Shown piece by piece: positions 1 to 64,000 of a stretch of 64,000 nucleotides of DNA. The stretch covers positions 1-64,000 of the forward strand of contig NZ_JSWF01000027.1 in NCBI RefSeq assembly GCF_000797445.1, in the 5' to 3' direction. Within the stretch, counting starts at the first letter, position 1, and every line of letters begins with the position of its first letter. The DNA comes from Lacinutrix jangbogonensis (GTDB lineage Bacteria; Bacteroidota; Bacteroidia; Flavobacteriales; Flavobacteriaceae). A program made the translations under genes and the position numbers. The notes below the pieces were generated by a model. That model saw only the letters and a program-made list of their open reading frames with translations. It was not told the origin of the DNA and made no database searches.

Positions 1-28
1 TTTTTTTATATTTAAACTAGTATTAGTT

Positions 29-1690
29 TTAGTTTTTAGTTTTGTTGTTAGATTTAGATTTTGAACCTACTCTAGACATTGCACATCTAAACCCAATATA
101 GGATGTAGCCATATTCTGTGGGAAGTAACGTCTTTGAGCTGGATCTAACCAGTACTCTCTATCTCTCCAAGATCCACCTTTAAATACGCGAGCTTCGTCG
201 TTTACTAAAGATGTTCTTTTTTCACTTTTATCCCATTCTCTAATTAAGTTTCCAGCAGAATCAATCTCTGTTGAGTGTTTAGGAGAATTATACATTTTGC
301 TAGTTGTAGAATTTTCTTCTTCACCTTCTTCAAAGTCAGAAAAATTACGTGAAGAGCGTCTGTCTCCATCTCTAAAGTTACGGTTGTCACTTCTGTCAAA
401 ATTTGTTCTTAAATAAGTTTCGTCCTCATCAATAGGTGTTTGAGCAATTTCACCAGGTAAATCTCTTGCGATAACTTTTCCGTTTGGTAAAGTATCATAA
501 ACGATGTCATCTGTGGTTACAACTTTAACAGTGCCATCTTCCATAATAGCATTTTTGGTATAAACGTTTCCTCTATAGTAGTTAAAATCGTTAAACTCAT
601 CATCTACTATTGGTCTGTAAACATCGGCAACCCATTCGGCTACATTTCCAGCCATATCGTATAAACCGTAATCGTTAGGAGCATATTTTTTTACAGAAGC
701 TGTAATATCAGCACCATCATCAGACCATCCTGCAATTCCACCATAATCACCTTTTCCTTGTTTAAAGTTTGCTAACTGATCTCCCTTTATTTTGCGTTTT
801 CCAGAACGTGTGTACTGTCCTTCCCAAGGATATTTTTTACGACCTCTATAAGCATTATAACTTCTAATTTCAGATAAACCTAAAGCGGCATATTCCCATT
901 CTGTTTCTGTTGGTAGTCTGTATTTAGGAGAAATAATACCAGTTTGCCTTGAAGCATAAACATTAATTTCTTCGCCATTAGCATCTGTTTGTGGCTTTAA
1001 TTTTCCACCTCTTAAAATTTCTTCATTCCCTCCAAAAGTTTGTGTTGGAGCATTGATATAAGTGTCTGTACTAAAATTAGCATCTGCAGTCGATTCGAAT
1101 TGGCTATCTTGTTTTAAGTATCCTTCTTCTTGTAGCGCTTTTTCTTGAACACGATCCGACCTCCAAGTAGCATACTCGACAGCTTGAATCCAACTTACAC
1201 CAACAACAGGATATTGTCCATAACCTGGATGGCGTAAATAATTATTTGTCATTACTTCGTTAAAACCTAAACGGTTTCTCCAAACTAGAGTATCTGGCAC
1301 AACGCCTTCATATATTTTTCTGAAGTTTTCATCTTCTGGTGGATAAACCTGCTTAATCCAATCTAAATACATCAAGTAATTTTGATTAGTTACTTCAGTT
1401 TCATCCATATAAAACGATTGAACGTGTTGTTGGTTTGGTGCATTGTTCCAATCATGCATAACATCATCTTGAACGCGTCCTTTTGTAAACGTACCGCCTT
1501 CGACAAAAACAGTTCCTGGAGGTGTTTCTTGTTCTTTAAATTTTGTGTTGTATTGAAATCCGCCTTCTTTAGCATTAATTTCCCAGCCAGTTGCACTATC
1601 TACATTTGATCCTCCAGATCTAGCACATCCAACCAAGGTGAGTGAAGCCGCTAATAACATTAAAATCCTTGATACAATTACTTTTTTCAT
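29..1690 (-). CDS. gldJ: Gliding motility lipoprotein GldJ
   Basis: A 553-residue lipoprotein. The N-terminus is a lipoprotein signal with a lipobox ending in Cys22 (LVGC). The body is a formylglycine-generating-enzyme/SUMF1-like fold, recognisable from the central GLYDMAGNVAEW and the C-terminal FKGGSWRDR and YIGFRCA motifs. GldJ is known in Flavobacterium as an outer-membrane-associated lipoprotein needed for gliding and for stability of the type IX secretion system (GldK/L/M/N). It is not expected to be an enzyme. A low-complexity Asp/Arg-rich insert lies roughly at residues 430-465. It is divergent from porU across a 285-bp gap, the arrangement typical of this family. Identification is by motif, length and neighbours. 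Confidence 0.93.
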   Translation of the reverse strand: MKKVIVSRILMLLAASLTLVGCARSGGSNVDSATGWEINAKEGGFQYNTKFKEQETPPGTVFVEGGTFTKGRVQDDVMHDWNNAPNQQHVQSFYMDETEVTNQNYLMYLDWIKQVYPPEDENFRKIYEGVVPDTLVWRNRLGFNEVMTNNYLRHPGYGQYPVVGVSWIQAVEYATWRSDRVQEKALQEEGYLKQDSQFESTADANFSTDTYINAPTQTFGGNEEILRGGKLKPQTDANGEEINVYASRQTGIISPKYRLPTETEWEYAALGLSEIRSYNAYRGRKKYPWEGQYTRSGKRKIKGDQLANFKQGKGDYGGIAGWSDDGADITASVKKYAPNDYGLYDMAGNVAEWVADVYRPIVDDEFNDFNYYRGNVYTKNAIMEDGTVKVVTTDDIVYDTLPNGKVIARDLPGEIAQTPIDEDETYLRTNFDRSDNRNFRDGDRRSSRNFSDFEEGEEENSTTSKMYNSPKHSTEIDSAGNLIREWDKSEKRTSLVNDEARVFKGGSWRDREYWLDPAQRRYFPQNMATSYIGFRCAMSRVGSKSKSNNKTKN

Positions 1691-1975
1691 ACTAATACGT
1701 TTATGTAAGCTAAGTTATGTTATGTTTTTTATGGAGACGCAATATAATAATTCTACATAACTCTACAAGCTATTTTGTAAAATTAACTTAAAAAAAAAAT
1801 CGCGCTTCAACCCACTTTATTTACAATACATCGATGTCTTTATATCTTTCTTTTAAAGATGTTTTGAGTCATTATAACGTGCGTTTTTCTAATTTATTAT
1901 TGTAATTTTGAAACGTTTTTATGAAAATGTTAAAAATGTAATAATAACATTAAATTAATTACGTTATTTAAAACA
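1691..1975. promoter_or_regulatory. Divergent gldJ/porU promoter region
   Basis: This 285-bp gap separates the divergent starts of gldJ and porU. On the plus strand TAATTTTG at 1913-1920 fits the Bacteroidota -7 consensus TAnnTTTG, about 55 bp before the porU ATG. I do not see a convincing TTTG 19 bp upstream of it. No clear minus-strand element for gldJ was found. The rest is AT-rich with no gene. Confidence 0.4.
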
Positions 1976-4900
1976 ATGAAAAAGATATTATTTAGTATTA
2001 CAGTACTGCTATGTACTTTAGTACACGCTCAACAAAAGAAATTTAGTCTCACTTGGAACACTCCTAAAACCTTAAATACAGAAGGTTATAGCTTGACAGT
2101 GCCTGATTTCTTCCCTAAAGAACATTATAGTTTTAATTTTAGTAATGGTCTTAATTTTGTAGCTCAATGGAAAGCTAATAGCTATATTAATGAAGGTAGT
2201 ATTACTTTAACAAATGTAAAGTATGCTGCTATTTCAAAAGCCGAATTAAAAGATCTTGATTTAAAAACAATTCCCTCTTCAATTAAATATAGTTTAAAAA
2301 ACACTCAAGCACGTGAAGATAAAAAGGCATATCTAACAGTTTCGGCTATCATTAAAACAGGAAGTAATACGTATAATAAACTACTCTCCTTTACTGTTAA
2401 TTACAAAAACTCTAATGTTTCTTCAAACAAAAGTTATAAGCGGCCAATTTCAAATTCTGTATTGAGTTCAGGAAGCTGGTTTAAATTTGGAATAAATAGA
2501 TCTGGAGTATTTAAATTGTCTAAAAGTTTCCTTAATGATTTAGGAATTAATACTAATAGTTTAGACCCAAGGACGATCAAGGTTTTTGGAAATGGAGGCC
2601 AAATGATACCTTATTTAAATGATGATAGTTATCCTATAGATCCAATAGAGAATGCTATTAAAGTTGTTGGGGAAGAAGATGGTGTATTTAATGACGGTGA
2701 TTATGTAATGTTTTATGGTGTTGGACCTAAAGGGATTGTAGACGACCCTTTAATTAATACTAATCTTAACCCATATGAGGACGTTGCGAACTATTATATA
2801 AATATTGGTTTTGGTAATGGTCAAAGAATTCAAAATATGGTGGAACCTTCTGGTAATGCTACAACTACCATTTCTACGTTTCAAGATTACCAATTTCATG
2901 AAGTAGATGAATATAACATTGCTTTTGTTGGAAGAAGATGGTTTGGAGATAAACTCGATATAGAAACAACAAAAACCTTCGATTTTAATTTCCCAAATTT
3001 GGTTACAGCTGTGCCCGTTAAGTTTATTTTTAGTGGGGCATCTACATCAGTAAATACTACCAGTTGGACTTTAGGAATTAATGGTAGTGATATAGCAACT
3101 CTTACAACACCTGGAGCGGCAAACGATAACTTTGGAGTTGGAGCTATTTATGAAAATGATATTTCTATTGCTTCAGATAATATCTCTGTACGCGTTGATT
3201 TTGATAAACTAGGCGTGCCAAGTGCAGTAGGTTATATAGATTATATCTCATTCGAGGCAACAAGGGAACTCAATTTTAGTGGTAATCAATTTGAGTTTTA
3301 CAACAATGAAACAGCTCAAAACACTGGTGTTGGTATGTACACATTAACTAATGCTACAGGAGTTTCAGAAGTTTGGGATATAACGGATATTAATAATATT
3401 ACGAATAAGTTAAATACTGAAGCAACTTTAAATTTTAAAGCGAATTTGGGAAGTTTAAAAAAATATGTAGCAGTAACAATCTCAGATTTATATGATCCCA
3501 TTTTACTAGGAAATTCTTCTGTTGCAAATCAAAATATTAAAGGAACTATTTTTAATGATAGTCAAGGTAGTTTTGAAGATGTTGATTATATTATTGTAAC
3601 GCCTAAAACACATTTAAGTCAAGCACAGCGATTAGCACAAATTAATAGAACTCAAAATGATTTAAACGTAAAAGTAGTGACTATAGAGTCCGTTTATAAT
3701 GAGTTTAATACCGGGAATAGTGATATTGCTGCGATTAGAAATTTAGTTAAGTATGTTTACGACAACGCAAGTGCTCCAGAAAACAGGTTGAAATATTTAT
3801 GCCTTTTTGGAGATAGTTCATTCGATTATAAAGGAAGAACATCTTCAAATACTTATAATGTCCCTTCTTGGCATGCTTACGATAGTTATAATTTAACTAA
3901 TTCATTTATTTCTGATGATTTTTATGGTTTGATGGATTCTGGTGAGGGAACCATGGTTGCTTCAGATTTGTTGGATGTTGCAGTAGGTAGAATATTGGCA
4001 GATTCTCCAGAGCGCGCCAAACAAATGGTAGATAAGGTTGCTGTTTATTATTCTAAAGAAGCATTTGGTAGCTGGAGAAATAATATTATTGCAATATCAG
4101 ATGATGTAGATCATTCTTGGGAAAAAATATTACAAGAAACTACAGACGAAATTGCAGATGAAATTACTACAGAGAAACCTTTTTTAAATGCAGTAAAAAT
4201 TCATTCGGACTCATACCAACAAGAAGCTTCTGCCGGTGGAGATCGTTATCCAGAAGTAACTACGGCTATGGCAAATGCAATTGAAAACGGAGCGTTAGTC
4301 GTAAATTATTTTGGACATGGAGGAGAAGACGGATTAGCAACTGAGAGGTTTTTTCAAAAACCAGATGCCCAAAACCTTAGAAACGATTGTAAATTAAACT
4401 GTTTTGTAACGGTAACTTGTGAGTATACACGATTCGATAATCCACTTCGTCTTACAGCAGGAGAGTTAATTTATTGGAATAAAAGTGGAGGAGCAATTTC
4501 ACTAATAACGACCACTCGACAAATTTTTGTGACTGTGGGCGTAACATTTAATAAAATTTTAGAGGAATATTTATTTTCTTATAATGATACTGATGATTTT
4601 GGAGATAATGAATATCCAACAATGGCAGAAGCACTTCGTTTAACGAAAAATGATAACAGTATTGCCGGAATTAGTCAAAAATATCTAGTGTTTTATATTG
4701 GAGATCCAGCATTAAAATTAGCCTTTCCAAAACCTAACGTGAGATTAACCAAAATAAACGATATACCAGTGGCTAGTAATACTGAAGTTTTAGAGGCTTT
4801 AAGTTATGCAAAACTTTCTGGCGAAGTTACAGATGAATTAGGTAACCTCTTAACTAGTTATAATGGGAAAGTAGTTACAACTATATACGATAAACCAATA

Positions 4901-5848
4901 CAAAGAGAAACCTTAGCAAACGATAATACTATTGATGCAGGACAACTTATTAAGTTGCAATACGAAACTTTAGGAGAGGTAATATTTCGAGGCCAGTCTA
5001 CTGTAACAAATGGTGAATTTGAATTCGATTTTATTGTGCCTAGAGATATTGGTATTCCAATTGGTTTTGGAAAAGTAAGTTTTTATGCATCCACTGAAAT
5101 TCCACTTAGCGATCAATCTGGAGGAAGTATCAATACACTTCAAATTGGAGGTATTAACGAAGATGCCGCTGAAGATAATCAAGGGCCAAACATAAATTTA
5201 TTTATGAATGATGAAAATTTTGCTTCTGGTGGAATAACAAATGAATCTCCATCATTGTTAGTGAAATTACAGGACGAAAACGGAATAAATACAGCCAGTG
5301 GTATTGGTCATGATATTGTCGCTTTATTAGATGGAGATGAAGTAAATCCATATGTGCTTAATAACTATTATGTAACCGAGTTAGATAACTATACAAAAGG
5401 GAGTTTAAGTTTTCCGTTTAGAGAATTAGAACCAGGATTACACACATTAACATTAAAAGCTTGGGATGTTTACAATAATTCATCAACTGCAGAGTTACAG
5501 TTTAGGGTTTTCGATGAGGAAGAACATTTAATAATAGAAAATGTACTTAACTATCCAAATCCATTTGTAAACTATACCGAGTTTTGGTTTAGCCATAACA
5601 GTTCTGAAATCTTAGATGTTTCAGTACAGATTTTTACAATTTCCGGAAAAATAGTGCGTACGCTAAATGGACAAACTACTGGAGTTGGTTCTAAATCCAC
5701 AAGCTCAACATCTCGCGATATTATATGGGATGGAAGAGACGATTTTGGAGACAAAATTGGAAAAGGTACTTATGTTTACAAATTAAAAGTGCATTCTAAT
5801 GCTACAAATAAAACTGTAGAAAAAATCGAGAAACTTGTTATCCTGTAA
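1976..5848 (+). CDS. porU: Type IX secretion system sortase PorU
   Basis: A 1290-residue secreted protein with a signal peptide ending near AQQ (residues 18-20). PorU is the cell-surface C25 (gingipain-like) cysteine protease that removes the C-terminal sorting domain of T9SS cargo and attaches the cargo to the surface. The catalytic pair is visible: His781 in NYFGHGGEDG and Cys815 in TVTCEYTRF. The C-terminus (from about residue 1180, starting LNYPNPF) is a FlgD-like or type A sorting-like domain ending KGTYVYKLKV. It is followed 32 bp later by porV, its functional partner. Length matches flavobacterial PorU. Confidence 0.93.
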   Translation: MKKILFSITVLLCTLVHAQQKKFSLTWNTPKTLNTEGYSLTVPDFFPKEHYSFNFSNGLNFVAQWKANSYINEGSITLTNVKYAAISKAELKDLDLKTIPSSIKYSLKNTQAREDKKAYLTVSAIIKTGSNTYNKLLSFTVNYKNSNVSSNKSYKRPISNSVLSSGSWFKFGINRSGVFKLSKSFLNDLGINTNSLDPRTIKVFGNGGQMIPYLNDDSYPIDPIENAIKVVGEEDGVFNDGDYVMFYGVGPKGIVDDPLINTNLNPYEDVANYYINIGFGNGQRIQNMVEPSGNATTTISTFQDYQFHEVDEYNIAFVGRRWFGDKLDIETTKTFDFNFPNLVTAVPVKFIFSGASTSVNTTSWTLGINGSDIATLTTPGAANDNFGVGAIYENDISIASDNISVRVDFDKLGVPSAVGYIDYISFEATRELNFSGNQFEFYNNETAQNTGVGMYTLTNATGVSEVWDITDINNITNKLNTEATLNFKANLGSLKKYVAVTISDLYDPILLGNSSVANQNIKGTIFNDSQGSFEDVDYIIVTPKTHLSQAQRLAQINRTQNDLNVKVVTIESVYNEFNTGNSDIAAIRNLVKYVYDNASAPENRLKYLCLFGDSSFDYKGRTSSNTYNVPSWHAYDSYNLTNSFISDDFYGLMDSGEGTMVASDLLDVAVGRILADSPERAKQMVDKVAVYYSKEAFGSWRNNIIAISDDVDHSWEKILQETTDEIADEITTEKPFLNAVKIHSDSYQQEASAGGDRYPEVTTAMANAIENGALVVNYFGHGGEDGLATERFFQKPDAQNLRNDCKLNCFVTVTCEYTRFDNPLRLTAGELIYWNKSGGAISLITTTRQIFVTVGVTFNKILEEYLFSYNDTDDFGDNEYPTMAEALRLTKNDNSIAGISQKYLVFYIGDPALKLAFPKPNVRLTKINDIPVASNTEVLEALSYAKLSGEVTDELGNLLTSYNGKVVTTIYDKPIQRETLANDNTIDAGQLIKLQYETLGEVIFRGQSTVTNGEFEFDFIVPRDIGIPIGFGKVSFYASTEIPLSDQSGGSINTLQIGGINEDAAEDNQGPNINLFMNDENFASGGITNESPSLLVKLQDENGINTASGIGHDIVALLDGDEVNPYVLNNYYVTELDNYTKGSLSFPFRELEPGLHTLTLKAWDVYNNSSTAELQFRVFDEEEHLIIENVLNYPNPFVNYTEFWFSHNSSEILDVSVQIFTISGKIVRTLNGQTTGVGSKSTSSTSRDIIWDGRDDFGDKIGKGTYVYKLKVHSNATNKTVEKIEKLVIL

Positions 5849-5864
5849 TAAAGAATTATATTTG
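5834..5864 (+). promoter_or_regulatory. Possible porV-proximal promoter
   Basis: CTTG at 5834-5837 and TATATTTG at 5857-5864 are separated by exactly 19 bp, matching the Bacteroidota TTTG-N19-TAnnTTTG promoter with one mismatch in the upstream box. It overlaps the last codons of porU and sits 17 bp before the porV ATG, so porV could be transcribed separately as well as with porU. Confidence 0.45.
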
Positions 5865-5880
5865 CCAAATAAATTAATTT

Positions 5881-7116
5881 ATGAAAAAGAATATTTTAAT
5901 AATAATTGTATTAGTTTTTGCTTTTAAAAGTAACGCTCAAAATTCATTTCAAGTTGAACCTTATCAAGATTCAAGAGTAATAACAACAGGTGTGCCTTTC
6001 CTTTTAATTGCTTCAGATGCAAGAGCTGCAGCAATGGGTGATATGGGAGTTGCGACTTCTCCAGATGCTTTTTCACAACAATGGAATGCATCAAAATATG
6101 TGTTTTCAACAGATAAATCTGGTATAGCTGTAAGTTATACGCCATATTTAAGTAAGTTGGTTAATGATATATTTCTAGGAAGCGTTACTTACTTTAATAG
6201 AATAAATGAGCAAAGTGCTTTTGCTGCAAGTTTTAGATATTTTTCTCTGGGAGACATTGAATTTGTTGAGGATGAAAATTCAACACCACTTTTACAGTCT
6301 CCAAACGAATTGGCAATAGACTTATCTTATGCATTGCGATTAAGCGACCAATTTGGTATGGCGGTTGGAATGCGTTATTTGCGTTCAGATTTAAAATTAA
6401 ATTTTGGGGATAATGATGTCACGGCAGGTAGTACTTTTGGAGTAGACATTTCTGGATACTATCAAAGTGAAGAGGAAGCTTATAACGATTTTAATGGCCG
6501 TTGGAGAGGTGGTTTTGCACTTCAAAATTTAGGACCAAAGTTTAAATATGATGAAGGTGGTCAAGAAAATTTTCAGCCTACAACATTGCGTTTAGGTGGT
6601 GGTTTCGACTTTATTTTCGATCAATACAATAAATTAGGAGCAACCGTTGAGTTTGCTAAATTATTAGTGCCAACACCTCCAGTTAGAGGTAGAGAAATAG
6701 AATATGTAGATGATAATGGTGATGGTATGTATAATGCAGCAGATGACACTTTTATTGGTGAGAAAGACGTTATTATAAGCGGTCAGGATAATAATGTAGA
6801 TTTCGTTTCAGGTATTTTTCAATCTTTTGGTGATGCACCAGGAGGAGGAAAAGAAGAATTGCAAGAGTTTACTTATGCAGTAGGATTAGAGTATTTATAC
6901 CAAGACTCTTTTGCTTTTAGAGCAGGTTATTTTAATGAGCATGAAACTAAAGGAGCACGTAAGTTTTTTGCTTTAGGAGCCGGTTTTAAATACAATGTTA
7001 TTAATATAGATTTATCATATTTATTCTCAGCATCAAAAGTGCAAAGTCCATTAGAAAGTACATTGCGTTTTTCTTTAACGTTTAACCTTGGTGAAGGCGA
7101 ATATACAGAGTACTAA
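5881..7116 (+). CDS. porV: Type IX secretion outer membrane protein PorV
   Basis: A 411-residue outer-membrane beta-barrel protein with a signal peptide cleaved after about residue 20 (KSNAQ). The motif PFLLIASDARAAAMGDMG followed by a FadL-like barrel is diagnostic for PorV (also called LptO). PorV ferries T9SS cargo from the translocon to the PorU sortase complex. Strands near the C-terminus end in FSLTFNLG, a typical barrel end. It lies directly behind porU, the usual flavobacterial order, and is closed by a strong terminator at 7141-7170. Confidence 0.93.
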   Translation: MKKNILIIIVLVFAFKSNAQNSFQVEPYQDSRVITTGVPFLLIASDARAAAMGDMGVATSPDAFSQQWNASKYVFSTDKSGIAVSYTPYLSKLVNDIFLGSVTYFNRINEQSAFAASFRYFSLGDIEFVEDENSTPLLQSPNELAIDLSYALRLSDQFGMAVGMRYLRSDLKLNFGDNDVTAGSTFGVDISGYYQSEEEAYNDFNGRWRGGFALQNLGPKFKYDEGGQENFQPTTLRLGGGFDFIFDQYNKLGATVEFAKLLVPTPPVRGREIEYVDDNGDGMYNAADDTFIGEKDVIISGQDNNVDFVSGIFQSFGDAPGGGKEELQEFTYAVGLEYLYQDSFAFRAGYFNEHETKGARKFFALGAGFKYNVINIDLSYLFSASKVQSPLESTLRFSLTFNLGEGEYTEY

Positions 7117-7140
7117 AGCAAATAATATTTCAAAAAATAA

Positions 7141-7170
7141 AAAACTATTGCCTAAAGCAATAGTTTTTTT
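7141..7170 (+). terminator. Rho-independent terminator after porV
   Basis: Perfect 11-bp stem AAAACTATTGC/GCAATAGTTTT with a 5-nt loop, then a T run. It ends the porU-porV transcript and separates it from cdd. Confidence 0.85.
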
Positions 7171-7205
7171 GTCTAAATTAGTTTTTAGCTTTTTAATTAT
7201 AACAT

Positions 7206-7688
7206 ATGAAAGAAGTCAAAATAGAATCGAAACTTTATGTTTTCGATAGTTTAGAAGACACTCCAAAAGACATCCAAGGTTTAATGCAAAATGCAATAGA
7301 AGCTAGAGATAACGCTTATGCGCCCTATTCTAAGTTTCATGTTGGTACAGCTTTATTACTCGATAATGGCGAAATAATTTCGGGTAGTAATCAAGAAAAC
7401 GCCTCTTATCCTTCAGGGTTATGTGCAGAACGTACAGCTATTTTTTATGCAGGTGCTAAATACCCAAAAGCAAAAGTTGTAAAAATGGCTATTACTGCTG
7501 CTTCTCAAAATCAAAAAACAAATACCCCAATTCCTCCTTGTGGTGCTTGTCGACAGTCTATTGCAGAATACGAAACAAAGCAAGGTCAACCTATAGAAAT
7601 CTATTTTATGGGAGAAATAGGTGCGGTAATGAAGTCTAATTCTCTAGCTAACTTATTGCCATTTGGCTTCGATTCTTCTAACCTATAA
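7206..7688 (+). CDS. cdd: Cytidine deaminase
   Basis: A 160-residue zinc-dependent deaminase that converts cytidine and deoxycytidine to uridine and deoxyuridine in pyrimidine salvage. The zinc site is complete: CAERTA (Cys and catalytic Glu) and PCGACRQ (two Cys). YAPYSKFHVGTAL near residue 40 is the substrate-binding region. Length is normal for the homotetrameric class, with a roughly 20-residue N-terminal extension common in Bacteroidota. It is cytoplasmic. It follows the porV terminator and precedes the pdhA promoter, so it is probably monocistronic. Confidence 0.93.
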   Translation: MKEVKIESKLYVFDSLEDTPKDIQGLMQNAIEARDNAYAPYSKFHVGTALLLDNGEIISGSNQENASYPSGLCAERTAIFYAGAKYPKAKVVKMAITAASQNQKTNTPIPPCGACRQSIAEYETKQGQPIEIYFMGEIGAVMKSNSLANLLPFGFDSSNL

Positions 7689-7740
7689 CGTTTTCGTGAA
7701 ATAAAAGAACGTCTACTTGTTATTTTAGTCAATTTTCACT

Positions 7741-7771
7741 TTTGCAATACCAAATCAAAGTGTTACTTTTG
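7741..7771 (+). promoter_or_regulatory. pdhA promoter
   Basis: TTTG at 7741-7744 and TACTTTTG at 7764-7771 are exactly 19 bp apart, a perfect match to the Bacteroidota consensus TTTG-N19-TAnnTTTG. Transcription would start near 7778, giving a leader of about 85 nt before the ATG at 7864. Because it lies after the end of cdd it indicates a separate pdhA-pdhC transcript. Confidence 0.65.
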
Positions 7772-7863
7772 TTACTCAATTTTTTTGAAACACTTTGTGT
7801 ATTAAAGTAAATCAAAATATTTTGAGTATAATGGTTTTTAATTTACCAAAAGAAACACCAAAA

Positions 7864-8865
7864 ATGCAGAAAATAACTAAAGAGGTTTACCTTAAATGGT
7901 ACGAAGACATGTATTTCTGGAGAAAGTTTGAAGACAAGCTTGCTGCAGTTTATATACAACAAAAGGTTAGAGGATTCCTTCATTTATATAATGGTCAAGA
8001 AGCAGTATTAGCGGGAGCTTTGCATGCAATGGACTTAACTAAAGATAAAATGATTACTGCATATCGTAATCACGTTCAGCCAATAGGTATGGGTGTAGAT
8101 CCAAAACGTGTAATGGCAGAATTATTTGGTAAAGCAACGGGAACCTCACAAGGTTTAGGCGGTTCTATGCATATATTTTCTAAAGAACACCGTTTTTATG
8201 GAGGGCATGGTATTGTAGGAGGTCAAATTCCACTGGGAGCAGGAATGGCTTTTGGAGATAAATACAATGATATAGATGCCGTAACTATTTGCTGTTTTGG
8301 AGATGGAGCTGCTAGGCAAGGTTCGTTACATGAAACTTTTAATATGGCAATGCTTTGGAATTTACCTGTAGTATTCGTTTGTGAAAACAACGGTTACGCC
8401 ATGGGAACATCGGTAGAGCGTACAGCAAACCATACCGATATTTGGAAATTAGGTCGTGGATACGAAATGCCTTCTGGACCAGTAGATGGTATGAATCCTA
8501 TTAAAGTTGCTGAAGCTTTCGATGAAGCTATTACACGTGCAAGATCAGGTGGAGGACCAACGTTTTTAGAAGTTAAAACATACCGTTACAGAGGGCATTC
8601 GATGTCTGATGCACAACACTATAGAACAAAATCTGAAGTAGAAGAATACAAGAAAATTGATCCTATTAAGCAAGTAAAAGATGTTATTCTAAAAGAGAAC
8701 TATGCTACTGAAGACGATTTAAAAGCAATCGATAAACGCGTTAAAGCCTTAGTAGCTGAATGTGAGAAATTTGCAGACGACTCTCCATATCCAGAAAAAA
8801 GCTTAATGTACGATGTTGTTTACGAGCAAGAAGATTATCCATTTATAGAGCACAAAATAAAATAA
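7864..8865 (+). CDS. pdhA: Pyruvate dehydrogenase E1 component, alpha subunit
   Basis: A 333-residue thiamine-pyrophosphate-dependent subunit that decarboxylates pyruvate and passes the acetyl group to lipoyl-E2. The TPP/Mg motif is GDGAARQGSLHETFNMA followed by NLPVVFVCENN. The phosphorylation-loop region YRYRGHSMSDAQHYR is present. I start it at the ATG giving MQKITKEVYLKW, since the reading frame upstream opens only with a TTG and lacks family similarity. The E2 gene follows after 3 bp. The E1-beta gene is not in this window. Confidence 0.93.
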   Translation: MQKITKEVYLKWYEDMYFWRKFEDKLAAVYIQQKVRGFLHLYNGQEAVLAGALHAMDLTKDKMITAYRNHVQPIGMGVDPKRVMAELFGKATGTSQGLGGSMHIFSKEHRFYGGHGIVGGQIPLGAGMAFGDKYNDIDAVTICCFGDGAARQGSLHETFNMAMLWNLPVVFVCENNGYAMGTSVERTANHTDIWKLGRGYEMPSGPVDGMNPIKVAEAFDEAITRARSGGGPTFLEVKTYRYRGHSMSDAQHYRTKSEVEEYKKIDPIKQVKDVILKENYATEDDLKAIDKRVKALVAECEKFADDSPYPEKSLMYDVVYEQEDYPFIEHKIK

Positions 8866-8868
8866 GCT

Positions 8869-10503
8869 ATGGCAGAAGTAATAAACATGCCGCGTTTAAG
8901 CGACACAATGGAAGAGGGCACTGTAGCAAGCTGGCTTAAAAAAGTGGGTGATAAAATTGAAGAAGGCGATATTTTAGCTGAAATTGAAACAGATAAAGCG
9001 ACTATGGAATTTGAATCCTTTAATGAAGGAACTTTACTTCACATAGGTATTCAAGAAGGCGAAACTGCAAAAGTAGATACGCTTTTAGCTATTATTGGTG
9101 ATGCTGATGAAGATATTTCTGGTTTATTAAAAGGAAATACTTCCGAAGGTCAAGAACCTATTCCAACTGAAAACAAAACGGAAGCTATCATTGAGAGTGT
9201 AAGCGAAGAATCTAATCAATCTGAAGTTTTACCAGAAGGTGTTATAGTGGTAACTATGCCACGACTAAGTGATACTATGGAAGAAGGAACTGTGGCAACA
9301 TGGTTAAAGAATATAGGTGATACTGTAGAAGAAGGTGATATTCTTGCCGAAATTGAAACAGATAAAGCCACAATGGAATTTGAATCTTTTCAATCTGGAA
9401 CATTATTATATATTGGCTTAGAAGAAGGAGATTCAGCAAAAGTAGATGCTTTATTAGCTATTATTGGACCAGCTGGAACAGATGTTTCATCCATAGCTAA
9501 AAGCTTTAAAATGTCAGGTTCTTTAGATAGAAATGAAGAAGCGCCAAAACAAGAAGTAGCAAAACAAGTAGTGCCAAAAGCAGAAATAAAGAAAGAAGTA
9601 CCTAAACAACAAGTTTCGGTTTCGACTTCAAATTCATCTTCCAACGGAAGATTATTCGTGTCTCCTTTAGCTAAGAAAATGGCAGAAGAGAAGGGGATTC
9701 AACTTGATCAAGTACAAGGTTCTGGAGAAAACGGACGTATAGTAAAACGTGATATAGAAAACTTTACGCCACCTGTTGCAACGGCATCTGTTTCTACAGA
9801 GAAATTTGTAGCAACTGGACAAGAAGATTTCGATGAGATTCCAAACTCAAACATGCGTAAAGCCATTGCTAAAAACTTAGCGAAGTCGAAATTTACTGCA
9901 CCACATTATTATTTAAATGTGGAGTTTGATATGGAAAATGCAATGGCATTTAGAGTACAATATAACTCGATTCCAGATGTAAAAATCTCTTATAACGATA
10001 TGATTGTTAAGGCATGTGCTTTAGCATTACGGGTCCATCCACAAGTTAATTCGCAGTGGTTCGACGATAGAATGAAATTAAATAACCACGTACACATTGG
10101 TGTAGCAGTAGCAGTGCCGGATGGACTATTAGTGCCAGTAGTTAAATTTGCTAATGAACAGAGTTTGCCTCAAATAGGAGCAGCAGTTAGAGAATATGCA
10201 GGCAAAGCAAGAAATAAGAAATTGTCTTTAGACGAAATGGAAGGCAGTACATTTACTATTTCTAACTTAGGAATGTTTGGTATCGAGAGTTTTACTTCTA
10301 TTATTAACCAACCAAATTCAGCAATATTATCTGTTGGAGCAATTGTTGCAAAACCAGTAGTTAAAAACGGACAAGTAGTTGCAGGAAACACTATGAAATT
10401 GACTTTAGCTTGCGATCACAGAACCGTTGATGGTGCAACTGGAGCGCAGTTTTTGGAAACATTAAAAGGGTTTATTGAAAACCCTGTAACCATGTTGGTG
10501 TAA
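8869..10503 (+). CDS. pdhC: Pyruvate dehydrogenase E2, dihydrolipoamide acetyltransferase
   Basis: A 544-residue core subunit of the pyruvate dehydrogenase complex that transfers acetyl groups to CoA. There are two near-identical N-terminal lipoyl domains, each with the lipoylated lysine in EIETDKATMEFES, joined by acidic linkers. A peripheral-subunit-binding domain follows (SPLAKKMAEEKGI to GRIVKRDIE). The C-terminal acetyltransferase domain carries the active-site motif DHRTVDG. It is cotranscribed with pdhA, 3 bp upstream. The linkers are rich in Lys, Glu and Val, as expected for flexible E2 linkers. Confidence 0.95.
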   Translation: MAEVINMPRLSDTMEEGTVASWLKKVGDKIEEGDILAEIETDKATMEFESFNEGTLLHIGIQEGETAKVDTLLAIIGDADEDISGLLKGNTSEGQEPIPTENKTEAIIESVSEESNQSEVLPEGVIVVTMPRLSDTMEEGTVATWLKNIGDTVEEGDILAEIETDKATMEFESFQSGTLLYIGLEEGDSAKVDALLAIIGPAGTDVSSIAKSFKMSGSLDRNEEAPKQEVAKQVVPKAEIKKEVPKQQVSVSTSNSSSNGRLFVSPLAKKMAEEKGIQLDQVQGSGENGRIVKRDIENFTPPVATASVSTEKFVATGQEDFDEIPNSNMRKAIAKNLAKSKFTAPHYYLNVEFDMENAMAFRVQYNSIPDVKISYNDMIVKACALALRVHPQVNSQWFDDRMKLNNHVHIGVAVAVPDGLLVPVVKFANEQSLPQIGAAVREYAGKARNKKLSLDEMEGSTFTISNLGMFGIESFTSIINQPNSAILSVGAIVAKPVVKNGQVVAGNTMKLTLACDHRTVDGATGAQFLETLKGFIENPVTMLV

Positions 10504-10563
10504 ATTATTTTCAACTTTAAAACTAATCTTATATTAAATTATAAATATTAAATTTAAATAAAA

Positions 10564-11301
10564 ATGAAAAACTATAAAGGAATAATATTAATAGCATTTC
10601 TTGGATTTTTTATGCTAGGTAATGCACAAAAAAAGAAAGTAGCAGTAATTACTTTTTATGCAGACAAAACGATTGATTTGTCGGCCTTAAGTGCATCAGC
10701 AGATTTAATAGCAAAAAATACAGAACTAAGTGATGATCCTGATTTTAATTTAACGGAGCCATTAAAAAAACTGCATAAAGCTTTTTTTAGCGAATATGCT
10801 AAGAATTTCGATTTCGAAATTATTGATGAAAATGAAGTGTTATCTAATGAAACCTACAAGGCATTTGTGCCAACTTACCAAGAAGGGAATACGTTTTTAA
10901 CAAATGTAGAAACAACGACAGCTATAGAAGGTTATAATGTAATTCCTTCATATAGAAAAAATATTAAAGATTTAAAAGGTGTAGCAGAAGCTTTAGGAGT
11001 AGATGCTCTTCTATTTGTTAATTTATCATTTGGATTTGTAAAAACAGGAATAGGAAGTTTTGGTTATGTTAGTGTACAAGCTAGATATAGTATGGATTTG
11101 TTTACAAAAGATAATAATAGTATTTTTCAGTTTAACGAGATTGCAGGTTCTAAAAAGAAGGCTGTTATGGTCGCTGGAATACCTGTTATGAAACCAAATA
11201 AAATACAACCAATGTGCGTAAGTGCTGTAGATAAATTAATGAAAGATCTAAATAAGAAAGTACAGCGTTTAGCAAAAAAGGCTAATAAAAAAATGAAATA
11301 G
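10564..11301 (+). CDS. Secreted protein of unknown function
   Basis: A 245-residue protein with a clear signal peptide (hydrophobic residues 7-20, cleavage near GNAQ). I do not recognise a family with confidence. The mature part starts KKKVAVITFYADKTIDLS and contains GVAEALGVDALLFVNLSFGF, a pattern reminiscent of periplasmic beta/alpha proteins that report on a process through a conserved hydrophobic strand. The C-terminus is very basic (KKVQRLAKKANKKMK). It starts 60 bp after pdhC and is closed by a terminator at 11334-11365, so it may be a tail gene of the pdh transcript. Confidence 0.7.
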   Translation: MKNYKGIILIAFLGFFMLGNAQKKKVAVITFYADKTIDLSALSASADLIAKNTELSDDPDFNLTEPLKKLHKAFFSEYAKNFDFEIIDENEVLSNETYKAFVPTYQEGNTFLTNVETTTAIEGYNVIPSYRKNIKDLKGVAEALGVDALLFVNLSFGFVKTGIGSFGYVSVQARYSMDLFTKDNNSIFQFNEIAGSKKKAVMVAGIPVMKPNKIQPMCVSAVDKLMKDLNKKVQRLAKKANKKMK

Positions 11302-11333
11302 GGTTTTACCTTTTTTCAACACATATTAAAAAG

Positions 11334-11365
11334 CCTGATTCAACAATTTGATTCAGGTTTTTTTT
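11334..11365 (+). terminator. Rho-independent terminator
   Basis: A 9-bp stem with one mismatch (CCTGATTCA/TGATTCAGG) and a 6-nt loop, followed by eight T. It closes the transcript of the secreted unknown before the M28 peptidase gene. Confidence 0.7.
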
Positions 11366-11393
11366 ACCTTTAAACTCAAATAAAAAAAAACAA

Positions 11394-12398
11394 ATGAAAA
11401 CACTTTCAGTACTTAGCTTATTAGCCTTATTTATAAGTTGTGACTCTTCAAAGAAAGCAGCAAGTCAAACTAAGACTACTACGACCACCACAACCACAGT
11501 TGAAACCAAACCAAAGGATAAAGCAATAGACTTTGTTAATGCAGACGAGATAAAAGAAATCGTTTCATTCTTGGCTTCAGATGCTTTGAATGGAAGAGAC
11601 ACAGGAAGCGAAGGTATAAACGAAGCTGCAAATTATATAGAAACTAAGTTTAAGACGTATGGTTTAAAGCCTTATTTTGAAACCTATCGCGATAATTTTA
11701 AATTTGGAGCACTAGACGCTTACAATGTCGTTGGTTATTTAGAAGGTACAGATCCAAAACTTAAAGACGAGTTTATACTTATAGGAGCACATTACGATCA
11801 TCTTGGTAGCGCTAAAGATGTAAATGGTGATACCATTGCAAATGGAGCAAACGATAATGCAGCAGGAACAAGTGGCGTATTGTCTTTAGCAAAATATTTC
11901 TCTGAAAAGAAAACGAATAAAAGGAGTATTATTTTTGCAACCTTTACTGCTGAAGAAAAAGGATTATTAGGTTCAAAGCATTTAGCTGAAAGACTAAAAG
12001 AAAATAATATTAATTTGTATACAATGATTAATATTGAAATGATTGGTGTGCCATTTGTAGGCAGAGATTACGAAGCATTTATTACAGGTTATGAACTTTC
12101 TAACCTTGCCGAAATAATGAATAACTATGCAGGCGAAAAGCTTATTGGAGCTTCAGATGTGGCTAAAAAATACGGATTGTTTAAACGTTCAGATAATTAT
12201 GCGTTTTACCAAGCGTTTAAAACACCTTGTCACACAGTATCGTCTTGCGATTTAACTAACTTCGATTTCTACCATCATGTAGACGATGAGGTCGATAAGT
12301 TAGATTATCCTTTTATGGCACGATTAATAAATAAATTGGGACCAGTTTTAGAGCAAATGGCTAATGCTCCAACTCAAGATATTAAAATGAATGAGTAA
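11394..12398 (+). CDS. M28 family metallopeptidase lipoprotein
   Basis: A 334-residue lipoprotein (lipobox LFISC, Cys16) followed by a short Thr-rich linker that probably spaces the enzyme from the membrane. The catalytic part is an M28 zinc aminopeptidase: GAHYDHLG gives the first His/Asp pair, GANDNAAGTSG the bridging Asp, FTAEEKGLLGSKH the catalytic Glu pair, and YHHVDDEVDKLDY a late His ligand. It likely trims peptides at the periplasmic face. The stop overlaps the next gene by 8 bp, so translation is probably coupled. Confidence 0.87.
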   Translation: MKTLSVLSLLALFISCDSSKKAASQTKTTTTTTTTVETKPKDKAIDFVNADEIKEIVSFLASDALNGRDTGSEGINEAANYIETKFKTYGLKPYFETYRDNFKFGALDAYNVVGYLEGTDPKLKDEFILIGAHYDHLGSAKDVNGDTIANGANDNAAGTSGVLSLAKYFSEKKTNKRSIIFATFTAEEKGLLGSKHLAERLKENNINLYTMINIEMIGVPFVGRDYEAFITGYELSNLAEIMNNYAGEKLIGASDVAKKYGLFKRSDNYAFYQAFKTPCHTVSSCDLTNFDFYHHVDDEVDKLDYPFMARLINKLGPVLEQMANAPTQDIKMNE

Positions 12399-13074
12399 GA
12401 ATATAATTATTACAGGAACAAGTAGAGGTATTGGTTTTGAGTTGGTACATTTATTTGCCAATCAAGGACATAATGTGTTAGCGTTGTCAAGAAACGCACA
12501 ACCAGTTAGTAATTTACATTTCGATAATATCGAGTCTTTTGCTTTCGATTTAAGTAAAAAAGAAGACTATAAAAAAGTAGAAGACTATGTTGCTAAAGAG
12601 TGGAAGCATGTCGATATACTTATTAATAATGCTGGAACACTATTAAATAAACCTTTTGCAGAAACTTCTATGGAAGATTTCGAGCACGTTTATAAAACCA
12701 ACGTTTTTGGTGTTGCAGAGATGACACGTTGCGTATTGCCTTTCATGAAAAAAGAAAGCCATGTCATTACTATAAGCTCGATGGGTGGCGTGCAAGGTAG
12801 CGTTAAGTTTCCTGGTTTATCTGCGTACAGTTCTAGTAAAGGTGCTGTAGTGACTTTAACAGAGTTATTGGCCGAAGAATATAAAGAGACAGGACCAAGT
12901 TTTAATGTATTGGCTTTAGGAGCGGTACAGACCGAAATGCTAGCTGAAGCTTTTCCTGGTTATCAAGCACCAACAACAGCATTAGAAATGGCGCAATATA
13001 TTGCAGACTTTTCTTTAAATGGGAATAAATTTTATAATGGTAAATTGTTGCAAGTTTCTAATTCTACACCTTAG
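12391..13074 (+). CDS. Short-chain dehydrogenase/reductase
   Basis: A 227-residue classical SDR with a Rossmann fold. TGTSRGIG at the N-terminus binds NAD(P), NNAG follows, and the catalytic Ser (TISSMGG) and YSSSKGA (Tyr-x3-Lys) are present. Substrate is unknown. It overlaps the M28 peptidase gene by 8 bp and is ended by the terminator at 13128-13166. A degraded copy of the last 18 or so codons of a similar gene lies at 19619-19677. Confidence 0.85.
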   Translation: MSKNIIITGTSRGIGFELVHLFANQGHNVLALSRNAQPVSNLHFDNIESFAFDLSKKEDYKKVEDYVAKEWKHVDILINNAGTLLNKPFAETSMEDFEHVYKTNVFGVAEMTRCVLPFMKKESHVITISSMGGVQGSVKFPGLSAYSSSKGAVVTLTELLAEEYKETGPSFNVLALGAVQTEMLAEAFPGYQAPTTALEMAQYIADFSLNGNKFYNGKLLQVSNSTP

Positions 13075-13127
13075 GTTTTAGAAGTTAAGCTCTCTTTTCT
13101 TCTATTTGTTAGGTTTTTAATAAAAAG

Positions 13128-13166
13128 AAATGGACTCTAAATTCTCATTCAAAGTCCATTTTTTTT
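13128..13166 (+). terminator. Rho-independent terminator after the SDR gene
   Basis: Stem AAATGGACT/AGTCCATTT with a 16-nt loop and a T run of eight. Confidence 0.75.
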
Positions 13167-13238
13167 ACTAAACTAATAGCGTTTATTATTGCTAATTATA
13201 TAACAAGCAATAATTGCGCTTTTAGCGCATAGGTTATT

Positions 13239-13847
13239 TTATAATTTCACCTTAGTAATTTTCCAAAACTGACCATGGTATTCACCAGTTTCAGCAATTT
13301 GAATTTTATTTTCTTCACTATCATTAACTATGTCTAAAGATTGATCTGTAAACATCCCATTTGTTATTCGATAATATTCATTATCAATAGGAACAATTGT
13401 CCAGATAGTACTCAAATTGTTACTTTCATTTAGTACAGGTCTGTTTTGATTTGGTCCTTCAATACAATCTAATTTTTTAGACATTCCTTGCCAGGCAGTT
13501 GTTAATGTATATTTATTTGAGTTATCTACATTTGTAAGCTTCCAAAGCTGTCCAGAGTAACTATTAAATTTTGTTAAAATTGGTTTATTGTTTTTGCCAT
13601 CGTTAACAATATCTAGTGATTTATGTTCTCCAGGCCATTTAGCGGTTAATTTATAATAAGCATTACCATCGAAAGCATTATCATTAATTTCGTCATCTAG
13701 TGCTTCTTCAAAATGTACATCTTCAACATGTTCTTTGTTACCATTACTCCAATTAATTAAATCTACGAAGTTAAACCCATCTTGTGCAGATATGGTCGAA
13801 ATTGTAAAACATAAAAGGGCACCTAATAATATATTTCTAATTTTCAT
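13239..13847 (-). CDS. Secreted ricin-type (beta-trefoil) lectin-like protein
   Basis: A 202-residue protein with a signal peptide ending near ISAQ (residue 21). The mature part carries ricin-B-like beta-trefoil repeats, seen as recurring Gln-x-Trp motifs (GQLWKL, STIWTI, GQFWKI) and SLDIVND turns. Such domains bind carbohydrate. There is no catalytic domain and no T9SS sorting domain, so it is either periplasmic or released by another route. It lies 11 bp behind a tail-collar-like protein gene on the same strand, so the two are probably coexpressed. Confidence 0.7.
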   Translation of the reverse strand: MKIRNILLGALLCFTISTISAQDGFNFVDLINWSNGNKEHVEDVHFEEALDDEINDNAFDGNAYYKLTAKWPGEHKSLDIVNDGKNNKPILTKFNSYSGQLWKLTNVDNSNKYTLTTAWQGMSKKLDCIEGPNQNRPVLNESNNLSTIWTIVPIDNEYYRITNGMFTDQSLDIVNDSEENKIQIAETGEYHGQFWKITKVKL

Positions 13848-13858
13848 AAGGGCTAAAT

Positions 13859-14581
13859 TTAACTACGTGATGGAAAAACTCCTTGAAGTGCAATAATATA
13901 ATTTACAGCTAAATAAGGATTCCTAATGTTGAATGATTGCTGATTACCTGTATTAGAAGCTTCACCTTTAGAATTACTTATTTGGGCATTTGATTGATTA
14001 CCAACAGTTATAAATGAACTAGAACCTTTAGTAAATTCATCTCCACTTGTTGTCTTTGGGTCTAATTCAAAACCAGGAAGTTGAGTAGAAATACTATGGG
14101 TGTGACTTGGCAGATTATTAACAGTTAAAGTGATATTTTCCTGCCCACTTCTTTGCCCAAGTCTAAAAGTTGACAATCCTGGACCAGTTCCTGGAGCTAT
14201 AGCGCTTCGCCCTCTTAAATCTGGTAAAGCAAAAGTGGTTCTGCCATCACCACCATAAGTAGTGCCTAATATTGAAAACAGAGCACTGTTAGAAGATATA
14301 GCTAATAGTCGCCCATCACAAAAAGCCCATCCTCTTGGCGCAAAATTACCTCCAAACAGAGAAACCTCTCCTATAAAAGGTTCAATTGATACAGTTTTTT
14401 CTTTTTCATTGTTTTTTAGGTTCGTTATTTCTTGTTTCATATCATCTAGCTCAGCGACTAATTGATCAAGAGCTTTACTATTGGATTGCTCTACAGTAGT
14501 TGAAGAAATAAGAAATGTGCTAACAAGAGTGATAACGCACACTGCTATTAGCGAAGATTTAATGAATTTTGATTTTTTCAT
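13859..14581 (-). CDS. Tail-collar domain (microcystin-dependent-protein-like) exported protein
   Basis: A 240-residue protein. Residues 11-30 form a signal peptide or membrane anchor, followed by a short coiled coil (LDQLVAELDDMKQEITNLK). The rest is a phage tail collar domain: IGEVSLFGG, APRGWAFCDGR, YGGDGRTTFALPDLRGR, LPSHTHS and NPYLAVNYIIALQG are the signature blocks of the MdpB family. Bacterial versions are usually cytosolic or phage-like, so the exported form is unusual. It precedes the ricin-lectin gene by 11 bp. Function is unknown. An extracellular fibre or adhesin is a guess. Confidence 0.8.
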   Translation of the reverse strand: MKKSKFIKSSLIAVCVITLVSTFLISSTTVEQSNSKALDQLVAELDDMKQEITNLKNNEKEKTVSIEPFIGEVSLFGGNFAPRGWAFCDGRLLAISSNSALFSILGTTYGGDGRTTFALPDLRGRSAIAPGTGPGLSTFRLGQRSGQENITLTVNNLPSHTHSISTQLPGFELDPKTTSGDEFTKGSSSFITVGNQSNAQISNSKGEASNTGNQQSFNIRNPYLAVNYIIALQGVFPSRS

Positions 14582-14737
14582 CTTAAGTGTTTTTAATTAA
14601 TAGTTAGTGCCTACTCTGTTAGGGTTTTTCGGCTTAACACCCTTTTTGCAAATTAAATATCCATTTTTTTTATTGTAGCTGCTTATTTGGGGATCTCCTT
14701 AGCGATAAATATTTCGGAAAAACCAAAACCTAAAACC

Positions 14738-17700
14738 TCAATTGGAAATTTCTTCTAGGGTAATGAGATTGTCATCAGGAATACGGTCTATCATTTTATT
14801 ATAAGGATCTATACCTGCTTTTATAGGTAATTTCTCTGTGATATATGTAAATATTGATTTTCCGGGATTTACCCAAATTTTCTCAAGAATCAAGGGTGAC
14901 TTTATGGTCATCCCTTGTTCGTTTTTAATATCATTATCGAATACTGCGATTTCAAGTAAGTTGGCTTTATCTCCAGTTACTAATAATTTGCCATTACCAT
15001 CAAAATATTTTTTTGAGCTTTCAACTTCAATGGTTACTTCATATGTGTTGTCTGCGACTTTTTTATAAGTAGCTTCAGTAACTTTGTTAGAGTAAAGTGT
15101 AATCTTTTCAAAACTATCTTCTAAATAATATTGTAGAGAATCTGGAGTTGCAGATTTCATATAATCATACCATTCTAAAGTTGTTGTAAAAGGTGCTTTT
15201 GCTCTAAACCGAGCAGCCTCCATATAGGCTTTAAAAGCTTCATTTAAATTATTTTCACCTATTAAATCTTGAAGTCCATAAAGTATCAACCCACCTTTTT
15301 GATACCAAACGTAGGCTTGGTTATCATTATCAAGTAACGTTTTTTCAAATTTACTTTCGTTAGCTCTACTTCTTAAATAGCGATCTAATTCTTCTTTTAA
15401 AAATTTCTGCATCGCATCAACACCATATTCTTTTTTCATAACCATCAGCGAAGAATACTCAGCCATTGATTCTGAAATTTGATTGGAACCTCGTGTAGCA
15501 GATGGAGTAACTTGATGTCCCCACCACTGGTGTGCTACCTCATGAGCCGTAACGGTATATACATAATCCAAATCATTTGGATCGCTAAAATCACCTACCC
15601 AACCAAAACTTTCAGCAAACGGAACCGTATTTGGAAAGGATTGCGCAAAATTAGAATATCTTGGAAATTCAAGTATTCTCATTTGACTGTATTGATATGG
15701 GCCATAATTTTCAGCATAATAATCCATAGAGTGTTTTACGCCTTTTACAAAACGATCAATATTATAGGTATGGGTAGGATGATGAAATATCTCGATATTT
15801 ACTTTTTCTCCTTTTTTACCTGTCCAAACTTCTCTATGAACGTTATATTCTGCTGATGAAATATTATAGAAAAAATCTAACTCACCTTCCATTTTGTAAG
15901 TGTAATATTTTCTACCATTTTCTTCCCATTCATTTTCTAAATAACCAGGCATTATAGCAATTTGATCTGGTGCTGTACTTACAGTGCCTTCAAAAGTTAT
16001 ATAATCTGCATCATCGTTAAATAATAAATTATTCAATCCCCATTCATCTGTTTGTTCAGGTAACGTATAATCCTTAATGGGTAAATCGTGTTTTTTTCTA
16101 TTTTGGTCACTGGTTAATTCACCTTGAGTATTATAACCAAAAGAAGGAAAGAAGTCGTTATTTAAAAATGTACCATTGTAAACAATCTTAGAGCCTGAGC
16201 CTTCATTAGGAAATCCTTTATAAGAACCAGTGACTTCCAAAGTCATGCTAATGGTGTCATTAGGCATTAAAGGTTTATCGAAAGCATAAATTTCATAACC
16301 AAAATCATCATAACGTTTACCTAATTTAGGAGCATTACCTTCAATAGTAAATGTATTGACTCGCTTTTTCATTAAGCCTTCTGCTCCCCAGTTTAAATGT
16401 AATGAATCAATTGCTACATTCGATTTATTAACCATTTTATAAGTGACCTTTATTTTTGCTGACCTATTTTCAGGAAATAAATCGGCATTAATTTTAACAT
16501 CAATAACTTTTGGCTGGGCGATTTTATCATATTTGCTCAGTTGTTTTTCATAATCTGCAGATCCAATTGTTCCTTGTTCTGAAGTTGTATAGTTGTTTAA
16601 TGTTTTTGTGTTGTAATTAATAAAAGCGCCAGAACCAATAAAAATGGCGAACAAAATAGCGAAAGCTGAAATCGTTCTAATATTTATTCTTTCTTTGGCT
16701 ATTTGCCAACGGGCTTTTCGACCGGAATCTGTTCCTCGCTTCCAAAAAAGATAACCTATAACTAATAAGACGCCTCCACAAGCCAACCAATAGGTTCTAA
16801 ACCAGAACAACGACTCCGAAAAATGCCCAAATCCATTCATGTCAGACAGCGTATAGCTTGGTGAATAACTATATAAATATAAGTTGTTATTTACATCTGC
16901 TAAACTATTTAACCCAAAAAGGAATACCCAAATAGCAATGGCTATTACATGTCCCATAAACTTTTTGGTCACTAAAGAGTGCACGAAAAAGGCTAATAAA
17001 ACGAAAATGATGTACTTAGGGAATTCAATTAAATACAAATCTGTGAAGTACATTTCAAATTCAAAATTGAAATAACCCTTAATAATTTGATTGATTACAC
17101 CACTAACTAGAATCATGTTTACTAAAACAAAACTGATCATTACTAAGGCCAAAAATTTAGACCCATATACTAAACGATTAGGTAATGGAAGAGAGCCAAA
17201 TATTTGATTGTAATTGACATTGCGTTCTCTGTGCAATACTTCACCTGTCATAAATACAATAAGAATAAAAATAAGAATGACATATGTGGCATCTTTCATT
17301 TCTAACATATAATAGGTGAGCGGTAACGAGGGTGTTCCATAAATAGGCGCACCAAACCATCCATCAAAAAAGAGGAATAGTACAGCAGCAATTAAAATGG
17401 CTCTAAAAAACTTATCTCTAGTAATATTTTTAAACTCCATAAATGCTAAACCAAACAATAATTTAACATTCAGACCTTTGGAGAAAATTTTTGAAACACT
17501 AGGAATTTTAGTCAGTGCAGAAGTTACATTGTCTTCATCTACATTGTCTTTTTTCTTTTTTGAGGTATAGTTTTTATTTAAAAATTTCTGAAAGTCAAAA
17601 CTAAATAAAGTAAATAGAAATACCACTACACCTAAACCAACCCAAATAATACGATTCCAAATTAACATACCAGAAAATGGAACCGTTAAACTATTTTGTT

Positions 17701-18382
17701 CTTCGGGTGTCCAGTATTGAATGGTGTTTTGATAGGTGCCTAACCCAAATGGATCAAGCAGGCTTACTAAATTTGTGTTTTCAAGATCCTGGGTTAAGGT
17801 TAAAGAAATTAAATATGTAATAAAAAGAATTGCGCCACCAGCATAAGCTAGCATTACTTTTTTTGTTAAACTTACCAAAGCAAAGAAAATACAACCCGCA
17901 AAGAAAAAGTTAGTCCAATAAAGCATTAATGTAGGTTGAATATAATGCCAGAGATTAAATGCCGTAAAGCGTTCTGGTTCTTCATAGCCCGCAAAAGGAC
18001 CTATTAAAAAACCAATTATTAATCCAACATGCAAGCCCAAACTGATCATAAAAAGGACAGACATAGAGCCAAAAAACCGACCTAATAAATAGCCTTTTTC
18101 ACTAATTGGATATGAGAAATAATAATTCTCTGTTTTGTGTTCTATATCTCTATAAACAGGAACACCCATTATGGCACTAGAAAGCATAATACCAAAAATG
18201 CTTATGGTTGTTAACATGGTAGCTATGGCGACCGGAGAATTTACAAAAACTTTTTCTGATGCTGGACCGTTTCCTCCAATGGCTACTATCAATCCAAACA
18301 ACATTAGAATCCCAAAATACGCCCAAGTTGCTGGTCGTTTTAGTCTGTATTTAATTTCGAATAAGAATATTTCTTTAAACAT
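14738..18382 (-). CDS. ABC-2 type permease fused to M1 family aminopeptidase
   Basis: A 1214-residue fusion. The N-terminal half (about residues 1-590) has two sets of membrane segments typical of an ABC-2 permease (AYFGILMLFGLIVAIGG, GVPVYRDIEHKTENYYFSYP). The C-terminal part, from about residue 640, is an M1 gluzincin: HEVAHQWWGH at about residue 947 is the zinc motif HExxH, and SESMAEYSS supplies the third ligand. The peptidase part should face the periplasm. The ATPase is encoded immediately upstream at 18416-19303. This fusion type is known in Bacteroidota, but its substrate is not established. Confidence 0.88.
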   Translation of the reverse strand: MFKEIFLFEIKYRLKRPATWAYFGILMLFGLIVAIGGNGPASEKVFVNSPVAIATMLTTISIFGIMLSSAIMGVPVYRDIEHKTENYYFSYPISEKGYLLGRFFGSMSVLFMISLGLHVGLIIGFLIGPFAGYEEPERFTAFNLWHYIQPTLMLYWTNFFFAGCIFFALVSLTKKVMLAYAGGAILFITYLISLTLTQDLENTNLVSLLDPFGLGTYQNTIQYWTPEEQNSLTVPFSGMLIWNRIIWVGLGVVVFLFTLFSFDFQKFLNKNYTSKKKKDNVDEDNVTSALTKIPSVSKIFSKGLNVKLLFGLAFMEFKNITRDKFFRAILIAAVLFLFFDGWFGAPIYGTPSLPLTYYMLEMKDATYVILIFILIVFMTGEVLHRERNVNYNQIFGSLPLPNRLVYGSKFLALVMISFVLVNMILVSGVINQIIKGYFNFEFEMYFTDLYLIEFPKYIIFVLLAFFVHSLVTKKFMGHVIAIAIWVFLFGLNSLADVNNNLYLYSYSPSYTLSDMNGFGHFSESLFWFRTYWLACGGVLLVIGYLFWKRGTDSGRKARWQIAKERINIRTISAFAILFAIFIGSGAFINYNTKTLNNYTTSEQGTIGSADYEKQLSKYDKIAQPKVIDVKINADLFPENRSAKIKVTYKMVNKSNVAIDSLHLNWGAEGLMKKRVNTFTIEGNAPKLGKRYDDFGYEIYAFDKPLMPNDTISMTLEVTGSYKGFPNEGSGSKIVYNGTFLNNDFFPSFGYNTQGELTSDQNRKKHDLPIKDYTLPEQTDEWGLNNLLFNDDADYITFEGTVSTAPDQIAIMPGYLENEWEENGRKYYTYKMEGELDFFYNISSAEYNVHREVWTGKKGEKVNIEIFHHPTHTYNIDRFVKGVKHSMDYYAENYGPYQYSQMRILEFPRYSNFAQSFPNTVPFAESFGWVGDFSDPNDLDYVYTVTAHEVAHQWWGHQVTPSATRGSNQISESMAEYSSLMVMKKEYGVDAMQKFLKEELDRYLRSRANESKFEKTLLDNDNQAYVWYQKGGLILYGLQDLIGENNLNEAFKAYMEAARFRAKAPFTTTLEWYDYMKSATPDSLQYYLEDSFEKITLYSNKVTEATYKKVADNTYEVTIEVESSKKYFDGNGKLLVTGDKANLLEIAVFDNDIKNEQGMTIKSPLILEKIWVNPGKSIFTYITEKLPIKAGIDPYNKMIDRIPDDNLITLEEISN

Positions 18383-18415
18383 AATTGAATGATTTTAATA
18401 AATGAGATTAAACAA

Positions 18416-19303
18416 TTATGCTAAAGTAGCATCCATTCGAGAAGTGATTTCAGTGAAATATACATCTTCTAAATCTGCAGCAGTTGCTTGAAAAGAGGCG
18501 TCAGGTTGGTTATCACTTAATACATGAATAACAGTTTTCCCTGCTTTTAAATGTGTAGAAATAACTTGTAAATCTGATTGGTAATTTAATAACTCATTTT
18601 TTTCAATCGCTTTTGTCCAAACTTTGCCTTTTATTCCTTCAGTTAAATCACTTGGATTTCCTTTAAGGACTACTTGACCAAGACAAATAATTGCCATGTT
18701 ATTACATAAGTTAGAAATATCATCAACAATATGTGTCGATAAAATAACGATGGTATTTTCTCCAATTTCACACAATAAGTTATGAAAACGATTACGTTCT
18801 GCAGGATCTAAACCTGCTGTAGGTTCATCTACAATTATTAATTTTGGATCACCAATTAAGGCCTGTGCAATACCAAAACGTTGTTTCATTCCACCAGAAT
18901 ATGTTCCTAAACTCTTATTGCGAACATGCCATAAATTAGTTTTATTTAATAGGGATTCTACCAAATCTTTACGCTCTCCTTTGTTCGATATTCCTTTTAA
19001 AGAAGCAATATGATTTAACATATTGTAAGAACTTACTTTTGGGTACACACCAAACTCTTGCGGTAGGTAACCCAGAATTTTTCGTACTTCGGCTTTGTCT
19101 TTTAAAATATCTAAATCACCTAACATCACGGAACCTGAATCTGCTTGTTGCAAGGTTGCTAAAGTTCTCATTAATGATGATTTTCCTGCTCCGTTTGGTC
19201 CTAAAAGGCCAAACATGCCTTGAGGAATATCTAGGGTAACGTCTTTTAAAGCTTGAACACCGTTTGAATAGGTCTTGCTAAGGTTCTTGATTTTTAACTC
19301 CAT
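18416..19303 (-). CDS. ABC transporter ATP-binding protein
   Basis: A 295-residue ATPase. Walker A is GPNGAGKSS, the signature motif is YSGGMKQR, and Walker B is LIIVDEPTAGLD followed by the switch His in LSTHIVDD. The C-terminal 80 residues (EGIKGKVWTKAIEKNE onward) are the extension seen in ABC-2 type exporters. It is the first gene of a two-gene operon with the permease-aminopeptidase fusion 33 bp downstream, and surely energises it. Confidence 0.9.
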   Translation of the reverse strand: MELKIKNLSKTYSNGVQALKDVTLDIPQGMFGLLGPNGAGKSSLMRTLATLQQADSGSVMLGDLDILKDKAEVRKILGYLPQEFGVYPKVSSYNMLNHIASLKGISNKGERKDLVESLLNKTNLWHVRNKSLGTYSGGMKQRFGIAQALIGDPKLIIVDEPTAGLDPAERNRFHNLLCEIGENTIVILSTHIVDDISNLCNNMAIICLGQVVLKGNPSDLTEGIKGKVWTKAIEKNELLNYQSDLQVISTHLKAGKTVIHVLSDNQPDASFQATAADLEDVYFTEITSRMDATLA

Positions 19304-19819
19304 AATTAATAGCTGTTTTTTGGTTGGTTAATATTTGAAAGATAGTTAAAATATTGATAATGAAGACTTTTTGTAATAATTTGAATCTATTTTAATAACT
19401 TGTATTGGTTTGGAACCTTAGGTGTCAATGCGGTTATTGTAGCGTTTTTGTGAAATTATTTTTTTTTGATTTGGTTAAAAATCGTGAAGTATATAAAACT
19501 CAAATATTACTTAAGGAATTAAATGGGTAGTCCAAGTCCGTTTTATGCATTCTGGAATAGTATTGTATGTTAGCACAACTTTGTTTCCATCATCTAAAAC
19601 AGTTTTGCTTTAAAGATGTAAAAAAGGAAATGAATTTTATAATAGAAAATTAGTTCAGGTTTCTAATGTTACACCTTGTTTTTTTAGGGTTTTAATATTT
19701 AAACAGACATGTCATGGATGGTTTCGTAACTAATTTCGGTAAAAAAAAACCATATAACTCTCCAAGTAATCATTGCTCGGGCAATAAATTAGACACGTCT
19801 TAAGTTAGTCTTTCGTTAT
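19304..19819. other. 516-bp intergenic region with an SDR gene remnant
   Basis: No intact gene is present. In the plus direction, 19619-19677 reads KGNEFYNRKLVQVSNVTP, which closely resembles the C-terminal end of the SDR at 12391-13074 (NGNKFYNGKLLQVSNSTP). I interpret this as the residue of a lost SDR gene. The remainder is AT-rich with no motif I can name. Confidence 0.5.
19619..19677 (+). pseudogene. 3' remnant of an SDR gene
   Basis: About 19 codons match the end of the nearby SDR at both DNA and protein level (GGAAATGAATTTTATAAT here against GGGAATAAATTTTATAAT there). Nothing of the cofactor or catalytic motifs remains upstream. The similarity was spotted by eye, so a paralogous origin from the gene at 12391-13074 or a related one is inference. 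Confidence 0.45.
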
Positions 19820-20593
19820 TTATTTATTTATTATTAATTCTGAATCAATTAAATCAATTAGTTTTTCTGTCATTAAGATCATGTTCTCATATTCAGTAAG
19901 AAGCTGTTTATTATTAAAGATGGAAAGTACAAAGCCATTTTTAAATGTTTGGTTTTTTAATAATAATTCAATCTTTTCCTTCGAGAGTTCTGTTTTTGCG
20001 CCATCAGTTCCATTTGATACTTGAAAAGTATAGTTTGAAATATCCGATTCTAGGTCTGTAGTACTAAAATATATAGGGTAAATGTAATTTTCAAAATCAT
20101 ATTGCATATGAGTTTCTAAAAAAGATATTTGCTTGTAACCCAATTGTGAATTTATAAGTATGTCCTTAATTAAATCATTAGATATAATAGCAAGATTTCC
20201 AGAGTTTATTAGTTCTTGATACGTGTTATCATTTTTTTTTAAAGGATACCAAATTTGGACATTTAAATTATTCAAATTAAATTCATCTGGAATCACTTCT
20301 TTTTTATTATTAAAAAAATCAAGGATAGTTTCTGCAGAGCTAACAGATGTTTCTCTTGTTGTGATATAAGTTTTGAGTTCGATTAAATTAAGATTTAAAT
20401 CAGATTTAATTCCTGATAAATAGTTAAGTTCCTTTATTCTAGTTTTACGTTCTCCGTTATTATTATTTATTGCTAAAGCAATTAAAATTCCAAGAACCAC
20501 AAGTACAATTTCTCCAATGGCATAAATGAAATACTTACTGAATTTGTTTTCAGTCAACATTTTTTGTCTAATTTTTCTAAAGAATTTTATCAT
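19820..20593 (-). CDS. DUF6090 family membrane protein
   Basis: A 257-residue protein beginning MIKFFRKIRQKMLTENK, followed by a single transmembrane segment (IGEIVLVVLGILIALAIN) and a charged, helical extracytoplasmic or cytoplasmic domain. This N-terminal block is the hallmark of DUF6090, a family abundant and often multicopy in Flavobacteriaceae. Function is not known. It stands alone between two intergenic regions. Confidence 0.8.
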   Translation of the reverse strand: MIKFFRKIRQKMLTENKFSKYFIYAIGEIVLVVLGILIALAINNNNGERKTRIKELNYLSGIKSDLNLNLIELKTYITTRETSVSSAETILDFFNNKKEVIPDEFNLNNLNVQIWYPLKKNDNTYQELINSGNLAIISNDLIKDILINSQLGYKQISFLETHMQYDFENYIYPIYFSTTDLESDISNYTFQVSNGTDGAKTELSKEKIELLLKNQTFKNGFVLSIFNNKQLLTEYENMILMTEKLIDLIDSELIINK

Positions 20594-20783
20594 TGGTTGA
20601 TGGTTGGTCTTAGTGAAGGCTACCGTGTTGTCTTATATAACATCGTTTCAATATTGAAGCAGGTTTGTGCAGATTTTATATCAGTAGTTAGTTTAATTTC
20701 GAAGTTCGCCATTTTTTTTGACAAAGTCTAGTTCTAAAAACACAAACATTCACCAATCATACTACAAAAGCCTAAAATAGTAC

Positions 20784-20791
20784 TACCTTTG
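20784..20791 (+). promoter_or_regulatory. Probable rhlE promoter -7 element
   Basis: TACCTTTG followed by C matches TAnnTTTG, 57 bp before the helicase ATG. No TTTG is present 19 bp upstream, so only the downstream box is supported. Confidence 0.45.
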
Positions 20792-20847
20792 CTGCTTATT
20801 AAAAGAGGTAGCCTACATAAATAGAGTTTATCTCACAAACTAAATTT

Positions 20848-22161
20848 ATGTCATTCAAATTATTGGGCCTTTCTGAGCCTATACTAAAAGCAATTAGTAA
20901 AAAGGGATACGATACACCTTCGCCAATTCAAGCAAAAGCAATACCACCTATTTTAGATGGATACGATGTTTTGGCATCTGCACAAACAGGAACAGGTAAA
21001 ACCGCAGGTTTTACTTTGCCAATGCTTCATATATTAAGCGAAAATCCTAAAGAGAAATTTAGACCTATTCGCGCTTTGGTGTTAACACCAACGCGAGAAT
21101 TAGCAGCACAAGTATATGCTAATGTTAAGGAATATAGTGAGTTTTTAAATTTGCGTAGTACTGTTATTTTTGGTGGTGTAAACCAGAAACCACAAGTATC
21201 AAATATTAGAAACGGAGTCGATATTTTGGTAGCAACACCAGGACGATTATTAGATTTGGTAAATCAAGGACATATCTCGCTTAAACGTATAGAGATATTT
21301 GTTTTAGATGAGGCAGACAGAATGCTTGATATGGGTTTTTTGCGCGATATAGAGCGCGTTATGAAATTAATGCCAGACAGAAGACAGAACTTAATGTTCT
21401 CTGCAACATTTTCTAAAGATATCAAAAAGTTAGCGTTTACTATTCTTAATAATCCAGTACAAGTAGAAGCAACTCCAGAAAACACAGCTGTAGAAGCTAT
21501 TTCTCAAAAAGTATATCGTGTAGCAAAAGCCCATAAAACAGGTTTGATAATTAAGCTTATTTCTGATGGTGATTGGAAACAAGTGTTAGTTTTTACACGT
21601 ACTAAGCATGGTGCCAATAACCTAACTAAAAAGCTGATTGGAGCTGGTATTACAGCAGCAGCTATTCATGGGAATAAAAGTCAAGGTGCGAGAACTAAAG
21701 CTTTAAAAGGTTTTAAAGATGGACAAGTTCGTGTAATGGTTGCAACAGATATCGCAGCTCGTGGGTTGGATATTCCATTATTACCACACGTTGTTAATTT
21801 CGAAATCCCAAATATTTCTGAAGATTACGTACATAGAATTGGTAGAACGGGTAGAGCAGGAGCAAAAGGAGAAGCAATCTCTTTAGTAAGTGCAGACGAA
21901 ACTACTTTTTTAAGAGACATACAAAAACTTATAGGCGAAAAACTGCCAGTTGAAATTATGGAAGGTTTCGAGCCCGATCCAAATGCATCAACTACACCAA
22001 TAAAGCCGGGACAGAATAGACAGCCTAGAAATAGTAAGCCAAAAGGTTCTGGTGATAAATCTAAGAGTAATTCATCTTCTGGAAGCGGAGGAAGAAACCG
22101 TAATAAAAACAAAAGTAGAAGCTCTAATAACGACAGACGATCTAATAGTTCTAGAAGTTAA
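20848..22161 (+). CDS. rhlE: DEAD-box RNA helicase, RhlE type
   Basis: A 437-residue ATP-dependent RNA helicase. All motifs are visible in order: Q motif GYDTPSPIQ, motif [23 protein letters not shown] in [20 protein letters not shown] and HRIGRTGR. The last 70 residues are a Ser/Arg/Lys/Asn-rich disordered tail, typical of RhlE-type proteins and probably RNA-binding. It likely acts in ribosome assembly or RNA turnover. Two very small genes follow within 3 bp each. Confidence 0.9.
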
Positions 22162-22162
22162 A

Positions 22163-22372
22163 ATGACTAAAGAATTAAAAGAAAAAATAATAGAAGTTTG
22201 CGATAAGAAGATTGCACAAAAAGGAAATACCGTTGGTCTTTCCTTTTATGCTTTTTTTAAAAACAAAAACGATAATCCTAAATTATTAATGGAAGCAGCA
22301 ACTTGGTGGATTGAAACACACCAATTAGATCATTTTGAAAAAGCTGTGAAAATTAAAAATATGATTGCTTAA
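22163..22372 (+). CDS. Small conserved protein (DUF6500-like)
   Basis: A 69-residue soluble protein starting [16 protein letters not shown], with a conserved block [13 protein letters not shown] and [21 protein letters not shown]. From memory this resembles DUF6500. No function is known. I use the ATG 1 bp after the helicase stop, since the longer frame upstream lies inside the helicase gene. It is 2 bp from the next gene, so the three are probably one transcript. Confidence 0.75.
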
Positions 22373-22374
22373 TT

Positions 22375-22599
22375 ATGTCACAACCAAACAATCCACTTCA
22401 CGGTATTAAGTTAGAGCAAATTGTAACCGATTTAGAAGCTCATTATGGTTGGGAATACTTGGGTTACAACATAAAGATTAAATGCTTTACAGATAATCCC
22501 TCAATTAAATCTAGTTTAAAGTTTTTACGCCGTATGCCTTGGGCTAGAACTAAGGTGGAAAACTTATATTTGGAGTATTTAAAGAAAAATAACAAATAG
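22375..22599 (+). CDS. VF530-family (DUF2132) small protein
   Basis: A 74-residue protein with the family pattern [45 protein letters not shown] and KVENLYL. VF530 proteins are small helical proteins proposed to bind DNA. Their role is unclear. It sits at the end of the rhlE transcript. Confidence 0.82.
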
Positions 22600-22677
22600 T
22601 TTCCTATTACTTTTACACGTATTTAAATCACTCAATTTTGTAGTGTTTCCGAGGTCTCAGTTCTATTCCTAAAACCA

Positions 22678-23241
22678 CTATTTCTTCCCGTATCGTTTTT
22701 CTAAAATAGCAATTCGCATGCGATGATGTCTTTGTAATAATATTGGATAGAAATTAAAAATCACATTTATAATTATAGTAAATAATCCAAGTATAAATTT
22801 AGCATCAAACAAAAAACAGAAGCTCATTAACGTTAAAATAATAAACGGTATCAAATGACCAAATTCTGATTTTTTAGATTGTATCACAAAACTTTTAAAC
22901 CCATCTCGGTTACCATTAAAATAGCCTTTTTGTTTGTTTTTGTTTCTCCAAACAGTAGCCAATAAAAAGGATCTAAAAAAATCTACTTTTAAATACTTGA
23001 AGGTGCGCTTTAAGGATTTAGAATTTTTAATGCTATAGTAACTTTCTGGTAAGAGTTTTTGAGTAGGAAAAACAAAACCGGTGAAAGCGAAAACACCAGT
23101 GACTATAAGATTTAAATATGCGGCCACTAACACTATTACAGCTGATGATTTTATAGGAAAAGTACCTGCGTATACAAATATGGAAATTGTTTGGTAAGCT
23201 AAGAAAAGCGCTAAAAGCGAAAACGCGATTTTTTTTATCAT
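22678..23241 (-). CDS. Membrane protein, CrtO-acyltransferase-like
   Basis: A 187-residue protein with about four membrane segments (residues 5-22, 30-58, 122-140 and 145-165). The block SEFGHLIPF followed by NFYPILLQRHHRMRI resembles the conserved Glu/His and QRYNRxR elements I associate with glycosyl-diaponeurosporenoate acyltransferase (CrtO) proteins. That match is from memory and weak. It starts 4 bp after the end of the broken trmL and may be cotranscribed with it. Confidence 0.6.
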   Translation of the reverse strand: MIKKIAFSLLALFLAYQTISIFVYAGTFPIKSSAVIVLVAAYLNLIVTGVFAFTGFVFPTQKLLPESYYSIKNSKSLKRTFKYLKVDFFRSFLLATVWRNKNKQKGYFNGNRDGFKSFVIQSKKSEFGHLIPFIILTLMSFCFLFDAKFILGLFTIIINVIFNFYPILLQRHHRMRIAILEKRYGKK

Positions 23242-23245
23242 AATA

Positions 23246-23697
23246 TTATTCTATTTGTCTTAAACCTTCATAAACAATGATGCCTACGGCGTTAGCTAAA
23301 TTTAGACTGCGCACATGATTGCTATAGAGCGGAATTTTAAATAACTTATCGGAATATTTCTCAGTGATCGCTTTAGGTAATCCTTTAGATTCTTTTCCAA
23401 AGACTAAAAACAAGTCATCTTTATATTCAATATCCCAATGTTTTTTTGTGCCATGACTTGACAGAAACACCATTTTTTGTTTTCATTTTTGGCAAAGAAA
23501 TCATCAATATTATCGTAATAATGTAAATTGAGATGTTGCCAATAGTCAAGACCTGCTCTTTTTAGTCTCGCATCTGTAATTTCGAATCCAAACGGTTTTA
23601 CTAAATGTAAATTAGAGCCAGAAGCTAATGCGAGTCTGCCAATGTTTCCAGTGTTATTTGGTATTTCGGGTTCTATTAAAACAATATTAAGCGCCAT
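23246..23697 (-). pseudogene. trmL: tRNA (cytidine(34)-2'-O)-methyltransferase, frameshifted
   Basis: Two overlapping frames together encode a complete SPOUT methyltransferase of about 150 residues. The first part gives MALNIVLIEPEIPNNTGNIGR and GLDYWQHLNL. The second gives DLFLVFGKESKGLP and RSLNLANAVGIIVYEGLRQ, the knot and SAM-binding motifs of TrmL, which methylates the wobble base of some tRNA-Leu. They join if one base is added to the run of six A (plus-strand T at 23473-23478), giving ENKKMVFLSSHGT. The lesion is a 1-bp homopolymer deletion, which could be real, corrected by slippage, or an assembly error. Confidence 0.8.
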
Positions 23698-23911
23698 TTT
23701 TTTTGAAGATTTTTATAAATATTATACGAATTAGAAGTACCCAAGGAAAGCCATGAAGTAAAACATCGAACCAGTCTTTTAGTTGCATACCATTTGCACC
23801 ACCTAAAATCCATTTTATTTTTCCCCAAAGATGAGGTTCTGGAAAAAAAGGAGCTAAACCTAAAGTAAGGCATAATAGAATAATGATTCGATAGTCGTTT
23901 AGTATTTTCAT
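23687..23911 (-). CDS. Small conserved membrane protein
   Basis: A 74-residue protein with two hydrophobic segments (about residues 7-22 and 50-68) around GKIKWILGGANGMQLKDWFD. Similar short proteins occur widely in Flavobacteriaceae, often mislabelled as RND transporters. No function is known. Its 3' end overlaps the start of trmL by 11 bp, so the two are probably translated from one message. Confidence 0.7.
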   Translation of the reverse strand: MKILNDYRIIILLCLTLGLAPFFPEPHLWGKIKWILGGANGMQLKDWFDVLLHGFPWVLLIRIIFIKIFKKNGA

Positions 23912-23918
23912 GGCGTTA

Positions 23919-24380
23919 TTATAAATACATTTTCATTTCAATCATATGTTTTTTAAAACCATTGTTTTTATACGCTTTTAATGCAGAAGCATTGTCTGAG
24001 TAAACTTCTAAACGGACCTCAAAAATATTCTTTGAGATAGACCATTTTTTAAGTTTTGCAATTATATTTTGAATAATTCCTTGACCTCTGTATTCAGGTT
24101 TAACATACATAAATCCCATATAGGAATAGTTAGTGTTTTTATGATAAGATTTGCTCTCAATAATTTTTGAATAACCAGATGCGATAATTTCATTTTTAAA
24201 ACAGGCAACAATAGTTTTAGCATTATTTGAAGTTATCAAGTAGTCTAAATCATAATACGTGCAATTGTCTTTTAAATTACTATCAAAAGGACGTTCGAAT
24301 GCTATTAAGTCTTGTTCAAAATCTAATAATGTAGGCAGGTCTTCTAAAGTTGCTGATCTATAGGTAATAGGATCCATCAT
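23919..24380 (-). CDS. GNAT family N-acetyltransferase
   Basis: A 153-residue GNAT protein. The acetyl-CoA-binding motif is YMGFMYVKPEYRGQGIIQNIIAKL, with VYSDNASALKAYKNNGFKKH near the C-terminus as the usual beta6-alpha4 region. Substrate is unknown. It lies 10 bp downstream of trpA and 7 bp upstream of the small membrane protein, so it may be part of a readthrough transcript from the trp operon. Confidence 0.85.
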   Translation of the reverse strand: MMDPITYRSATLEDLPTLLDFEQDLIAFERPFDSNLKDNCTYYDLDYLITSNNAKTIVACFKNEIIASGYSKIIESKSYHKNTNYSYMGFMYVKPEYRGQGIIQNIIAKLKKWSISKNIFEVRLEVYSDNASALKAYKNNGFKKHMIEMKMYL

Positions 24381-24390
24381 TATTAAGTTT

Positions 24391-25158
24391 TTATGAATTT
24401 AAGATATTATCTACAAACGCTTTTATTTTTTTTGTTCCATTTTTTGATAAGTGTTTTATAAACGCACTCCCAATTATAGCTCCTTTTGCATATTGAGTAG
24501 CCTGGCTAAATGTTTCGTTATCTAAAATTCCAAAACCAACAATTTGCGGGTTTTTTAATGTCATATGTGCAATGCGATTAAAGTAGTTTGTTTGTTCTGA
24601 ACCAAAACCAGAGTTGCCTCCTGTTACGCTTGCACTACTTACCATGTAAATAAAACCGTTAGATATAGAATCGATAAAATTAATGCGTTCTATGCTTGTT
24701 TGTGGAGTGATTAGAAATACATTTATTAATCCGTATTTTTCGAATGTCGCTTTATACTGTTCATTATAAACATTTACTGGTAAATCTGGAATTATTAATC
24801 CGTCGATGCCAATGTCTTGGCATCTTTTACAGAAGGCTTCCACACCATATTGCAGCATAGGATTAAAATAGCCCATAATTATTAATGGAATTGACACCGT
24901 TTTACGAATGTCTTTTAGCTGGTTGAATAGCACTTCGGTTGTCATTCCGTTTTTTAAAGCTTGTGTTGAACTCGCTTGTATTGTTGGACCATCTGCTAAA
25001 GGATCACTAAATGGTAAACCTATTTCAATCATGTCTACACCATTTTCTTCTAGGTTTTCTAGTATTGAAACCGTATCGTTTAAATTGGGATAGCCTGCTG
25101 AAAAATAGATAGAGAGTAGTTTTTTGTCCTCTTGTAATTTTTTGTTTATTCTGTTCAT
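24391..25158 (-). CDS. trpA: Tryptophan synthase alpha chain
   Basis: A 255-residue TIM-barrel subunit that cleaves indole-3-glycerol phosphate to indole, which is channelled to TrpB. Catalytic Glu45 and Asp56 lie in MIEIGLPFSDPLADGPTIQ. The phosphate site is GGNSGFG, with VGFGI nearby. I start at MNRINKKLQE. A longer start three codons upstream lies inside a dispersed repeat arm (25162-25173) and is unlikely. It is the last gene of the trp operon, 139 bp behind trpB, and that gap holds repeat sequence. Confidence 0.95.
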   Translation of the reverse strand: MNRINKKLQEDKKLLSIYFSAGYPNLNDTVSILENLEENGVDMIEIGLPFSDPLADGPTIQASSTQALKNGMTTEVLFNQLKDIRKTVSIPLIIMGYFNPMLQYGVEAFCKRCQDIGIDGLIIPDLPVNVYNEQYKATFEKYGLINVFLITPQTSIERINFIDSISNGFIYMVSSASVTGGNSGFGSEQTNYFNRIAHMTLKNPQIVGFGILDNETFSQATQYAKGAIIGSAFIKHLSKNGTKKIKAFVDNILNS

Positions 25159-25297
25159 ATTTGTCATTCCTGCAAATTGAGGAATCCATTTTTAATTATT
25201 CTTTTTTTTTCTGCGTTAAGGATTGAAAGGTTTGTTTGAGCTCCTCGCAGAGAGCGAGCCTTGAAAGCCTGACCCTTGTGGTAACGCTATAATTATT
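25159..25297. repeat. trpB-trpA spacer with two dispersed repeat motifs
   Basis: The spacer holds TGTCATTCCTGC at 25162-25173, the same 12-bp arm that ends the element at 50244-50341, and copy A of the GCGTTAAGGATTGAA repeat at 25213-25290. Both are described as separate findings. It makes an otherwise tight operon unusually loose between trpB and trpA. Confidence 0.6.
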
Positions 25298-26479
25298 TTA
25301 CAAATCGAAATAATCAATGTAATTCTGTAAATCTTTATCACCACGACCAGACAAATTAATCACGACAATATCATCTTCTTTAAATTTTTTATGATCAAAA
25401 ATAGCTAAAGAGTGTGCTGTTTCAATTGCGGGAATAACACCTTCTAATTGACTTAATTCTAGACCTGCTGTCATAGCTTCATTATCTGTTATCGAAATAA
25501 ATTCAGCACGACCAGTTTTATATAAATGTGCATGCATTGGTCCAACACCAGGATAATCTAAACCTGCAGAAATAGAGTATGGTTCTGTAATTTGTCCGTC
25601 GTCTGTTTGCATGAGTAGTGTTTTACTACCATGTATAATACCTTCTTTTCCTAACACAGAAGTTGCAGCACTTTCACCAGAATGAATACCTTTTCCCGCG
25701 GCTTCCACAGCGATTAGTTTTACGTCTGTATTTTCTAAATAATGATAAAATGCACCAGCTGCATTACTTCCACCACCAACACAAGCAACAATATAATCTG
25801 GAGTAGTTTTTCCTTCTTTTTCTTTTAACTGCCATTGGATTTCTTCTGAAACTACCGATTGAAAACGGGCAACCATATCCGGATAAGGATGAGGTCCAAC
25901 CACACTACCAATAATATAATGTGTGTTTACAGGATTATTAATCCAATCTCTTATGGCTTCGTTTGTTGCATCTTTTAAAGTACGGCTTCCTGATAAAGCT
26001 GGAACGACTTTAGCGCCTAGCATTTTCATTCTAGCAACGTTTGGAGCTTGACGTGCAATATCAATTTCTCCCATGTAAACAATACATTCCATGCCCATGA
26101 GTGCGCAAACGGTTGCAGTTGCTACACCGTGTTGTCCTGCTCCAGTTTCGGCAATAATTCGTTTTTTACCTAAGCGTTGTGCTACTAAAATCTGACCAAT
26201 AGTATTGTTGATTTTATGAGCTCCTGTATGGTTTAAATCTTCGCGTTTTAAATATATTTTTGTATTGTATTTTGCGCTAAGCCTTTTGGCTAAATAGAGA
26301 GGAGAAGGGCGGCCAACGTAATCTTTTAACAATTGATCAAACTCCTCTTTAAAAGACGGTTCTGCCATTATTTTTAGGTAATTCTGTCGTAACTCCTCTA
26401 CATTAGGATAGAGCATTTCTGGAATGTATGCACCTCCAAAGTCTCCATAATAACCTTTGTTGTTAATGTTGTATTTCAT
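25298..26479 (-). CDS. trpB: Tryptophan synthase beta chain
   Basis: A 393-residue PLP enzyme that condenses indole and serine to tryptophan. The PLP lysine is Lys89 in [22 protein letters not shown] and [14 protein letters not shown] bind substrate and PLP phosphate. I use the ATG giving [21 protein letters not shown], the conserved N-terminus, rather than a start ten codons upstream. It is the normal short (TrpB1) type. It follows trpF by about 65 bp. Confidence 0.95.
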
Positions 26480-26544
26480 TTTTATAGTTTTAGTCGGTAA
26501 TGAATTCAATATCTAACACGAGATATTAAATTGCTTTCCTAAAC

Positions 26545-27180
26545 TTATAATATATAATTAGCATCTATTAATTTTTGCTGAAAGGCTTTTAGCTTTGCAG
26601 CGTCTTTTAATCCAGCAGCTGTCTCGAACTTACTATTTAAATCAAAAGTGCAACACAAATCTGATTCTGGTCTTTTTAAGAATAGTAATAGTGACTCCAT
26701 TTCTTTTGGTCCAATTCCACCACTTAAAAAGTAAGGTTTTATAGATGGATATTTTTTTAGAACGTTCCAGTTAAAAGTATAACCGTTTCCACCTGGTTCT
26801 TTGCCTTTGGTATCGAATAAATAATAATCGCAAACCTCTTCAAAAGGATCTAAAACTTTAAAATCGAATTGATTTTTTATAGAAAACACTTTAATAACTG
26901 TAATGTCTAGTGCTTTAAGTCTTTCACATAATTCTGGTGTTTCCTCACCATGAAGTTGTACGCCTTGTAGCTCGTATTTTTCTACTTTACCTCTTATATA
27001 ATCGAATGTAGAATTTACGAAAACACCAATTTTATTAATGTCTGCAGAAATTTCTGGAATAATGCCATTAAAGTAACGTGGTGATTTTTCGAAAAAAATG
27101 AAACCCATATAATCTGGTTTAAGTTCTGCAACATCAAGGATGTTGTTTTCATTTTTCATTCCGCATATTTTTAGTTTCAT
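26545..27180 (-). CDS. trpF: Phosphoribosylanthranilate isomerase
   Basis: A 211-residue TIM barrel that isomerises phosphoribosylanthranilate. The catalytic Cys is in LKICGMKN at the N-terminus and the general acid Asp in YLFDTKGKEPGGNG. LSGGIGPKEM is the phosphate loop. It overlaps trpC by 4 bp, so translation is coupled. Confidence 0.94.
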   Translation of the reverse strand: MKLKICGMKNENNILDVAELKPDYMGFIFFEKSPRYFNGIIPEISADINKIGVFVNSTFDYIRGKVEKYELQGVQLHGEETPELCERLKALDITVIKVFSIKNQFDFKVLDPFEEVCDYYLFDTKGKEPGGNGYTFNWNVLKKYPSIKPYFLSGGIGPKEMESLLLFLKRPESDLCCTFDLNSKFETAAGLKDAAKLKAFQQKLIDANYIL

Positions 27181-27962
27181 AATCTTAAATTTTTTATAAA
27201 TTGTTTTGCGCTTTCTCCAGCATTATCTGTTTTCATAAAGTTCTCACCTATTAAAAATCCTTTGTAACCAAAAGGTTGTAAAGTTTTGATGGCTTCAATA
27301 TTACTAATTCCACTTTCTGATACTTTTATAAAGTCGTTTGGAATTAATGAGCTTAATTGTTTACTAGTTTCTAAACTGACTTCAAACGTTTTTAAATTTC
27401 TATTATTAACACCTAGCATATCTAAACTAGGCATTATGGATTTGTTTAATTCTTTTTCATTATGAACTTCTAGAAGCACCTCTAAATTTAAGCTTTTTGC
27501 AAATTCTGAAAACTGTTTTATTTCCACTTTGGTTAATATACCAGCTATTAGTAGAATAACATCTGCTCCATAAGCTTTGGCTTCCATTATTTGATAATCG
27601 TCTATAATAAACTCTTTACGCAGTAGTGGTAAACTACAGCTAGATCTCGCCGTTAGTAAATCGTCAAGTGAGCCTCCAAAATATTTACCATCTGTTAAAA
27701 CAGACATGCCACAAACTCCAGATTCTTCGTAACCTTTTGCAACATCGAACACGTTTAAATCGTGATTAATAACTTGTTTTGATGGAGATCGTCGTTTGTG
27801 TTCAGCAATAATTCCTGTGGTGCTGGCTCCTAATTTCTTAGCCAAAGAGATCGTTTCTCTTTCAAACAAAATAGACTGCTCTAATTGCTTTGTTGGAATG
27901 AGTTGCTTACGAAGGTTTACTTCGATGCGTTTGTCTCTTGTTATTTTATCTAATATGTTCAT
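27177..27962 (-). CDS. trpC: Indole-3-glycerol phosphate synthase
   Basis: A 261-residue TIM barrel. The conserved substrate-binding motif is AEHKRRSPSKQ, with LRKEFIIDDYQIMEAKAYGADVILL, LEVHNEKEL, GVNNRNLKTF and SESGI following in the usual order. It closes the indole ring in tryptophan synthesis. It is separate from trpF, unlike the enterobacterial fusion, but overlaps it by 4 bp. Confidence 0.95.
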   Translation of the reverse strand: MNILDKITRDKRIEVNLRKQLIPTKQLEQSILFERETISLAKKLGASTTGIIAEHKRRSPSKQVINHDLNVFDVAKGYEESGVCGMSVLTDGKYFGGSLDDLLTARSSCSLPLLRKEFIIDDYQIMEAKAYGADVILLIAGILTKVEIKQFSEFAKSLNLEVLLEVHNEKELNKSIMPSLDMLGVNNRNLKTFEVSLETSKQLSSLIPNDFIKVSESGISNIEAIKTLQPFGYKGFLIGENFMKTDNAGESAKQFIKNLRL

Positions 27963-28080
27963 GTTATATCTTGCCTTCAGTTTAATTGATTCCGTAAGTT
28001 TTCGGAATTGTATCGATAACTTTTTTTGTAGGTTTTCGATTCAATTTTATAGCAGCTCAAAAATCACTAGAAGTGGCGGT

Positions 28081-29076
28081 TTATTTTTTACTCAACTCTA
28101 TTAAGCGTTCTAAACTTTCTTTGGCTCTTCCGCTTTCTAGGCTTTCTTTTGCTAATTGAAATCCGTCTTGGTGCGAAATATTATTTACGGTTGCAATTGC
28201 TAACCCTGCATTCGCACAAACAACATTGTTTTGTGCTTCGGTTCCTTTTCCTTTAATTATGTTTTTAAAAATTTTGGCCGCTTCTTTTATAGAGTGACCT
28301 CCAAAAATTTCTGATTGTTCAATTTGTTTTACGTTTAAGTCTGAGGGTCTTAACATCGTTTCAGAGTTATTAGAAATTATCTTGGTTTCTCCTGTTAAAG
28401 AAATTTCATCATAACCATCTAGCGCGTGAACGATGCTGTAATTTTTATCTGTGTTCTGATAAAGATAACCATATAGTCTTTGTAATTCTAAATTAAAAAC
28501 ACCCACCATTTGGTTTTTTGGAAATGAAGGGTTAACCATTGGCCCGAGCATATTAAAAAAAGTTTTTACACCTAATTCTTTGCGGATAGGAGCAACATTT
28601 TTCATGGCTGGATGAAATAATGGCGCATGTAAAACGCATATTCCAGCTTGATCTATAGATTGCTTTAAAAAGTCTGATTTATTAGAGAAATGAACACCTA
28701 AAGCTTCCATAACGTTTGAAGATCCTGAGGCAGATGAAACACCATAGTTTCCATGTTTTGCTACTTTAACGCCTGCTCCAGCGGTAACAAAAGAAGATAA
28801 GGTAGAAATGTTAAACGTGTCTTTTCCGTCGCCTCCAGTGCCACATAAATCGATAGCATTAAAATCGGATAAATCTATTGCTACACATAACTCTAAGAGT
28901 GCGTCTCGAAAACCTTGAAGCTCTTCTAGTGTAATGCTACGCATCATGAAAACCGTAAGAAATGAAGCGATTTGGTTTTGATTGTATTGCCCTTCAGAAA
29001 TATTAACCAAAACGTTTCTAGCTTCTTTACTGGAGATGTTTTCGTGGTTTATTAACCTGTTTAGTAATTTTTTCAT
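28081..29076 (-). CDS. trpD: Anthranilate phosphoribosyltransferase
   Basis: A 331-residue enzyme that transfers phosphoribose from PRPP to anthranilate. The PRPP site is DLCGTGGDGKDTFNIST, followed by KHGNYGVSSASGSSNVME and PLFHPAMKNVAPIRKELGVKTFFNMLGP, all diagnostic. It is not fused to TrpG. A 118-bp spacer separates it from trpC and a 110-bp spacer from trpG. Confidence 0.95.
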   Translation of the reverse strand: MKKLLNRLINHENISSKEARNVLVNISEGQYNQNQIASFLTVFMMRSITLEELQGFRDALLELCVAIDLSDFNAIDLCGTGGDGKDTFNISTLSSFVTAGAGVKVAKHGNYGVSSASGSSNVMEALGVHFSNKSDFLKQSIDQAGICVLHAPLFHPAMKNVAPIRKELGVKTFFNMLGPMVNPSFPKNQMVGVFNLELQRLYGYLYQNTDKNYSIVHALDGYDEISLTGETKIISNNSETMLRPSDLNVKQIEQSEIFGGHSIKEAAKIFKNIIKGKGTEAQNNVVCANAGLAIATVNNISHQDGFQLAKESLESGRAKESLERLIELSKK

Positions 29077-29186
29077 TTTTATTTCTAATGCTTTCCGAAG
29101 GAAAGATAACTATTATATTAATTTTAATTGTTTATTTTTATTGACTTGTTTGATTGTGATTGTTTACTGCTATCGCAAGTTGAATA

Positions 29187-29750
29187 CTAGCTATTTATCC
29201 AGTTTTCTAAAATCTGTTTTCCATTAGGCGTTAACACACTTTCTGGATGGTATTGTACTCCTTTTACATCGTAAACTCGGTGTCTTAAAGACATTACTTG
29301 TCCATTTTTATCAAAAGATGTGGCTTCCAGTACTTCAGGTAAATCAGCATCTACAACCCAAGAATGGTATCTACCAACTTCTATTGTTTTGTCCATGTTT
29401 TTAAACAAGGCTTCATCATCAACACAAATTTCAATTTTTGTTGCAACACCATGGAAAACGGTTTCTAAATTCACTAAACTTCCCCCAAAAACTTCACCTA
29501 TTGCTTGTTGTCCTAAACAAACTCCAAGAATACTTTTTGTTGGAGCATAGCGTTTAATAATGTCTTTTAATAAACCTGCTTCATCAGGGATTCCTGGTCC
29601 TGGTGATAATACTATTTTATCGTAGGCATCAACTTCTTCTAAAGTTAATTTGTTGTTTCTTTTTACGGTTACTTCACAATTTAAGTCTTCTAGATAATGG
29701 ACTAAGTTGTATGTGAAACTGTCGTAGTTGTCTATTACTAATACTTTCAT
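29187..29750 (-). CDS. trpG: Anthranilate synthase component II (glutamine amidotransferase)
   Basis: A 187-residue class I amidotransferase. The triad is nucleophile Cys78 in GVCLGQQAIGE and His/Glu in VQYHPESV. LSPGPGIPDEAG forms the oxyanion region. It supplies ammonia to TrpE. A paralogue, PabA, could use the same fold, but the position directly after trpE and before trpD makes TrpG the best call. Confidence 0.95.
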   Translation of the reverse strand: MKVLVIDNYDSFTYNLVHYLEDLNCEVTVKRNNKLTLEEVDAYDKIVLSPGPGIPDEAGLLKDIIKRYAPTKSILGVCLGQQAIGEVFGGSLVNLETVFHGVATKIEICVDDEALFKNMDKTIEVGRYHSWVVDADLPEVLEATSFDKNGQVMSLRHRVYDVKGVQYHPESVLTPNGKQILENWINS

Positions 29751-29799
29751 AATATTTGGGTTATTCTCGCAAAACTGAGAATCTTTTTAATTATAGTTT

Positions 29800-31200
29800 C
29801 TAACTTATGTTTTGAGCTAACTCAATCGCTTTTGTAAGTGCTCCTAATTTATTATAAACTTCCTGTAATTCGTTTTCAGGGTTAGATTTTGATACTAAAC
29901 CAGCTCCTGCTTGCCAATGTAATTCGTGGTTTTTACTTAAGAATGTTCTTATCATAATCGCATGATTGTAATTACCTTTAAAGTCCATAAAACCAATAGC
30001 TCCGCCATAAAACGCACGACTCGTTTTCTCGTATTTTTCTATAAGCTGCATCGCTTTATGTTTTGGTGCACCACTTAAAGTTCCTGCAGGAAAAGTGTCA
30101 GCAACCACCTGCATCGTTGGTGTATTATTGTGTACTTTTCCAGTGACCTTACTGACTAAATGAATAACGTGTGAGAAAAATTGTGCTTCTCTATACGTTT
30201 CAACTTTTACTTGGCTTCCATGTCTGCTTAAATCGTTTCTAGCTAAATCTACTAGCATAACATGTTCTGCATTTTCTTTTTCATCTTTAGCTAATTGCTT
30301 TGCTAATTCCGCATCTTTTTCATCGTTTCCTGTACGTTTAAAAGTTCCTGCAATGGGATGAATTTCTGCAATTCCTTCATTGACCACTAATTGTGCTTCA
30401 GGAGAGCTTCCAAAAATTTTAAAATCGCCATAATCAAAATAGAATAAATATGGTGAAGGATTAATGCTTCTTAAAGCGCGATAGACATTAAACTCGTCTC
30501 CTTTAAATTTTTGAGAGAATTTTTTCGAAAGTACTAATTGAAAAACATCACCTCTAGCACAATGGGTTTTTGCTAATGCTACTTGTTCTTTGTATTCATT
30601 ATCTGTTAAATTAGATTCGATTTCGGCGTCTGTAGAAAACTTGTAAGATGCAAAGTTTCTAGATTTTATTAAATGCAATATTTCATCAATATTATCATCA
30701 CCATCATTAAAACAGTGTGCAAAAATGTAAGCTTCATTTTTAAAGTGATTTATGGCAATAATGTTTTGGTAAACAGCGTAATAGATGTCTGGAATATCTA
30801 TAGAATTTGGTTTTTTTGAAATTTTAATATCTTCAAAATATTTTATAGCATCGTAAGAGGTGTAACCAAAAATGCCATTATTTATAAATTTGAAACTCTC
30901 CTTAGAAGTTACTTTGAAGCGTTTTGTGAACTTATGAATCATTTTTGGTACATCTGTAGTCCTATTTCTTAGCTTACTTCCATCTGGAAATGTTTGCTCT
31001 ATAGTGTCTCCCGAAACTTTTATTGAAGCAATAGGATTGAAACAGATGTATGAAAAACTGTTATCATTAGCATGATAATCGCTACTTTCTAACAAGATGC
31101 TATTTGGGAATTTATCGCGAATTTTCAAATAAATACTCACAGGTGTAATAGTATCTGCAAGGATTTTTTTGTAATTAGTGTAAAGGCTAAAAGTCTTCAT
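29800..31200 (-). CDS. trpE: Anthranilate synthase component I
   Basis: A 466-residue chorismate-binding enzyme that makes anthranilate. LLESSDYH near residue 35 is the tryptophan feedback site of TrpE proteins. The catalytic half carries FQLVLSKKF, FGSSPEAQL, HPIAGTFKRTGND, LVDLARNDLSRHG and PAGTLSGAPKHKAM. It is the first structural gene of trpEGDCFBA and lies 76 bp behind an intrinsic terminator in the leader, so its expression should be controlled by attenuation as well as by feedback inhibition. Confidence 0.96.
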   Translation of the reverse strand: MKTFSLYTNYKKILADTITPVSIYLKIRDKFPNSILLESSDYHANDNSFSYICFNPIASIKVSGDTIEQTFPDGSKLRNRTTDVPKMIHKFTKRFKVTSKESFKFINNGIFGYTSYDAIKYFEDIKISKKPNSIDIPDIYYAVYQNIIAINHFKNEAYIFAHCFNDGDDNIDEILHLIKSRNFASYKFSTDAEIESNLTDNEYKEQVALAKTHCARGDVFQLVLSKKFSQKFKGDEFNVYRALRSINPSPYLFYFDYGDFKIFGSSPEAQLVVNEGIAEIHPIAGTFKRTGNDEKDAELAKQLAKDEKENAEHVMLVDLARNDLSRHGSQVKVETYREAQFFSHVIHLVSKVTGKVHNNTPTMQVVADTFPAGTLSGAPKHKAMQLIEKYEKTSRAFYGGAIGFMDFKGNYNHAIMIRTFLSKNHELHWQAGAGLVSKSNPENELQEVYNKLGALTKAIELAQNIS

Positions 31201-31276
31201 TTATGCTGAATTTATTTCAGTATCTCAATGCAATGAGATGTTATGTTTGTTTAGGATTCTGAAACAAGTTCAGAAT

Positions 31277-31311
31277 AAAAAAAAAGGCTTGTCGTGAATG
31301 ACAAGCCTTTT
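31277..31311 (-). terminator. trp leader attenuator (intrinsic terminator)
   Basis: Perfect 12-bp stem AAAAGGCTTGTC/GACAAGCCTTTT (31282-31293 with 31300-31311) and, on the transcribed minus strand, a run of nine U (31277-31285). It lies between the leader peptide and trpE. Its loop, 31292-31299, is complementary over 8 bp to 31342-31349 in the leader peptide frame, which can form a competing antiterminator. Confidence 0.85.
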
Positions 31312-31339
31312 GTATGTTTGGTTAAATATACGTAAGAGT

Positions 31340-31399
31340 TTATTCACGAATTGAATTTCGGGAAGTCCACCACCATGTATGATTTAAATTTGTGTTCAT
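31340..31399 (-). CDS. trpL: trp operon leader peptide
   Basis: A 19-residue open frame with ATG and TAA: MNTNLNHTWWWTSRNSIRE. It has three adjacent Trp codons (31367-31375) although Trp is a rare residue. It begins about 10 nt after the predicted transcription start and ends 28 nt before the attenuator stem. The family logic is that of trp leader peptides: ribosomes stalled at the Trp codons when charged tRNA-Trp is scarce leave the downstream segment free to pair with the terminator loop. It is too short for ordinary gene finding. Confidence 0.85.
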   Translation of the reverse strand: MNTNLNHTWWWTSRNSIRE

Positions 31400-31414
31400 A
31401 TTAATTTTAAAATC

Positions 31415-31445
31415 CAAATATATAAATTGAATGTTAACTTTCAAA
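31415..31445 (-). promoter_or_regulatory. trp operon promoter
   Basis: Read on the minus strand, TTTG (31445-31442) and TATATTTG (31422-31415) are exactly 19 bp apart, a perfect match to the Bacteroidota housekeeping promoter. Transcription would start close to 31408, just before the leader peptide. It is divergent from the thioredoxin-like gene at 31511. Confidence 0.75.
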
Positions 31446-31510
31446 TTATTTTTAATGTAAATATTTGTTAAAAGAGGTTTGTGTAAGGATTTCTGTATTA
31501 TTTTTATAAA

Positions 31511-32044
31511 ATGAAGGTGTATGTTTTACTATTAGTTATTTTGTTTTCTGCATGTAAACAAGAAGAAGTTCAAAAATTAGATGCTGATCCGGTTGTAGTA
31601 ATTGAGAAAAGTAATGCTAAAGATATAGATTTAACGGTTTATAATTTTAATGAACTTGAGCCGCTATTAAATAAGAAAGACGGTAAAGTATATGTTATAA
31701 ATTTTTGGGCAACTTGGTGCGCACCTTGTGTTAAAGAATTACCGTATTTTGAGACTCTAAATGAAGAGTATAAAAATATAAATGTAGATGTCGTTTTAGT
31801 GAGTTTAGATTTCCCTAAACAATACGATACTAAACTGAAACCTTTTATAACTAAGCATAAACTAAAATCTAGAATTGTAGTTTTAAACGATGTCGATAGT
31901 AATACATGGATTCCTAAAGTTGATAAAGATTGGACTGGAGCTATTCCTGCTACAATAATATATAACAATAGTAAGAGAACGTTTTATGAAAAATCGTTTA
32001 ACTTAGAAGAGTTAAAACTAGAAGTTAATAAATTTATTGAATAG
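31511..32044 (+). CDS. TlpA-like thioredoxin-fold lipoprotein
   Basis: A 177-residue lipoprotein (lipobox LFSAC, Cys15). Residues 55-175 are a thioredoxin-fold domain of the TlpA/ResA type with active site WATWCAPC and the cis-Pro region GAIPATIIYN. It probably reduces or exchanges disulfides at the periplasmic side of the membrane. Another redox protein follows 160 bp downstream. Confidence 0.87.
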   Translation: MKVYVLLLVILFSACKQEEVQKLDADPVVVIEKSNAKDIDLTVYNFNELEPLLNKKDGKVYVINFWATWCAPCVKELPYFETLNEEYKNINVDVVLVSLDFPKQYDTKLKPFITKHKLKSRIVVLNDVDSNTWIPKVDKDWTGAIPATIIYNNSKRTFYEKSFNLEELKLEVNKFIE

Positions 32045-32205
32045 AAGTTTTTAACTTGAGATTCCTTTGGTATTCATTGTTTAATTTTTTGTAATAGTGA
32101 ATTCATGAATCTTTCGATTTCGCGGGAATGACAATATTAAAATAAACCTCAATTAATAGTTAATGCGATGGTATTCGCGGATGTAAATTTTTAAAATAAA
32201 ATAAC

Positions 32206-32826
32206 ATGAAAAAAGGAATTAAATTGATGCTGCTAACAGCAATAGTTTTTGGTGTTTGGTCATTCACTAAAGCAGAAGAGAAAGGAGATAATGGTTATAA
32301 AGTTGGTGATGAAGTTACCGATTTTAGATTAGAGAATATAGACGGGAGAATGGTGTCTATGGAAGATTTTAATGAAGCTAAAGGCTTTATTATTACCTTT
32401 ACTTGTAATACTTGTCCTTATGCAGTGGCTTATGAAGATAGAGTGGAAGGTCTTAATAAAATGTATGCTAAAAAAGGCTATCCTGTAATAGCAATAATGC
32501 CTAATAATATTGAGGTTAAACCTGGAGATAATATGGGGGCTATGCAAGAACGTGCTAAAGAAAAAGGATTTACTTTTCCATATTTAATGGATGAAGATCA
32601 AAGCGTTTATCCGCAATTTGGAGCTACAAAAACACCACATATTTACGTTGTTCAAAAAATGAATAACGGAAATATTGTAAAATATATTGGAGCTATAGAC
32701 GATAATTACCAGAATGCAGATCAAGTAAAGAACAAATATGTTGAAGATGCAGTTAATGCATTGTTAGTTGGTAAAGAGGTTGATGTCACTGAAACCAAAG
32801 CAATTGGTTGCTCCATAAAAGTATAA
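32206..32826 (+). CDS. Exported thioredoxin-like (AhpC/TSA fold) protein
   Basis: A 206-residue protein with a signal peptide (residues 4-23, ending near TKAEE). The fold is peroxiredoxin-like with the motif FTCNTCPYAVAYEDR, in which CxxC sits at the peroxidatic position, and the cis-Pro segment TKTPHIYVV. Proteins of this kind are often annotated as thioredoxin family or redoxin-domain proteins. Function is unknown, probably periplasmic redox. It is closed by a terminator at 32855-32884. Confidence 0.85.
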   Translation: MKKGIKLMLLTAIVFGVWSFTKAEEKGDNGYKVGDEVTDFRLENIDGRMVSMEDFNEAKGFIITFTCNTCPYAVAYEDRVEGLNKMYAKKGYPVIAIMPNNIEVKPGDNMGAMQERAKEKGFTFPYLMDEDQSVYPQFGATKTPHIYVVQKMNNGNIVKYIGAIDDNYQNADQVKNKYVEDAVNALLVGKEVDVTETKAIGCSIKV

Positions 32827-32854
32827 AAACAAGTTTATTAAATATTAAATTAAG

Positions 32855-32884
32855 CCTGAAGTTGTAACACTTCAGGTTTTTTTT
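32855..32884 (+). terminator. Rho-independent terminator
   Basis: Perfect 8-bp stem CCTGAAGT/ACTTCAGG with a 6-nt loop and a run of eight T. Confidence 0.85.
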
Positions 32885-32915
32885 CGTCTATATCATAAGG
32901 AAACGTTAAATTGAT

Positions 32916-32923
32916 TAACTTTG
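32916..32923 (+). promoter_or_regulatory. Probable promoter -7 element of the rhodanese genes
   Basis: TAACTTTG matches TAnnTTTG, 17 bp before the ATG at 32941. No upstream TTTG at the expected distance was seen. Confidence 0.45.
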
Positions 32924-32940
32924 TACCCTAAAAATTAATA

Positions 32941-33252
32941 ATGTCAGATTTATCACAAGAGCAATGGGCTCAACAACTAAAGGCAGATGATAATGCTTTT
33001 TTATTAGATGTAAGAACAGAAGAAGAAGTAGCAGATGGTTTTATTCCAAAGGCTAAGAATCTAAATATATTTAAAGGGCAAGCCTTTATTTATGAATTAG
33101 AAACATTAGATAAAAATAAAAACTATTATGTGTATTGTAAAGCAGGAGGACGTAGTGGTCAAGCCTGTGCTATCATGAACCAAATGGGATTTGAAAACAC
33201 TTATAATCTAATGGGTGGGTTTTCAGAATGGAGAGGTGAAGTAGAAGAATAG
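32941..33252 (+). CDS. Rhodanese-like domain protein
   Basis: A 103-residue single-domain cytoplasmic rhodanese. LLDVRTEEEVADGFIPKAKNLN and the active-site loop YCKAGGRSG with its Cys are intact, followed by GFENTYNLMGGFSEW. Such proteins carry sulfur as a persulfide or sense redox state. It is followed 3 bp after the stop by a (AATC)10 tract, then by a second rhodanese gene that is exported. Confidence 0.88.
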   Translation: MSDLSQEQWAQQLKADDNAFLLDVRTEEEVADGFIPKAKNLNIFKGQAFIYELETLDKNKNYYVYCKAGGRSGQACAIMNQMGFENTYNLMGGFSEWRGEVEE

Positions 33253-33255
33253 AAT

Positions 33256-33300
<45 letters not shown>

Positions 33301-33309
33301 ATTTTTATT

Positions 33310-33702
33310 ATGAGAAACTCAGCAAAAGTAATCGTGCTAATTTTAATGGTAAGCGTCTTCAGTTGTTCTACGAAAACTAAAAGTGGAATAACAGTTGTTT
33401 CTGTAGAAGAAATGGAAACTTTACTAGATATAGATAATGTTCAATTAGTAGATGTAAGAACTCCCAATGAGTATAAGTTAGGGCATATATCACATTCTCA
33501 AAACATAGATTTCTTTTCTCCTACTTTTGAAGCTGATATCGTTAAATTAGATAAAGAAAAACCGGTAATACTGTATTGTAAATCTGGAAAAAGAAGTGCA
33601 AAATGCGCCGAAAAGATGCTAGAAGCTGGTTTTGAAAAAATTTACGATTTAAAAGGTGGTTTTACAGAATGGCAACATGTAGATTTTAAAATAAAACTTT
33701 AA
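33310..33702 (+). CDS. Rhodanese-like lipoprotein
   Basis: A 130-residue protein with a lipoprotein signal (lipobox VFSC, Cys19) and one rhodanese domain: LVDVRTPNEYKLGHI, active site YCKSGKRSAKCAE, then GFEKIYDLKGGFTEW. It is the exported counterpart of the preceding gene. The unusual feature is the (AATC)10 tract just upstream, which could make its level variable. It is closed by a terminator at 33746-33782. Confidence 0.88.
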   Translation: MRNSAKVIVLILMVSVFSCSTKTKSGITVVSVEEMETLLDIDNVQLVDVRTPNEYKLGHISHSQNIDFFSPTFEADIVKLDKEKPVILYCKSGKRSAKCAEKMLEAGFEKIYDLKGGFTEWQHVDFKIKL

Positions 33703-33745
33703 GCTTGACAGACAAAGATATCTATCTTGTTCTATAAAAAAAAAA

Positions 33746-33782
33746 CTCTAAGATTCTTAGATCTTGGAGGTGTTTTTTTTTA
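33746..33782 (+). terminator. Rho-independent terminator
   Basis: A 9-bp stem with one G-T pair (CTCTAAGAT/ATCTTGGAG) and a 6-nt loop, then a T run, following the rhodanese lipoprotein gene. Confidence 0.75.
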
Positions 33783-33906
33783 TATCAAAAGCTAAGCCTT
33801 GTAATCTCCAATACTTTTATTTCGTTTTTTTTATGAAAATGGCGTTTTATTAAAGTAGATAATTGTTAATGTTTTGGTAATTAATCATTATTGTTTAATT
33901 TTTCAC

Positions 33907-33914
33907 TAAATTTG
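33907..33914 (+). promoter_or_regulatory. Probable promoter -7 element of the GLPGLI gene
   Basis: TAAATTTG matches TAnnTTTG, 20 bp before the ATG. No upstream TTTG at 19 bp. Confidence 0.4.
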
Positions 33915-33934
33915 TTACACAAAATATTTAAATT

Positions 33935-34768
33935 ATGAAACATCAAGCTATTTTCTCATTAGGTCTTATTTTTATTTTCTTAACAACAACGGGTGTGAAA
34001 GAAAACATTGATTTTGATAATTTTCAAGCCAAAGCATATTATTTTTCAAAGTCTAAAATGGAACTTGGAAAGTGGGGAGCAACAATGAGTGAAGCTCAGA
34101 AAAAAGACGTTGCAGCTCGTTTAAAGAATAGATTAGAAAAAACCTACGTTTTATCTTTTAACAGAGAGGAATCCTTTTTTTATGAAGATGAAAAATTAGA
34201 TGCATTATCTGGTGCAACAGATTCTTGGGGAAAAAACTTTAGCCCAGGAAAACAATATAAAAATATTAAAACAAATAGTCAGATTCAGAATCAAGAAATC
34301 TATGGTAAAAAGTTTTTAGTAAAAGATAGTTTGCAATCTATAAATTGGGAAATGAGTAGTGAAAGTAAGGTTATTGGGAAATATAATTGTATGAAGGCAA
34401 CAGCCTTAATACCAACCAATGAATTAACTTGGTACTCCTTTTCATGGAGTAAACTAGCAAATGAAAAAGAATCTAAAGGCGACGATGATTCTATTAAGCA
34501 AGTAGAAATGACACAAGTAGAAGCTTGGTATACTTTGCAAATTCCTGTAGGGCATGGACCTCTAGAGTATTGGGGATTACCAGGTTTAATTCTTGAAGTA
34601 AGTGCAGATAATACAACTTTATTATGTTCTAAAATTGTAATGAATCCAAAGGAAGAAATCACTATTAAAGCACCTAAAAAAGGAGATGTGGTTACAAAAA
34701 AAGAATACCAAGATATTGTAGTAAAGAAGATGAAAGATTATAGAAGTAATAGAATGGGAAGACGTTAA
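33935..34768 (+). CDS. GLPGLI family protein
   Basis: A 277-residue exported protein with a signal peptide in the first 20 residues. The conserved signature is WYTLQIPVGHGPLEYWGLPGLILEV, from which the GLPGLI family takes its name. These proteins are restricted largely to Bacteroidota and often occur beside TonB-dependent receptors. Function is unknown. Here it is alone, closed by a two-way terminator. Confidence 0.88.
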   Translation: MKHQAIFSLGLIFIFLTTTGVKENIDFDNFQAKAYYFSKSKMELGKWGATMSEAQKKDVAARLKNRLEKTYVLSFNREESFFYEDEKLDALSGATDSWGKNFSPGKQYKNIKTNSQIQNQEIYGKKFLVKDSLQSINWEMSSESKVIGKYNCMKATALIPTNELTWYSFSWSKLANEKESKGDDDSIKQVEMTQVEAWYTLQIPVGHGPLEYWGLPGLILEVSADNTTLLCSKIVMNPKEEITIKAPKKGDVVTKKEYQDIVVKKMKDYRSNRMGRR

Positions 34769-34792
34769 TACAATTCTAAAATTTTTTATAAA

Positions 34793-34825
34793 AAAAGCCA
34801 CAACTTGAAAATTGTGGCTTTTTTT
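34793..34825. terminator. Bidirectional intrinsic terminator
   Basis: Stem AGCCACAA/TTGTGGCT with an 8-nt loop, flanked by an A run on the left and a T run on the right. It can serve the plus-strand GLPGLI gene and the minus-strand hipA gene, which converge here. Confidence 0.8.
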
Positions 34826-34897
34826 GTGGAGGTCGAGCGACAGAGTTCGAACTTTTTGAATGAAGATATTGAGTTAATAACCTCTAAGACTATTAAT

Positions 34898-36160
34898 TTA
34901 TAATTTGAAACAACCACCCATTCTTTCTATTTCTGCTCTGGAAATCCTCATTTTTTTAGCAAGGATTTGCCAGTTGGAAACTACCTCAAGGATTTGGTCA
35001 ATAATTAATTGAGCTTCTTTTGGGTCTAATCTAAAGTAAGGAGCAACCGATAATGCTAGTTCTAAATTTTGAGAGTTATCCTCGCTGTCTATATTCAATT
35101 TATGTCCATTACCACCTTCTATTGGGTTTATATCATAGGCAGGAGAAAGTGTCCAACCGCCTTCAGATAATATAAATCCGTGATTACGCAAATGATCATC
35201 TGTGTTAGAAACACAAATATTGAACACTACACGTGTCCATAACTTTACTAAATCTTCATCTATGTTTGCACCATTTTGCATCAAGAACTCTACAAGGTCT
35301 AAATAGCTTACATCATCTTGATGGTCTACACCATCAGTATAACCCAATAAAGTCATAGCCGATGCGAAGTGAATGCGTTGTCCGTCTGCAGTTCTATCAA
35401 AACGTTTGGTAATGAAGGTGTGTTGATGGTGTGAAAACTTCTGTATTCTTGACGCTGCCATATCAATTCCACATTGAATAGCCATTTCATAAATAAGCTG
35501 TTCCCAAGCACCAATATCTTTATCGTCGTTACCGCTTGGGAACTTTGCAATCCATAAAGAGCCGTCTGTATCTTGAACATTTGCTTTAGGCCTTGCGCCA
35601 CCTAAAGAAGAACCAGGAGCCATTAACATATTTAACCATTGTAAATACTCTGGATCATCTGGTGCATCATCTCGTTCTAATTGTAAACTTGCATATTCTA
35701 AATCTCTTAAAGCTGTCCACGGAGGAGCTGACATTTGTGCATTGTTGTCTAGAAATGGACCATCTGCAGCAGTTTTAAAACGTAGTGCACCCATTCTATT
35801 TGCATCAAAAACACCAAGAACATAATCAGACTCAAAAAGGGTGCGTGGTTTACGCTCTTCTTTTCTAGCTATTGCGGCTTCTTTTCTTCTCATTAATAAT
35901 CTTCCCCAACGATCTGGAGAGGAGTCCAGAAAAATACCGAAATTGGACTTGTCTTCATTCAAATATTGTGGTCCTGAAAATAGTTGTAAATCTGGATCGA
36001 TAGCTGTAGCTTCTTTAAGTTTTAGCCATTCTGAATTATACTCAAATGAGAATAGCTCTTTTCCTTTGTTGAGAGAAGCATATAACATTCCCATTAGGGT
36101 AGGCTCATTAAAACCTACCCAATGAGCATACACTAATATTTTTTTTCTTTCAGCACTCAT
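34898..36160 (-). CDS. hipA: HipA-like serine/threonine kinase toxin
   Basis: A 420-residue HipA-fold kinase. SSLGGARPKA is the ATP-binding Gly-rich loop, FITKRFDR holds a conserved basic segment, VSNTDDHLRNHGF contains the catalytic Asp and Mg-binding Asn, and LSPAYDINP is the DFG-like end. In E. coli HipA phosphorylates glutamyl-tRNA synthetase to slow translation. The target here is unknown. It begins at the last base of hipB, and the pair is a toxin-antitoxin-type module. Length is close to that of E. coli HipA. Confidence 0.88.
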   Translation of the reverse strand: MSAERKKILVYAHWVGFNEPTLMGMLYASLNKGKELFSFEYNSEWLKLKEATAIDPDLQLFSGPQYLNEDKSNFGIFLDSSPDRWGRLLMRRKEAAIARKEERKPRTLFESDYVLGVFDANRMGALRFKTAADGPFLDNNAQMSAPPWTALRDLEYASLQLERDDAPDDPEYLQWLNMLMAPGSSLGGARPKANVQDTDGSLWIAKFPSGNDDKDIGAWEQLIYEMAIQCGIDMAASRIQKFSHHQHTFITKRFDRTADGQRIHFASAMTLLGYTDGVDHQDDVSYLDLVEFLMQNGANIDEDLVKLWTRVVFNICVSNTDDHLRNHGFILSEGGWTLSPAYDINPIEGGNGHKLNIDSEDNSQNLELALSVAPYFRLDPKEAQLIIDQILEVVSNWQILAKKMRISRAEIERMGGCFKL

Positions 36161-36480
36161 TATTTATTGTTTTTCTTTGGAGCTCGTTCTTTAACTGTTA
36201 AATCAGCATCTTGAATTTTACGCCCTAAAGTATCATCATTTGCTACTGTTAAAAGATCTTTTTCTAAACCTAAAACTAATAAGGTTTGCAAGTAATTGCC
36301 CATAGATACAGATCCTTTACCTTCTTCAATTTTCCAAAGTGTAGACCTACCAATGTTTGCTCTTTCAGCAACCTGCTCTGCGCTTAACTTTCTTCGTAAT
36401 CGCGCTAGGCGGATATTCTCTCCTAATTGAGAAAGAATTTTCTCTGCTTTAGGTAGTAATATAGTTTTCTTTTTAGGCAT
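36160..36480 (-). CDS. hipB: HipB-like XRE family antitoxin/repressor
   Basis: A 106-residue protein with a Cro/C1-type helix-turn-helix at about residues 20-75: LGENIRLARLRRKLSAEQVAERANIGRSTLWKIEEGKGSV. The C-terminal 25 residues are charged and may contact HipA. It stands first in the operon and ends at the base that starts hipA, which suits an antitoxin that must be made first. Two palindromes over its promoter are the probable operators. Confidence 0.87.
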   Translation of the reverse strand: MPKKKTILLPKAEKILSQLGENIRLARLRRKLSAEQVAERANIGRSTLWKIEEGKGSVSMGNYLQTLLVLGLEKDLLTVANDDTLGRKIQDADLTVKERAPKKNNK

Positions 36481-36482
36481 AA

Positions 36483-36531
36483 TGTATCATATAAGATACA
36501 AATATACCATTTTTTGTTTCATATATGAAAC
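36483..36531 (-). promoter_or_regulatory. hipBA promoter with two palindromic operators
   Basis: On the minus strand TATATTTG (36506-36499) matches the -7 box, and TTTC (36530-36527) lies 20 bp upstream. Two palindromes cover this promoter: TGTATC-N6-GATACA at 36483-36500, which includes the start point, and the perfect 16-mer GTTTCATATATGAAAC at 36516-36531, over the -33 box. Their form, a 4-6-bp arm around 6 bp, recalls the HipB operators of E. coli. Autorepression is the inference. Confidence 0.65.
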
Positions 36532-36586
36532 GTTATGTTTATTTTATAAATAAGGGCTAATGAGGAGAGTAGTGTTGATTTAATAT

Positions 36587-36620
36587 AAAAAACCCTCGTA
36601 ATCTATTGATTATGAGGGTT
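36587..36620 (-). terminator. Intrinsic terminator of the tmRNA gene
   Basis: A 13-bp stem (36591-36603 with 36608-36620, one G-T pair) and a 4-nt loop, followed on the minus strand by six U. It starts 3 bp beyond the mature 3' end of the tmRNA. Confidence 0.85.
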
Positions 36621-36622
36621 TG

Positions 36623-37014
36623 TGGAGTCGGAGAGAATCGAACTCTCGTCCAAACAAGTAAGAAAGTAGCTTTCTACACGTTTATTTTCTTCTTAGTTTT
36701 TCGAGTTTAAGCTGGTTAGAAAAAACCCACTTTAACCTTATCTTCTTAATCTCGAAAAGGCAACAAAGCAGTACCTAATCTAAGTTAATATTTACGATGT
36801 CTTAAATAGAACGCCATTAACTAAGGCTTTCTGGAGACATAAAGCTTGCTCACCTAGTGAGCCGAGGCTTAATCCTACTATAATTCGGATTAGGCAGCTA
36901 AAGCGTAGTTATTCTCGCCGTTTAAAAAGTTGACTTAGCCTTTTACGTGTTTCAAAATCATTACACGACGTGCTTACTAGTTAATTAATCTCGCTGTCAA
37001 AACCAGTCGACCCC
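36623..37014 (-). ncRNA. ssrA: Transfer-messenger RNA (tmRNA)
   Basis: About 392 nt. The 5' end GGGGTCGACTGGTTTTGACAG and the 3' TpsiC arm GAGAGTTCGATTCTC are diagnostic. GGGGUCG pairs with CGACUCC to form the acceptor stem, discriminator A at 36623. The tag frame at 36890-36919 encodes GENNYALAA and TAA, with resume codon GGC, the typical Bacteroidota tag. The bases after the discriminator read CAA, so the CCA end is not encoded and must be added. It rescues stalled ribosomes with SmpB. Confidence 0.95.
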
Positions 37015-37108
37015 ATTTAAATGAAACAGTGAATTTTTAATTTACAAAATTGAATTTATCCTGAACTCGTGTCAGAATCTCATCAATTATATTTCAAGTG
37101 TTTTTTTT

Positions 37109-37210
37109 ATAGCGTTACCCATTTCTGCTTTTAAGATCAAAAATGGGTCAGGCTTTCCGCTATATCTTTTGCTGAAAAAAGCAAAAGGATGCCGCTTCAA
37201 TCCTTAACGC
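37109..37210 (-). repeat. Dispersed intergenic repeat, copy B
   Basis: On the minus strand this runs GCGTTAAGGATTGAA, a hairpin (TTTTGCT/AGCAAAA), GAAAGCCTGACCC and ends GTAACGCTAT. Shorter relatives lie at 25213-25290 and 52208-52282. It occupies the 500-bp space between ssrA and the oxidoreductase gene, which otherwise holds no gene. Confidence 0.65.
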
Positions 37211-37515
37211 ATCTACCAAGAAACATTATAAAAAGCTTCAAGGACTGCAAAATTACTAAAAATATTAATTCAAAAGCCATACCAAACACCTTTTTTTATA
37301 GAATTCAACTAGACTTATTGTTTTAAACCGAAAAGTTTCGCTTTTGTGTTGTAATGAAGTTGTTTTTTATAAATATAGCATCGTTAAGTTGATAAAAAAG
37401 AGCAAAATTAGAATTCAAAATTGGGATTTTGCAGAAAAAGAAAAAGTCTAGTTCAGTTCATTTGCGAAACCCTAATTATAAAAGTATTTTAGCAGAAACA
37501 AACAGATCCTTCCAA

Positions 37516-38724
37516 ATGAAATTCGCCATAATTAAAGAACGTAAAAATCCACCAGATCGTCGTGTGGTTTTTTCTCCTCAAGATTTAACAACTTTAAAAA
37601 ATAAATTTTCTGATGCTGAGATTGTTGTAGAGTCTTCAGATATTCGTGTGTTTAGTGATTCAGATTATCAAGACTCGGGTATTAATGTTTCAGAAGATGT
37701 TTCAGATGCAGATGTTATGTTTGGTGTAAAAGAAGTGCCAATGGATGCTTTAATTCCCAATAAAAAGTATTTTTTCTTCAGTCATACTATTAAAAAACAA
37801 CCATATAATAGAACGCTTCTAAAAGCCGTTTTAACAAAAAACATCGAGCTATACGATCACGAAACAATTGTAAAGCAAAATGGAGCTAGGCTAATTGGTT
37901 TTGGACGTTATGCTGGTTTGGTTGGCGCATATAATGGGTTTAGAGCTTTAGGATTGCGTGATAAATTATTCAACTTACCAAAAGTAGAAACACTAAGAGA
38001 TCTTGATGCTGTGAAAGCGGAACTCGATAAAATAAAATTGCCTAATATTAAAATACTACTTACCGGAACAGGTAAAGTGGCTAAAGGCGCTAAAGAAATA
38101 TTAGATCATTTAAAAATAAAAGATATTAGTGATGCGTTATACTTAACAAGCGATTTTACAGAACCAGTATACTGTATGGTAGATGTTATGGAATATGCAA
38201 AACGAAAGGATGGTAAAGTAGGCGATAAGTTTGCCTTTTATAAGGATGCAACAAACTACGAAAGTAATTTTATGCCGTATGCAAAAGTAACAGATTTCTT
38301 TATTGCTGGTCATTTTTATGGCGATGGAGCCCCTTATTTGTTTACAAGAGCAGAGGCAAAGCATCCCGAATTTAAAATTAATTTGGTTGCCGATATTTCT
38401 TGCGATATCGATGGTCCTGTTGCAAGTACTATTAGACCTTCTACCATAGCAGATCCTTTTTATGGCTACGATGCGTTAACAGAAAAAGAAGTCGCTTTCG
38501 ACGCTAAAGGAGCTATTACAATGATGGCTGTAGATAATTTACCTTGCGAATTGCCAAAAGATGCAAGTGAAGGTTTTGGAGATATGTTTTTACAACATGT
38601 AATTCCTGCCTTTTTTAACAACGACGAGAATGGTATTTTAAAACGTGCTAGAATGACCACAAGTGAAGGTAAGCTAACACCACGTTTTGCCTATTTGCAA
38701 GATTTTGTAGATGGAAAAGAGTAG
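37516..38724 (+). CDS. NAD(P)-dependent oxidoreductase, saccharopine/alanine dehydrogenase N-terminal family
   Basis: A 402-residue protein with an AlaDH/PNT-type N-terminal domain (MKFAIIKERKNPPDRRVVFSP) and a Rossmann domain with ILLTGTGKVAKGAKEIL. It resembles the lysine-forming saccharopine dehydrogenases often annotated in Flavobacteriaceae, but the substrate is not proven. SCDIDGPVASTIRPSTI is a conserved block in this group. I start at the ATG at 37516, since the frame above it opens with TTG and its 29 extra residues are low-complexity and basic. An SDR follows 21 bp downstream. Confidence 0.82.
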   Translation: MKFAIIKERKNPPDRRVVFSPQDLTTLKNKFSDAEIVVESSDIRVFSDSDYQDSGINVSEDVSDADVMFGVKEVPMDALIPNKKYFFFSHTIKKQPYNRTLLKAVLTKNIELYDHETIVKQNGARLIGFGRYAGLVGAYNGFRALGLRDKLFNLPKVETLRDLDAVKAELDKIKLPNIKILLTGTGKVAKGAKEILDHLKIKDISDALYLTSDFTEPVYCMVDVMEYAKRKDGKVGDKFAFYKDATNYESNFMPYAKVTDFFIAGHFYGDGAPYLFTRAEAKHPEFKINLVADISCDIDGPVASTIRPSTIADPFYGYDALTEKEVAFDAKGAITMMAVDNLPCELPKDASEGFGDMFLQHVIPAFFNNDENGILKRARMTTSEGKLTPRFAYLQDFVDGKE

Positions 38725-38745
38725 TGCTAATTATATAAAGTAAAT

Positions 38746-39564
38746 ATGCAACAAACAGCAGTAGTAACTGGAGCAGCATCAGGTTTAGGATATGAGTTAA
38801 TGTTATTATTAGCTAAGGATAATTACAATTTAGTTCTAATAGATATAGATGAAGTAAAGTTAGAATTAATACAATCAGAACTTAAAAAAAACCACAGTTG
38901 TAATGTAAATATTATACCTGTCGATTTAAGTGAAAATAATAGTGCAGAAACTGTTTTTACTGCAATAAGAAATATTAAAATAGACGTTCTAGTTAATTGT
39001 GCGGGTTTTGGAGTTTATGGTTCTTTTATTAATACCAATTGGAAGCAAGAGTCTTCTATGTTAAATTTGCATATTATTACTATTACACATTTAACAAAAC
39101 TAGTTTTACAGGGCATGATTAAGCAGAATCAAGGAAAAGTGTTAAATGTATCATCAATAGCCGCATTTCAACCTGGTCCAATGATGGCTTTGTATTATGC
39201 TTCTAAATCTTATTTGCTTTCATTTTCTGAAGCGATAGCAAACGAACTTAAAGACACTGGAGTTTCTGTCACGGTGCTGTGTCCAGGCCCTACTAAAACG
39301 TGTTTTCAAGAAGTAGTGTCTAGCACATCTTCAGAAAATAAAATTGGTTTTAATATGGCTTGCCCTAAGGCAGTTGCCGCTTATGGTTATAAAGCAATGT
39401 TAAAAGGTCAAGTAGTTGCAATTCCAGGAGTACTTAATAAGATTTTAGCAAATTTGCCACGCTTTTTAACTAGAAACAGAACAACATCGATTGTTAGAAA
39501 GATTCAAGAAAAAAATAGAGAAAAAACTTCAAATACAGAAGTGTTAATAAACGAAGTTTTATAG
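38746..39564 (+). CDS. Short-chain dehydrogenase/reductase (DltE-like)
   Basis: A 272-residue SDR. TGAASGLGYEL binds cofactor, NCAGFGVYG and the catalytic SSIAAF and YYASKS (Tyr-x3-Lys) follow. The C-terminal 60 residues include CPGPTKTCFQ and a basic end, features seen in DltE-like or serine-dehydrogenase-like SDRs. Substrate unknown. It lies just after the oxidoreductase gene and is probably cotranscribed. Confidence 0.83.
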   Translation: MQQTAVVTGAASGLGYELMLLLAKDNYNLVLIDIDEVKLELIQSELKKNHSCNVNIIPVDLSENNSAETVFTAIRNIKIDVLVNCAGFGVYGSFINTNWKQESSMLNLHIITITHLTKLVLQGMIKQNQGKVLNVSSIAAFQPGPMMALYYASKSYLLSFSEAIANELKDTGVSVTVLCPGPTKTCFQEVVSSTSSENKIGFNMACPKAVAAYGYKAMLKGQVVAIPGVLNKILANLPRFLTRNRTTSIVRKIQEKNREKTSNTEVLINEVL

Positions 39565-39624
39565 ATTCTAAATTAGGAGATTTTAAATACTAGTTGTTAT
39601 ATTTATAGCGTTAAATAATAAATT

Positions 39625-42012
39625 ATGAAATTAATAAAATATGTATCCGTCTTAGCGTTATTATTTACGTTAGCATCTTGCGATAACGATAACAATATAC
39701 CTTTAAATGAAAGTACTGTAAGTGGAGAAACAAATCCGTTTTTACAAAATTTTGGAAATGCTATTCAAGCGCGGTTTATAGGAACAGTTGTAAACGAAGA
39801 AAATAACCCAATCGCTGGTGCTACTATTAACGTAGGTTCTGTGTTTGCAACTACAGATGCTAACGGCGTATTCTCAATAATTAGTGCCACGGTTTATGAG
39901 AAATTTGCCGATATTAAAGTCAGTAAATCAGGTTTTATAACTAGCTCACGCGCTTTAGTGCCAACAAATGGTGTAAACCAAATAAAAGTGATGTTGTTAG
40001 CTTTGGAACCAGTGGCGACTATATTTGCTGGTCAAGCACTAACTATAGATTTGCCCGATGGAACAGAAATAGATTTTACTGGAGATTTTACAAATCAATT
40101 TGGAGGACCATATCAAGGAGAAGTCGATATTATTCTTAAATCATTAAATGTAGATAATGATGATTTTCAACTTATGATGCCAGGGAATTTAACTGCAGAA
40201 AACACAGAAGGAGAGTTAAGAGTTTTAGAATCTTACGGAATGATTGCTGTAGAGCTAAGAGGAGAAGGAGGTGAAGTGTTAAATGTCTCTGCAGGAACCC
40301 CTACAATCATTAGAATTCCTATAGGTAGTAGCGTTACCAATCCGCCGGCTACAATTCCACTTTGGTATTTTGATATAGATAATGGGTATTGGAAAGAAGA
40401 AGGCTTTGCTACTTTAGAGGGGACAAGATACATTGGTGAAGTAACACATTTTAGTTTTTGGAACTGCGATGCACCTTTTGAAACGGTTGATTTTTGTATG
40501 ACAATTGTAAACGAAAGTGATAATCCTATTCCTAATATTTTAGTACAGTTAGAAAGAGATGCTTCTGGTTGGTCTTCTACAACTTCTGGTTATACAGATG
40601 AAAATGGATTAGTTTGTGGTTTAGCTCCAGCAAATGAAACACTAACATTAGTTATTCCAGATTTTGGGTGCTTGAATAATGATTTTTCAACTTCATTAGG
40701 GCCCTATTCTGAAGATCAAAATATTACAGTTACTGTTTCAGGTAGTTCTGTATTGATAACTAATTTTACAGCTACTTTTAACGATTGCAATGGTGCTGCT
40801 ATTACTAATGGGTATCTAGAACTGTTTTATAATAATCAGTCTCAAATAATACCAATTACAGATGGAGCCATTTCTCAGGTAATAGATTATTGTGCAACAG
40901 ATAATTTTTATTCTATTCAAGCTGTAGATTTAACTAACAGTCAGTCTACTGCAGTTTTTAGTGGAAACTTTACAGTACCAAATACTGACTTAGGAACCGA
41001 AATGTCCTGTGTAGATATCATAGATACCGATGCTGATGGTGTTTTTGATATAGACGAAGATAGAAACGGAAATAATAATTTTGATGATGATGATACTGAT
41101 GCTGATGGCACACCAGATTATCAAGATGAAGACGATGAAGGTGATGGCATAAATACAGCAGATGAAGATGCCAATAACGATGGGAATCCAAGGAATGATG
41201 ATACTGATGATGATGGTGCTCCAGATTATTTAGACGATATTGATAACAATTTAAATATCAGTTTAAATGTTTTTAATGCTGAAGTCTATGAGGTGGGTTG
41301 TGATATGAACACGTATATCTATGACTTTTCAATTTATTATGAAAACGGCAATTTCCCAAATTTCACTTTTGGTTATTATGAAACTTTTATCGATGCAGAA
41401 AGTGAAACAAATCAATTATCGATGCCTTATACAGCGTTATCTGCAACTTCTATATATGTAAGAGTAACAAGTATCATTACAAATCAAAATACTGTTGCTA
41501 TAATTACTTTATTGGGTTACCAGGATAGCGATCAAGACGGATTGTTTGATTGTGAAGAAATTGGCGGTCTTGACTTTTTTGATTCTTCATGTAATCCAAA
41601 CGGAAATATAACAGACCCTAATAATGCAGATACTGATGGTGATGGTTTTAATGATTGTTTAGAATCTAATTTTGGATCAGATCCAAATGATGAAAATAGC
41701 GTACCAATTAGCCCTATAATTACCGTGAATGATCTTACTGTTACAGAAGGCGATGAAGGCACTGTAACGGTTACTTTATCTAGTCCGGCAATAGATACTA
41801 TAGAATTGACTCCGTCATTTGGAGCAAGTGATGTCATTGTTTTAACAGCAATCTTTATTTCTCCTGGGGAATCTTCAGGTAGTTTAGTTCTTGTTGCTAC
41901 AGAAGATACTGTAATAGAAGGAACCGAAACCACTTCCATTACATTTAATATTGATCAAGGTACAGTAGATTCTATAATTCCAGGAACACTTACAATTCTA
42001 GATAACGATTAG
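39625..42012 (+). CDS. Large lipoprotein with carboxypeptidase-like, TSP3 and Calx-beta-like domains
   Basis: A 795-residue lipoprotein (LASC, Cys19). Order: a carboxypeptidase regulatory-like beta sandwich at about residues 50-120 (GTVVNEENNPIAGATINVG), a second such unit near residue 290-360, then Asp-rich thrombospondin type 3 repeats at about 470-540 (DTDADGVFDIDED, DTDADGTPDYQDEDD, DTDDDGAPDYLDD) and near 640-695, and a C-terminal Calx-beta-like domain (VTEGDEGTVTVTLSSPA). These bind calcium. There is no type A sorting domain. It is probably a surface or periplasmic structural protein. It is ended by a terminator at 42032-42060. Confidence 0.78.
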   Translation: MKLIKYVSVLALLFTLASCDNDNNIPLNESTVSGETNPFLQNFGNAIQARFIGTVVNEENNPIAGATINVGSVFATTDANGVFSIISATVYEKFADIKVSKSGFITSSRALVPTNGVNQIKVMLLALEPVATIFAGQALTIDLPDGTEIDFTGDFTNQFGGPYQGEVDIILKSLNVDNDDFQLMMPGNLTAENTEGELRVLESYGMIAVELRGEGGEVLNVSAGTPTIIRIPIGSSVTNPPATIPLWYFDIDNGYWKEEGFATLEGTRYIGEVTHFSFWNCDAPFETVDFCMTIVNESDNPIPNILVQLERDASGWSSTTSGYTDENGLVCGLAPANETLTLVIPDFGCLNNDFSTSLGPYSEDQNITVTVSGSSVLITNFTATFNDCNGAAITNGYLELFYNNQSQIIPITDGAISQVIDYCATDNFYSIQAVDLTNSQSTAVFSGNFTVPNTDLGTEMSCVDIIDTDADGVFDIDEDRNGNNNFDDDDTDADGTPDYQDEDDEGDGINTADEDANNDGNPRNDDTDDDGAPDYLDDIDNNLNISLNVFNAEVYEVGCDMNTYIYDFSIYYENGNFPNFTFGYYETFIDAESETNQLSMPYTALSATSIYVRVTSIITNQNTVAIITLLGYQDSDQDGLFDCEEIGGLDFFDSSCNPNGNITDPNNADTDGDGFNDCLESNFGSDPNDENSVPISPIITVNDLTVTEGDEGTVTVTLSSPAIDTIELTPSFGASDVIVLTAIFISPGESSGSLVLVATEDTVIEGTETTSITFNIDQGTVDSIIPGTLTILDND

Positions 42013-42031
42013 AGAGTTAAAATTAATTAAA

Positions 42032-42060
42032 AAAGAGGTGCTTTTGAGTACCTCTTTTTT
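42032..42060 (+). terminator. Rho-independent terminator
   Basis: Stem AAAGAGGT/ACCTCTTT with a 10-nt loop and a T run. The A run before the stem allows it to work for the converging tlpA-like gene as well. Confidence 0.75.
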
Positions 42061-42081
42061 GTTATAATAAATTCAATATCC

Positions 42082-43971
42082 TTAAGACTTCAACAGATCT
42101 ATCATCATATCCATTTCTTGTTTTAGCTTATCGTTATTTCCATTAAAACCAACAGCTCTAAAATTTATTTTTCCACTTGGACCAATAATTATTTTAGTTG
42201 GTATTCCTGTAATGCCGTATTTTTTAGCCACTTCATAATCGTTACTATCTTTAACTTTTCCGTCAATTAAAACATGGAAATCGTAGTTATTGTCTGTTAT
42301 AAATTTAGCAACATCTTTTTCTCTGTTTTTGCCATCTTCAAAAGTATCTACAAATAGTAACACTACATCTTCGTTGTCTTTATATTTTTCTACAACTTGC
42401 TGCATACTTGGGAAAGACGCTTTACAAGGGCCACACCAAGTTGCCCAGAAATCTAAAATCACCGTTTTTCCTTTTAAACTTGCTAATGCAATGTCTTCGC
42501 CATCTAAGTTTTTAAGTGTAAACTGTGGTGCGTCTTCATCAAGCATAGATTCTTTGAGTTCTGCTAATTCTCTATCATGATTTATTTTGTCGATACCAGA
42601 AAGAATAGTTTCAAAATCTTTAGCGTCTGGGTTTAGAGAAGAGTATGCAGTTTTGTACGCCGCTTTCATTTTACTAGAACCATTGCCTTCACTTAAAAAT
42701 GCTTTTGCTTTATCGGTAGCTAACTTATATTGCTTGTCTGTTACTAAAAATTCAATATAGCGATCGTTTACATCACTACTTCTACCATCACCAATGGCTT
42801 CAGCTTGGTATTTAATAGCTTCTTTAATGTTGCCTAATTTGTATTGCAGTAAAGCATAAGTATCAGCATACATGCTGTATGTGCTTTCCATACTTTTTAC
42901 GTATTGCTTTTCTGTATAGTACGTTGGTTTATTAGCGACATCTTTTTTAGCTTCCATTAGTAAATCTAAAGAGGTTTTAGAAAGTTGTGAAGCCATTTCC
43001 ATATTTTCACCTTTTTCTGCAGCTGGCCAAGCGACACTATTATAAAGTCCTGCTTTATCACTAGCGCCTTTAATTTTACTAGCATAAGTTTTAAAGCCTT
43101 CGTGGTCTCCTGCTTTAAACTTTTCAACAGCTATAGCTCTTGCAGCATAAGATAGAGAAGGGATCACACCAAAAGAAGTTTCTATTGTATTAAAAACAGT
43201 CTCTTTTTCTGCTAGTGTTTTTGCATCATAAAAATTGTCCATTAAGGATGCTTGTTTTAATTTTCCTTTTGGAAATTTTGTCATTGCAATCTCAGCTATC
43301 GAATCTAAACCTTTTGTGTTTCTTAGGTTTCCGTAAATGTTTCGTATTTGACTATAGTCTTCTTCAGATAATTCTTTTTTAGAAGCTAATTCTGCCAACA
43401 TTGTACTTGCTAATGCTTTTCCTTTTTTGCTATCACTTCTTATCACATTGCTTAAATACCTAATACCCCAAAGTGCTTTAAGTTCTGGGTTTGCAGTAAG
43501 ATCGGCTTCCATTGCTTCTGCTAACGCATCTGCATCGCCTTCTAATCCATAGCTTTGGCCATTGCCAGATCTAAAGGCTTCTATACTAGAATTACTTCCA
43601 ATAATAGCATTTCCGGCCTTATCTAAAACAGGAAATAGATAGCCTTTTTTATCATTATTTAAATAGTCTCCATCTACCTTTAAATTTAAAGCAATAGCAG
43701 AAACAGAATCTGGAATTGAAAGTGTTGCTTTACCATTTTCGAAATCTAAATCGTACGGATAGGCTTTGTAGCCATTAAGCATATAGTAAAGACCTTCCAT
43801 GTTTTTGTCTTCACCATTATACGTAATCGTAATTGGTTTATTATGTGTTACTACATCTGTGGACATTTCAAAATCTCCTATTGTTAACGTATTTACAATT
43901 TCTTTTTCTTCCGTTTTACAAGAAAAAACAAGGAGCACTAAAAGTAATAAGCCAGCTGGTAAATGTTTCAT
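42082..43971 (-). CDS. TlpA-like disulfide lipoprotein with N-terminal helical region
   Basis: A 629-residue lipoprotein (LVFSC, Cys18). Residues about 20-110 are a beta domain (ITYNGEDKNMEGLYYML), residues about 130-470 a long helical, TPR-like region, and residues 490-629 a TlpA/ResA thioredoxin domain with active site WATWCGPC and cis-Pro segment GITGIPTKIIIG. It probably reduces disulfides in the periplasm, with the helical part acting as a partner-binding region. The second gene of its kind here is at 31511. Confidence 0.85.
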   Translation of the reverse strand: MKHLPAGLLLLVLLVFSCKTEEKEIVNTLTIGDFEMSTDVVTHNKPITITYNGEDKNMEGLYYMLNGYKAYPYDLDFENGKATLSIPDSVSAIALNLKVDGDYLNNDKKGYLFPVLDKAGNAIIGSNSSIEAFRSGNGQSYGLEGDADALAEAMEADLTANPELKALWGIRYLSNVIRSDSKKGKALASTMLAELASKKELSEEDYSQIRNIYGNLRNTKGLDSIAEIAMTKFPKGKLKQASLMDNFYDAKTLAEKETVFNTIETSFGVIPSLSYAARAIAVEKFKAGDHEGFKTYASKIKGASDKAGLYNSVAWPAAEKGENMEMASQLSKTSLDLLMEAKKDVANKPTYYTEKQYVKSMESTYSMYADTYALLQYKLGNIKEAIKYQAEAIGDGRSSDVNDRYIEFLVTDKQYKLATDKAKAFLSEGNGSSKMKAAYKTAYSSLNPDAKDFETILSGIDKINHDRELAELKESMLDEDAPQFTLKNLDGEDIALASLKGKTVILDFWATWCGPCKASFPSMQQVVEKYKDNEDVVLLFVDTFEDGKNREKDVAKFITDNNYDFHVLIDGKVKDSNDYEVAKKYGITGIPTKIIIGPSGKINFRAVGFNGNNDKLKQEMDMMIDLLKS

Positions 43972-44033
43972 TTTTTATGTTTTTAGTGTTTATTTATTTC
44001 TATAAAATTAGCAAAAGGAAAATTAACAATGTA

Positions 44034-44759
44034 TTAATTAAATGTATTATTTTGATTTTTAGTGTTTAAACGTTTAAAAATAGAATATCCAAGTTGAAGA
44101 AATAGGCCAAACGAGACTGTAAATAACCAAACTTCTTTATTCGTAGTAGGATGAAGCACCATGTCGAAAATGGCCCTAAACAGTTGAAGCGGATCGCTTA
44201 GTATTTCCCATGAATTATAGCGTAAAAAACGACCAATATAAACACCAAAGGCGGACAAGTAAATGGTAGTTATAATTAGAGTTTTAGCTATTTTTTGGTT
44301 AAAAAAATCGAGCAATGCCCTTTTCATCTGAAATAAAGAAAAATAGAATAATAACATACCTGTAATGGCGAACGCGCTAATGACTAAAGTGTCTATCCAA
44401 ATGTTTTTAAAACTGCTTTTACTTAAATGAAACAAATCGGTAATTATATAGGGCGCATTGGGTAAAAATGCTAGCCAAATAGCAAAAATGAAAAAGAAAC
44501 TAATTTTATATGTTTTCTTTGTCTCTGATAAATACATTGTAATTACATAAGGAATAATGGCTAAGAATACATTCCATACCAAAAAAAGATAATACAAGGT
44601 TTTGGTTATTGAAATTCTTATAAATAGCAGGCCAAAGCTAAAAAGCATCAATAGAAAGATAATAGGAATTGATTGCTCGCTTTTTGGAAATAGAAAGCTA
44701 TTTATATTAGGCACACCAATCTTTTTGATCAATTTGAGTTCGTGAATCTTAGATTTCAT
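44034..44759 (-). CDS. DUF1361 membrane protein
   Basis: A 241-residue protein with about six membrane segments. The block LAFLPNAPYIITDLFHLSK and a later YIGRFLRYNSW are diagnostic of DUF1361. Function is unknown. It overlaps the DUF2809 gene by 11 bp, so translation is likely coupled. It is the last gene of the minus-strand block 44.0-49.4 kb. Confidence 0.87.
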   Translation of the reverse strand: MKSKIHELKLIKKIGVPNINSFLFPKSEQSIPIIFLLMLFSFGLLFIRISITKTLYYLFLVWNVFLAIIPYVITMYLSETKKTYKISFFFIFAIWLAFLPNAPYIITDLFHLSKSSFKNIWIDTLVISAFAITGMLLFYFSLFQMKRALLDFFNQKIAKTLIITTIYLSAFGVYIGRFLRYNSWEILSDPLQLFRAIFDMVLHPTTNKEVWLFTVSFGLFLQLGYSIFKRLNTKNQNNTFN

Positions 44760-45141
44760 TTTTAATGTGTTTTTTGTTAATGATTATATCTGTAATCAAA
44801 GCGAATACAGCACCTAAAGTATAAGCGATGAGGTCCTGAATACTAAAGAAGGTTCCAAAAATTATAGCAATTAACCTGTTGTCTCTTAAATTAAGAAAGT
44901 CTAGAATGTTTGCCAATTGTAATAACTCGATTGCAAATGCAATTAATAGCACAATTATAGCGAGTGGCATAGGTTTAATTTTTATAAAGCTTTTAATAAA
45001 AGAGTACAATAGGATTACCACTAGAAAGTCTCCAAAAGTGTGCCGTATAAATCCGCCTTTTAATAGCAGTGCAATGGCAATTTCTATAAGCAGTAAAGTG
45101 TAAAATACGGCGAAGTAATAGGGTTGAAATGTCGTTTTCAT
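44749..45141 (-). CDS. DUF2809 membrane protein
   Basis: A 130-residue protein with four membrane segments, starting MKTTFQPYYFAVFYTLLL. GGFIRHTFGDFLVVILLY and LRDNRLIAIIFGTFFSIQDLIAYTLGA match DUF2809. The frame extends 39 codons further upstream, but that extension is the out-of-frame tail of the broken sanA-like gene, so I start at 45141. No function is known. Confidence 0.82.
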   Translation of the reverse strand: MKTTFQPYYFAVFYTLLLIEIAIALLLKGGFIRHTFGDFLVVILLYSFIKSFIKIKPMPLAIIVLLIAFAIELLQLANILDFLNLRDNRLIAIIFGTFFSIQDLIAYTLGAVFALITDIIINKKHIKNEI

Positions 45142-45232
45142 ATTTTTTTTAATTTTGATAGTAATAGGTTGTTCGTTTTTGGTGTTTCTTTTATAGGAGA
45201 AAATCTTTAGAAGGCACGTTTCATAGTATTGC

Positions 45233-45728
45233 TCATTTTTTAGCGAAGTAAATAGCACGTTCGTTATGAAACTTTTGAGAAATAATAGTGCACTTGGTTA
45301 AACTGAAAATTTTTTAGCTCTAAGCATAGAATCTAAGGTTCTAAAACCAGCGTAGTCCAGTAAAATTTTATGTTCGGGAATCGCTTTTGAAATTAAATCG
45401 TTTTTAAAATCTAAAGGTTCATCGTCGTCTTTTCTACTATTGTCTCCACTTATTAAAACAAATTCAGTTTTGCCCGCTTTATAAAATTTTCAGCGGCTTC
45501 AAGGCTGTATTTGTAATATAAATTAATACGATTTTCATTGTTGAATGTGCTTGCTTCTATTACTAATTCAATCTTATTTTTAGGCGCTTTTTCTATTTTT
45601 GAAAACGTTTTATCGTCAGTATTAAAAATAAAGATACAGTTACATATTACTGCGAATGTTACTATAAGCAAAGTGATTATAGTTAGTCTTTTTGTATATG
45701 CAATAAGTTTATTTTCATTCTTTTTCAT
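45233..45728 (-). pseudogene. SanA/YdcF-like (DUF218) protein, decayed
   Basis: The intact reading frame ends after 91 residues, but the next frame continues with KTEFVLISGDNSRKDDDEPL and LDYAGFRTLDSMLRAKK, and a third with TIISQKFHNERAIYFAKK. These are the signature blocks of the SanA/YdcF membrane-envelope family. The breaks are repaired by one added base in the T4 run at 45483-45486 and one in the T6 run at 45310-45315 (plus-strand coordinates). The usual C-terminal third is also missing. The N-terminal membrane segment (LTIITLLIVTFAVICNCIF) survives. It is a pseudogene, not a working gene. Confidence 0.8.
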
Positions 45729-45729
45729 A

Positions 45730-46221
45730 CTATAAATTTTTAATAATTTGAATTTGTTTTGTAGAAAATATTACGTGACGTAAGGCATCCATATTAGTCT
45801 TTAATAAAGGTTTGAAATCTAGGTTATGAAATACGTTTGCTGCTTTACCTATGTGATATGATTTTAAATAATATGTTAAATAATCTGGAAGAATAATGGT
45901 GCCCAAAATTACTGCTCCATATAAATACGGACTTCGTTTTCCATTGCCAAAACTTAAATATTGTAATGCAATTTCATCTTCAACTTCTGTGCTATAACCT
46001 GTTAAAACATGGTAACAATCGTGACGCTCTACTTTTGGAATAAGCTCGAAATTATTTTGATCTAGAAACAAGCCTAAGTTAAATCCTAAACTTTCTTTAG
46101 AACAGGAGAGGAGTTCTGTTTTAGTAATGTCCCAAGGTTTATGGTTTTTGTATATACGTGTGTATATTTTACTAGAAATGGCGAAGAGCCAATTAATAAG
46201 TTGTTTTCTTAATTTTTTCAT
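45730..46221 (-). CDS. COQ4-like protein
   Basis: A 163-residue protein with the COQ4 zinc motif HDxxH-x11-E intact: HDCYHVLTGYSTEVEDE. COQ4 takes part in ubiquinone synthesis in other organisms, but Bacteroidota make menaquinone, so the role here must differ. I start at MKKLRKQLINWL. The frame above is not conserved and lies in the previous gene. The 4-bp overlap with the upstream gene supports this start. Confidence 0.72.
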   Translation of the reverse strand: MKKLRKQLINWLFAISSKIYTRIYKNHKPWDITKTELLSCSKESLGFNLGLFLDQNNFELIPKVERHDCYHVLTGYSTEVEDEIALQYLSFGNGKRSPYLYGAVILGTIILPDYLTYYLKSYHIGKAANVFHNLDFKPLLKTNMDALRHVIFSTKQIQIIKNL

Positions 46222-46592
46222 GCCATCTTTTCTTTCGTGAACCAAACCCAAGATTGAGCCGTTGTTATAAAAGCTGAAACTAAAAAACTTATAAAATAGA
46301 GTTCGTAATAAGTTGTGGTTGCTCCTAAAGCACATAATCCAAACATTAGTATTATGTAATAAGGGAAACATCTTTTTGCAAGGGAATAGTTGCTTTCATC
46401 TTCCTTTTTTAAAAACCAGAAAACAGGACATATGGTTAAAATAATAACTAATGTAACACAAATACAAATGGGTATTATTGATAATAGAACTAAGCCTAAT
46501 ATATCTTGATCAAATTCTTCAGTAAAATTAATTATCCAGAAAACACATGTAGCTAATAGCGTGGATTTCCCTATGTTCGATGGGAGATTCAT
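46218..46592 (-). CDS. Four-helix membrane protein, unknown
   Basis: A 124-residue protein with four membrane segments (residues 10-22, 32-57, 74-92 and 96-115). I recognise no family. It starts at the last base of the upstream gene's stop and overlaps the COQ4-like gene by 4 bp, so all three are translationally coupled. Confidence 0.65.
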   Translation of the reverse strand: MNLPSNIGKSTLLATCVFWIINFTEEFDQDILGLVLLSIIPICICVTLVIILTICPVFWFLKKEDESNYSLAKRCFPYYIILMFGLCALGATTTYYELYFISFLVSAFITTAQSWVWFTKEKMA

Positions 46593-47995
46593 TAGTTGTA
46601 TGGTGTTTCGGAGTTATCGTTTTCTTGGAAGTTGGCGAAGGTGTATTCTTGCCAATTTCTAGTGTTGAGTTCTTTTAAGTAGGCTTTGTGTTTTACAAAT
46701 ATGGCTTGATTATTAACGGGGCCTAATGTTCCTTTTTTGCGTAAATTATTTAAGAGAAAAGCATTGTTATTAGAGAGGCGAATAAGGTAATTTACATCTA
46801 GAGATACTGCATTATTAATGTTGTATTTAGTAATAAATGAGTCCCAATTAACTGTGCTTAATCCAATGAGTAAAACAAAAGCGACTTGTGTGTTCATTCT
46901 AAAAAGGAACAATAGATTTTTAGTCTGAAGCACTTTTAAGAAGGTTGTAATAAGTCCAATAAACGTTAGTAAAAGATAGATGTAAACACCAACACGTTTA
47001 TAGGTAAAGCCATAAGCTGTGACGTAGTGGTTGTTTTTTAACGCAATAAGAATGACTAAAGCAGCATTCAAAATAATCCAAGCAAAAGACAAATTTTTCA
47101 GAGCTTGAGTGTCTTTATAGAAATTAAGGTTTCCACGAAAAAAATACAGAATGATAACAATAGCTATTATAATTGAAGCTATTAGTGCATTAATACCGCT
47201 ATGAACCTGGCTTGAAAGCACAACAGCATTTGATGTCGTTCCCGAATTGAGTGCAATAATATCTGTAACCAAATAGAAAACAATTAGTACATTTAGTAAT
47301 AACATGAGTGTTGTGCCTAATTGTTTTTCTTTTTTTAAATTTTCTTCTGAAAAGTTTTCAGTTTGAATAAGTGTATTCCCAGTTTCTAAATCAGATGTTG
47401 TAGCACTTTCTACTTGAACAGGATTAATAATATTGTTGAATAAATAATAGCCTAAAACCGAAAATAAAACCCATTGTAGATTGATGAATTTAAAATTAAT
47501 TTTAGAGATTAAATCATTAAAAACAGTGTTTCCATTTTTATAAAGTAAAATAAATACGATGCTAAAAATTAACGGAATGCCAATTAGTTTTACCCATTGT
47601 AAAATATCTATATCTTGTTTTAGTTTGGGTTGTTCTTTCTTTTCATCATAATCAAAATTACGATGAAAAAATCCGGCAGTAGTTGTATAAATGCCATTTA
47701 GCCAGTTTACAAAAACTGAAGATTTGGATTGGCTAATACTACCTACTAAAGTGAAAAAAGCAATACAATTGGTGATAATAGCTACAATAGAATTTTGAAA
47801 AAACACTAAAACAGCAGTTATTATGTATAGGCCGGCATACATTAATATTGTTTTATTTTTAAAAGTGTTGGGATTTCCAATAATTAAAATAACAAGTGCT
47901 AAAAGGCTAAAAAGTGATAAGTTTAAACCTATACTTTGACCATAAAATAAAGTGCTAAATAAAAGAGACGAGATAATGATGATTGTTTGTTTCAT
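46592..47995 (-). CDS. DUF4153/DUF4173-like membrane protein
   Basis: A 467-residue protein with about twelve membrane segments. The segment HYVTAYGFTYKRVGVYIYLLL and the earlier FVNWLNGIYTTTAGFFHR resemble the DUF4153/DUF4173 proteins of Bacteroidota, from memory. Function is unknown. It is the first gene after the winged-helix regulator, and a copy of the predicted operator lies 104 bp before its ATG. Confidence 0.68.
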   Translation of the reverse strand: MKQTIIIISSLLFSTLFYGQSIGLNLSLFSLLALVILIIGNPNTFKNKTILMYAGLYIITAVLVFFQNSIVAIITNCIAFFTLVGSISQSKSSVFVNWLNGIYTTTAGFFHRNFDYDEKKEQPKLKQDIDILQWVKLIGIPLIFSIVFILLYKNGNTVFNDLISKINFKFINLQWVLFSVLGYYLFNNIINPVQVESATTSDLETGNTLIQTENFSEENLKKEKQLGTTLMLLLNVLIVFYLVTDIIALNSGTTSNAVVLSSQVHSGINALIASIIIAIVIILYFFRGNLNFYKDTQALKNLSFAWIILNAALVILIALKNNHYVTAYGFTYKRVGVYIYLLLTFIGLITTFLKVLQTKNLLFLFRMNTQVAFVLLIGLSTVNWDSFITKYNINNAVSLDVNYLIRLSNNNAFLLNNLRKKGTLGPVNNQAIFVKHKAYLKELNTRNWQEYTFANFQENDNSETPYN

Positions 47996-48094
47996 GAGTT
48001 TATATTTATTGTTTTTTAAGGGCGCATGTAGTGTGCTTGTAAATTTTTTTTAGGTGATTTAATTTTTAAAAGACTTGTGTTATAAGTTGTGTTA

Positions 48095-48116
48095 AAAGTA
48101 CTTTGAAATACAAAGT
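48095..48116. promoter_or_regulatory. Predicted operator, copy 1
   Basis: TACTTTG-N5-CAAAGTG inverted repeat at 48099-48117. The surrounding 22 bp (48095-48116) are identical to 49407-49428. It lies between the stop of the regulator gene and the start of the DUF4153-like gene, where a second promoter of the block could be. Confidence 0.65.
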
Positions 48117-48136
48117 GAATATGTAAAAAAAAGGAT

Positions 48137-48430
48137 CTAAGTTTTATGTATTAATTTTTCTAGGGCGTTAATGTGTTTTTTGAATTCTGCTTTTCCTAAC
48201 GGAGTAGTGCTATATCGTGTGTTTGGTTTTTTTCCAATAAACTGTTTCTCAATTTTAATATATTCAGCTTTTTCTAGTCCCTTAGTGTGGCTGGCTAAGT
48301 TACCGTCGGTTGCGCCTAATAGTTCTTTAAGCATATTAAAATCGGCATATTCATTCACCATTAATATAGACATAATGCCTAACCTAATTCTGTGATCGAA
48401 TAATTTATTTATGTTCGTTATTATGCTCAT
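48137..48430 (-). CDS. Winged-helix transcriptional regulator
   Basis: A 97-residue single-domain protein with the family pattern LFDHRIRLGIMSILM, ELLGATDGNLASHTKGLEKAEYI (recognition helix) and RYSTTPLGKAEFKKHI (wing). It belongs to the HTH_34 group close to MarR/PadR proteins that regulate membrane-protein operons. Two identical 22-bp inverted-repeat sites flank the block that contains it, so autoregulation is likely. Confidence 0.83.
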   Translation of the reverse strand: MSIITNINKLFDHRIRLGIMSILMVNEYADFNMLKELLGATDGNLASHTKGLEKAEYIKIEKQFIGKKPNTRYSTTPLGKAEFKKHINALEKLIHKT

Positions 48431-48465
48431 ATTACTTCCTGCGAATACAGGAATCTAATTTGTTT

Positions 48466-48798
48466 TTACTGTTTTCGTTTACTATAATCAATCTCATTAT
48501 CATCAATACTTTTAATTTTTCTAAATAGAAAAGTTATGCCGTAAGTAAAGCAACCAATTATTATCGAAAAAGGAATTAATACTATAGCACCTTGTTTCGT
48601 TGTTTTACGCGTAGTCTGTTGCTTAGCAGTTGCTGCAGAGTTTTTTGTTATTTCTTTGCCATCAATTATACCATTTTTGTCTGTATCGTAGAACGCAACA
48701 CGGTCATCAAATTTAATGTTCGAATAGTAAGTATAAAGCATACCACAAGAGTAAACTAAAAGGGTTGCTATTATGGCTATTTTCAGTGTTTTACTCAT
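48466..48798 (-). CDS. EF-hand-like membrane protein
   Basis: A 110-residue protein with an N-terminal membrane segment (residues 6-24), a single EF-hand-like loop DTDKNGIIDGKE at about residues 37-48, and a second membrane segment (about 73-92). The loop has the Asp/Asn spacing of a calcium site. Function unknown. I start at MSKTLKIAIIA, which overlaps the upstream stop by 4 bp. Confidence 0.68.
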   Translation of the reverse strand: MSKTLKIAIIATLLVYSCGMLYTYYSNIKFDDRVAFYDTDKNGIIDGKEITKNSAATAKQQTTRKTTKQGAIVLIPFSIIIGCFTYGITFLFRKIKSIDDNEIDYSKRKQ

Positions 48799-49403
48799 TT
48801 TGTATCGTATTTTAAATGCATTATTGTACCATATATTATGTGCATGACACCAAAGCCAAGTACCCAAAAATAAAAACCAAAACTAGGCATTAAAGCGCAG
48901 ATTAGGCCTAAAATAATCTCAGTATAGCCTAAATATTTAATGTCTCCAATACTATATTTCGATGCGCTCACTAATGCTAGTCCATAAAAAATAAGCATGA
49001 GAGCAGCGGTATGCCCATAGCGTGCTTGATTTAATATAATCAATATATAAAGTCCACCAACGAGTAAAGGAATGAGAAAATTAAAAAGTAACCGTTTGGA
49101 AGAGATATCCCAAATTTTTTCACCAGTCTTCTTTGCTTTTCTTGTCGTTAAATAAATGCCAGTAATAATACTCAAGGACGCAACGCCAGCTAATATTGCA
49201 ACGCATATTTTAAAAATAGTGTCATCTAGAAGTAAGTCAGTGCTATAAGAATTAGTTACAATATAATAGGCGGCAGCTGCACCAATTAAGGCATAAACAC
49301 CAGCTAAAATTCCAGATAAACCACTTAACGATATAAAGCGTGAACTTTTGTTCATCAAGTTTTTAATCTCGCTAATGTCTTTTAAATAATCTTTGTTGTT
49401 CAT
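48795..49403 (-). CDS. Six-helix membrane protein, unknown
   Basis: A 202-residue protein that starts with a polar helix (MNNKDYLKDISEIKNLMNKSSRFI) followed by about six membrane segments. Similar proteins are often found next to winged-helix regulators in Flavobacteriaceae. No function is known. I start at 49403. The frame above that point lies across the operator. It is the first gene of the block and begins 7 bp after the operator copy at 49411-49429. Confidence 0.7.
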   Translation of the reverse strand: MNNKDYLKDISEIKNLMNKSSRFISLSGLSGILAGVYALIGAAAAYYIVTNSYSTDLLLDDTIFKICVAILAGVASLSIITGIYLTTRKAKKTGEKIWDISSKRLLFNFLIPLLVGGLYILIILNQARYGHTAALMLIFYGLALVSASKYSIGDIKYLGYTEIILGLICALMPSFGFYFWVLGFGVMHIIYGTIMHLKYDTK

Positions 49404-49406
49404 GAT

Positions 49407-49428
49407 AAAGTACTTTGAAATACAAAGT
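49407..49428. promoter_or_regulatory. Predicted operator, copy 2
   Basis: TACTTTG-N5-CAAAGTA, a perfect 7-bp-arm inverted repeat at 49411-49429. Its 22-bp core is identical to copy 1 at 48095-48116. It sits directly before the first gene of the minus-strand block and within the divergent gap to the plus-strand gene at 49506. Confidence 0.7.
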
Positions 49429-49505
49429 AATATAAAATAATTCATTCTCGCAAGTAAATTGTTTCTCAATATTTAGTAAATTTATATTCTAAACTTAAAA
49501 ATACA

Positions 49506-49871
49506 ATGGGATTATTATTTGCAATTGCAAACATTTGTGGAGGACTTTTATTAGGACTAACAACATTAGACAAATGGGATGGCGAAAAAAACTTTTTTAA
49601 TAAAATCGCAGGTTTTTTAGCGCCTTTCCAAACGGTTATAGGTGGTGTCCTGGTCGTTTTAGGTTTGTTAAGTGTAATAAGAAGCGGTGGATTAATTGGT
49701 GCTATTTATAGTGTCGCTAGTATTCTTGGTGGACTTTTATTACTAACAGATGTATTTAGTAAGGTGCCAGCGTTAGAAGATGCTTTGAGAAAAATATCAG
49801 ATAAATTGATGCCTTTTAAGGCAATAATTGGAATTTGTTTAATAGTAATTGGTCTTCTTAGACTGTTTTAA
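49506..49871 (+). CDS. Small four-helix membrane protein, unknown
   Basis: A 121-residue protein with glycine-rich membrane segments (residues 1-20, 37-60, 63-83 and 104-121) and two similar halves: each has FLAPFQTVIGGVLVVLGLL or LMPFKAIIGICLIVIGLL, an internal duplication. Function unknown. It is divergent from the regulated block and shares the operator gap, so the regulator may affect it too. Confidence 0.65.
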   Translation: MGLLFAIANICGGLLLGLTTLDKWDGEKNFFNKIAGFLAPFQTVIGGVLVVLGLLSVIRSGGLIGAIYSVASILGGLLLLTDVFSKVPALEDALRKISDKLMPFKAIIGICLIVIGLLRLF

Positions 49872-50240
49872 TTGAATCCAGCAGAAGATTACATACTAGG
49901 CCAACCAGAACCATACCGTACTATCTTATTACACGTTCAGGTTATTATAGAACATACAATTCATGAAGCTGAATTAAAATACAAATGGCGCATTCCATGC
50001 TATTATGTTGGTAAGCGTCCCGTTTGTTATCTTAATGCGAGCCATAAAAATCAATTTGTAGATGTTGCGTTTTGGCATTCTAGTTATATCACTAAATACA
50101 CAGAACATTTAGTAGATGAAAAACGTAAGGTTGTAAAATCTTTGCGTTACAAAACGTTAGATGATGTAAATGATACTGTTCTAATTTCTATTTTGAAACA
50201 AGTTAATAGTAATAAAGAGTCTGGTTTTTATAAGAAGTAA
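49872..50240 (+). CDS. DUF1801 family protein
   Basis: A 122-residue protein with the DUF1801 pattern AEDYILGQPEPYRTILLHVQVIIEHTI, ELKYKWRIPCYYVGKRPVCYL and VDVAFWHSSYI. No function is established. The start is TTG directly after the previous stop. No ATG is available, and homologues begin at this residue, so a TTG start is the likely reading. Confidence 0.78.
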   Translation: MNPAEDYILGQPEPYRTILLHVQVIIEHTIHEAELKYKWRIPCYYVGKRPVCYLNASHKNQFVDVAFWHSSYITKYTEHLVDEKRKVVKSLRYKTLDDVNDTVLISILKQVNSNKESGFYKK

Positions 50241-50243
50241 TAC

Positions 50244-50341
50244 TGTCATTCCTGCCTAGGCAGAAGTCCACAAAAAACAACTTGATGACAATGGATTCCT
50301 TTCTTACTAAAATGAATTCAGCACAAGTAGCAGGAATGACA
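50244..50341. repeat. 98-bp element with 12-bp terminal inverted repeats
   Basis: TGTCATTCCTGC at 50244-50255 and its exact inverse GCAGGAATGACA at 50330-50341. It lies just after the DUF1801 stop and ends 4 bp before the stop of the CDGSH frame. Fragments of the same arm occur at 25162-25173 and, with one change, at 32122-32133. It resembles a MITE-like intergenic repeat. Confidence 0.6.
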
Positions 50342-50345
50342 AAAC

Positions 50346-50630
50346 TTACTGCATTGATTTCGGTGCCCGTATTAGGGTTGATAAAAAACTGCTAAAATTA
50401 TGAGACCCATTGCAATACGGTGGGTTCTTAGTTAATTTACAAGTGCATAAATAGGCTGTTTTGTCTTCTTCAACAGAAAATTTCATTGAAGGCGTTGCTT
50501 CTGCTTTTCTATGCGACCCATTGCAAAATGGCTGATCGTCACCATGACCACAAGTACACCAAGAATAGTTTTTTCCTGCTTCTAATTCGCATTTAATTGG
50601 CGCATCGCCACCTCTTATGTTATTTTCTTT
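50346..50630 (-). pseudogene. CDGSH iron-sulfur protein lacking a start codon
   Basis: The minus strand reads 94 codons with two CDGSH-type 2Fe-2S motifs, CTC-x6-PFCNGSH and CTC-x6-PYCNGSH, where Asn replaces the usual Asp. The frame begins KENNIRGGDAPIKCELEAGK, but where ATG should stand there is TTAG, so the in-frame codon is a stop and no ATG, GTG or TTG precedes the domain. Insertion of one T into TTAG would restore ATG 8 nt after an AGGAG. It is 7 bp behind the kdsA stop. It is either a fresh pseudogene or an assembly error. Confidence 0.7.
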
Positions 50631-50638
50631 CTAATCTC

Positions 50639-51457
50639 CTAAAGTGTATTAACTAACTTTCTAATAGCGACCAAATTAGTCATTAAACCTTCTAAATTAT
50701 CTAAATGCAACATATTGGCACCATCACTTTTTGCATTTGCAGGATCAAAATGCGTTTCTATAAATATACCATCTACGTTATTTACAATGCCCGCACGTGC
50801 AATGGTTTCTATCATATCTGGTCTTCCGCCTGTAACTCCAGCACTTTGGTTTGGCTGTTGTAGCGAATGTGTAACATCTAAAACTGTTGGTGCAAATTCG
50901 CGCATGGTTGGAATACCTCTAAAATCTACTATCATATCTTGGTAGCCAAACATGGTACCGCGATCTGTAATCCAAGCCTTATCGCTTCCAGCATCTTTTA
51001 CTTTTTGCACAGCGTGTTTCATCGCTTCCGGACTCATAAACTGTCCTTTTTTAAGATTGACTACTTTTCCTGTTTTTGCAGCAGCAACCACTAAATCTGT
51101 TTGGCGCACTAAAAATGCAGGTATTTGTAAAACATCTACATATTGCGCAGCTTTTGCAGCATCGCTTACTTCGTGAATGTCTGTAACTGTAGGAACGTCG
51201 AATTTTTCTGAAACTTTAGCCAGAATCTCTAATGCTTTCTCGTCTCCAATACCTGTAAAACTGTCAATGCGACTTCTATTCGCTTTTCTAAAACTGCCTT
51301 TAAAAATGTAAGGGATTTCTAATGTATTACTAATTTCTAAAACACGTTCTGCAATTCTAAAAGCCATGTCTTCGTTTTCAATAGCACACGGACCGCATAA
51401 AAGAAAGAAGTTGTCGCTATTTGTATGTTTTAATTTTGGTATGTCTTGCAGTTTCAT
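50639..51457 (-). CDS. kdsA: 3-deoxy-8-phosphooctulonate synthase (KDO8P synthase)
   Basis: A 272-residue enzyme that condenses PEP and arabinose 5-phosphate to make Kdo for lipid A. The blocks FLLCGPCAIE, FKGSFRKANRSR, LVRQTDLVVAAAKTG, KKGQFMSPEAM and HFDPANAKSDGANML are diagnostic of the class. I start at MKLQDIPKL rather than ten codons higher. The CDGSH frame begins after the stop. It supports an outer membrane with Kdo-containing lipopolysaccharide. Confidence 0.95.
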   Translation of the reverse strand: MKLQDIPKLKHTNSDNFFLLCGPCAIENEDMAFRIAERVLEISNTLEIPYIFKGSFRKANRSRIDSFTGIGDEKALEILAKVSEKFDVPTVTDIHEVSDAAKAAQYVDVLQIPAFLVRQTDLVVAAAKTGKVVNLKKGQFMSPEAMKHAVQKVKDAGSDKAWITDRGTMFGYQDMIVDFRGIPTMREFAPTVLDVTHSLQQPNQSAGVTGGRPDMIETIARAGIVNNVDGIFIETHFDPANAKSDGANMLHLDNLEGLMTNLVAIRKLVNTL

Positions 51458-51484
51458 GTAATGAGTTTTCAAAAGATTAAAGTA

Positions 51485-51492
51485 CAAAGTTA
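51485..51492 (-). promoter_or_regulatory. Probable kdsA promoter -7 element
   Basis: On the minus strand TAACTTTG matches TAnnTTTG, about 28 bp before the kdsA ATG. No TTTG at the expected upstream distance. Confidence 0.4.
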
Positions 51493-51518
51493 ATCAAATT
51501 AATAGGTTACACGACTCT

Positions 51519-51878
51519 TTAAGATTTTGCTTTTATACCATTTATAAACATCCAAATGGACATCATTAAATTTGAAAGTACAAAGAGACCTCCAATTATT
51601 AAAAATGCACTAGTGTTCGCAGACACTTCGGTTATTTTAATAACATCACTTAGATAGGCTAATACAAGATAAAAGGATAGACAAATAAATAGACTGCCAA
51701 GAATGATATTTACAACCCTGTTAGGTTTTATGAGTTGCCATATAAATGGAGTAACCAAGAGTAATATTAAGTATGGACTCGCGCCTTCATTGTTTCTAAT
51801 GTCTAAAAACCAATACACAATAATAGCTGTAAAATAAATATGCGGAACATATTTAGAGAGGTGTTTAATGGATTTCAT
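51519..51878 (-). CDS. Membrane protein, unknown
   Basis: A 119-residue protein with four predicted membrane segments (residues 14-26, 35-48, 56-74 and 89-113). I recognise no family. It starts with MKSIKHLSKYVPHIYFTAI. It stands alone upstream of kdsA and just below a 573-bp repeat-rich gap. Confidence 0.6.
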   Translation of the reverse strand: MKSIKHLSKYVPHIYFTAIIVYWFLDIRNNEGASPYLILLLVTPFIWQLIKPNRVVNIILGSLFICLSFYLVLAYLSDVIKITEVSANTSAFLIIGGLFVLSNLMMSIWMFINGIKAKS

Positions 51879-52451
51879 GATTGGTTTAGTTTCAGTTTAC
51901 AACGCAAGAATTTATGATTTAGTGTGTTGTTATAGTAATAACTTTTTTTAAAAGTTTATTAGAGATACTCGATACAAAATTTTAAAAAAAAATTCACTCG
52001 AAATGATACATTAATGCAAAGAATAAAAAGCAATGTTAAGTTATTTGATTGTGTCACTTCGAGTGATTCTGAGGAATGAAGAATTGTATCGAGAAGTCAT
52101 TAACTAAGTTCTGAACATGATATGTTACCCCTAAAAATTACTTGAACTATTATTTTGACGCTACTTATTGTCAAATTACATTTAAAATCTTGTAATTACT
52201 AAGCTTTGCATTAGGGATTAAGGCTTTGTTGAAGCTCCTCGCAGAGAGCGACTGCCGAAAGCCCGACGTTTTGTTGCTCAGTTACTTACCGTGAAATTGG
52301 GCTAAAAATGAGCTTGCAACAAAAGGGAATGCCCACATCTCAATACAATTTTGAAAGTATTCAAAATCACTTGATATGACGTAAATAAATTAAAGTATTA
52401 TAATTCAATAAAAATTAAGTACCTTTGCACGCTTAAAATAAGGCACAAATT
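51879..52451. repeat. 573-bp intergenic region rich in repeats
   Basis: No gene is visible. It contains an inverted repeat pair (51966-52010 and 52051-52095) with the arms CTCGATACAA and TCACTCGAA conserved, copy C of the GCGTTAAGGATTGAA family at 52208-52282, and the typA promoter box at 52430-52437. The two repeat families are described as findings. Confidence 0.55.
52430..52437 (+). promoter_or_regulatory. Probable typA promoter -7 element
   Basis: TACCTTTG matches TAnnTTTG and is followed by GCACGC, 14 bp before the ATG. No clear upstream TTTG. Confidence 0.45.
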
Positions 52452-54251
52452 ATGGCTAAGATTATTAATATTGCAATTATTGCACACGTAGATCACGGGA
52501 AAACAACATTGGTAGATAAGATTATGTATCACTGTCAACTGTTTCGTGAAAACCAGAACACAGGAGATTTAATTCTTGATAATAACGATTTAGAACGTGA
52601 ACGTGGTATTACCATTACGTCTAAAAATGTTTCTGTTGTTTATAAAGACATAAAAATCAACATTATTGATACACCTGGTCACGCCGATTTTGGAGGTGAA
52701 GTAGAGCGTGTATTAAACATGGCTGATGGTGTTGTATTATTAGTTGATGCTTTTGAAGGACCAATGCCTCAAACGCGTTTTGTATTACAAAAGGCAATTG
52801 ATTTAGGTATAAAACCTCTTGTTGTTATTAATAAAGTAGATAAAGAAAACTGTACACCTGATATTGTACATGAAAAGGTTTTTGACTTAATGTTTGAACT
52901 TGGTGCAGAAGAGTGGCAGTTGGATTTTCCAACGGTTTACGGTTCGGCTAAGAATAACTGGATGAGTGACGATTGGAAAAATGAAACTGATAATGTTGAA
53001 CCATTATTAGATATGGTTATCGAGCATGTTCCAACACCTGTTTTTGAGGAAGGAAATACGCAAATGTTAATTACATCTTTAGATTTCTCTTCTTTTACTG
53101 GTCGTATTGCAATTGGTAGATTACAAAGAGGAACGCTTATAGAAGGACAACAAGTTTCTTTAGTAAAAAGAGATGGTACGATTACAAAAACTAAAATAAA
53201 AGAAGTATTTATATTTGAAGGTCTAGGCCGTAAACGAGTAGAGAGCGTTCAAACTGGAGATATTTGTGCATTAGTAGGTATTGAAGGTTTCGAAATTGGT
53301 GATACAATTGCCGATGTAGAGAATCCTGAAGGTTTAAAATCTATTGCGATAGACGAACCTACAATGAGTATGTTATTTACAATTAACGATTCGCCTTTCT
53401 TTGGAAAAGACGGAAAGTATGTAACGTCTCGTCATATTAAAGACCGTTTAGAAAAAGAATTAGAAAAGAATTTAGCACTTAAACTAGGTGAAACTGGTAG
53501 TGCAGATAAATTTATGGTTTTTGGTCGTGGAGTATTACACTTATCGGTTTTAATCGAAACGATGCGTCGTGAAGGTTACGAGCTTCAAATTGGACAACCA
53601 CAGGTAATCATTAAAGAAATTGATGGTGTAAAATGTGAGCCTATTGAAGAGTTAACTATTGACCTTCCAGAAACTGTTTCTGGTAGAGCTGTCGAGTTTG
53701 TTACATTAAGAAAAGGAGAATTGCTTTCTATGGAAGCGAAAGGAGATCGTATGATTTGCGAATTCTTAATTCCTTCTCGTGGTATTATTGGTTTACGTAA
53801 TTTGTTACTTACAGCTACTGCTGGTGAAGCGATTATGGCGCACCGTTATAAAGAATACCAACCTTTAAGAGGTGCTATTGCAGGTCGTATTTCTGGATCT
53901 TTAGTATCTATGGAAAATGGTACATCAATTCCTTATTCTATCGATAAATTACAAGATAGAGGTAAGTTTTTTGTTGAACCAGGAGAAAATATTTACGAAG
54001 GTCAAGTTATTGGTGAAAACTCTCGTCAAGACGATATGAATATTAACATTACAAAAGCTAAGAAGCAAAGTAATGTACGTTCGTCTGGAGCAGATGATAA
54101 AGCTAAAATTGTACCAGCAATTAAATTCTCATTAGAAGAAGCTCTAGAATATATCCAAAAAGATGAGTATGTTGAGGTTACACCAAACCACTTACGTTTA
54201 CGTAAAATTTGGTTAAAAGAAGCAGATAGAAAAAGAAATAAAATCGCTTAA
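52452..54251 (+). CDS. typA: Translational GTPase TypA/BipA
   Basis: A 599-residue ribosome-associated GTPase. G1 is AHVDHGKTTL, G2 includes RERGITI, G3 DTPGHADFGGEVER, G4 NKVDKE and G5 GSAKNNW, followed by EF-G-like domains and the TypA-specific C-terminal domain (SRGIIGLRNLLLTATAGEAIM). It assists ribosome assembly at low temperature and under stress. It has its own promoter box and is ended by a terminator at 54284-54320. Confidence 0.96.
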   Translation: MAKIINIAIIAHVDHGKTTLVDKIMYHCQLFRENQNTGDLILDNNDLERERGITITSKNVSVVYKDIKINIIDTPGHADFGGEVERVLNMADGVVLLVDAFEGPMPQTRFVLQKAIDLGIKPLVVINKVDKENCTPDIVHEKVFDLMFELGAEEWQLDFPTVYGSAKNNWMSDDWKNETDNVEPLLDMVIEHVPTPVFEEGNTQMLITSLDFSSFTGRIAIGRLQRGTLIEGQQVSLVKRDGTITKTKIKEVFIFEGLGRKRVESVQTGDICALVGIEGFEIGDTIADVENPEGLKSIAIDEPTMSMLFTINDSPFFGKDGKYVTSRHIKDRLEKELEKNLALKLGETGSADKFMVFGRGVLHLSVLIETMRREGYELQIGQPQVIIKEIDGVKCEPIEELTIDLPETVSGRAVEFVTLRKGELLSMEAKGDRMICEFLIPSRGIIGLRNLLLTATAGEAIMAHRYKEYQPLRGAIAGRISGSLVSMENGTSIPYSIDKLQDRGKFFVEPGENIYEGQVIGENSRQDDMNINITKAKKQSNVRSSGADDKAKIVPAIKFSLEEALEYIQKDEYVEVTPNHLRLRKIWLKEADRKRNKIA

Positions 54252-54283
54252 GATTTTAATCTTTAGATAAATTATATATTAGA

Positions 54284-54320
54284 AAAAGAGAAATGCTGAA
54301 AGGTGTTTCTCTTTTTTTTT
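54284..54320 (+). terminator. Rho-independent terminator after typA
   Basis: A 10-bp stem AAAAGAGAAA/TTTCTCTTTT with a 12-nt loop and a T run. Confidence 0.7.
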
Positions 54321-54402
54321 GTAACATTATTTATCTGCTAGAGAGTCGTCGAAATCTATGGTGTTTAGCGCAAAAACATCCAGAGTGAATAATAAGAATA
54401 GG

Positions 54403-54654
54403 ATGGATTTATTTGGAATTACAATTACAGAATACGTTGGTTATTTGGCTTCAGTTACGGTGTTAACATCTTTTATTATGAAAGACGTAAAGAGGCTAAG
54501 AACGATAAACATGATAGGTTGTTTGCTATTTGTTACTTACGGTTTTTTAATGCCAACACTGCGTACCGCATTACCAATAATTTTGACCAACATTGCTATT
54601 TTTTGCATCAATTTTTATTATTCTTTTTTAAAGAAAACGGAAGTTGAAGCTTAA
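54403..54654 (+). CDS. YgjV-like small membrane protein
   Basis: An 83-residue protein with three membrane segments. ITEYVGYLASVTVLTSFIMKD and INMIGCLLFVTYGFLMP match the YgjV-type half-transporter (PQ-loop-like) pattern, with the conserved Gly and Pro. Function unknown. I start at MDLFGITITEYVG. The frame above begins 15 codons earlier but is not conserved. A terminator follows at 54676-54704. Confidence 0.75.
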   Translation: MDLFGITITEYVGYLASVTVLTSFIMKDVKRLRTINMIGCLLFVTYGFLMPTLRTALPIILTNIAIFCINFYYSFLKKTEVEA

Positions 54655-54675
54655 TTTAGATTCGATATAATTTTT

Positions 54676-54704
54676 AAGAGCGACTATTTAGTCGCTCTTT
54701 TTGT
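54676..54704 (+). terminator. Rho-independent terminator
   Basis: Perfect 10-bp stem AAGAGCGACT/AGTCGCTCTT with a 4-nt loop and a T run. Confidence 0.9.
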
Positions 54705-54806
54705 TTAGAAAATTAAAATTATTGTATTTTGCTATTCATAGCAATTTTTGTTTGTCATTATTTCAAATAAGTATTATGTATTAATCTTAACCCAAAAACG
54801 CTCACT

Positions 54807-55769
54807 ATTTATACTGTTCAAAAATATACGACTGAAAACCTTAAGCTTTGGAACACTTTTGTCTCTAAAGCAAAGAACGCTACATTTCTTTTTCAAAGAG
54901 CGTTTATGGACTATCATAGCGATAGATTCGAGGATTTCTCACTTATGGTTTTTAAAGGTGAAAACCTTATTGCTCTATTGCCTGGGAATAAGAAAGGTAA
55001 AACCTTGTTTTCTCATCAAGGCTTAAGTTATGGAGGTTTAATTGTTTCAAAAAAGATTAGAACTATAGATTATATTGAAACTTTTAGTACGCTCTTAAAA
55101 TGGCTAAATACCAAAGGTGTTTTAGAGATGCGAATCAAACAATTACCTTTTATTTATAATAAACATCTAACCCAAGAGTTTGAATATATAATGCATGACA
55201 TAGATTGTAAAGTGGTCGCAAACAATAGTTATTATGTTTTAGATCAATTACAACAATACAAACCCAATAGAAACAGATTGCGAGGGATAAAGAAAGGCAA
55301 AGATGTAATGACGCTTGAGGACTCTGGAATGGATTATTTTTGGGAACATGTTTTAACTAAAAACTTATGCGATAAATTTGGTGTAATGCCAGTGCATACG
55401 TATCAGGAAATAGTTTTATTACAGTCTAAGTTTCCTAACCAGATTAAATTTTATTCAGCAAAAGAAGGTGGTATTATTCATGCTGGAGCGTTACTATTTA
55501 TAACTGACAATGTTGTGCATTTTCAGTACAGTTCTGGTAAGGAGAATAGAGATGAAACTGGAGCGTTAGATTTTTTATTCGATGCTATTATTAGAAAATA
55601 TTCAGAGTATAAGTATATAAGTTTTGGGAGCTCTGCAACAGATGATACCCTGAAAATAGATTCTGGATTAGCCTATTGGAAAGAGAGCTTTGGAGCATAC
55701 TTAATACCACAACGTACTTATGCTATTAAAACAAATAGTATTATTAATTTAGAAACTTATATTATATGA
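54807..55769 (+). CDS. FemAB-like GNAT-fold acyltransferase with no ATG start
   Basis: From the ATG at 54906 the protein is 287 residues (MDYHSDRFEDFSLMVFKGEN), but the same frame upstream continues with family-like sequence YTVQKYTTENLKLWNTFVSK and AKNATFLFQ, and no ATG, GTG or TTG precedes it. At the expected first codon the DNA has ATT (54807-54809), so the natural protein would be 320 residues if it begins there. The family adds amino-acyl groups or modifies cell-surface glycans. It leads the polysaccharide cluster and overlaps the next gene by 4 bp. ATT as start or a mutated ATG are both possible. Confidence 0.65.
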   Translation: MYTVQKYTTENLKLWNTFVSKAKNATFLFQRAFMDYHSDRFEDFSLMVFKGENLIALLPGNKKGKTLFSHQGLSYGGLIVSKKIRTIDYIETFSTLLKWLNTKGVLEMRIKQLPFIYNKHLTQEFEYIMHDIDCKVVANNSYYVLDQLQQYKPNRNRLRGIKKGKDVMTLEDSGMDYFWEHVLTKNLCDKFGVMPVHTYQEIVLLQSKFPNQIKFYSAKEGGIIHAGALLFITDNVVHFQYSSGKENRDETGALDFLFDAIIRKYSEYKYISFGSSATDDTLKIDSGLAYWKESFGAYLIPQRTYAIKTNSIINLETYII

Positions 55770-56866
55770 TAAAGTTTCTAGATCTATATAAAATAAATGC
55801 ACGTTTTGAAACTTTATTTAAAGAAGAGTTTCAACAGTTTCTAGATTCGGGTTATTACGTTCTAGGAGATGGTACCAAAGCTTTCGAAACTAACTTTGCG
55901 AACTATTGTGGAACAAAACACTGTGTTGGTGTTAGTAATGGCTTAGATGCCTTAATTCTTATTTTTAAAGCCTATATACAATTAGGGAAGCTAAGTAAAG
56001 GAGATGAAGTGCTAGTGCCTGCAAATACATACATAGCTTCAATTTTATCTATTATGGAAGTAGGTTTGAAACCCGTTTTTGTAGAACCTAATAGTGCTAC
56101 ATTTAATTGGGAAGCTTCAACACTAAAAAAGCACATTACCAGTAAAACTAAAGCTATTTTAACAGTGCATTTATTTGGGCAACTAGCAGATAGTGAAGCT
56201 ATTTCCAAATTAGGTAAAGAGAATAATTTACTATTAATTGAAGATGCTGCACAGGCTCATGGATCTGAAAACTCTAATGGTAAACGCGCTGGGAATGTAG
56301 GTAATGCCGCCGCTTTCAGTTTTTATCCTAGTAAAAATTTAGGAGCTTTAGGAGAGGCTGGAGCTGTTACCACTAACGACGATGAATTGACTAAAGTTAT
56401 TTCAGAATTAAGAAATTATGGCTCTGCAAGAAAATACGAGAATGTAAGACTGGGTGTAAATAATAGAATAGACGAGCTCCAAGCGCGCATTTTAAATATT
56501 AAATTACAACATTTAGAGGCTGATAATGAACGAAGGAGAGTTATTGCCAATCAATACCTCTCTAAAATTAAAAACCAGAAAATTACGCTTCCGTTTTACG
56601 ATGGTTCTAAAAATCATAATTTTCATTTATTTGTCGTTTTAGTAGAAAACAGAAAAGCATTTATGGGTTATTTAATGGATAAAGGGATTCAATCTTCTAT
56701 TCATTATCCTAAGCCACCACATAGGCAAAAGGCCTTATTGGAGTTTGAGAAGTTACAATTACCAATTACAGAATACATTCATAAAAACTGTGTGAGTTTA
56801 CCCATTAATCCTGTGTTATCTCAAGAAGAGGTTTTGAAAGTAATAACTGTTATTAATGAGTTTTAA
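55766..56866 (+). CDS. DegT/DnrJ/EryC1/StrS aminotransferase
   Basis: A 366-residue PLP-dependent sugar aminotransferase. The PLP lysine is in FSFYPSKNLGALGEAGAV, with IEDAAQAHGS and NRIDELQARILNIKL conserved. It transfers amino groups to keto sugars. With the FdtA-like cupin at 60159 in the same cluster, a 3-amino-3,6-dideoxyhexose product (FdtB/QdtB type) is plausible. It overlaps the FemAB-like gene by 4 bp and the flippase gene by 11 bp. Confidence 0.88.
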   Translation: MIKFLDLYKINARFETLFKEEFQQFLDSGYYVLGDGTKAFETNFANYCGTKHCVGVSNGLDALILIFKAYIQLGKLSKGDEVLVPANTYIASILSIMEVGLKPVFVEPNSATFNWEASTLKKHITSKTKAILTVHLFGQLADSEAISKLGKENNLLLIEDAAQAHGSENSNGKRAGNVGNAAAFSFYPSKNLGALGEAGAVTTNDDELTKVISELRNYGSARKYENVRLGVNNRIDELQARILNIKLQHLEADNERRRVIANQYLSKIKNQKITLPFYDGSKNHNFHLFVVLVENRKAFMGYLMDKGIQSSIHYPKPPHRQKALLEFEKLQLPITEYIHKNCVSLPINPVLSQEEVLKVITVINEF

Positions 56867-58145
56867 AAACCTTATATATTCATTTAGAGAACACACTTTA
56901 CTAAAGATGCTATCTCTAAACTCTATTGTTATAGGTATTAGATTAATTGTTTCTGTTTTTATTCAAAATTTATTAGCAGAAACTATTGGAGCATCAGGAT
57001 TATCTAAGGTAGGGCAAATTAGAAATTTATTAGGAATATTAACAAGTACCTCTTCACTGGGTGTTTTTAATGGTATAGTAAAATACACTTCAGAATTAAA
57101 AGAAGACAAAGGGCTTTTAAAGAAAATGTTTTCAACTACTTTTATTTTTATAAGCGTTGGAGTCTTTTTGAGTGCTTTATTTTTGCTTCTTTTCTCAAAT
57201 GAAATAGCGACCTATTTATTTGGTAATACTGATTACGTTTTTGTTATTAAATTATTGTCAATTGTTGTTCCGGCTATTGCCCTAAATAGAGTCTTTAGTG
57301 GTGTTTTAAATGGTCTGTCTGCATATAAAAAATACGCAAAAATAGAAATTTTCTCTTATTTATTGTCCAGTGTTTTATTAGTGTCTTTTTTATTGAAATT
57401 TAATTTGGAAGGTGTTTTAATAGCTATTGCGTTAACACCTGTTTTGCAATTATTAGTTATTGTATTTGTTTTTGGAAAAACATTGAGAAAGTACATAAAA
57501 ATTGATAGTCTAAAATTAAATAGTTCCTATTCAAGAGCATTATTAGTTTTTATGATAATGTCTTTGGTTTCTACAGTGCTCGTAAACTTTATAGAAATTG
57601 ATCTTAGAACGCAAATTTCTAATAGAATTAGTGAAGATGAAGCCGGGAACTGGACAGCAATGCTTTTTCTTTCTAAAAATTACATGGTATTTTCTTCAGG
57701 ATTATTTACACTCTATGTTATTCCAAAGTTTGCTAGAATTCATGATAGAGGCGAATTTAAAAACGAGGTTTTTCATATTTATAAAACGATAATGCCGCTT
57801 TTTGGCTTAGGAATGATACTTGTTTATTTGTTTAGAAATATAATTGTAGATGTTATTTATCCGGATTTCAAATACATGGAACCACTATTTAAATGGCAAT
57901 TATTAGGTGATTTTATTAAATTGGCCTCTTTGGTAGTTGCTCATCAGTTTTTAGCAAAAAAAATGTTGTTGAGTTTTGTGATTACTGAAATAATTTCTTT
58001 GGGATTATTTTATGGTTTATCTCTATTTTTAGTGAACGACTATGGCACAGAAGGCATAGTTATGGCTCATTTTTATAGATATATAATTTACTTCTTAATG
58101 GTGTTAATTATTATTTGGTATTCTTTTAAGACTAAAAAAGACTAG
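56856..58145 (+). CDS. Polysaccharide flippase (Wzx-like)
   Basis: A 429-residue protein with about twelve to fourteen membrane segments and the polar-to-hydrophobic pattern of MATE/Wzx oligosaccharide flippases (SFREHTLLKMLSLNSIVIGIR at the N-terminus, RVFSGVLNGLSAYKKYAKIE in the middle). It resembles the lipid III/O-antigen flippases of Bacteroidota. It overlaps the aminotransferase gene by 11 bp. Its end overlaps the convergent glycosyltransferase gene by 4 bp. Confidence 0.82.
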   Translation: MSFKNLIYSFREHTLLKMLSLNSIVIGIRLIVSVFIQNLLAETIGASGLSKVGQIRNLLGILTSTSSLGVFNGIVKYTSELKEDKGLLKKMFSTTFIFISVGVFLSALFLLLFSNEIATYLFGNTDYVFVIKLLSIVVPAIALNRVFSGVLNGLSAYKKYAKIEIFSYLLSSVLLVSFLLKFNLEGVLIAIALTPVLQLLVIVFVFGKTLRKYIKIDSLKLNSSYSRALLVFMIMSLVSTVLVNFIEIDLRTQISNRISEDEAGNWTAMLFLSKNYMVFSSGLFTLYVIPKFARIHDRGEFKNEVFHIYKTIMPLFGLGMILVYLFRNIIVDVIYPDFKYMEPLFKWQLLGDFIKLASLVVAHQFLAKKMLLSFVITEIISLGLFYGLSLFLVNDYGTEGIVMAHFYRYIIYFLMVLIIIWYSFKTKKD

Positions 58146-59281
58146 CGCGTCCAAGTGTTAATATATTTTTTTGCTGAAGCAATATAATCATGTTCGTCCT
58201 CAATAAATTGACGCGCATTTTTAGATATTTCTAAAATATTTTCAGGATTTAATATTAGCCATTCTAATTTTTGAACCAGATAATCTACATCGGGAAGCGT
58301 ATTTATTGCAACAGTATCTTCCTCTAGTTTGTAATGCGTTAACCACTCTTGCTCCGCACCTGTAAAAACAACTTTACCTTTAGCCATTGCTTCTAAAGCG
58401 TTGTAACCCTGATCGTAGGCATAAACTTGGTCTAATAAGATATGAGCTTTATTGTATATTTTTATATAATCGCTATATGGTAAGTTTTCGGTGATTTTTA
58501 TTGCTACTTTTTCTGAATATTTATCTTCAATAACCGCTAAAGCTTTTTCGAAAAAAGTAATACCTTTTTTTATTTTCGAATGTGTGTTTATGCCTAAAAA
58601 GATGTTTATTTTACTACTAATTACAGGTTTGCAATAAGTTAACTTGTCTGTGTTTATTGGGTTTGCAATTAATCCTAAATAATTAGGTTGTTCTTGCATA
58701 GGTAGATGATAGTCCATATCTGTTGCGATTTTACCAGAACTATTCAACTTTAAAAAGGTATGTAGTTTTTTGTAAGGTTTTGTTGTGTATTTTAAAGAAA
58801 AAACAAACCGGTCTTTTAGGCTGTTATCTTTTAAATAGGGTGTTAGAATGGAATATTTAAGATTATCATTTAAATAATAATTGACAGAAGTAAAGTCGTC
58901 TCCACAACATAAAACAAATAGTTTTTTGTTTTGTGAAATAAGGTGTTCTAGTATTGTTATTTGCTTTTCTGGTTCTATAAAAAGGGCGTCTTCATTTATA
59001 AGTTGAACAATATCAAAACCTTGAAATTGAGGTAATAGTTTTTTAAACCGATAGGCATTTTCAATTTTAATGCAATCGGTATTTAAATACCTAATGCAAA
59101 GGCTGTTAAGTTTATTTAATACAAATGATGCTTTAATTTTAGAGTTAAAATTAATATCGGTTTTAAATTTTTTCATGCCATCACCAGAGCTTACAATAGT
59201 AACTTCGTGACCTAATTTAACTAGACCTTCTTTTAAAGAACTATGCAACCGACTGTATTCTCCAACTAATAGAATTTTCAT
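58142..59281 (-). CDS. GT4-like glycosyltransferase
   Basis: A 379-residue two-domain protein. MKILLVGEYSRLHSSLKEGL at the N-terminus and YDQGYNALEAMAKGKVVFTGAEQEW in the C-terminal domain, with an EAMA-like nucleotide-binding region, indicate a GT-B fold of the GT4 type. Donor and acceptor are unknown. It is on the opposite strand to its neighbours. The gene ends inside the last codons of the flippase gene. Confidence 0.8.
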   Translation of the reverse strand: MKILLVGEYSRLHSSLKEGLVKLGHEVTIVSSGDGMKKFKTDINFNSKIKASFVLNKLNSLCIRYLNTDCIKIENAYRFKKLLPQFQGFDIVQLINEDALFIEPEKQITILEHLISQNKKLFVLCCGDDFTSVNYYLNDNLKYSILTPYLKDNSLKDRFVFSLKYTTKPYKKLHTFLKLNSSGKIATDMDYHLPMQEQPNYLGLIANPINTDKLTYCKPVISSKINIFLGINTHSKIKKGITFFEKALAVIEDKYSEKVAIKITENLPYSDYIKIYNKAHILLDQVYAYDQGYNALEAMAKGKVVFTGAEQEWLTHYKLEEDTVAINTLPDVDYLVQKLEWLILNPENILEISKNARQFIEDEHDYIASAKKYINTWTR

Positions 59282-59316
59282 TTATATTTTATACATTTGT
59301 TTTCAAAGATAATTTA

Positions 59317-60159
59317 ATGAGTAATGCTACCAAAACTAATTTAAAATTAGAAATTCTGTTATCAACAATGAACAGGGTTTCTTTAGATTTTTTGGTTAAA
59401 CTTTTTCCTAATGAAAGCTTTCAGGACTATAATTTACTAATTATTAATCAAACCACAGGAGATAGGTTGTTAGAATCTAAACTCGAAAATATTCGTGTAA
59501 TAAATTCATTTCAAAAAGGGTTAACAAATAGTAGAAACCTAGCGTTGGAAAATGCTACTGGCCCAATTTGCTTAATTGCAGATGATGACGCTATTTATCA
59601 TTCTAATTTTGAAAAGAGTATTATAAATAGTTTTAATAGTAATACAGATGCAGATGTTATTACCTTTAAAATGAAAGACCTTGATGGGAACGATTTTAAA
59701 AGTTACACAGAAAGTAAATGGCATACTATTGAATCTTTAAGACAAGTAAATTCTGTTGTTATCGCTTTTAAATTAAAACGTATTAACGATAATAACCTCC
59801 GGTTTAATAAACATTTTGGATTAGGTTCTACATTTGAAACAGCTGATGAATATATTTTTCTTCGAGATTGTTTAAAAGCAGGATTAAAACTGTGGTTTCA
59901 ATCCAATTATATTTTATCTCATGATGTTAATAGCTCCGGGAAAGCGTCTGGAAGCGACCGTTTAATATTTGCTAGAAGCGCACTTTTTTATAAGTATGAT
60001 GGTATTAAAGGATATTTAAAATTATTACACTATCTTTTTTTAATTAAACGAGATAAATTAATAACTAATAAGGATTTTTTTGATAAGTTAAAAATAGGAC
60101 TACAAGGTATTTCAACATATAAAAAACTACTAAAAGCAGAACAACAAACAAGAAGTTAA
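59317..60159 (+). CDS. Glycosyltransferase family 2
   Basis: A 280-residue GT-A-fold protein. The donor-site motif is LIADDDAIY, with QKGLTNSRNLALENATG before it and ADEYIFLRDCLKAGLKLW later. Unlike most GT2 proteins it begins with LEILLSTMNR. It ends at the base that begins the FdtA-like cupin, so coupling is likely. It starts 35 bp from the divergent glycosyltransferase. Confidence 0.82.
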   Translation: MSNATKTNLKLEILLSTMNRVSLDFLVKLFPNESFQDYNLLIINQTTGDRLLESKLENIRVINSFQKGLTNSRNLALENATGPICLIADDDAIYHSNFEKSIINSFNSNTDADVITFKMKDLDGNDFKSYTESKWHTIESLRQVNSVVIAFKLKRINDNNLRFNKHFGLGSTFETADEYIFLRDCLKAGLKLWFQSNYILSHDVNSSGKASGSDRLIFARSALFYKYDGIKGYLKLLHYLFLIKRDKLITNKDFFDKLKIGLQGISTYKKLLKAEQQTRS

Positions 60160-60575
60160 TGAAAAATACCACAATAGATAACGTAGAGGTAATTAATATA
60201 CCAAAAATTAAAGACGCAAAAGGAAGAGGTAATTTGTGTGTAATTGAAAACGCCGTTTTGCCTTATACAGTGGAGCGTATTTATTATTTGTTTGATGTGC
60301 CTAGTGATGCTAGTAGAGGAGGACATTCTCATATTGCTTGTCATGAGCTGCTAGTTGCTTTAAGTGGTAGTTTTGATGTAGTAGTTAAAGATGGGGAAAA
60401 CTCTAAAACGGTTACATTAAATAAACCTGATAAGGGCTTGCTAATTGTTGATGGTATTTGGAGGGAATTAGATAATTTTTCTTCTGGAGCTGTTTGTTTG
60501 GTTCTAGCTTCAAATAAATATGAAGAAGAAGATTACATTCGGGAATATTCTAATTTCGTAAAATCTAAGCAGTAG
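60159..60575 (+). CDS. FdtA/QdtA-type sugar 3,4-ketoisomerase (cupin)
   Basis: A 138-residue single cupin. RGGHSHIACHELLVALSGSFDVVV with KGLLIVDGIWRELDNFSSGAVCLVLAS and YIREYSNF is diagnostic of the FdtA/QdtA and WxcM-like group, which isomerise dTDP-4-keto-6-deoxyglucose to the 3-keto sugar. It should feed the aminotransferase at 55766. No dTDP-glucose synthase or dehydratase is in the window, so these would be encoded elsewhere. It starts in the last base of the glycosyltransferase. Confidence 0.87.
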   Translation: MKNTTIDNVEVINIPKIKDAKGRGNLCVIENAVLPYTVERIYYLFDVPSDASRGGHSHIACHELLVALSGSFDVVVKDGENSKTVTLNKPDKGLLIVDGIWRELDNFSSGAVCLVLASNKYEEEDYIREYSNFVKSKQ

Positions 60576-61455
60576 TTTTAGTGTGATAAGCAAAACACAT
60601 AAAAGTAATTCTGTAAAGCTGTAAAAGGTGTATTGAAGGCGTGTTACTTAGTAAGTTTTTCTTCATATTGTTTTTAAAAAGACTGTAAAATAAACTTAAA
60701 AGCCAAACGGACTTAAAGCGATTTAATTTAGAAAACAACTGAAGCAAATCGTTGCTATGGTTATTAAAACCTTCAGTTTTATAAAAATGAAGTAACGTTA
60801 ACGCAGCTTGCTCTTTCTTTTTTAAATAGAGTTCGCTTTTTTCAATACCAAGATGGTAGACTTCATTATCTAAATGCCATACTCTAGCTTTATTATCTTG
60901 AAGTAACGCACCGAAATAATTATCAAAACCGTAACCTTTATTGTCTTCGATTTTGCTATTTATAGTATTAAAAACTTCTTTTCTAATTAAATAATTAGCA
61001 GAAATAATGATTTTATAAGGTGATTTATTTCTTATGGAAGCAGGAATTTGTTCTTTGGTTTTTCCATATTTCCACCGTAAAACAAATGCCTGCTCAGGCT
61101 TGTTTTCATAATAGGTAAAACCACCAAAATAAGCATCATATTCAAGAATAATCGCATCGATATAGTTAGAAATAAATTGATTAGATTTTGGTAAAACATC
61201 AGCATCTAAAAACAGAAGCCAATCGTATTTTGCTGTCAATGATAATTCTTGTCTTGCTTTTACACGACCTATATTATTTGTATTTATAATAATCGTTGTA
61301 TTGCTTAAGTTATTACTAGAATTTAGTTTTAAAGTACTGCCATCTTCTAGAACTATTATTTCAAAATCTATTCCATTTTTAACTAATTGCGAATGGATAA
61401 TCGCAATTAATTTTGACAGATCGTAGTTGTATGTTGGGATTAATACTGAAAGCAT
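60565..61455 (-). CDS. Glycosyltransferase family 2
   Basis: A 296-residue GT-A protein. MLSVLIPTYNYDLSKLI starts the nucleotide-binding fold, LLFLDADVLPK is the DxD motif, and IIISANYLIRKEVF with GYGFDNYFGALL follows. It probably adds a sugar to the surface polysaccharide. It converges with the cupin, overlapping its last 11 bp. Confidence 0.85.
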   Translation of the reverse strand: MLSVLIPTYNYDLSKLIAIIHSQLVKNGIDFEIIVLEDGSTLKLNSSNNLSNTTIIINTNNIGRVKARQELSLTAKYDWLLFLDADVLPKSNQFISNYIDAIILEYDAYFGGFTYYENKPEQAFVLRWKYGKTKEQIPASIRNKSPYKIIISANYLIRKEVFNTINSKIEDNKGYGFDNYFGALLQDNKARVWHLDNEVYHLGIEKSELYLKKKEQAALTLLHFYKTEGFNNHSNDLLQLFSKLNRFKSVWLLSLFYSLFKNNMKKNLLSNTPSIHLLQLYRITFMCFAYHTKTTA

Positions 61456-61551
61456 AATTTTATGTGTTTAAAAATACAGTTTTTTAATAGTAAGCTATAA
61501 GAAATTGTCTTTTAATTTTTTTTTCATAATAATTCTTTAGAAAACAGTAAA

Positions 61552-62397
61552 TTGCTTAAAATTAACTTTAGAAACTTTCTTTTGGATAAACAAGCCATTT
61601 CAGATATAATCTACAAACATATTTTTGCTAATAAGCAGACTTTAAACGAGCAGTTTTGTTTAAGTGAAAATACTATTGGTTATTTCTATATTGATAATGT
61701 TTTGCCTGAACAATTGGCATTAGAGTGCGCTAAGGTGTTTCCTAAACCAGAAGAAATGAAATTGCTTAAGTCTATAAAGGAGTATAAGCATATTTCTGCT
61801 CAAATGGATAAACATCATCAACTTTTAGAAGATGTCACTTATGCTTTTCAAAATAAAAAAATAGTAAAACTTATTGGTGAAATTTGTAATATTTCATCAC
61901 TAGTTCCAGATGATTCTTTGTATGCTGGTGGTTTATCTTTAATGGCGAAGGGTAATTTTTTAAATCCGCATTTAGACAACTCTCACGATGCAGAACGTAA
62001 ACGTTGGCGCGTTTTAAACCTATTGTATTATGTTACTCCAAACTGGAAACAACAAAACGGTGGGCATTTGGAGTTATGGCCAAATGGACCAAAAAACGAA
62101 CCTATAGAATTAGTAAGTAGATTTAATAGACTAATAGTTATGGCTACACATTCTAGCTCATGGCATTCTGTAAATAAAGTGACAGTAGATGACTGTCGCT
62201 GTTGTATTTCTAATTATTATTTTAGTGACAATGCATTACGTGAAACAGATAAATTTCATGTTACTAAATTTAGAGGTCGACCAAACCAAACGGTAACCAA
62301 TTTGCTTTTGGATTGTGATGCTAGTTTAAGAATGTTAGTTAGGAAAATCTTTAAAAAAGGAGTGCGTAAAAATCCACATATTTATAAAAAGAAGTAA
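61552..62397 (+). CDS. 2OG-Fe(II) oxygenase
   Basis: A 281-residue iron/2-oxoglutarate oxygenase with a double-stranded beta helix. HLDNSHDAERKRW supplies the first His and Asp ligands, then GGHLELW follows and the distal His is in SSWHSVNKV. The start is TTG, since the first in-frame ATG lies well inside the domain. It may modify a polysaccharide or peptide. Its position at the end of the cluster suggests this, but no substrate is known. It converges with ftsE with no gap. Confidence 0.82.
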   Translation: MLKINFRNFLLDKQAISDIIYKHIFANKQTLNEQFCLSENTIGYFYIDNVLPEQLALECAKVFPKPEEMKLLKSIKEYKHISAQMDKHHQLLEDVTYAFQNKKIVKLIGEICNISSLVPDDSLYAGGLSLMAKGNFLNPHLDNSHDAERKRWRVLNLLYYVTPNWKQQNGGHLELWPNGPKNEPIELVSRFNRLIVMATHSSSWHSVNKVTVDDCRCCISNYYFSDNALRETDKFHVTKFRGRPNQTVTNLLLDCDASLRMLVRKIFKKGVRKNPHIYKKK

Positions 62398-63081
62398 TTA
62401 TGCTCTTCTTTGCACAACTTCATAAACCTGATTCTCATCACATTTTAAAGTTTTACTTGGGTATTTTAATAACAAAGCATAATCGTGAGTTGCCATTAAA
62501 ATGGTGTTACCATTTTTGTTAATCTCTAGCAAAACTTCCATGATTTCAATACTTGTTTGAGGATCTAAATTTCCTGTCGGCTCATCGGCAAGAATAAGTT
62601 CTGGATTATTTAGTAAAGCTCGAGCAATAGCTATACGTTGTTGTTCTCCACCAGACAATTCATGCGGAAACTTAAAGCCAGTAGTTTTCATACTCACTTT
62701 TTCTAGAACGGCTTCTATTCTGTTTGCCATAGCAACTTTGTCTTTCCAACCAGTAGCTTTTAATACAAATTCTAAATTAGCGTTAACAGTTCTGTCTGTT
62801 AATAATTTAAAATCTTGAAAAACAACTCCAAGTTTGCGTCTTAAAAACGGTATGTCCTTTTCTTTTAAAGTATTTAAGTTAAAGTCCACAATACTGCCTT
62901 CTCCTTTTTTTAAAGGAATGTCTGCATATAATGTTTTCATAAAACTACTTTTTCCAGAGCCTGTTTTACCTATTAAATATACAAAATCACCTTTGTTAAT
63001 TTCGACATTAACATTAGATAGTACTAAACTATCACCTTGAAAAATAGAAGCGTCTTTAAACTCTAGAACAGTATTAGCCAT
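62398..63081 (-). CDS. ftsE: Cell division ATP-binding protein FtsE
   Basis: A 227-residue ABC ATPase. Walker A is GKTGSGKSS, signature LSGGEQQR and Walker [14 protein letters not shown], with the H-loop TH in MATHD. The sequence [27 protein letters not shown] is typical of FtsE, which with FtsX regulates septal peptidoglycan hydrolysis. FtsX is not in the window. A LolD-like ATPase is a less likely alternative. Confidence 0.88.
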
Positions 63082-63200
63082 AAAATTATTTTTAGTAGTA
63101 CAATAATAGTAACAAAGAAAAAGAAAAAAAATGACAGATAAATAGTTTCATCAATTATTTAAAAACTAAAATGTTAATTTAGCATTTTCATTTTATACTT

Positions 63201-64000
63201 ATGCTCAAACAATTACCAAAACAGCCACTAATATTTTACCTATTAATATATTTTCTAGCAGGTATTTTAGTTTTACTAATTGGACCCATTTATTATCCAG
63301 ATAGTTATGCGTTTTTGGATATGGCTATAAATAGGTCTCCAGTCTATTCAGCTTTTTTAAAATGTTTTACATCTTTATTTGGAGATGCTTTTGAAATTCC
63401 TGTATTAATTAGTCAATACCTAATTATGGTTTTGGCAACACATTTTTTGCTTAAAACGCTATATAAAAGTTTGAAATTACACGCTTATAGTGTGCTTTTT
63501 TTTCAATTGGTACTGCTTGCTAATACTGTAATATGGTATTATTCGGTAAATAAAATATTGTCTGAGTCTTTGGCGTTTCCATTGGTTCTTGTATTAGTAA
63601 CTCTTTTGTTTCAAACGCTTATCGGCAACTCTTTTAAAGCGCTTTTTAAAGCAATATTGGTTTTGTTTTTTCTTCAGTTTTTAAGAGGCCAGTTTATTAT
63701 TTTTATTCCTATAGTTATATTAATTGCTATCTATATTATTTATTATACTAAGAAGATTACAAAAGGGACTTTAGCTATAGCGCTATTAGTTTTAATTCCT
63801 GTTTTAATTAGTTTTTCGGAACGGGTGTACAATAAAATTGTCATTGATCAATATAAAAATTATGCGATGACATACGTGCACTTTATTAGTGCGCCGTTTT
63901 ATATTGCAAGTAGTGATGATGTTTCTGTTTTTGAAACAGAAGAAGAAAAGGCGTTTTTTAATAGAACTTTTTCCCAATTAGAAGAACAGGAAATCACGAT
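63201..64000 (+). CDS. Polytopic membrane protein, 3' truncated by the window edge
   Basis: The frame is open from ATG at 63201 to the right edge (266 complete codons). It has about eight hydrophobic segments starting FYLLIYFLAGILVLLIGPIYY, the loop DSYAFLDMAINRSPVY and FLQFLRGQFIIFIPIVILI. The layout, with Asp-Ser-Tyr after the first segment, resembles PMT/GT39-like or ArnT-like glycosyltransferases. The C-terminus is missing, so the family is not certain. Confidence 0.6.
   Translation, partial: MLKQLPKQPLIFYLLIYFLAGILVLLIGPIYYPDSYAFLDMAINRSPVYSAFLKCFTSLFGDAFEIPVLISQYLIMVLATHFLLKTLYKSLKLHAYSVLFFQLVLLANTVIWYYSVNKILSESLAFPLVLVLVTLLFQTLIGNSFKALFKAILVLFFLQFLRGQFIIFIPIVILIAIYIIYYTKKITKGTLAIALLVLIPVLISFSERVYNKIVIDQYKNYAMTYVHFISAPFYIASSDDVSVFETEEEKAFFNRTFSQLEEQEIT

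Follow-up and report, generated by a model that had tools for sequence, protein, structure and literature searches.

A trp attenuator in Lacinutrix jangbogonensis with a predicted antiterminator directed at the terminator loop and 3′ shoulder

The leader upstream of trpE in Lacinutrix jangbogonensis is very probably a ribosome-sensed transcription attenuator in which, as sequence comparison and modeling indicate, a short segment behind the Trp codons (A) base-pairs with the loop of the terminator plus the start of its 3′ arm (together B) and so antiterminates trp transcription. The leader lies on the minus strand of the stretch of 64,000 nucleotides analysed here (the window). The first-pass annotation had described a promoter, a 19-codon leader frame with three consecutive Trp codons, a 12-bp terminator and trpE in this place, and direct reading of the sequence confirmed each of them. 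The parts are as follows, in window positions.

31415–31445, minus strand: promoter TTTG-N19-TATATTTG, which we take to be of the Bacteroidota type; −33 box 31445–31442, −7 box 31422–31415 (sequence and relatives)
31340–31399, minus strand: leader peptide frame MNTNLNHTWWWTSRNSIRE, 19 codons, stop codon TAA at 31342–31340 (sequence)
31367–31375, minus strand: three Trp codons (WWW), the putative stall site (sequence)
31355–31366, minus strand: segment 1, predicted main partner of A when the ribosome is absent (pairing-partner profile of 79 close relatives and 106 class leaders)
31342–31349, minus strand: segment 2 (A), TCGTGAAT, candidate antiterminator strand, extending into the leader stop codon (comparison, modeling, shuffles)
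31292–31299, minus strand: segment 3 (B), ATTCACGA, terminator loop and first two bases of the 3′ arm (comparison, shuffles)
31282–31311, minus strand: intrinsic terminator hairpin, 12 bp, 5′ arm 31311–31300 and 3′ arm 31293–31282 (fold and terminator scan)
31299–31294, minus strand: terminator loop ATTCAC, 6 nt (sequence)
31277–31285, minus strand: nine-U run, four U inside the stem (sequence)
31300–31419, minus strand: match to RF01692 (Bacteroid-trp), 56 bits against a gathering threshold of 49, over the full model length
24391–31200, minus strand: operon trpE-trpG-trpD-trpC-trpF-trpB-trpA, trpE ATG at 31200 (open reading frames and NCBIfam)

The leader thus combines what defines a classic peptide-leader attenuator, namely regulatory codons, an intrinsic terminator and a biosynthetic operon downstream, and, as a Trp-rich leader peptide upstream of trp genes, it also answers to the description of RF01692. 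NCBIfam cut-offs were exceeded for trpD, trpC, trpB, trpA and the TrpG/PabA subfamily model; TrpE and TrpF are the best NCBIfam matches of their frames, yet fall under the curated cut-offs. Among the matches listed, the nearest named TrpE records are from Lacinutrix, at 93% identity. A terminator scan of 31150–31560 returned one hairpin, listed on either strand, with 0.0 expected, and a U run lies 3′ of it on the minus strand only. This terminator had been credited with nine U; all nine are present, but four are already paired in the 12-bp stem, leaving a free U-tract of five and a G+C-bearing core stem of 8 bp. The pattern TTG-N18-22-TAnnTTTG stands 5′ of the leader ATG in 69 of the 75 relatives with an ATG start and occurs in 0.3% of letter-shuffled stretches. 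A scan for sigma-70-type promoters was uninformative (1 site, 2.6 expected).

Several other features surround the leader. Short hairpins lie between the terminator and the trpE start, at 31257–31275 and 31206–31239 (TTCTGAA-CTTG-TTTCAGAA and others), and stretches resembling CTGAAATAAATTCAG are also present 5′ of trpE in several relatives. The palindrome TTCTGAA-CTTG-TTTCAGAA was considered as a possible dispersed repeat and set aside: a 5-nt gap gave no match, and a 3–6-nt gap gave 4 distinct places against 1 for the control. A thioredoxin-like (ResA-like) gene at 31511–32044 is divergent from the leader. Farther away, the window holds a tmRNA gene (36620–37014) preceded on its own strand, at a distance of 127 nt, by a Flavo-1 RNA (RF01705; 37142–37218), and a DUF805b RNA (RF02914) at 14608–14643 on the minus strand.

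Over 8 bp, A (TCGTGAAT, 31349–31342) is the exact reverse complement of B (ATTCACGA, 31299–31292). It had been put forward as the complement of the terminator loop; the exact match stands, with the correction that B also takes in the first two bases of the 3′ arm. After shuffling of the 55-nt spacer with dinucleotides kept, any Watson–Crick 8-bp helix with the hairpin appeared in 307 of 50,000 shuffles, and an 8-bp helix spanning the whole loop in 122 of the 50,000. One of 93 hairpins from other families in the class set equalled the window leader's own pairing. A chance match in the window is unlikely, though not extremely so, and the comparative evidence is stronger. A genome-wide search for the A-spacer-B pattern gave 1 match, at the trp leader, and 2 matches to the reversed control pattern, and is uninformative.

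Close relatives were represented by the window and the best 80 of at least 585 TrpE loci, all from Flavobacteriaceae or titled only Flavobacteriales. A WWW or WWC run with a terminator was found in 79 of these 81 sequences, and these 79 were analysed. One locus (L057) was dropped because no Trp run with a terminator was found ahead of trpE; another (L062) is cut off by its contig end, which leaves A and the loop visible but removes the Trp codons. In all 79, the GTGA core of A is found 19–24 nt past the last Trp codon and TCACGA spans the loop and 3′ arm; 74 of them have TCGTGA. The best helix with the hairpin passes through A in 76. GTGA sits in codon register in 38 leaders; in another 38 it is offset by two nucleotides, and in 3 by one. 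The stop codon falls anywhere from 14 nt before to 6 nt after GTGA; in 6 of the 79 it precedes GTGA by 8–14 nt, so A is untranslated. Since A is kept in three frames and sometimes past the stop codon, the constraint lies on nucleotides rather than on the peptide, and pairing can explain it. The terminator stem, GGCTTGTC/GACAAGCC, is identical in 68 of the 79. The five leaders that lack TCGTGA have TTAGTGA (three) or CTGTGA (two) with an unchanged loop, and therefore no covariation is seen within the 79. Covariation among related genera had been proposed as the check on the pairing. Because A and B hardly vary inside Flavobacteriaceae, related genera alone could not have shown it; the check succeeds across the class, but within the family it yields nothing and the few changes are uncompensated.

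The class-wide set came from a TrpE search of 395 class genomes, 123 of which have a clear TrpE. One of these is the window (G000), two with trpE at a contig edge (G005, G036) were left out, and 121 upstream regions from 120 genomes were obtained. A short frame with at least two Trp among three codons, together with a terminator, was present at 107 of the 121 trpE loci; the opposite strand of these regions gave 4 of 121. One of the 107 (L177) was judged a chance WxW frame and dropped, leaving 106; the terminator of another (L129) was re-picked by hand. Among the 14 loci without leader and terminator, two (L115, L116) have trpE at the contig end, four (L123, L162, L168, L180) have a WW/WWW frame and no recognised terminator, and eight have neither.

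For each of the 106 leaders, pairing was taken as the best ungapped helix between the post-Trp stretch and the terminator hairpin. Mean helix energy was −12.8 kcal/mol with the leader's own hairpin and −9.2 kcal/mol with foreign hairpins from other families. When each family label contributed a single leader (30 labels, of which one is a second trpE copy; mean of 200 draws), the value was −13.08 against −9.75 (sd 0.49) for permuted hairpins; the best of 10,000 permutations gave −11.81, and none reached −13.08. A and B change in concert, from GTCGTGA/TCACGAC in the window's family (f1) to GTCGTAAG/CTTGCGAC (f57), AACGTGA/TCACGTT (f34) and GTGAACAGC/GCTGTTCAT (f42). These sequence comparisons support A:B covariation across the class on average; many single leaders are weak. 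The own hairpin ranks within the best 10% of foreign ones in only 58 of 106 leaders, pairing is unconvincing in L104, L105, L113, L125 and L134 among others, and neither leader of another family of the same order (f2) pairs convincingly. Shuffling the spacer of single leaders gave p ≤ 0.05 in 23 of 47 and was too weak alone, hence the use of the class-wide own-versus-foreign test. One genome (G011) has a second trpE copy (L139) whose leader resembles those of family f42 (MKKQFVNNSWWWFSTKVVNG), a case of horizontal transfer or contamination.

The distance between A and the Trp codons is also retained. A starts 17 nt past the last Trp codon in the window, and a start at 14–22 nt was found in 90 of 106 own pairings compared with 255 of 530 foreign ones. 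To follow the ribosome, a footprint was imposed that ends 12 nt downstream of the first nucleotide in the A-site codon, and the probability of A:B was calculated with B exposed. In the 79 close relatives the modeled medians were 0.12 with no ribosome, 0.94 with a stalled ribosome and 0.00 with a ribosome at the stop codon; in the 106 class leaders they were 0.00, 0.96 and 0.00. A probability above 0.5 in the stalled state was reached by 89% of the 106 own hairpins and by 36% of the 530 foreign ones. The comparison and the model therefore support the earlier proposal that stalling at the Trp codons frees A for pairing with the loop. Its counterpart, that a ribosome at the stop codon covers A, likewise agrees with the model, where the value of 0.00 largely follows from the imposed footprint.

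When no ribosome is present, the main predicted partner of A is a stretch of about 12 nt directly past the last Trp codon, segment 1, most of which a stalled ribosome covers. Segment 1 sequesters A in the 79 relatives, with A paired 0.77 on average, as in a classic attenuator. The design had been described as unlike the classic 1:2/2:3/3:4 fold. That description holds for the shifted register of segment 3 but not for the logic, which is classic because segment 1 exists. The lock by segment 1 is weak in some leaders: in 32% of the 79, A:B has a probability above 0.5 with no ribosome present. It is also weak in the window, where A:B reaches P 0.88 in the ribosome-free state; A is unpaired with a probability of 0.22 before the terminator is made, and at equilibrium B outcompetes segment 1. 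The minimum-energy fold of the full-length window leader contains the terminator and not A:B. The model therefore needs kinetics, and timing must decide.

We propose that the switch would operate as follows. When charged tRNA-Trp is low, the ribosome would stall on the three Trp codons, cover most of segment 1 and leave A free, and A would pair with B as B leaves the polymerase. The A:B helix would occupy the loop and the loop-closing pair, the very site where the terminator hairpin would nucleate, and would topologically block the remaining stem, so that the polymerase would read on into trpE. Since B is directly continuous with the remainder of the 3′ arm, we infer that the lower stem could hardly close across the 8-bp helix. 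At high Trp the ribosome would reach the stop codon and cover A, and the terminator would form. If the leader is not translated, segment 1 would hold A in most relatives. We infer the block to nucleation, and the operation of the switch in cells, from the conserved parts and the modeled pairing.

Segment 2 of a classic attenuator pairs with the 5′ arm of the terminator; in the window its target is the loop and 3′ arm. Across the class, the side of B was assigned from the best helix, as 5′ for the arm or the arm and loop and as 3′ for the loop and shoulder, or rarely the shoulder alone. The window's family (f1) is on the 3′ side in 11 of 13 class-set leaders, and f33, f57 and f78 are so in 8 of 8, some of them weak. 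The 5′ arm is used in 5 of 6 leaders of f36, the 5′ arm or 5′ arm and loop in 11 of 13 of f41, and the 5′ arm and loop in 5 of 6 of f42. The loop and 3′ shoulder register thus recurs in other Bacteroidia families and is not peculiar to this genome. On a FastTree phylogeny of TrpE for 82 leaders with a majority side (5′ in 46, 3′ in 36) and an own hairpin ranked within the best 20%, 12 side changes were needed, against a mean of 27.2 and a minimum of 20 in 300 label shuffles. At other cut-offs the tree needed 10 changes for 56 leaders (shuffled mean 18.6, minimum 13) and 17 changes for 101 leaders (shuffled mean 33.9, minimum 26). The side counts on the tree omit leaders with weak pairing or no majority side, and also locus L093, where the wrong frame had been taken as TrpE. 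The side of B thus appears to be inherited and to have switched repeatedly, on a quick tree whose deep joins are unsure. The pattern suggests that the spot grabbed by A has slid along the hairpin during evolution.

The leaders of his operons provide a comparison. From 23 match rows, 19 were used and fragments were left out; all 19 hisG loci (L299–L317), many of them from one genus and hence not independent, have a leader peptide with a His run and a terminator. In 18 of the 19 the best antiterminator helix involves the 5′ side of the terminator, and the own hairpin is in the best 20% relative to the 106 trp hairpins in 12. The his leader of the L. jangbogonensis genome itself (L308) ranks 0.07 against the trp hairpins. 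With its his leader on the 5′ side and its trp leader on the 3′ side, this one genome apparently holds both registers. Divergent from that his leader is a gene with a WCGWC motif (L308, 2309–2824), presumably thioredoxin-like. At ilvD, leader candidates of mixed quality were found at 8 of 18 loci and were left out of the comparison. For trp in Bacteroidia as a whole, we lean towards a general reading in which A keeps about 14–22 nt from the Trp codons and its target slides (5′ arm, 5′ arm and loop, loop, loop and 3′ shoulder), with about a dozen side switches and both registers in one genome (his 5′, trp 3′). In that reading the Flavobacteriaceae form would block hairpin nucleation through the loop and closing pair instead of competing for the 5′ arm.

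An attenuator of this kind is not new, as the leader belongs to the named Rfam family RF01692, which likewise places a Trp leader peptide 5′ of Bacteroidota trp genes. The family model differs in that it extends no further than the terminator's 5′ arm and lacks the A:B antiterminator. It was found in 15 of 295 class genomes, a count from which strict filters lose weak matches and in which genomes without trpE are included; the 107 of 121 trpE loci of the structural search are a different set. A hairpin similar to the RF01692 consensus hairpin around the Trp codons occurs in the minimum-energy fold of the window leader. The RNAalifold consensus of the 79 aligned leaders contains the terminator alone, and we therefore make no claim that the Rfam hairpin is conserved in close relatives.

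The E. coli trp attenuator (RF00513) follows the 1:2/2:3/3:4 logic, and its textbook arrangement has A pairing with the 5′ arm of the terminator. Our control run reproduced this arrangement, placing A at +14 and assigning B to the 5′ arm. The two leaders share a Trp leader peptide and a similar position of A (14 nt past the last Trp codon in E. coli, 17 nt in the window), and differ in that the best helix involves the 5′ arm in E. coli and the loop and 3′ shoulder in the window. The RF00513 model scored 19.6 bits on the window leader, under its gathering threshold of 41. A comparative study of attenuation by Lopatovskaya et al. in 2010 reportedly exists and may cover Bacteroidetes. The source paper of RF01692 marks it as a cis-regulatory RNA and not a riboswitch (PMC2864571). 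According to a 2010 survey, leader-peptide systems had been shown, before its own Firmicutes case, only in Proteobacteria and Actinobacteria (PMC2965389). The closest parallel in register is the uORF attenuator of Corynebacterium ilvB-II, a leader-peptide system whose antiterminator strand targets the right (3′) terminator shoulder; it belongs to another phylum, responds to other amino acids and uses the lower-stem shoulder, not the loop and top (PMC10272879). For the fhsA motif, it was suggested that the terminator stem-loop may form a pseudoknot with the hairpin ahead of it and that this could prevent termination; the motif is listed as a weak riboswitch candidate, and the text on it mentions no leader peptide (PMC11109978). 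A search of the open-access literature returned neither a description of an antiterminator in Bacteroidota trp leaders nor one of a sliding register. Already established are the family and the mechanism in general; the loop and 3′ shoulder register for Bacteroidota, and the sliding of the register, were not found described in that literature.

Other explanations of the A:B match fit less of this evidence. The leader could simply be an RF01692 member that works through the Rfam hairpin and terminator, the match of A to the loop being a by-product of conserved sequence, as the Rfam match itself and the near-invariant, uncompensated A and B of the 79 close relatives would allow. Own hairpins nevertheless covary with their leaders across the 30 family labels, A persists in three frames and in 6 of 79 leaders lies wholly past the stop codon, and the Rfam hairpin is missing from the consensus fold, so we hold this explanation to be very unlikely. 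It is less likely still that A:B, as a kissing or pseudoknot contact, serves to stabilise the terminator or to pause the polymerase and does not block termination. The prediction of A:B in the window without a ribosome would suit such a contact, and partial coexistence with the lower stem is conceivable with B mostly in the loop. Against it, the distance from A to the Trp codons is what a stalled ribosome leaves free, and in other families A, equally far from the Trp codons, targets the 5′ arm, a pairing that must block the stem. We give almost no credence to binding of a protein or small RNA to the conserved terminator sequence. The identity of the stem in 68 of 79 relatives, which we judge unusual for an intrinsic terminator, could point that way, but in other families the stem varies and A tracks it. 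The single genomic site of the A-spacer-B pattern also speaks against such binding, a weak point in view of the two matches of the reversed control.

With the attenuator reading, RF01692, for which no mechanism was found in the open-access literature, gains a full switch model that can be tested. The RF01692 model itself could be extended, and leaders found by structure look more widespread than its matches. The findings point to leader-peptide control of trp at most of the sampled Bacteroidia trpE loci (107 of 121). They suggest how an attenuator may change the part of the terminator that it attacks while the geometry of the ribosome stays the same, and they offer a clean way to ask whether blocking the loop suffices against an intrinsic terminator.
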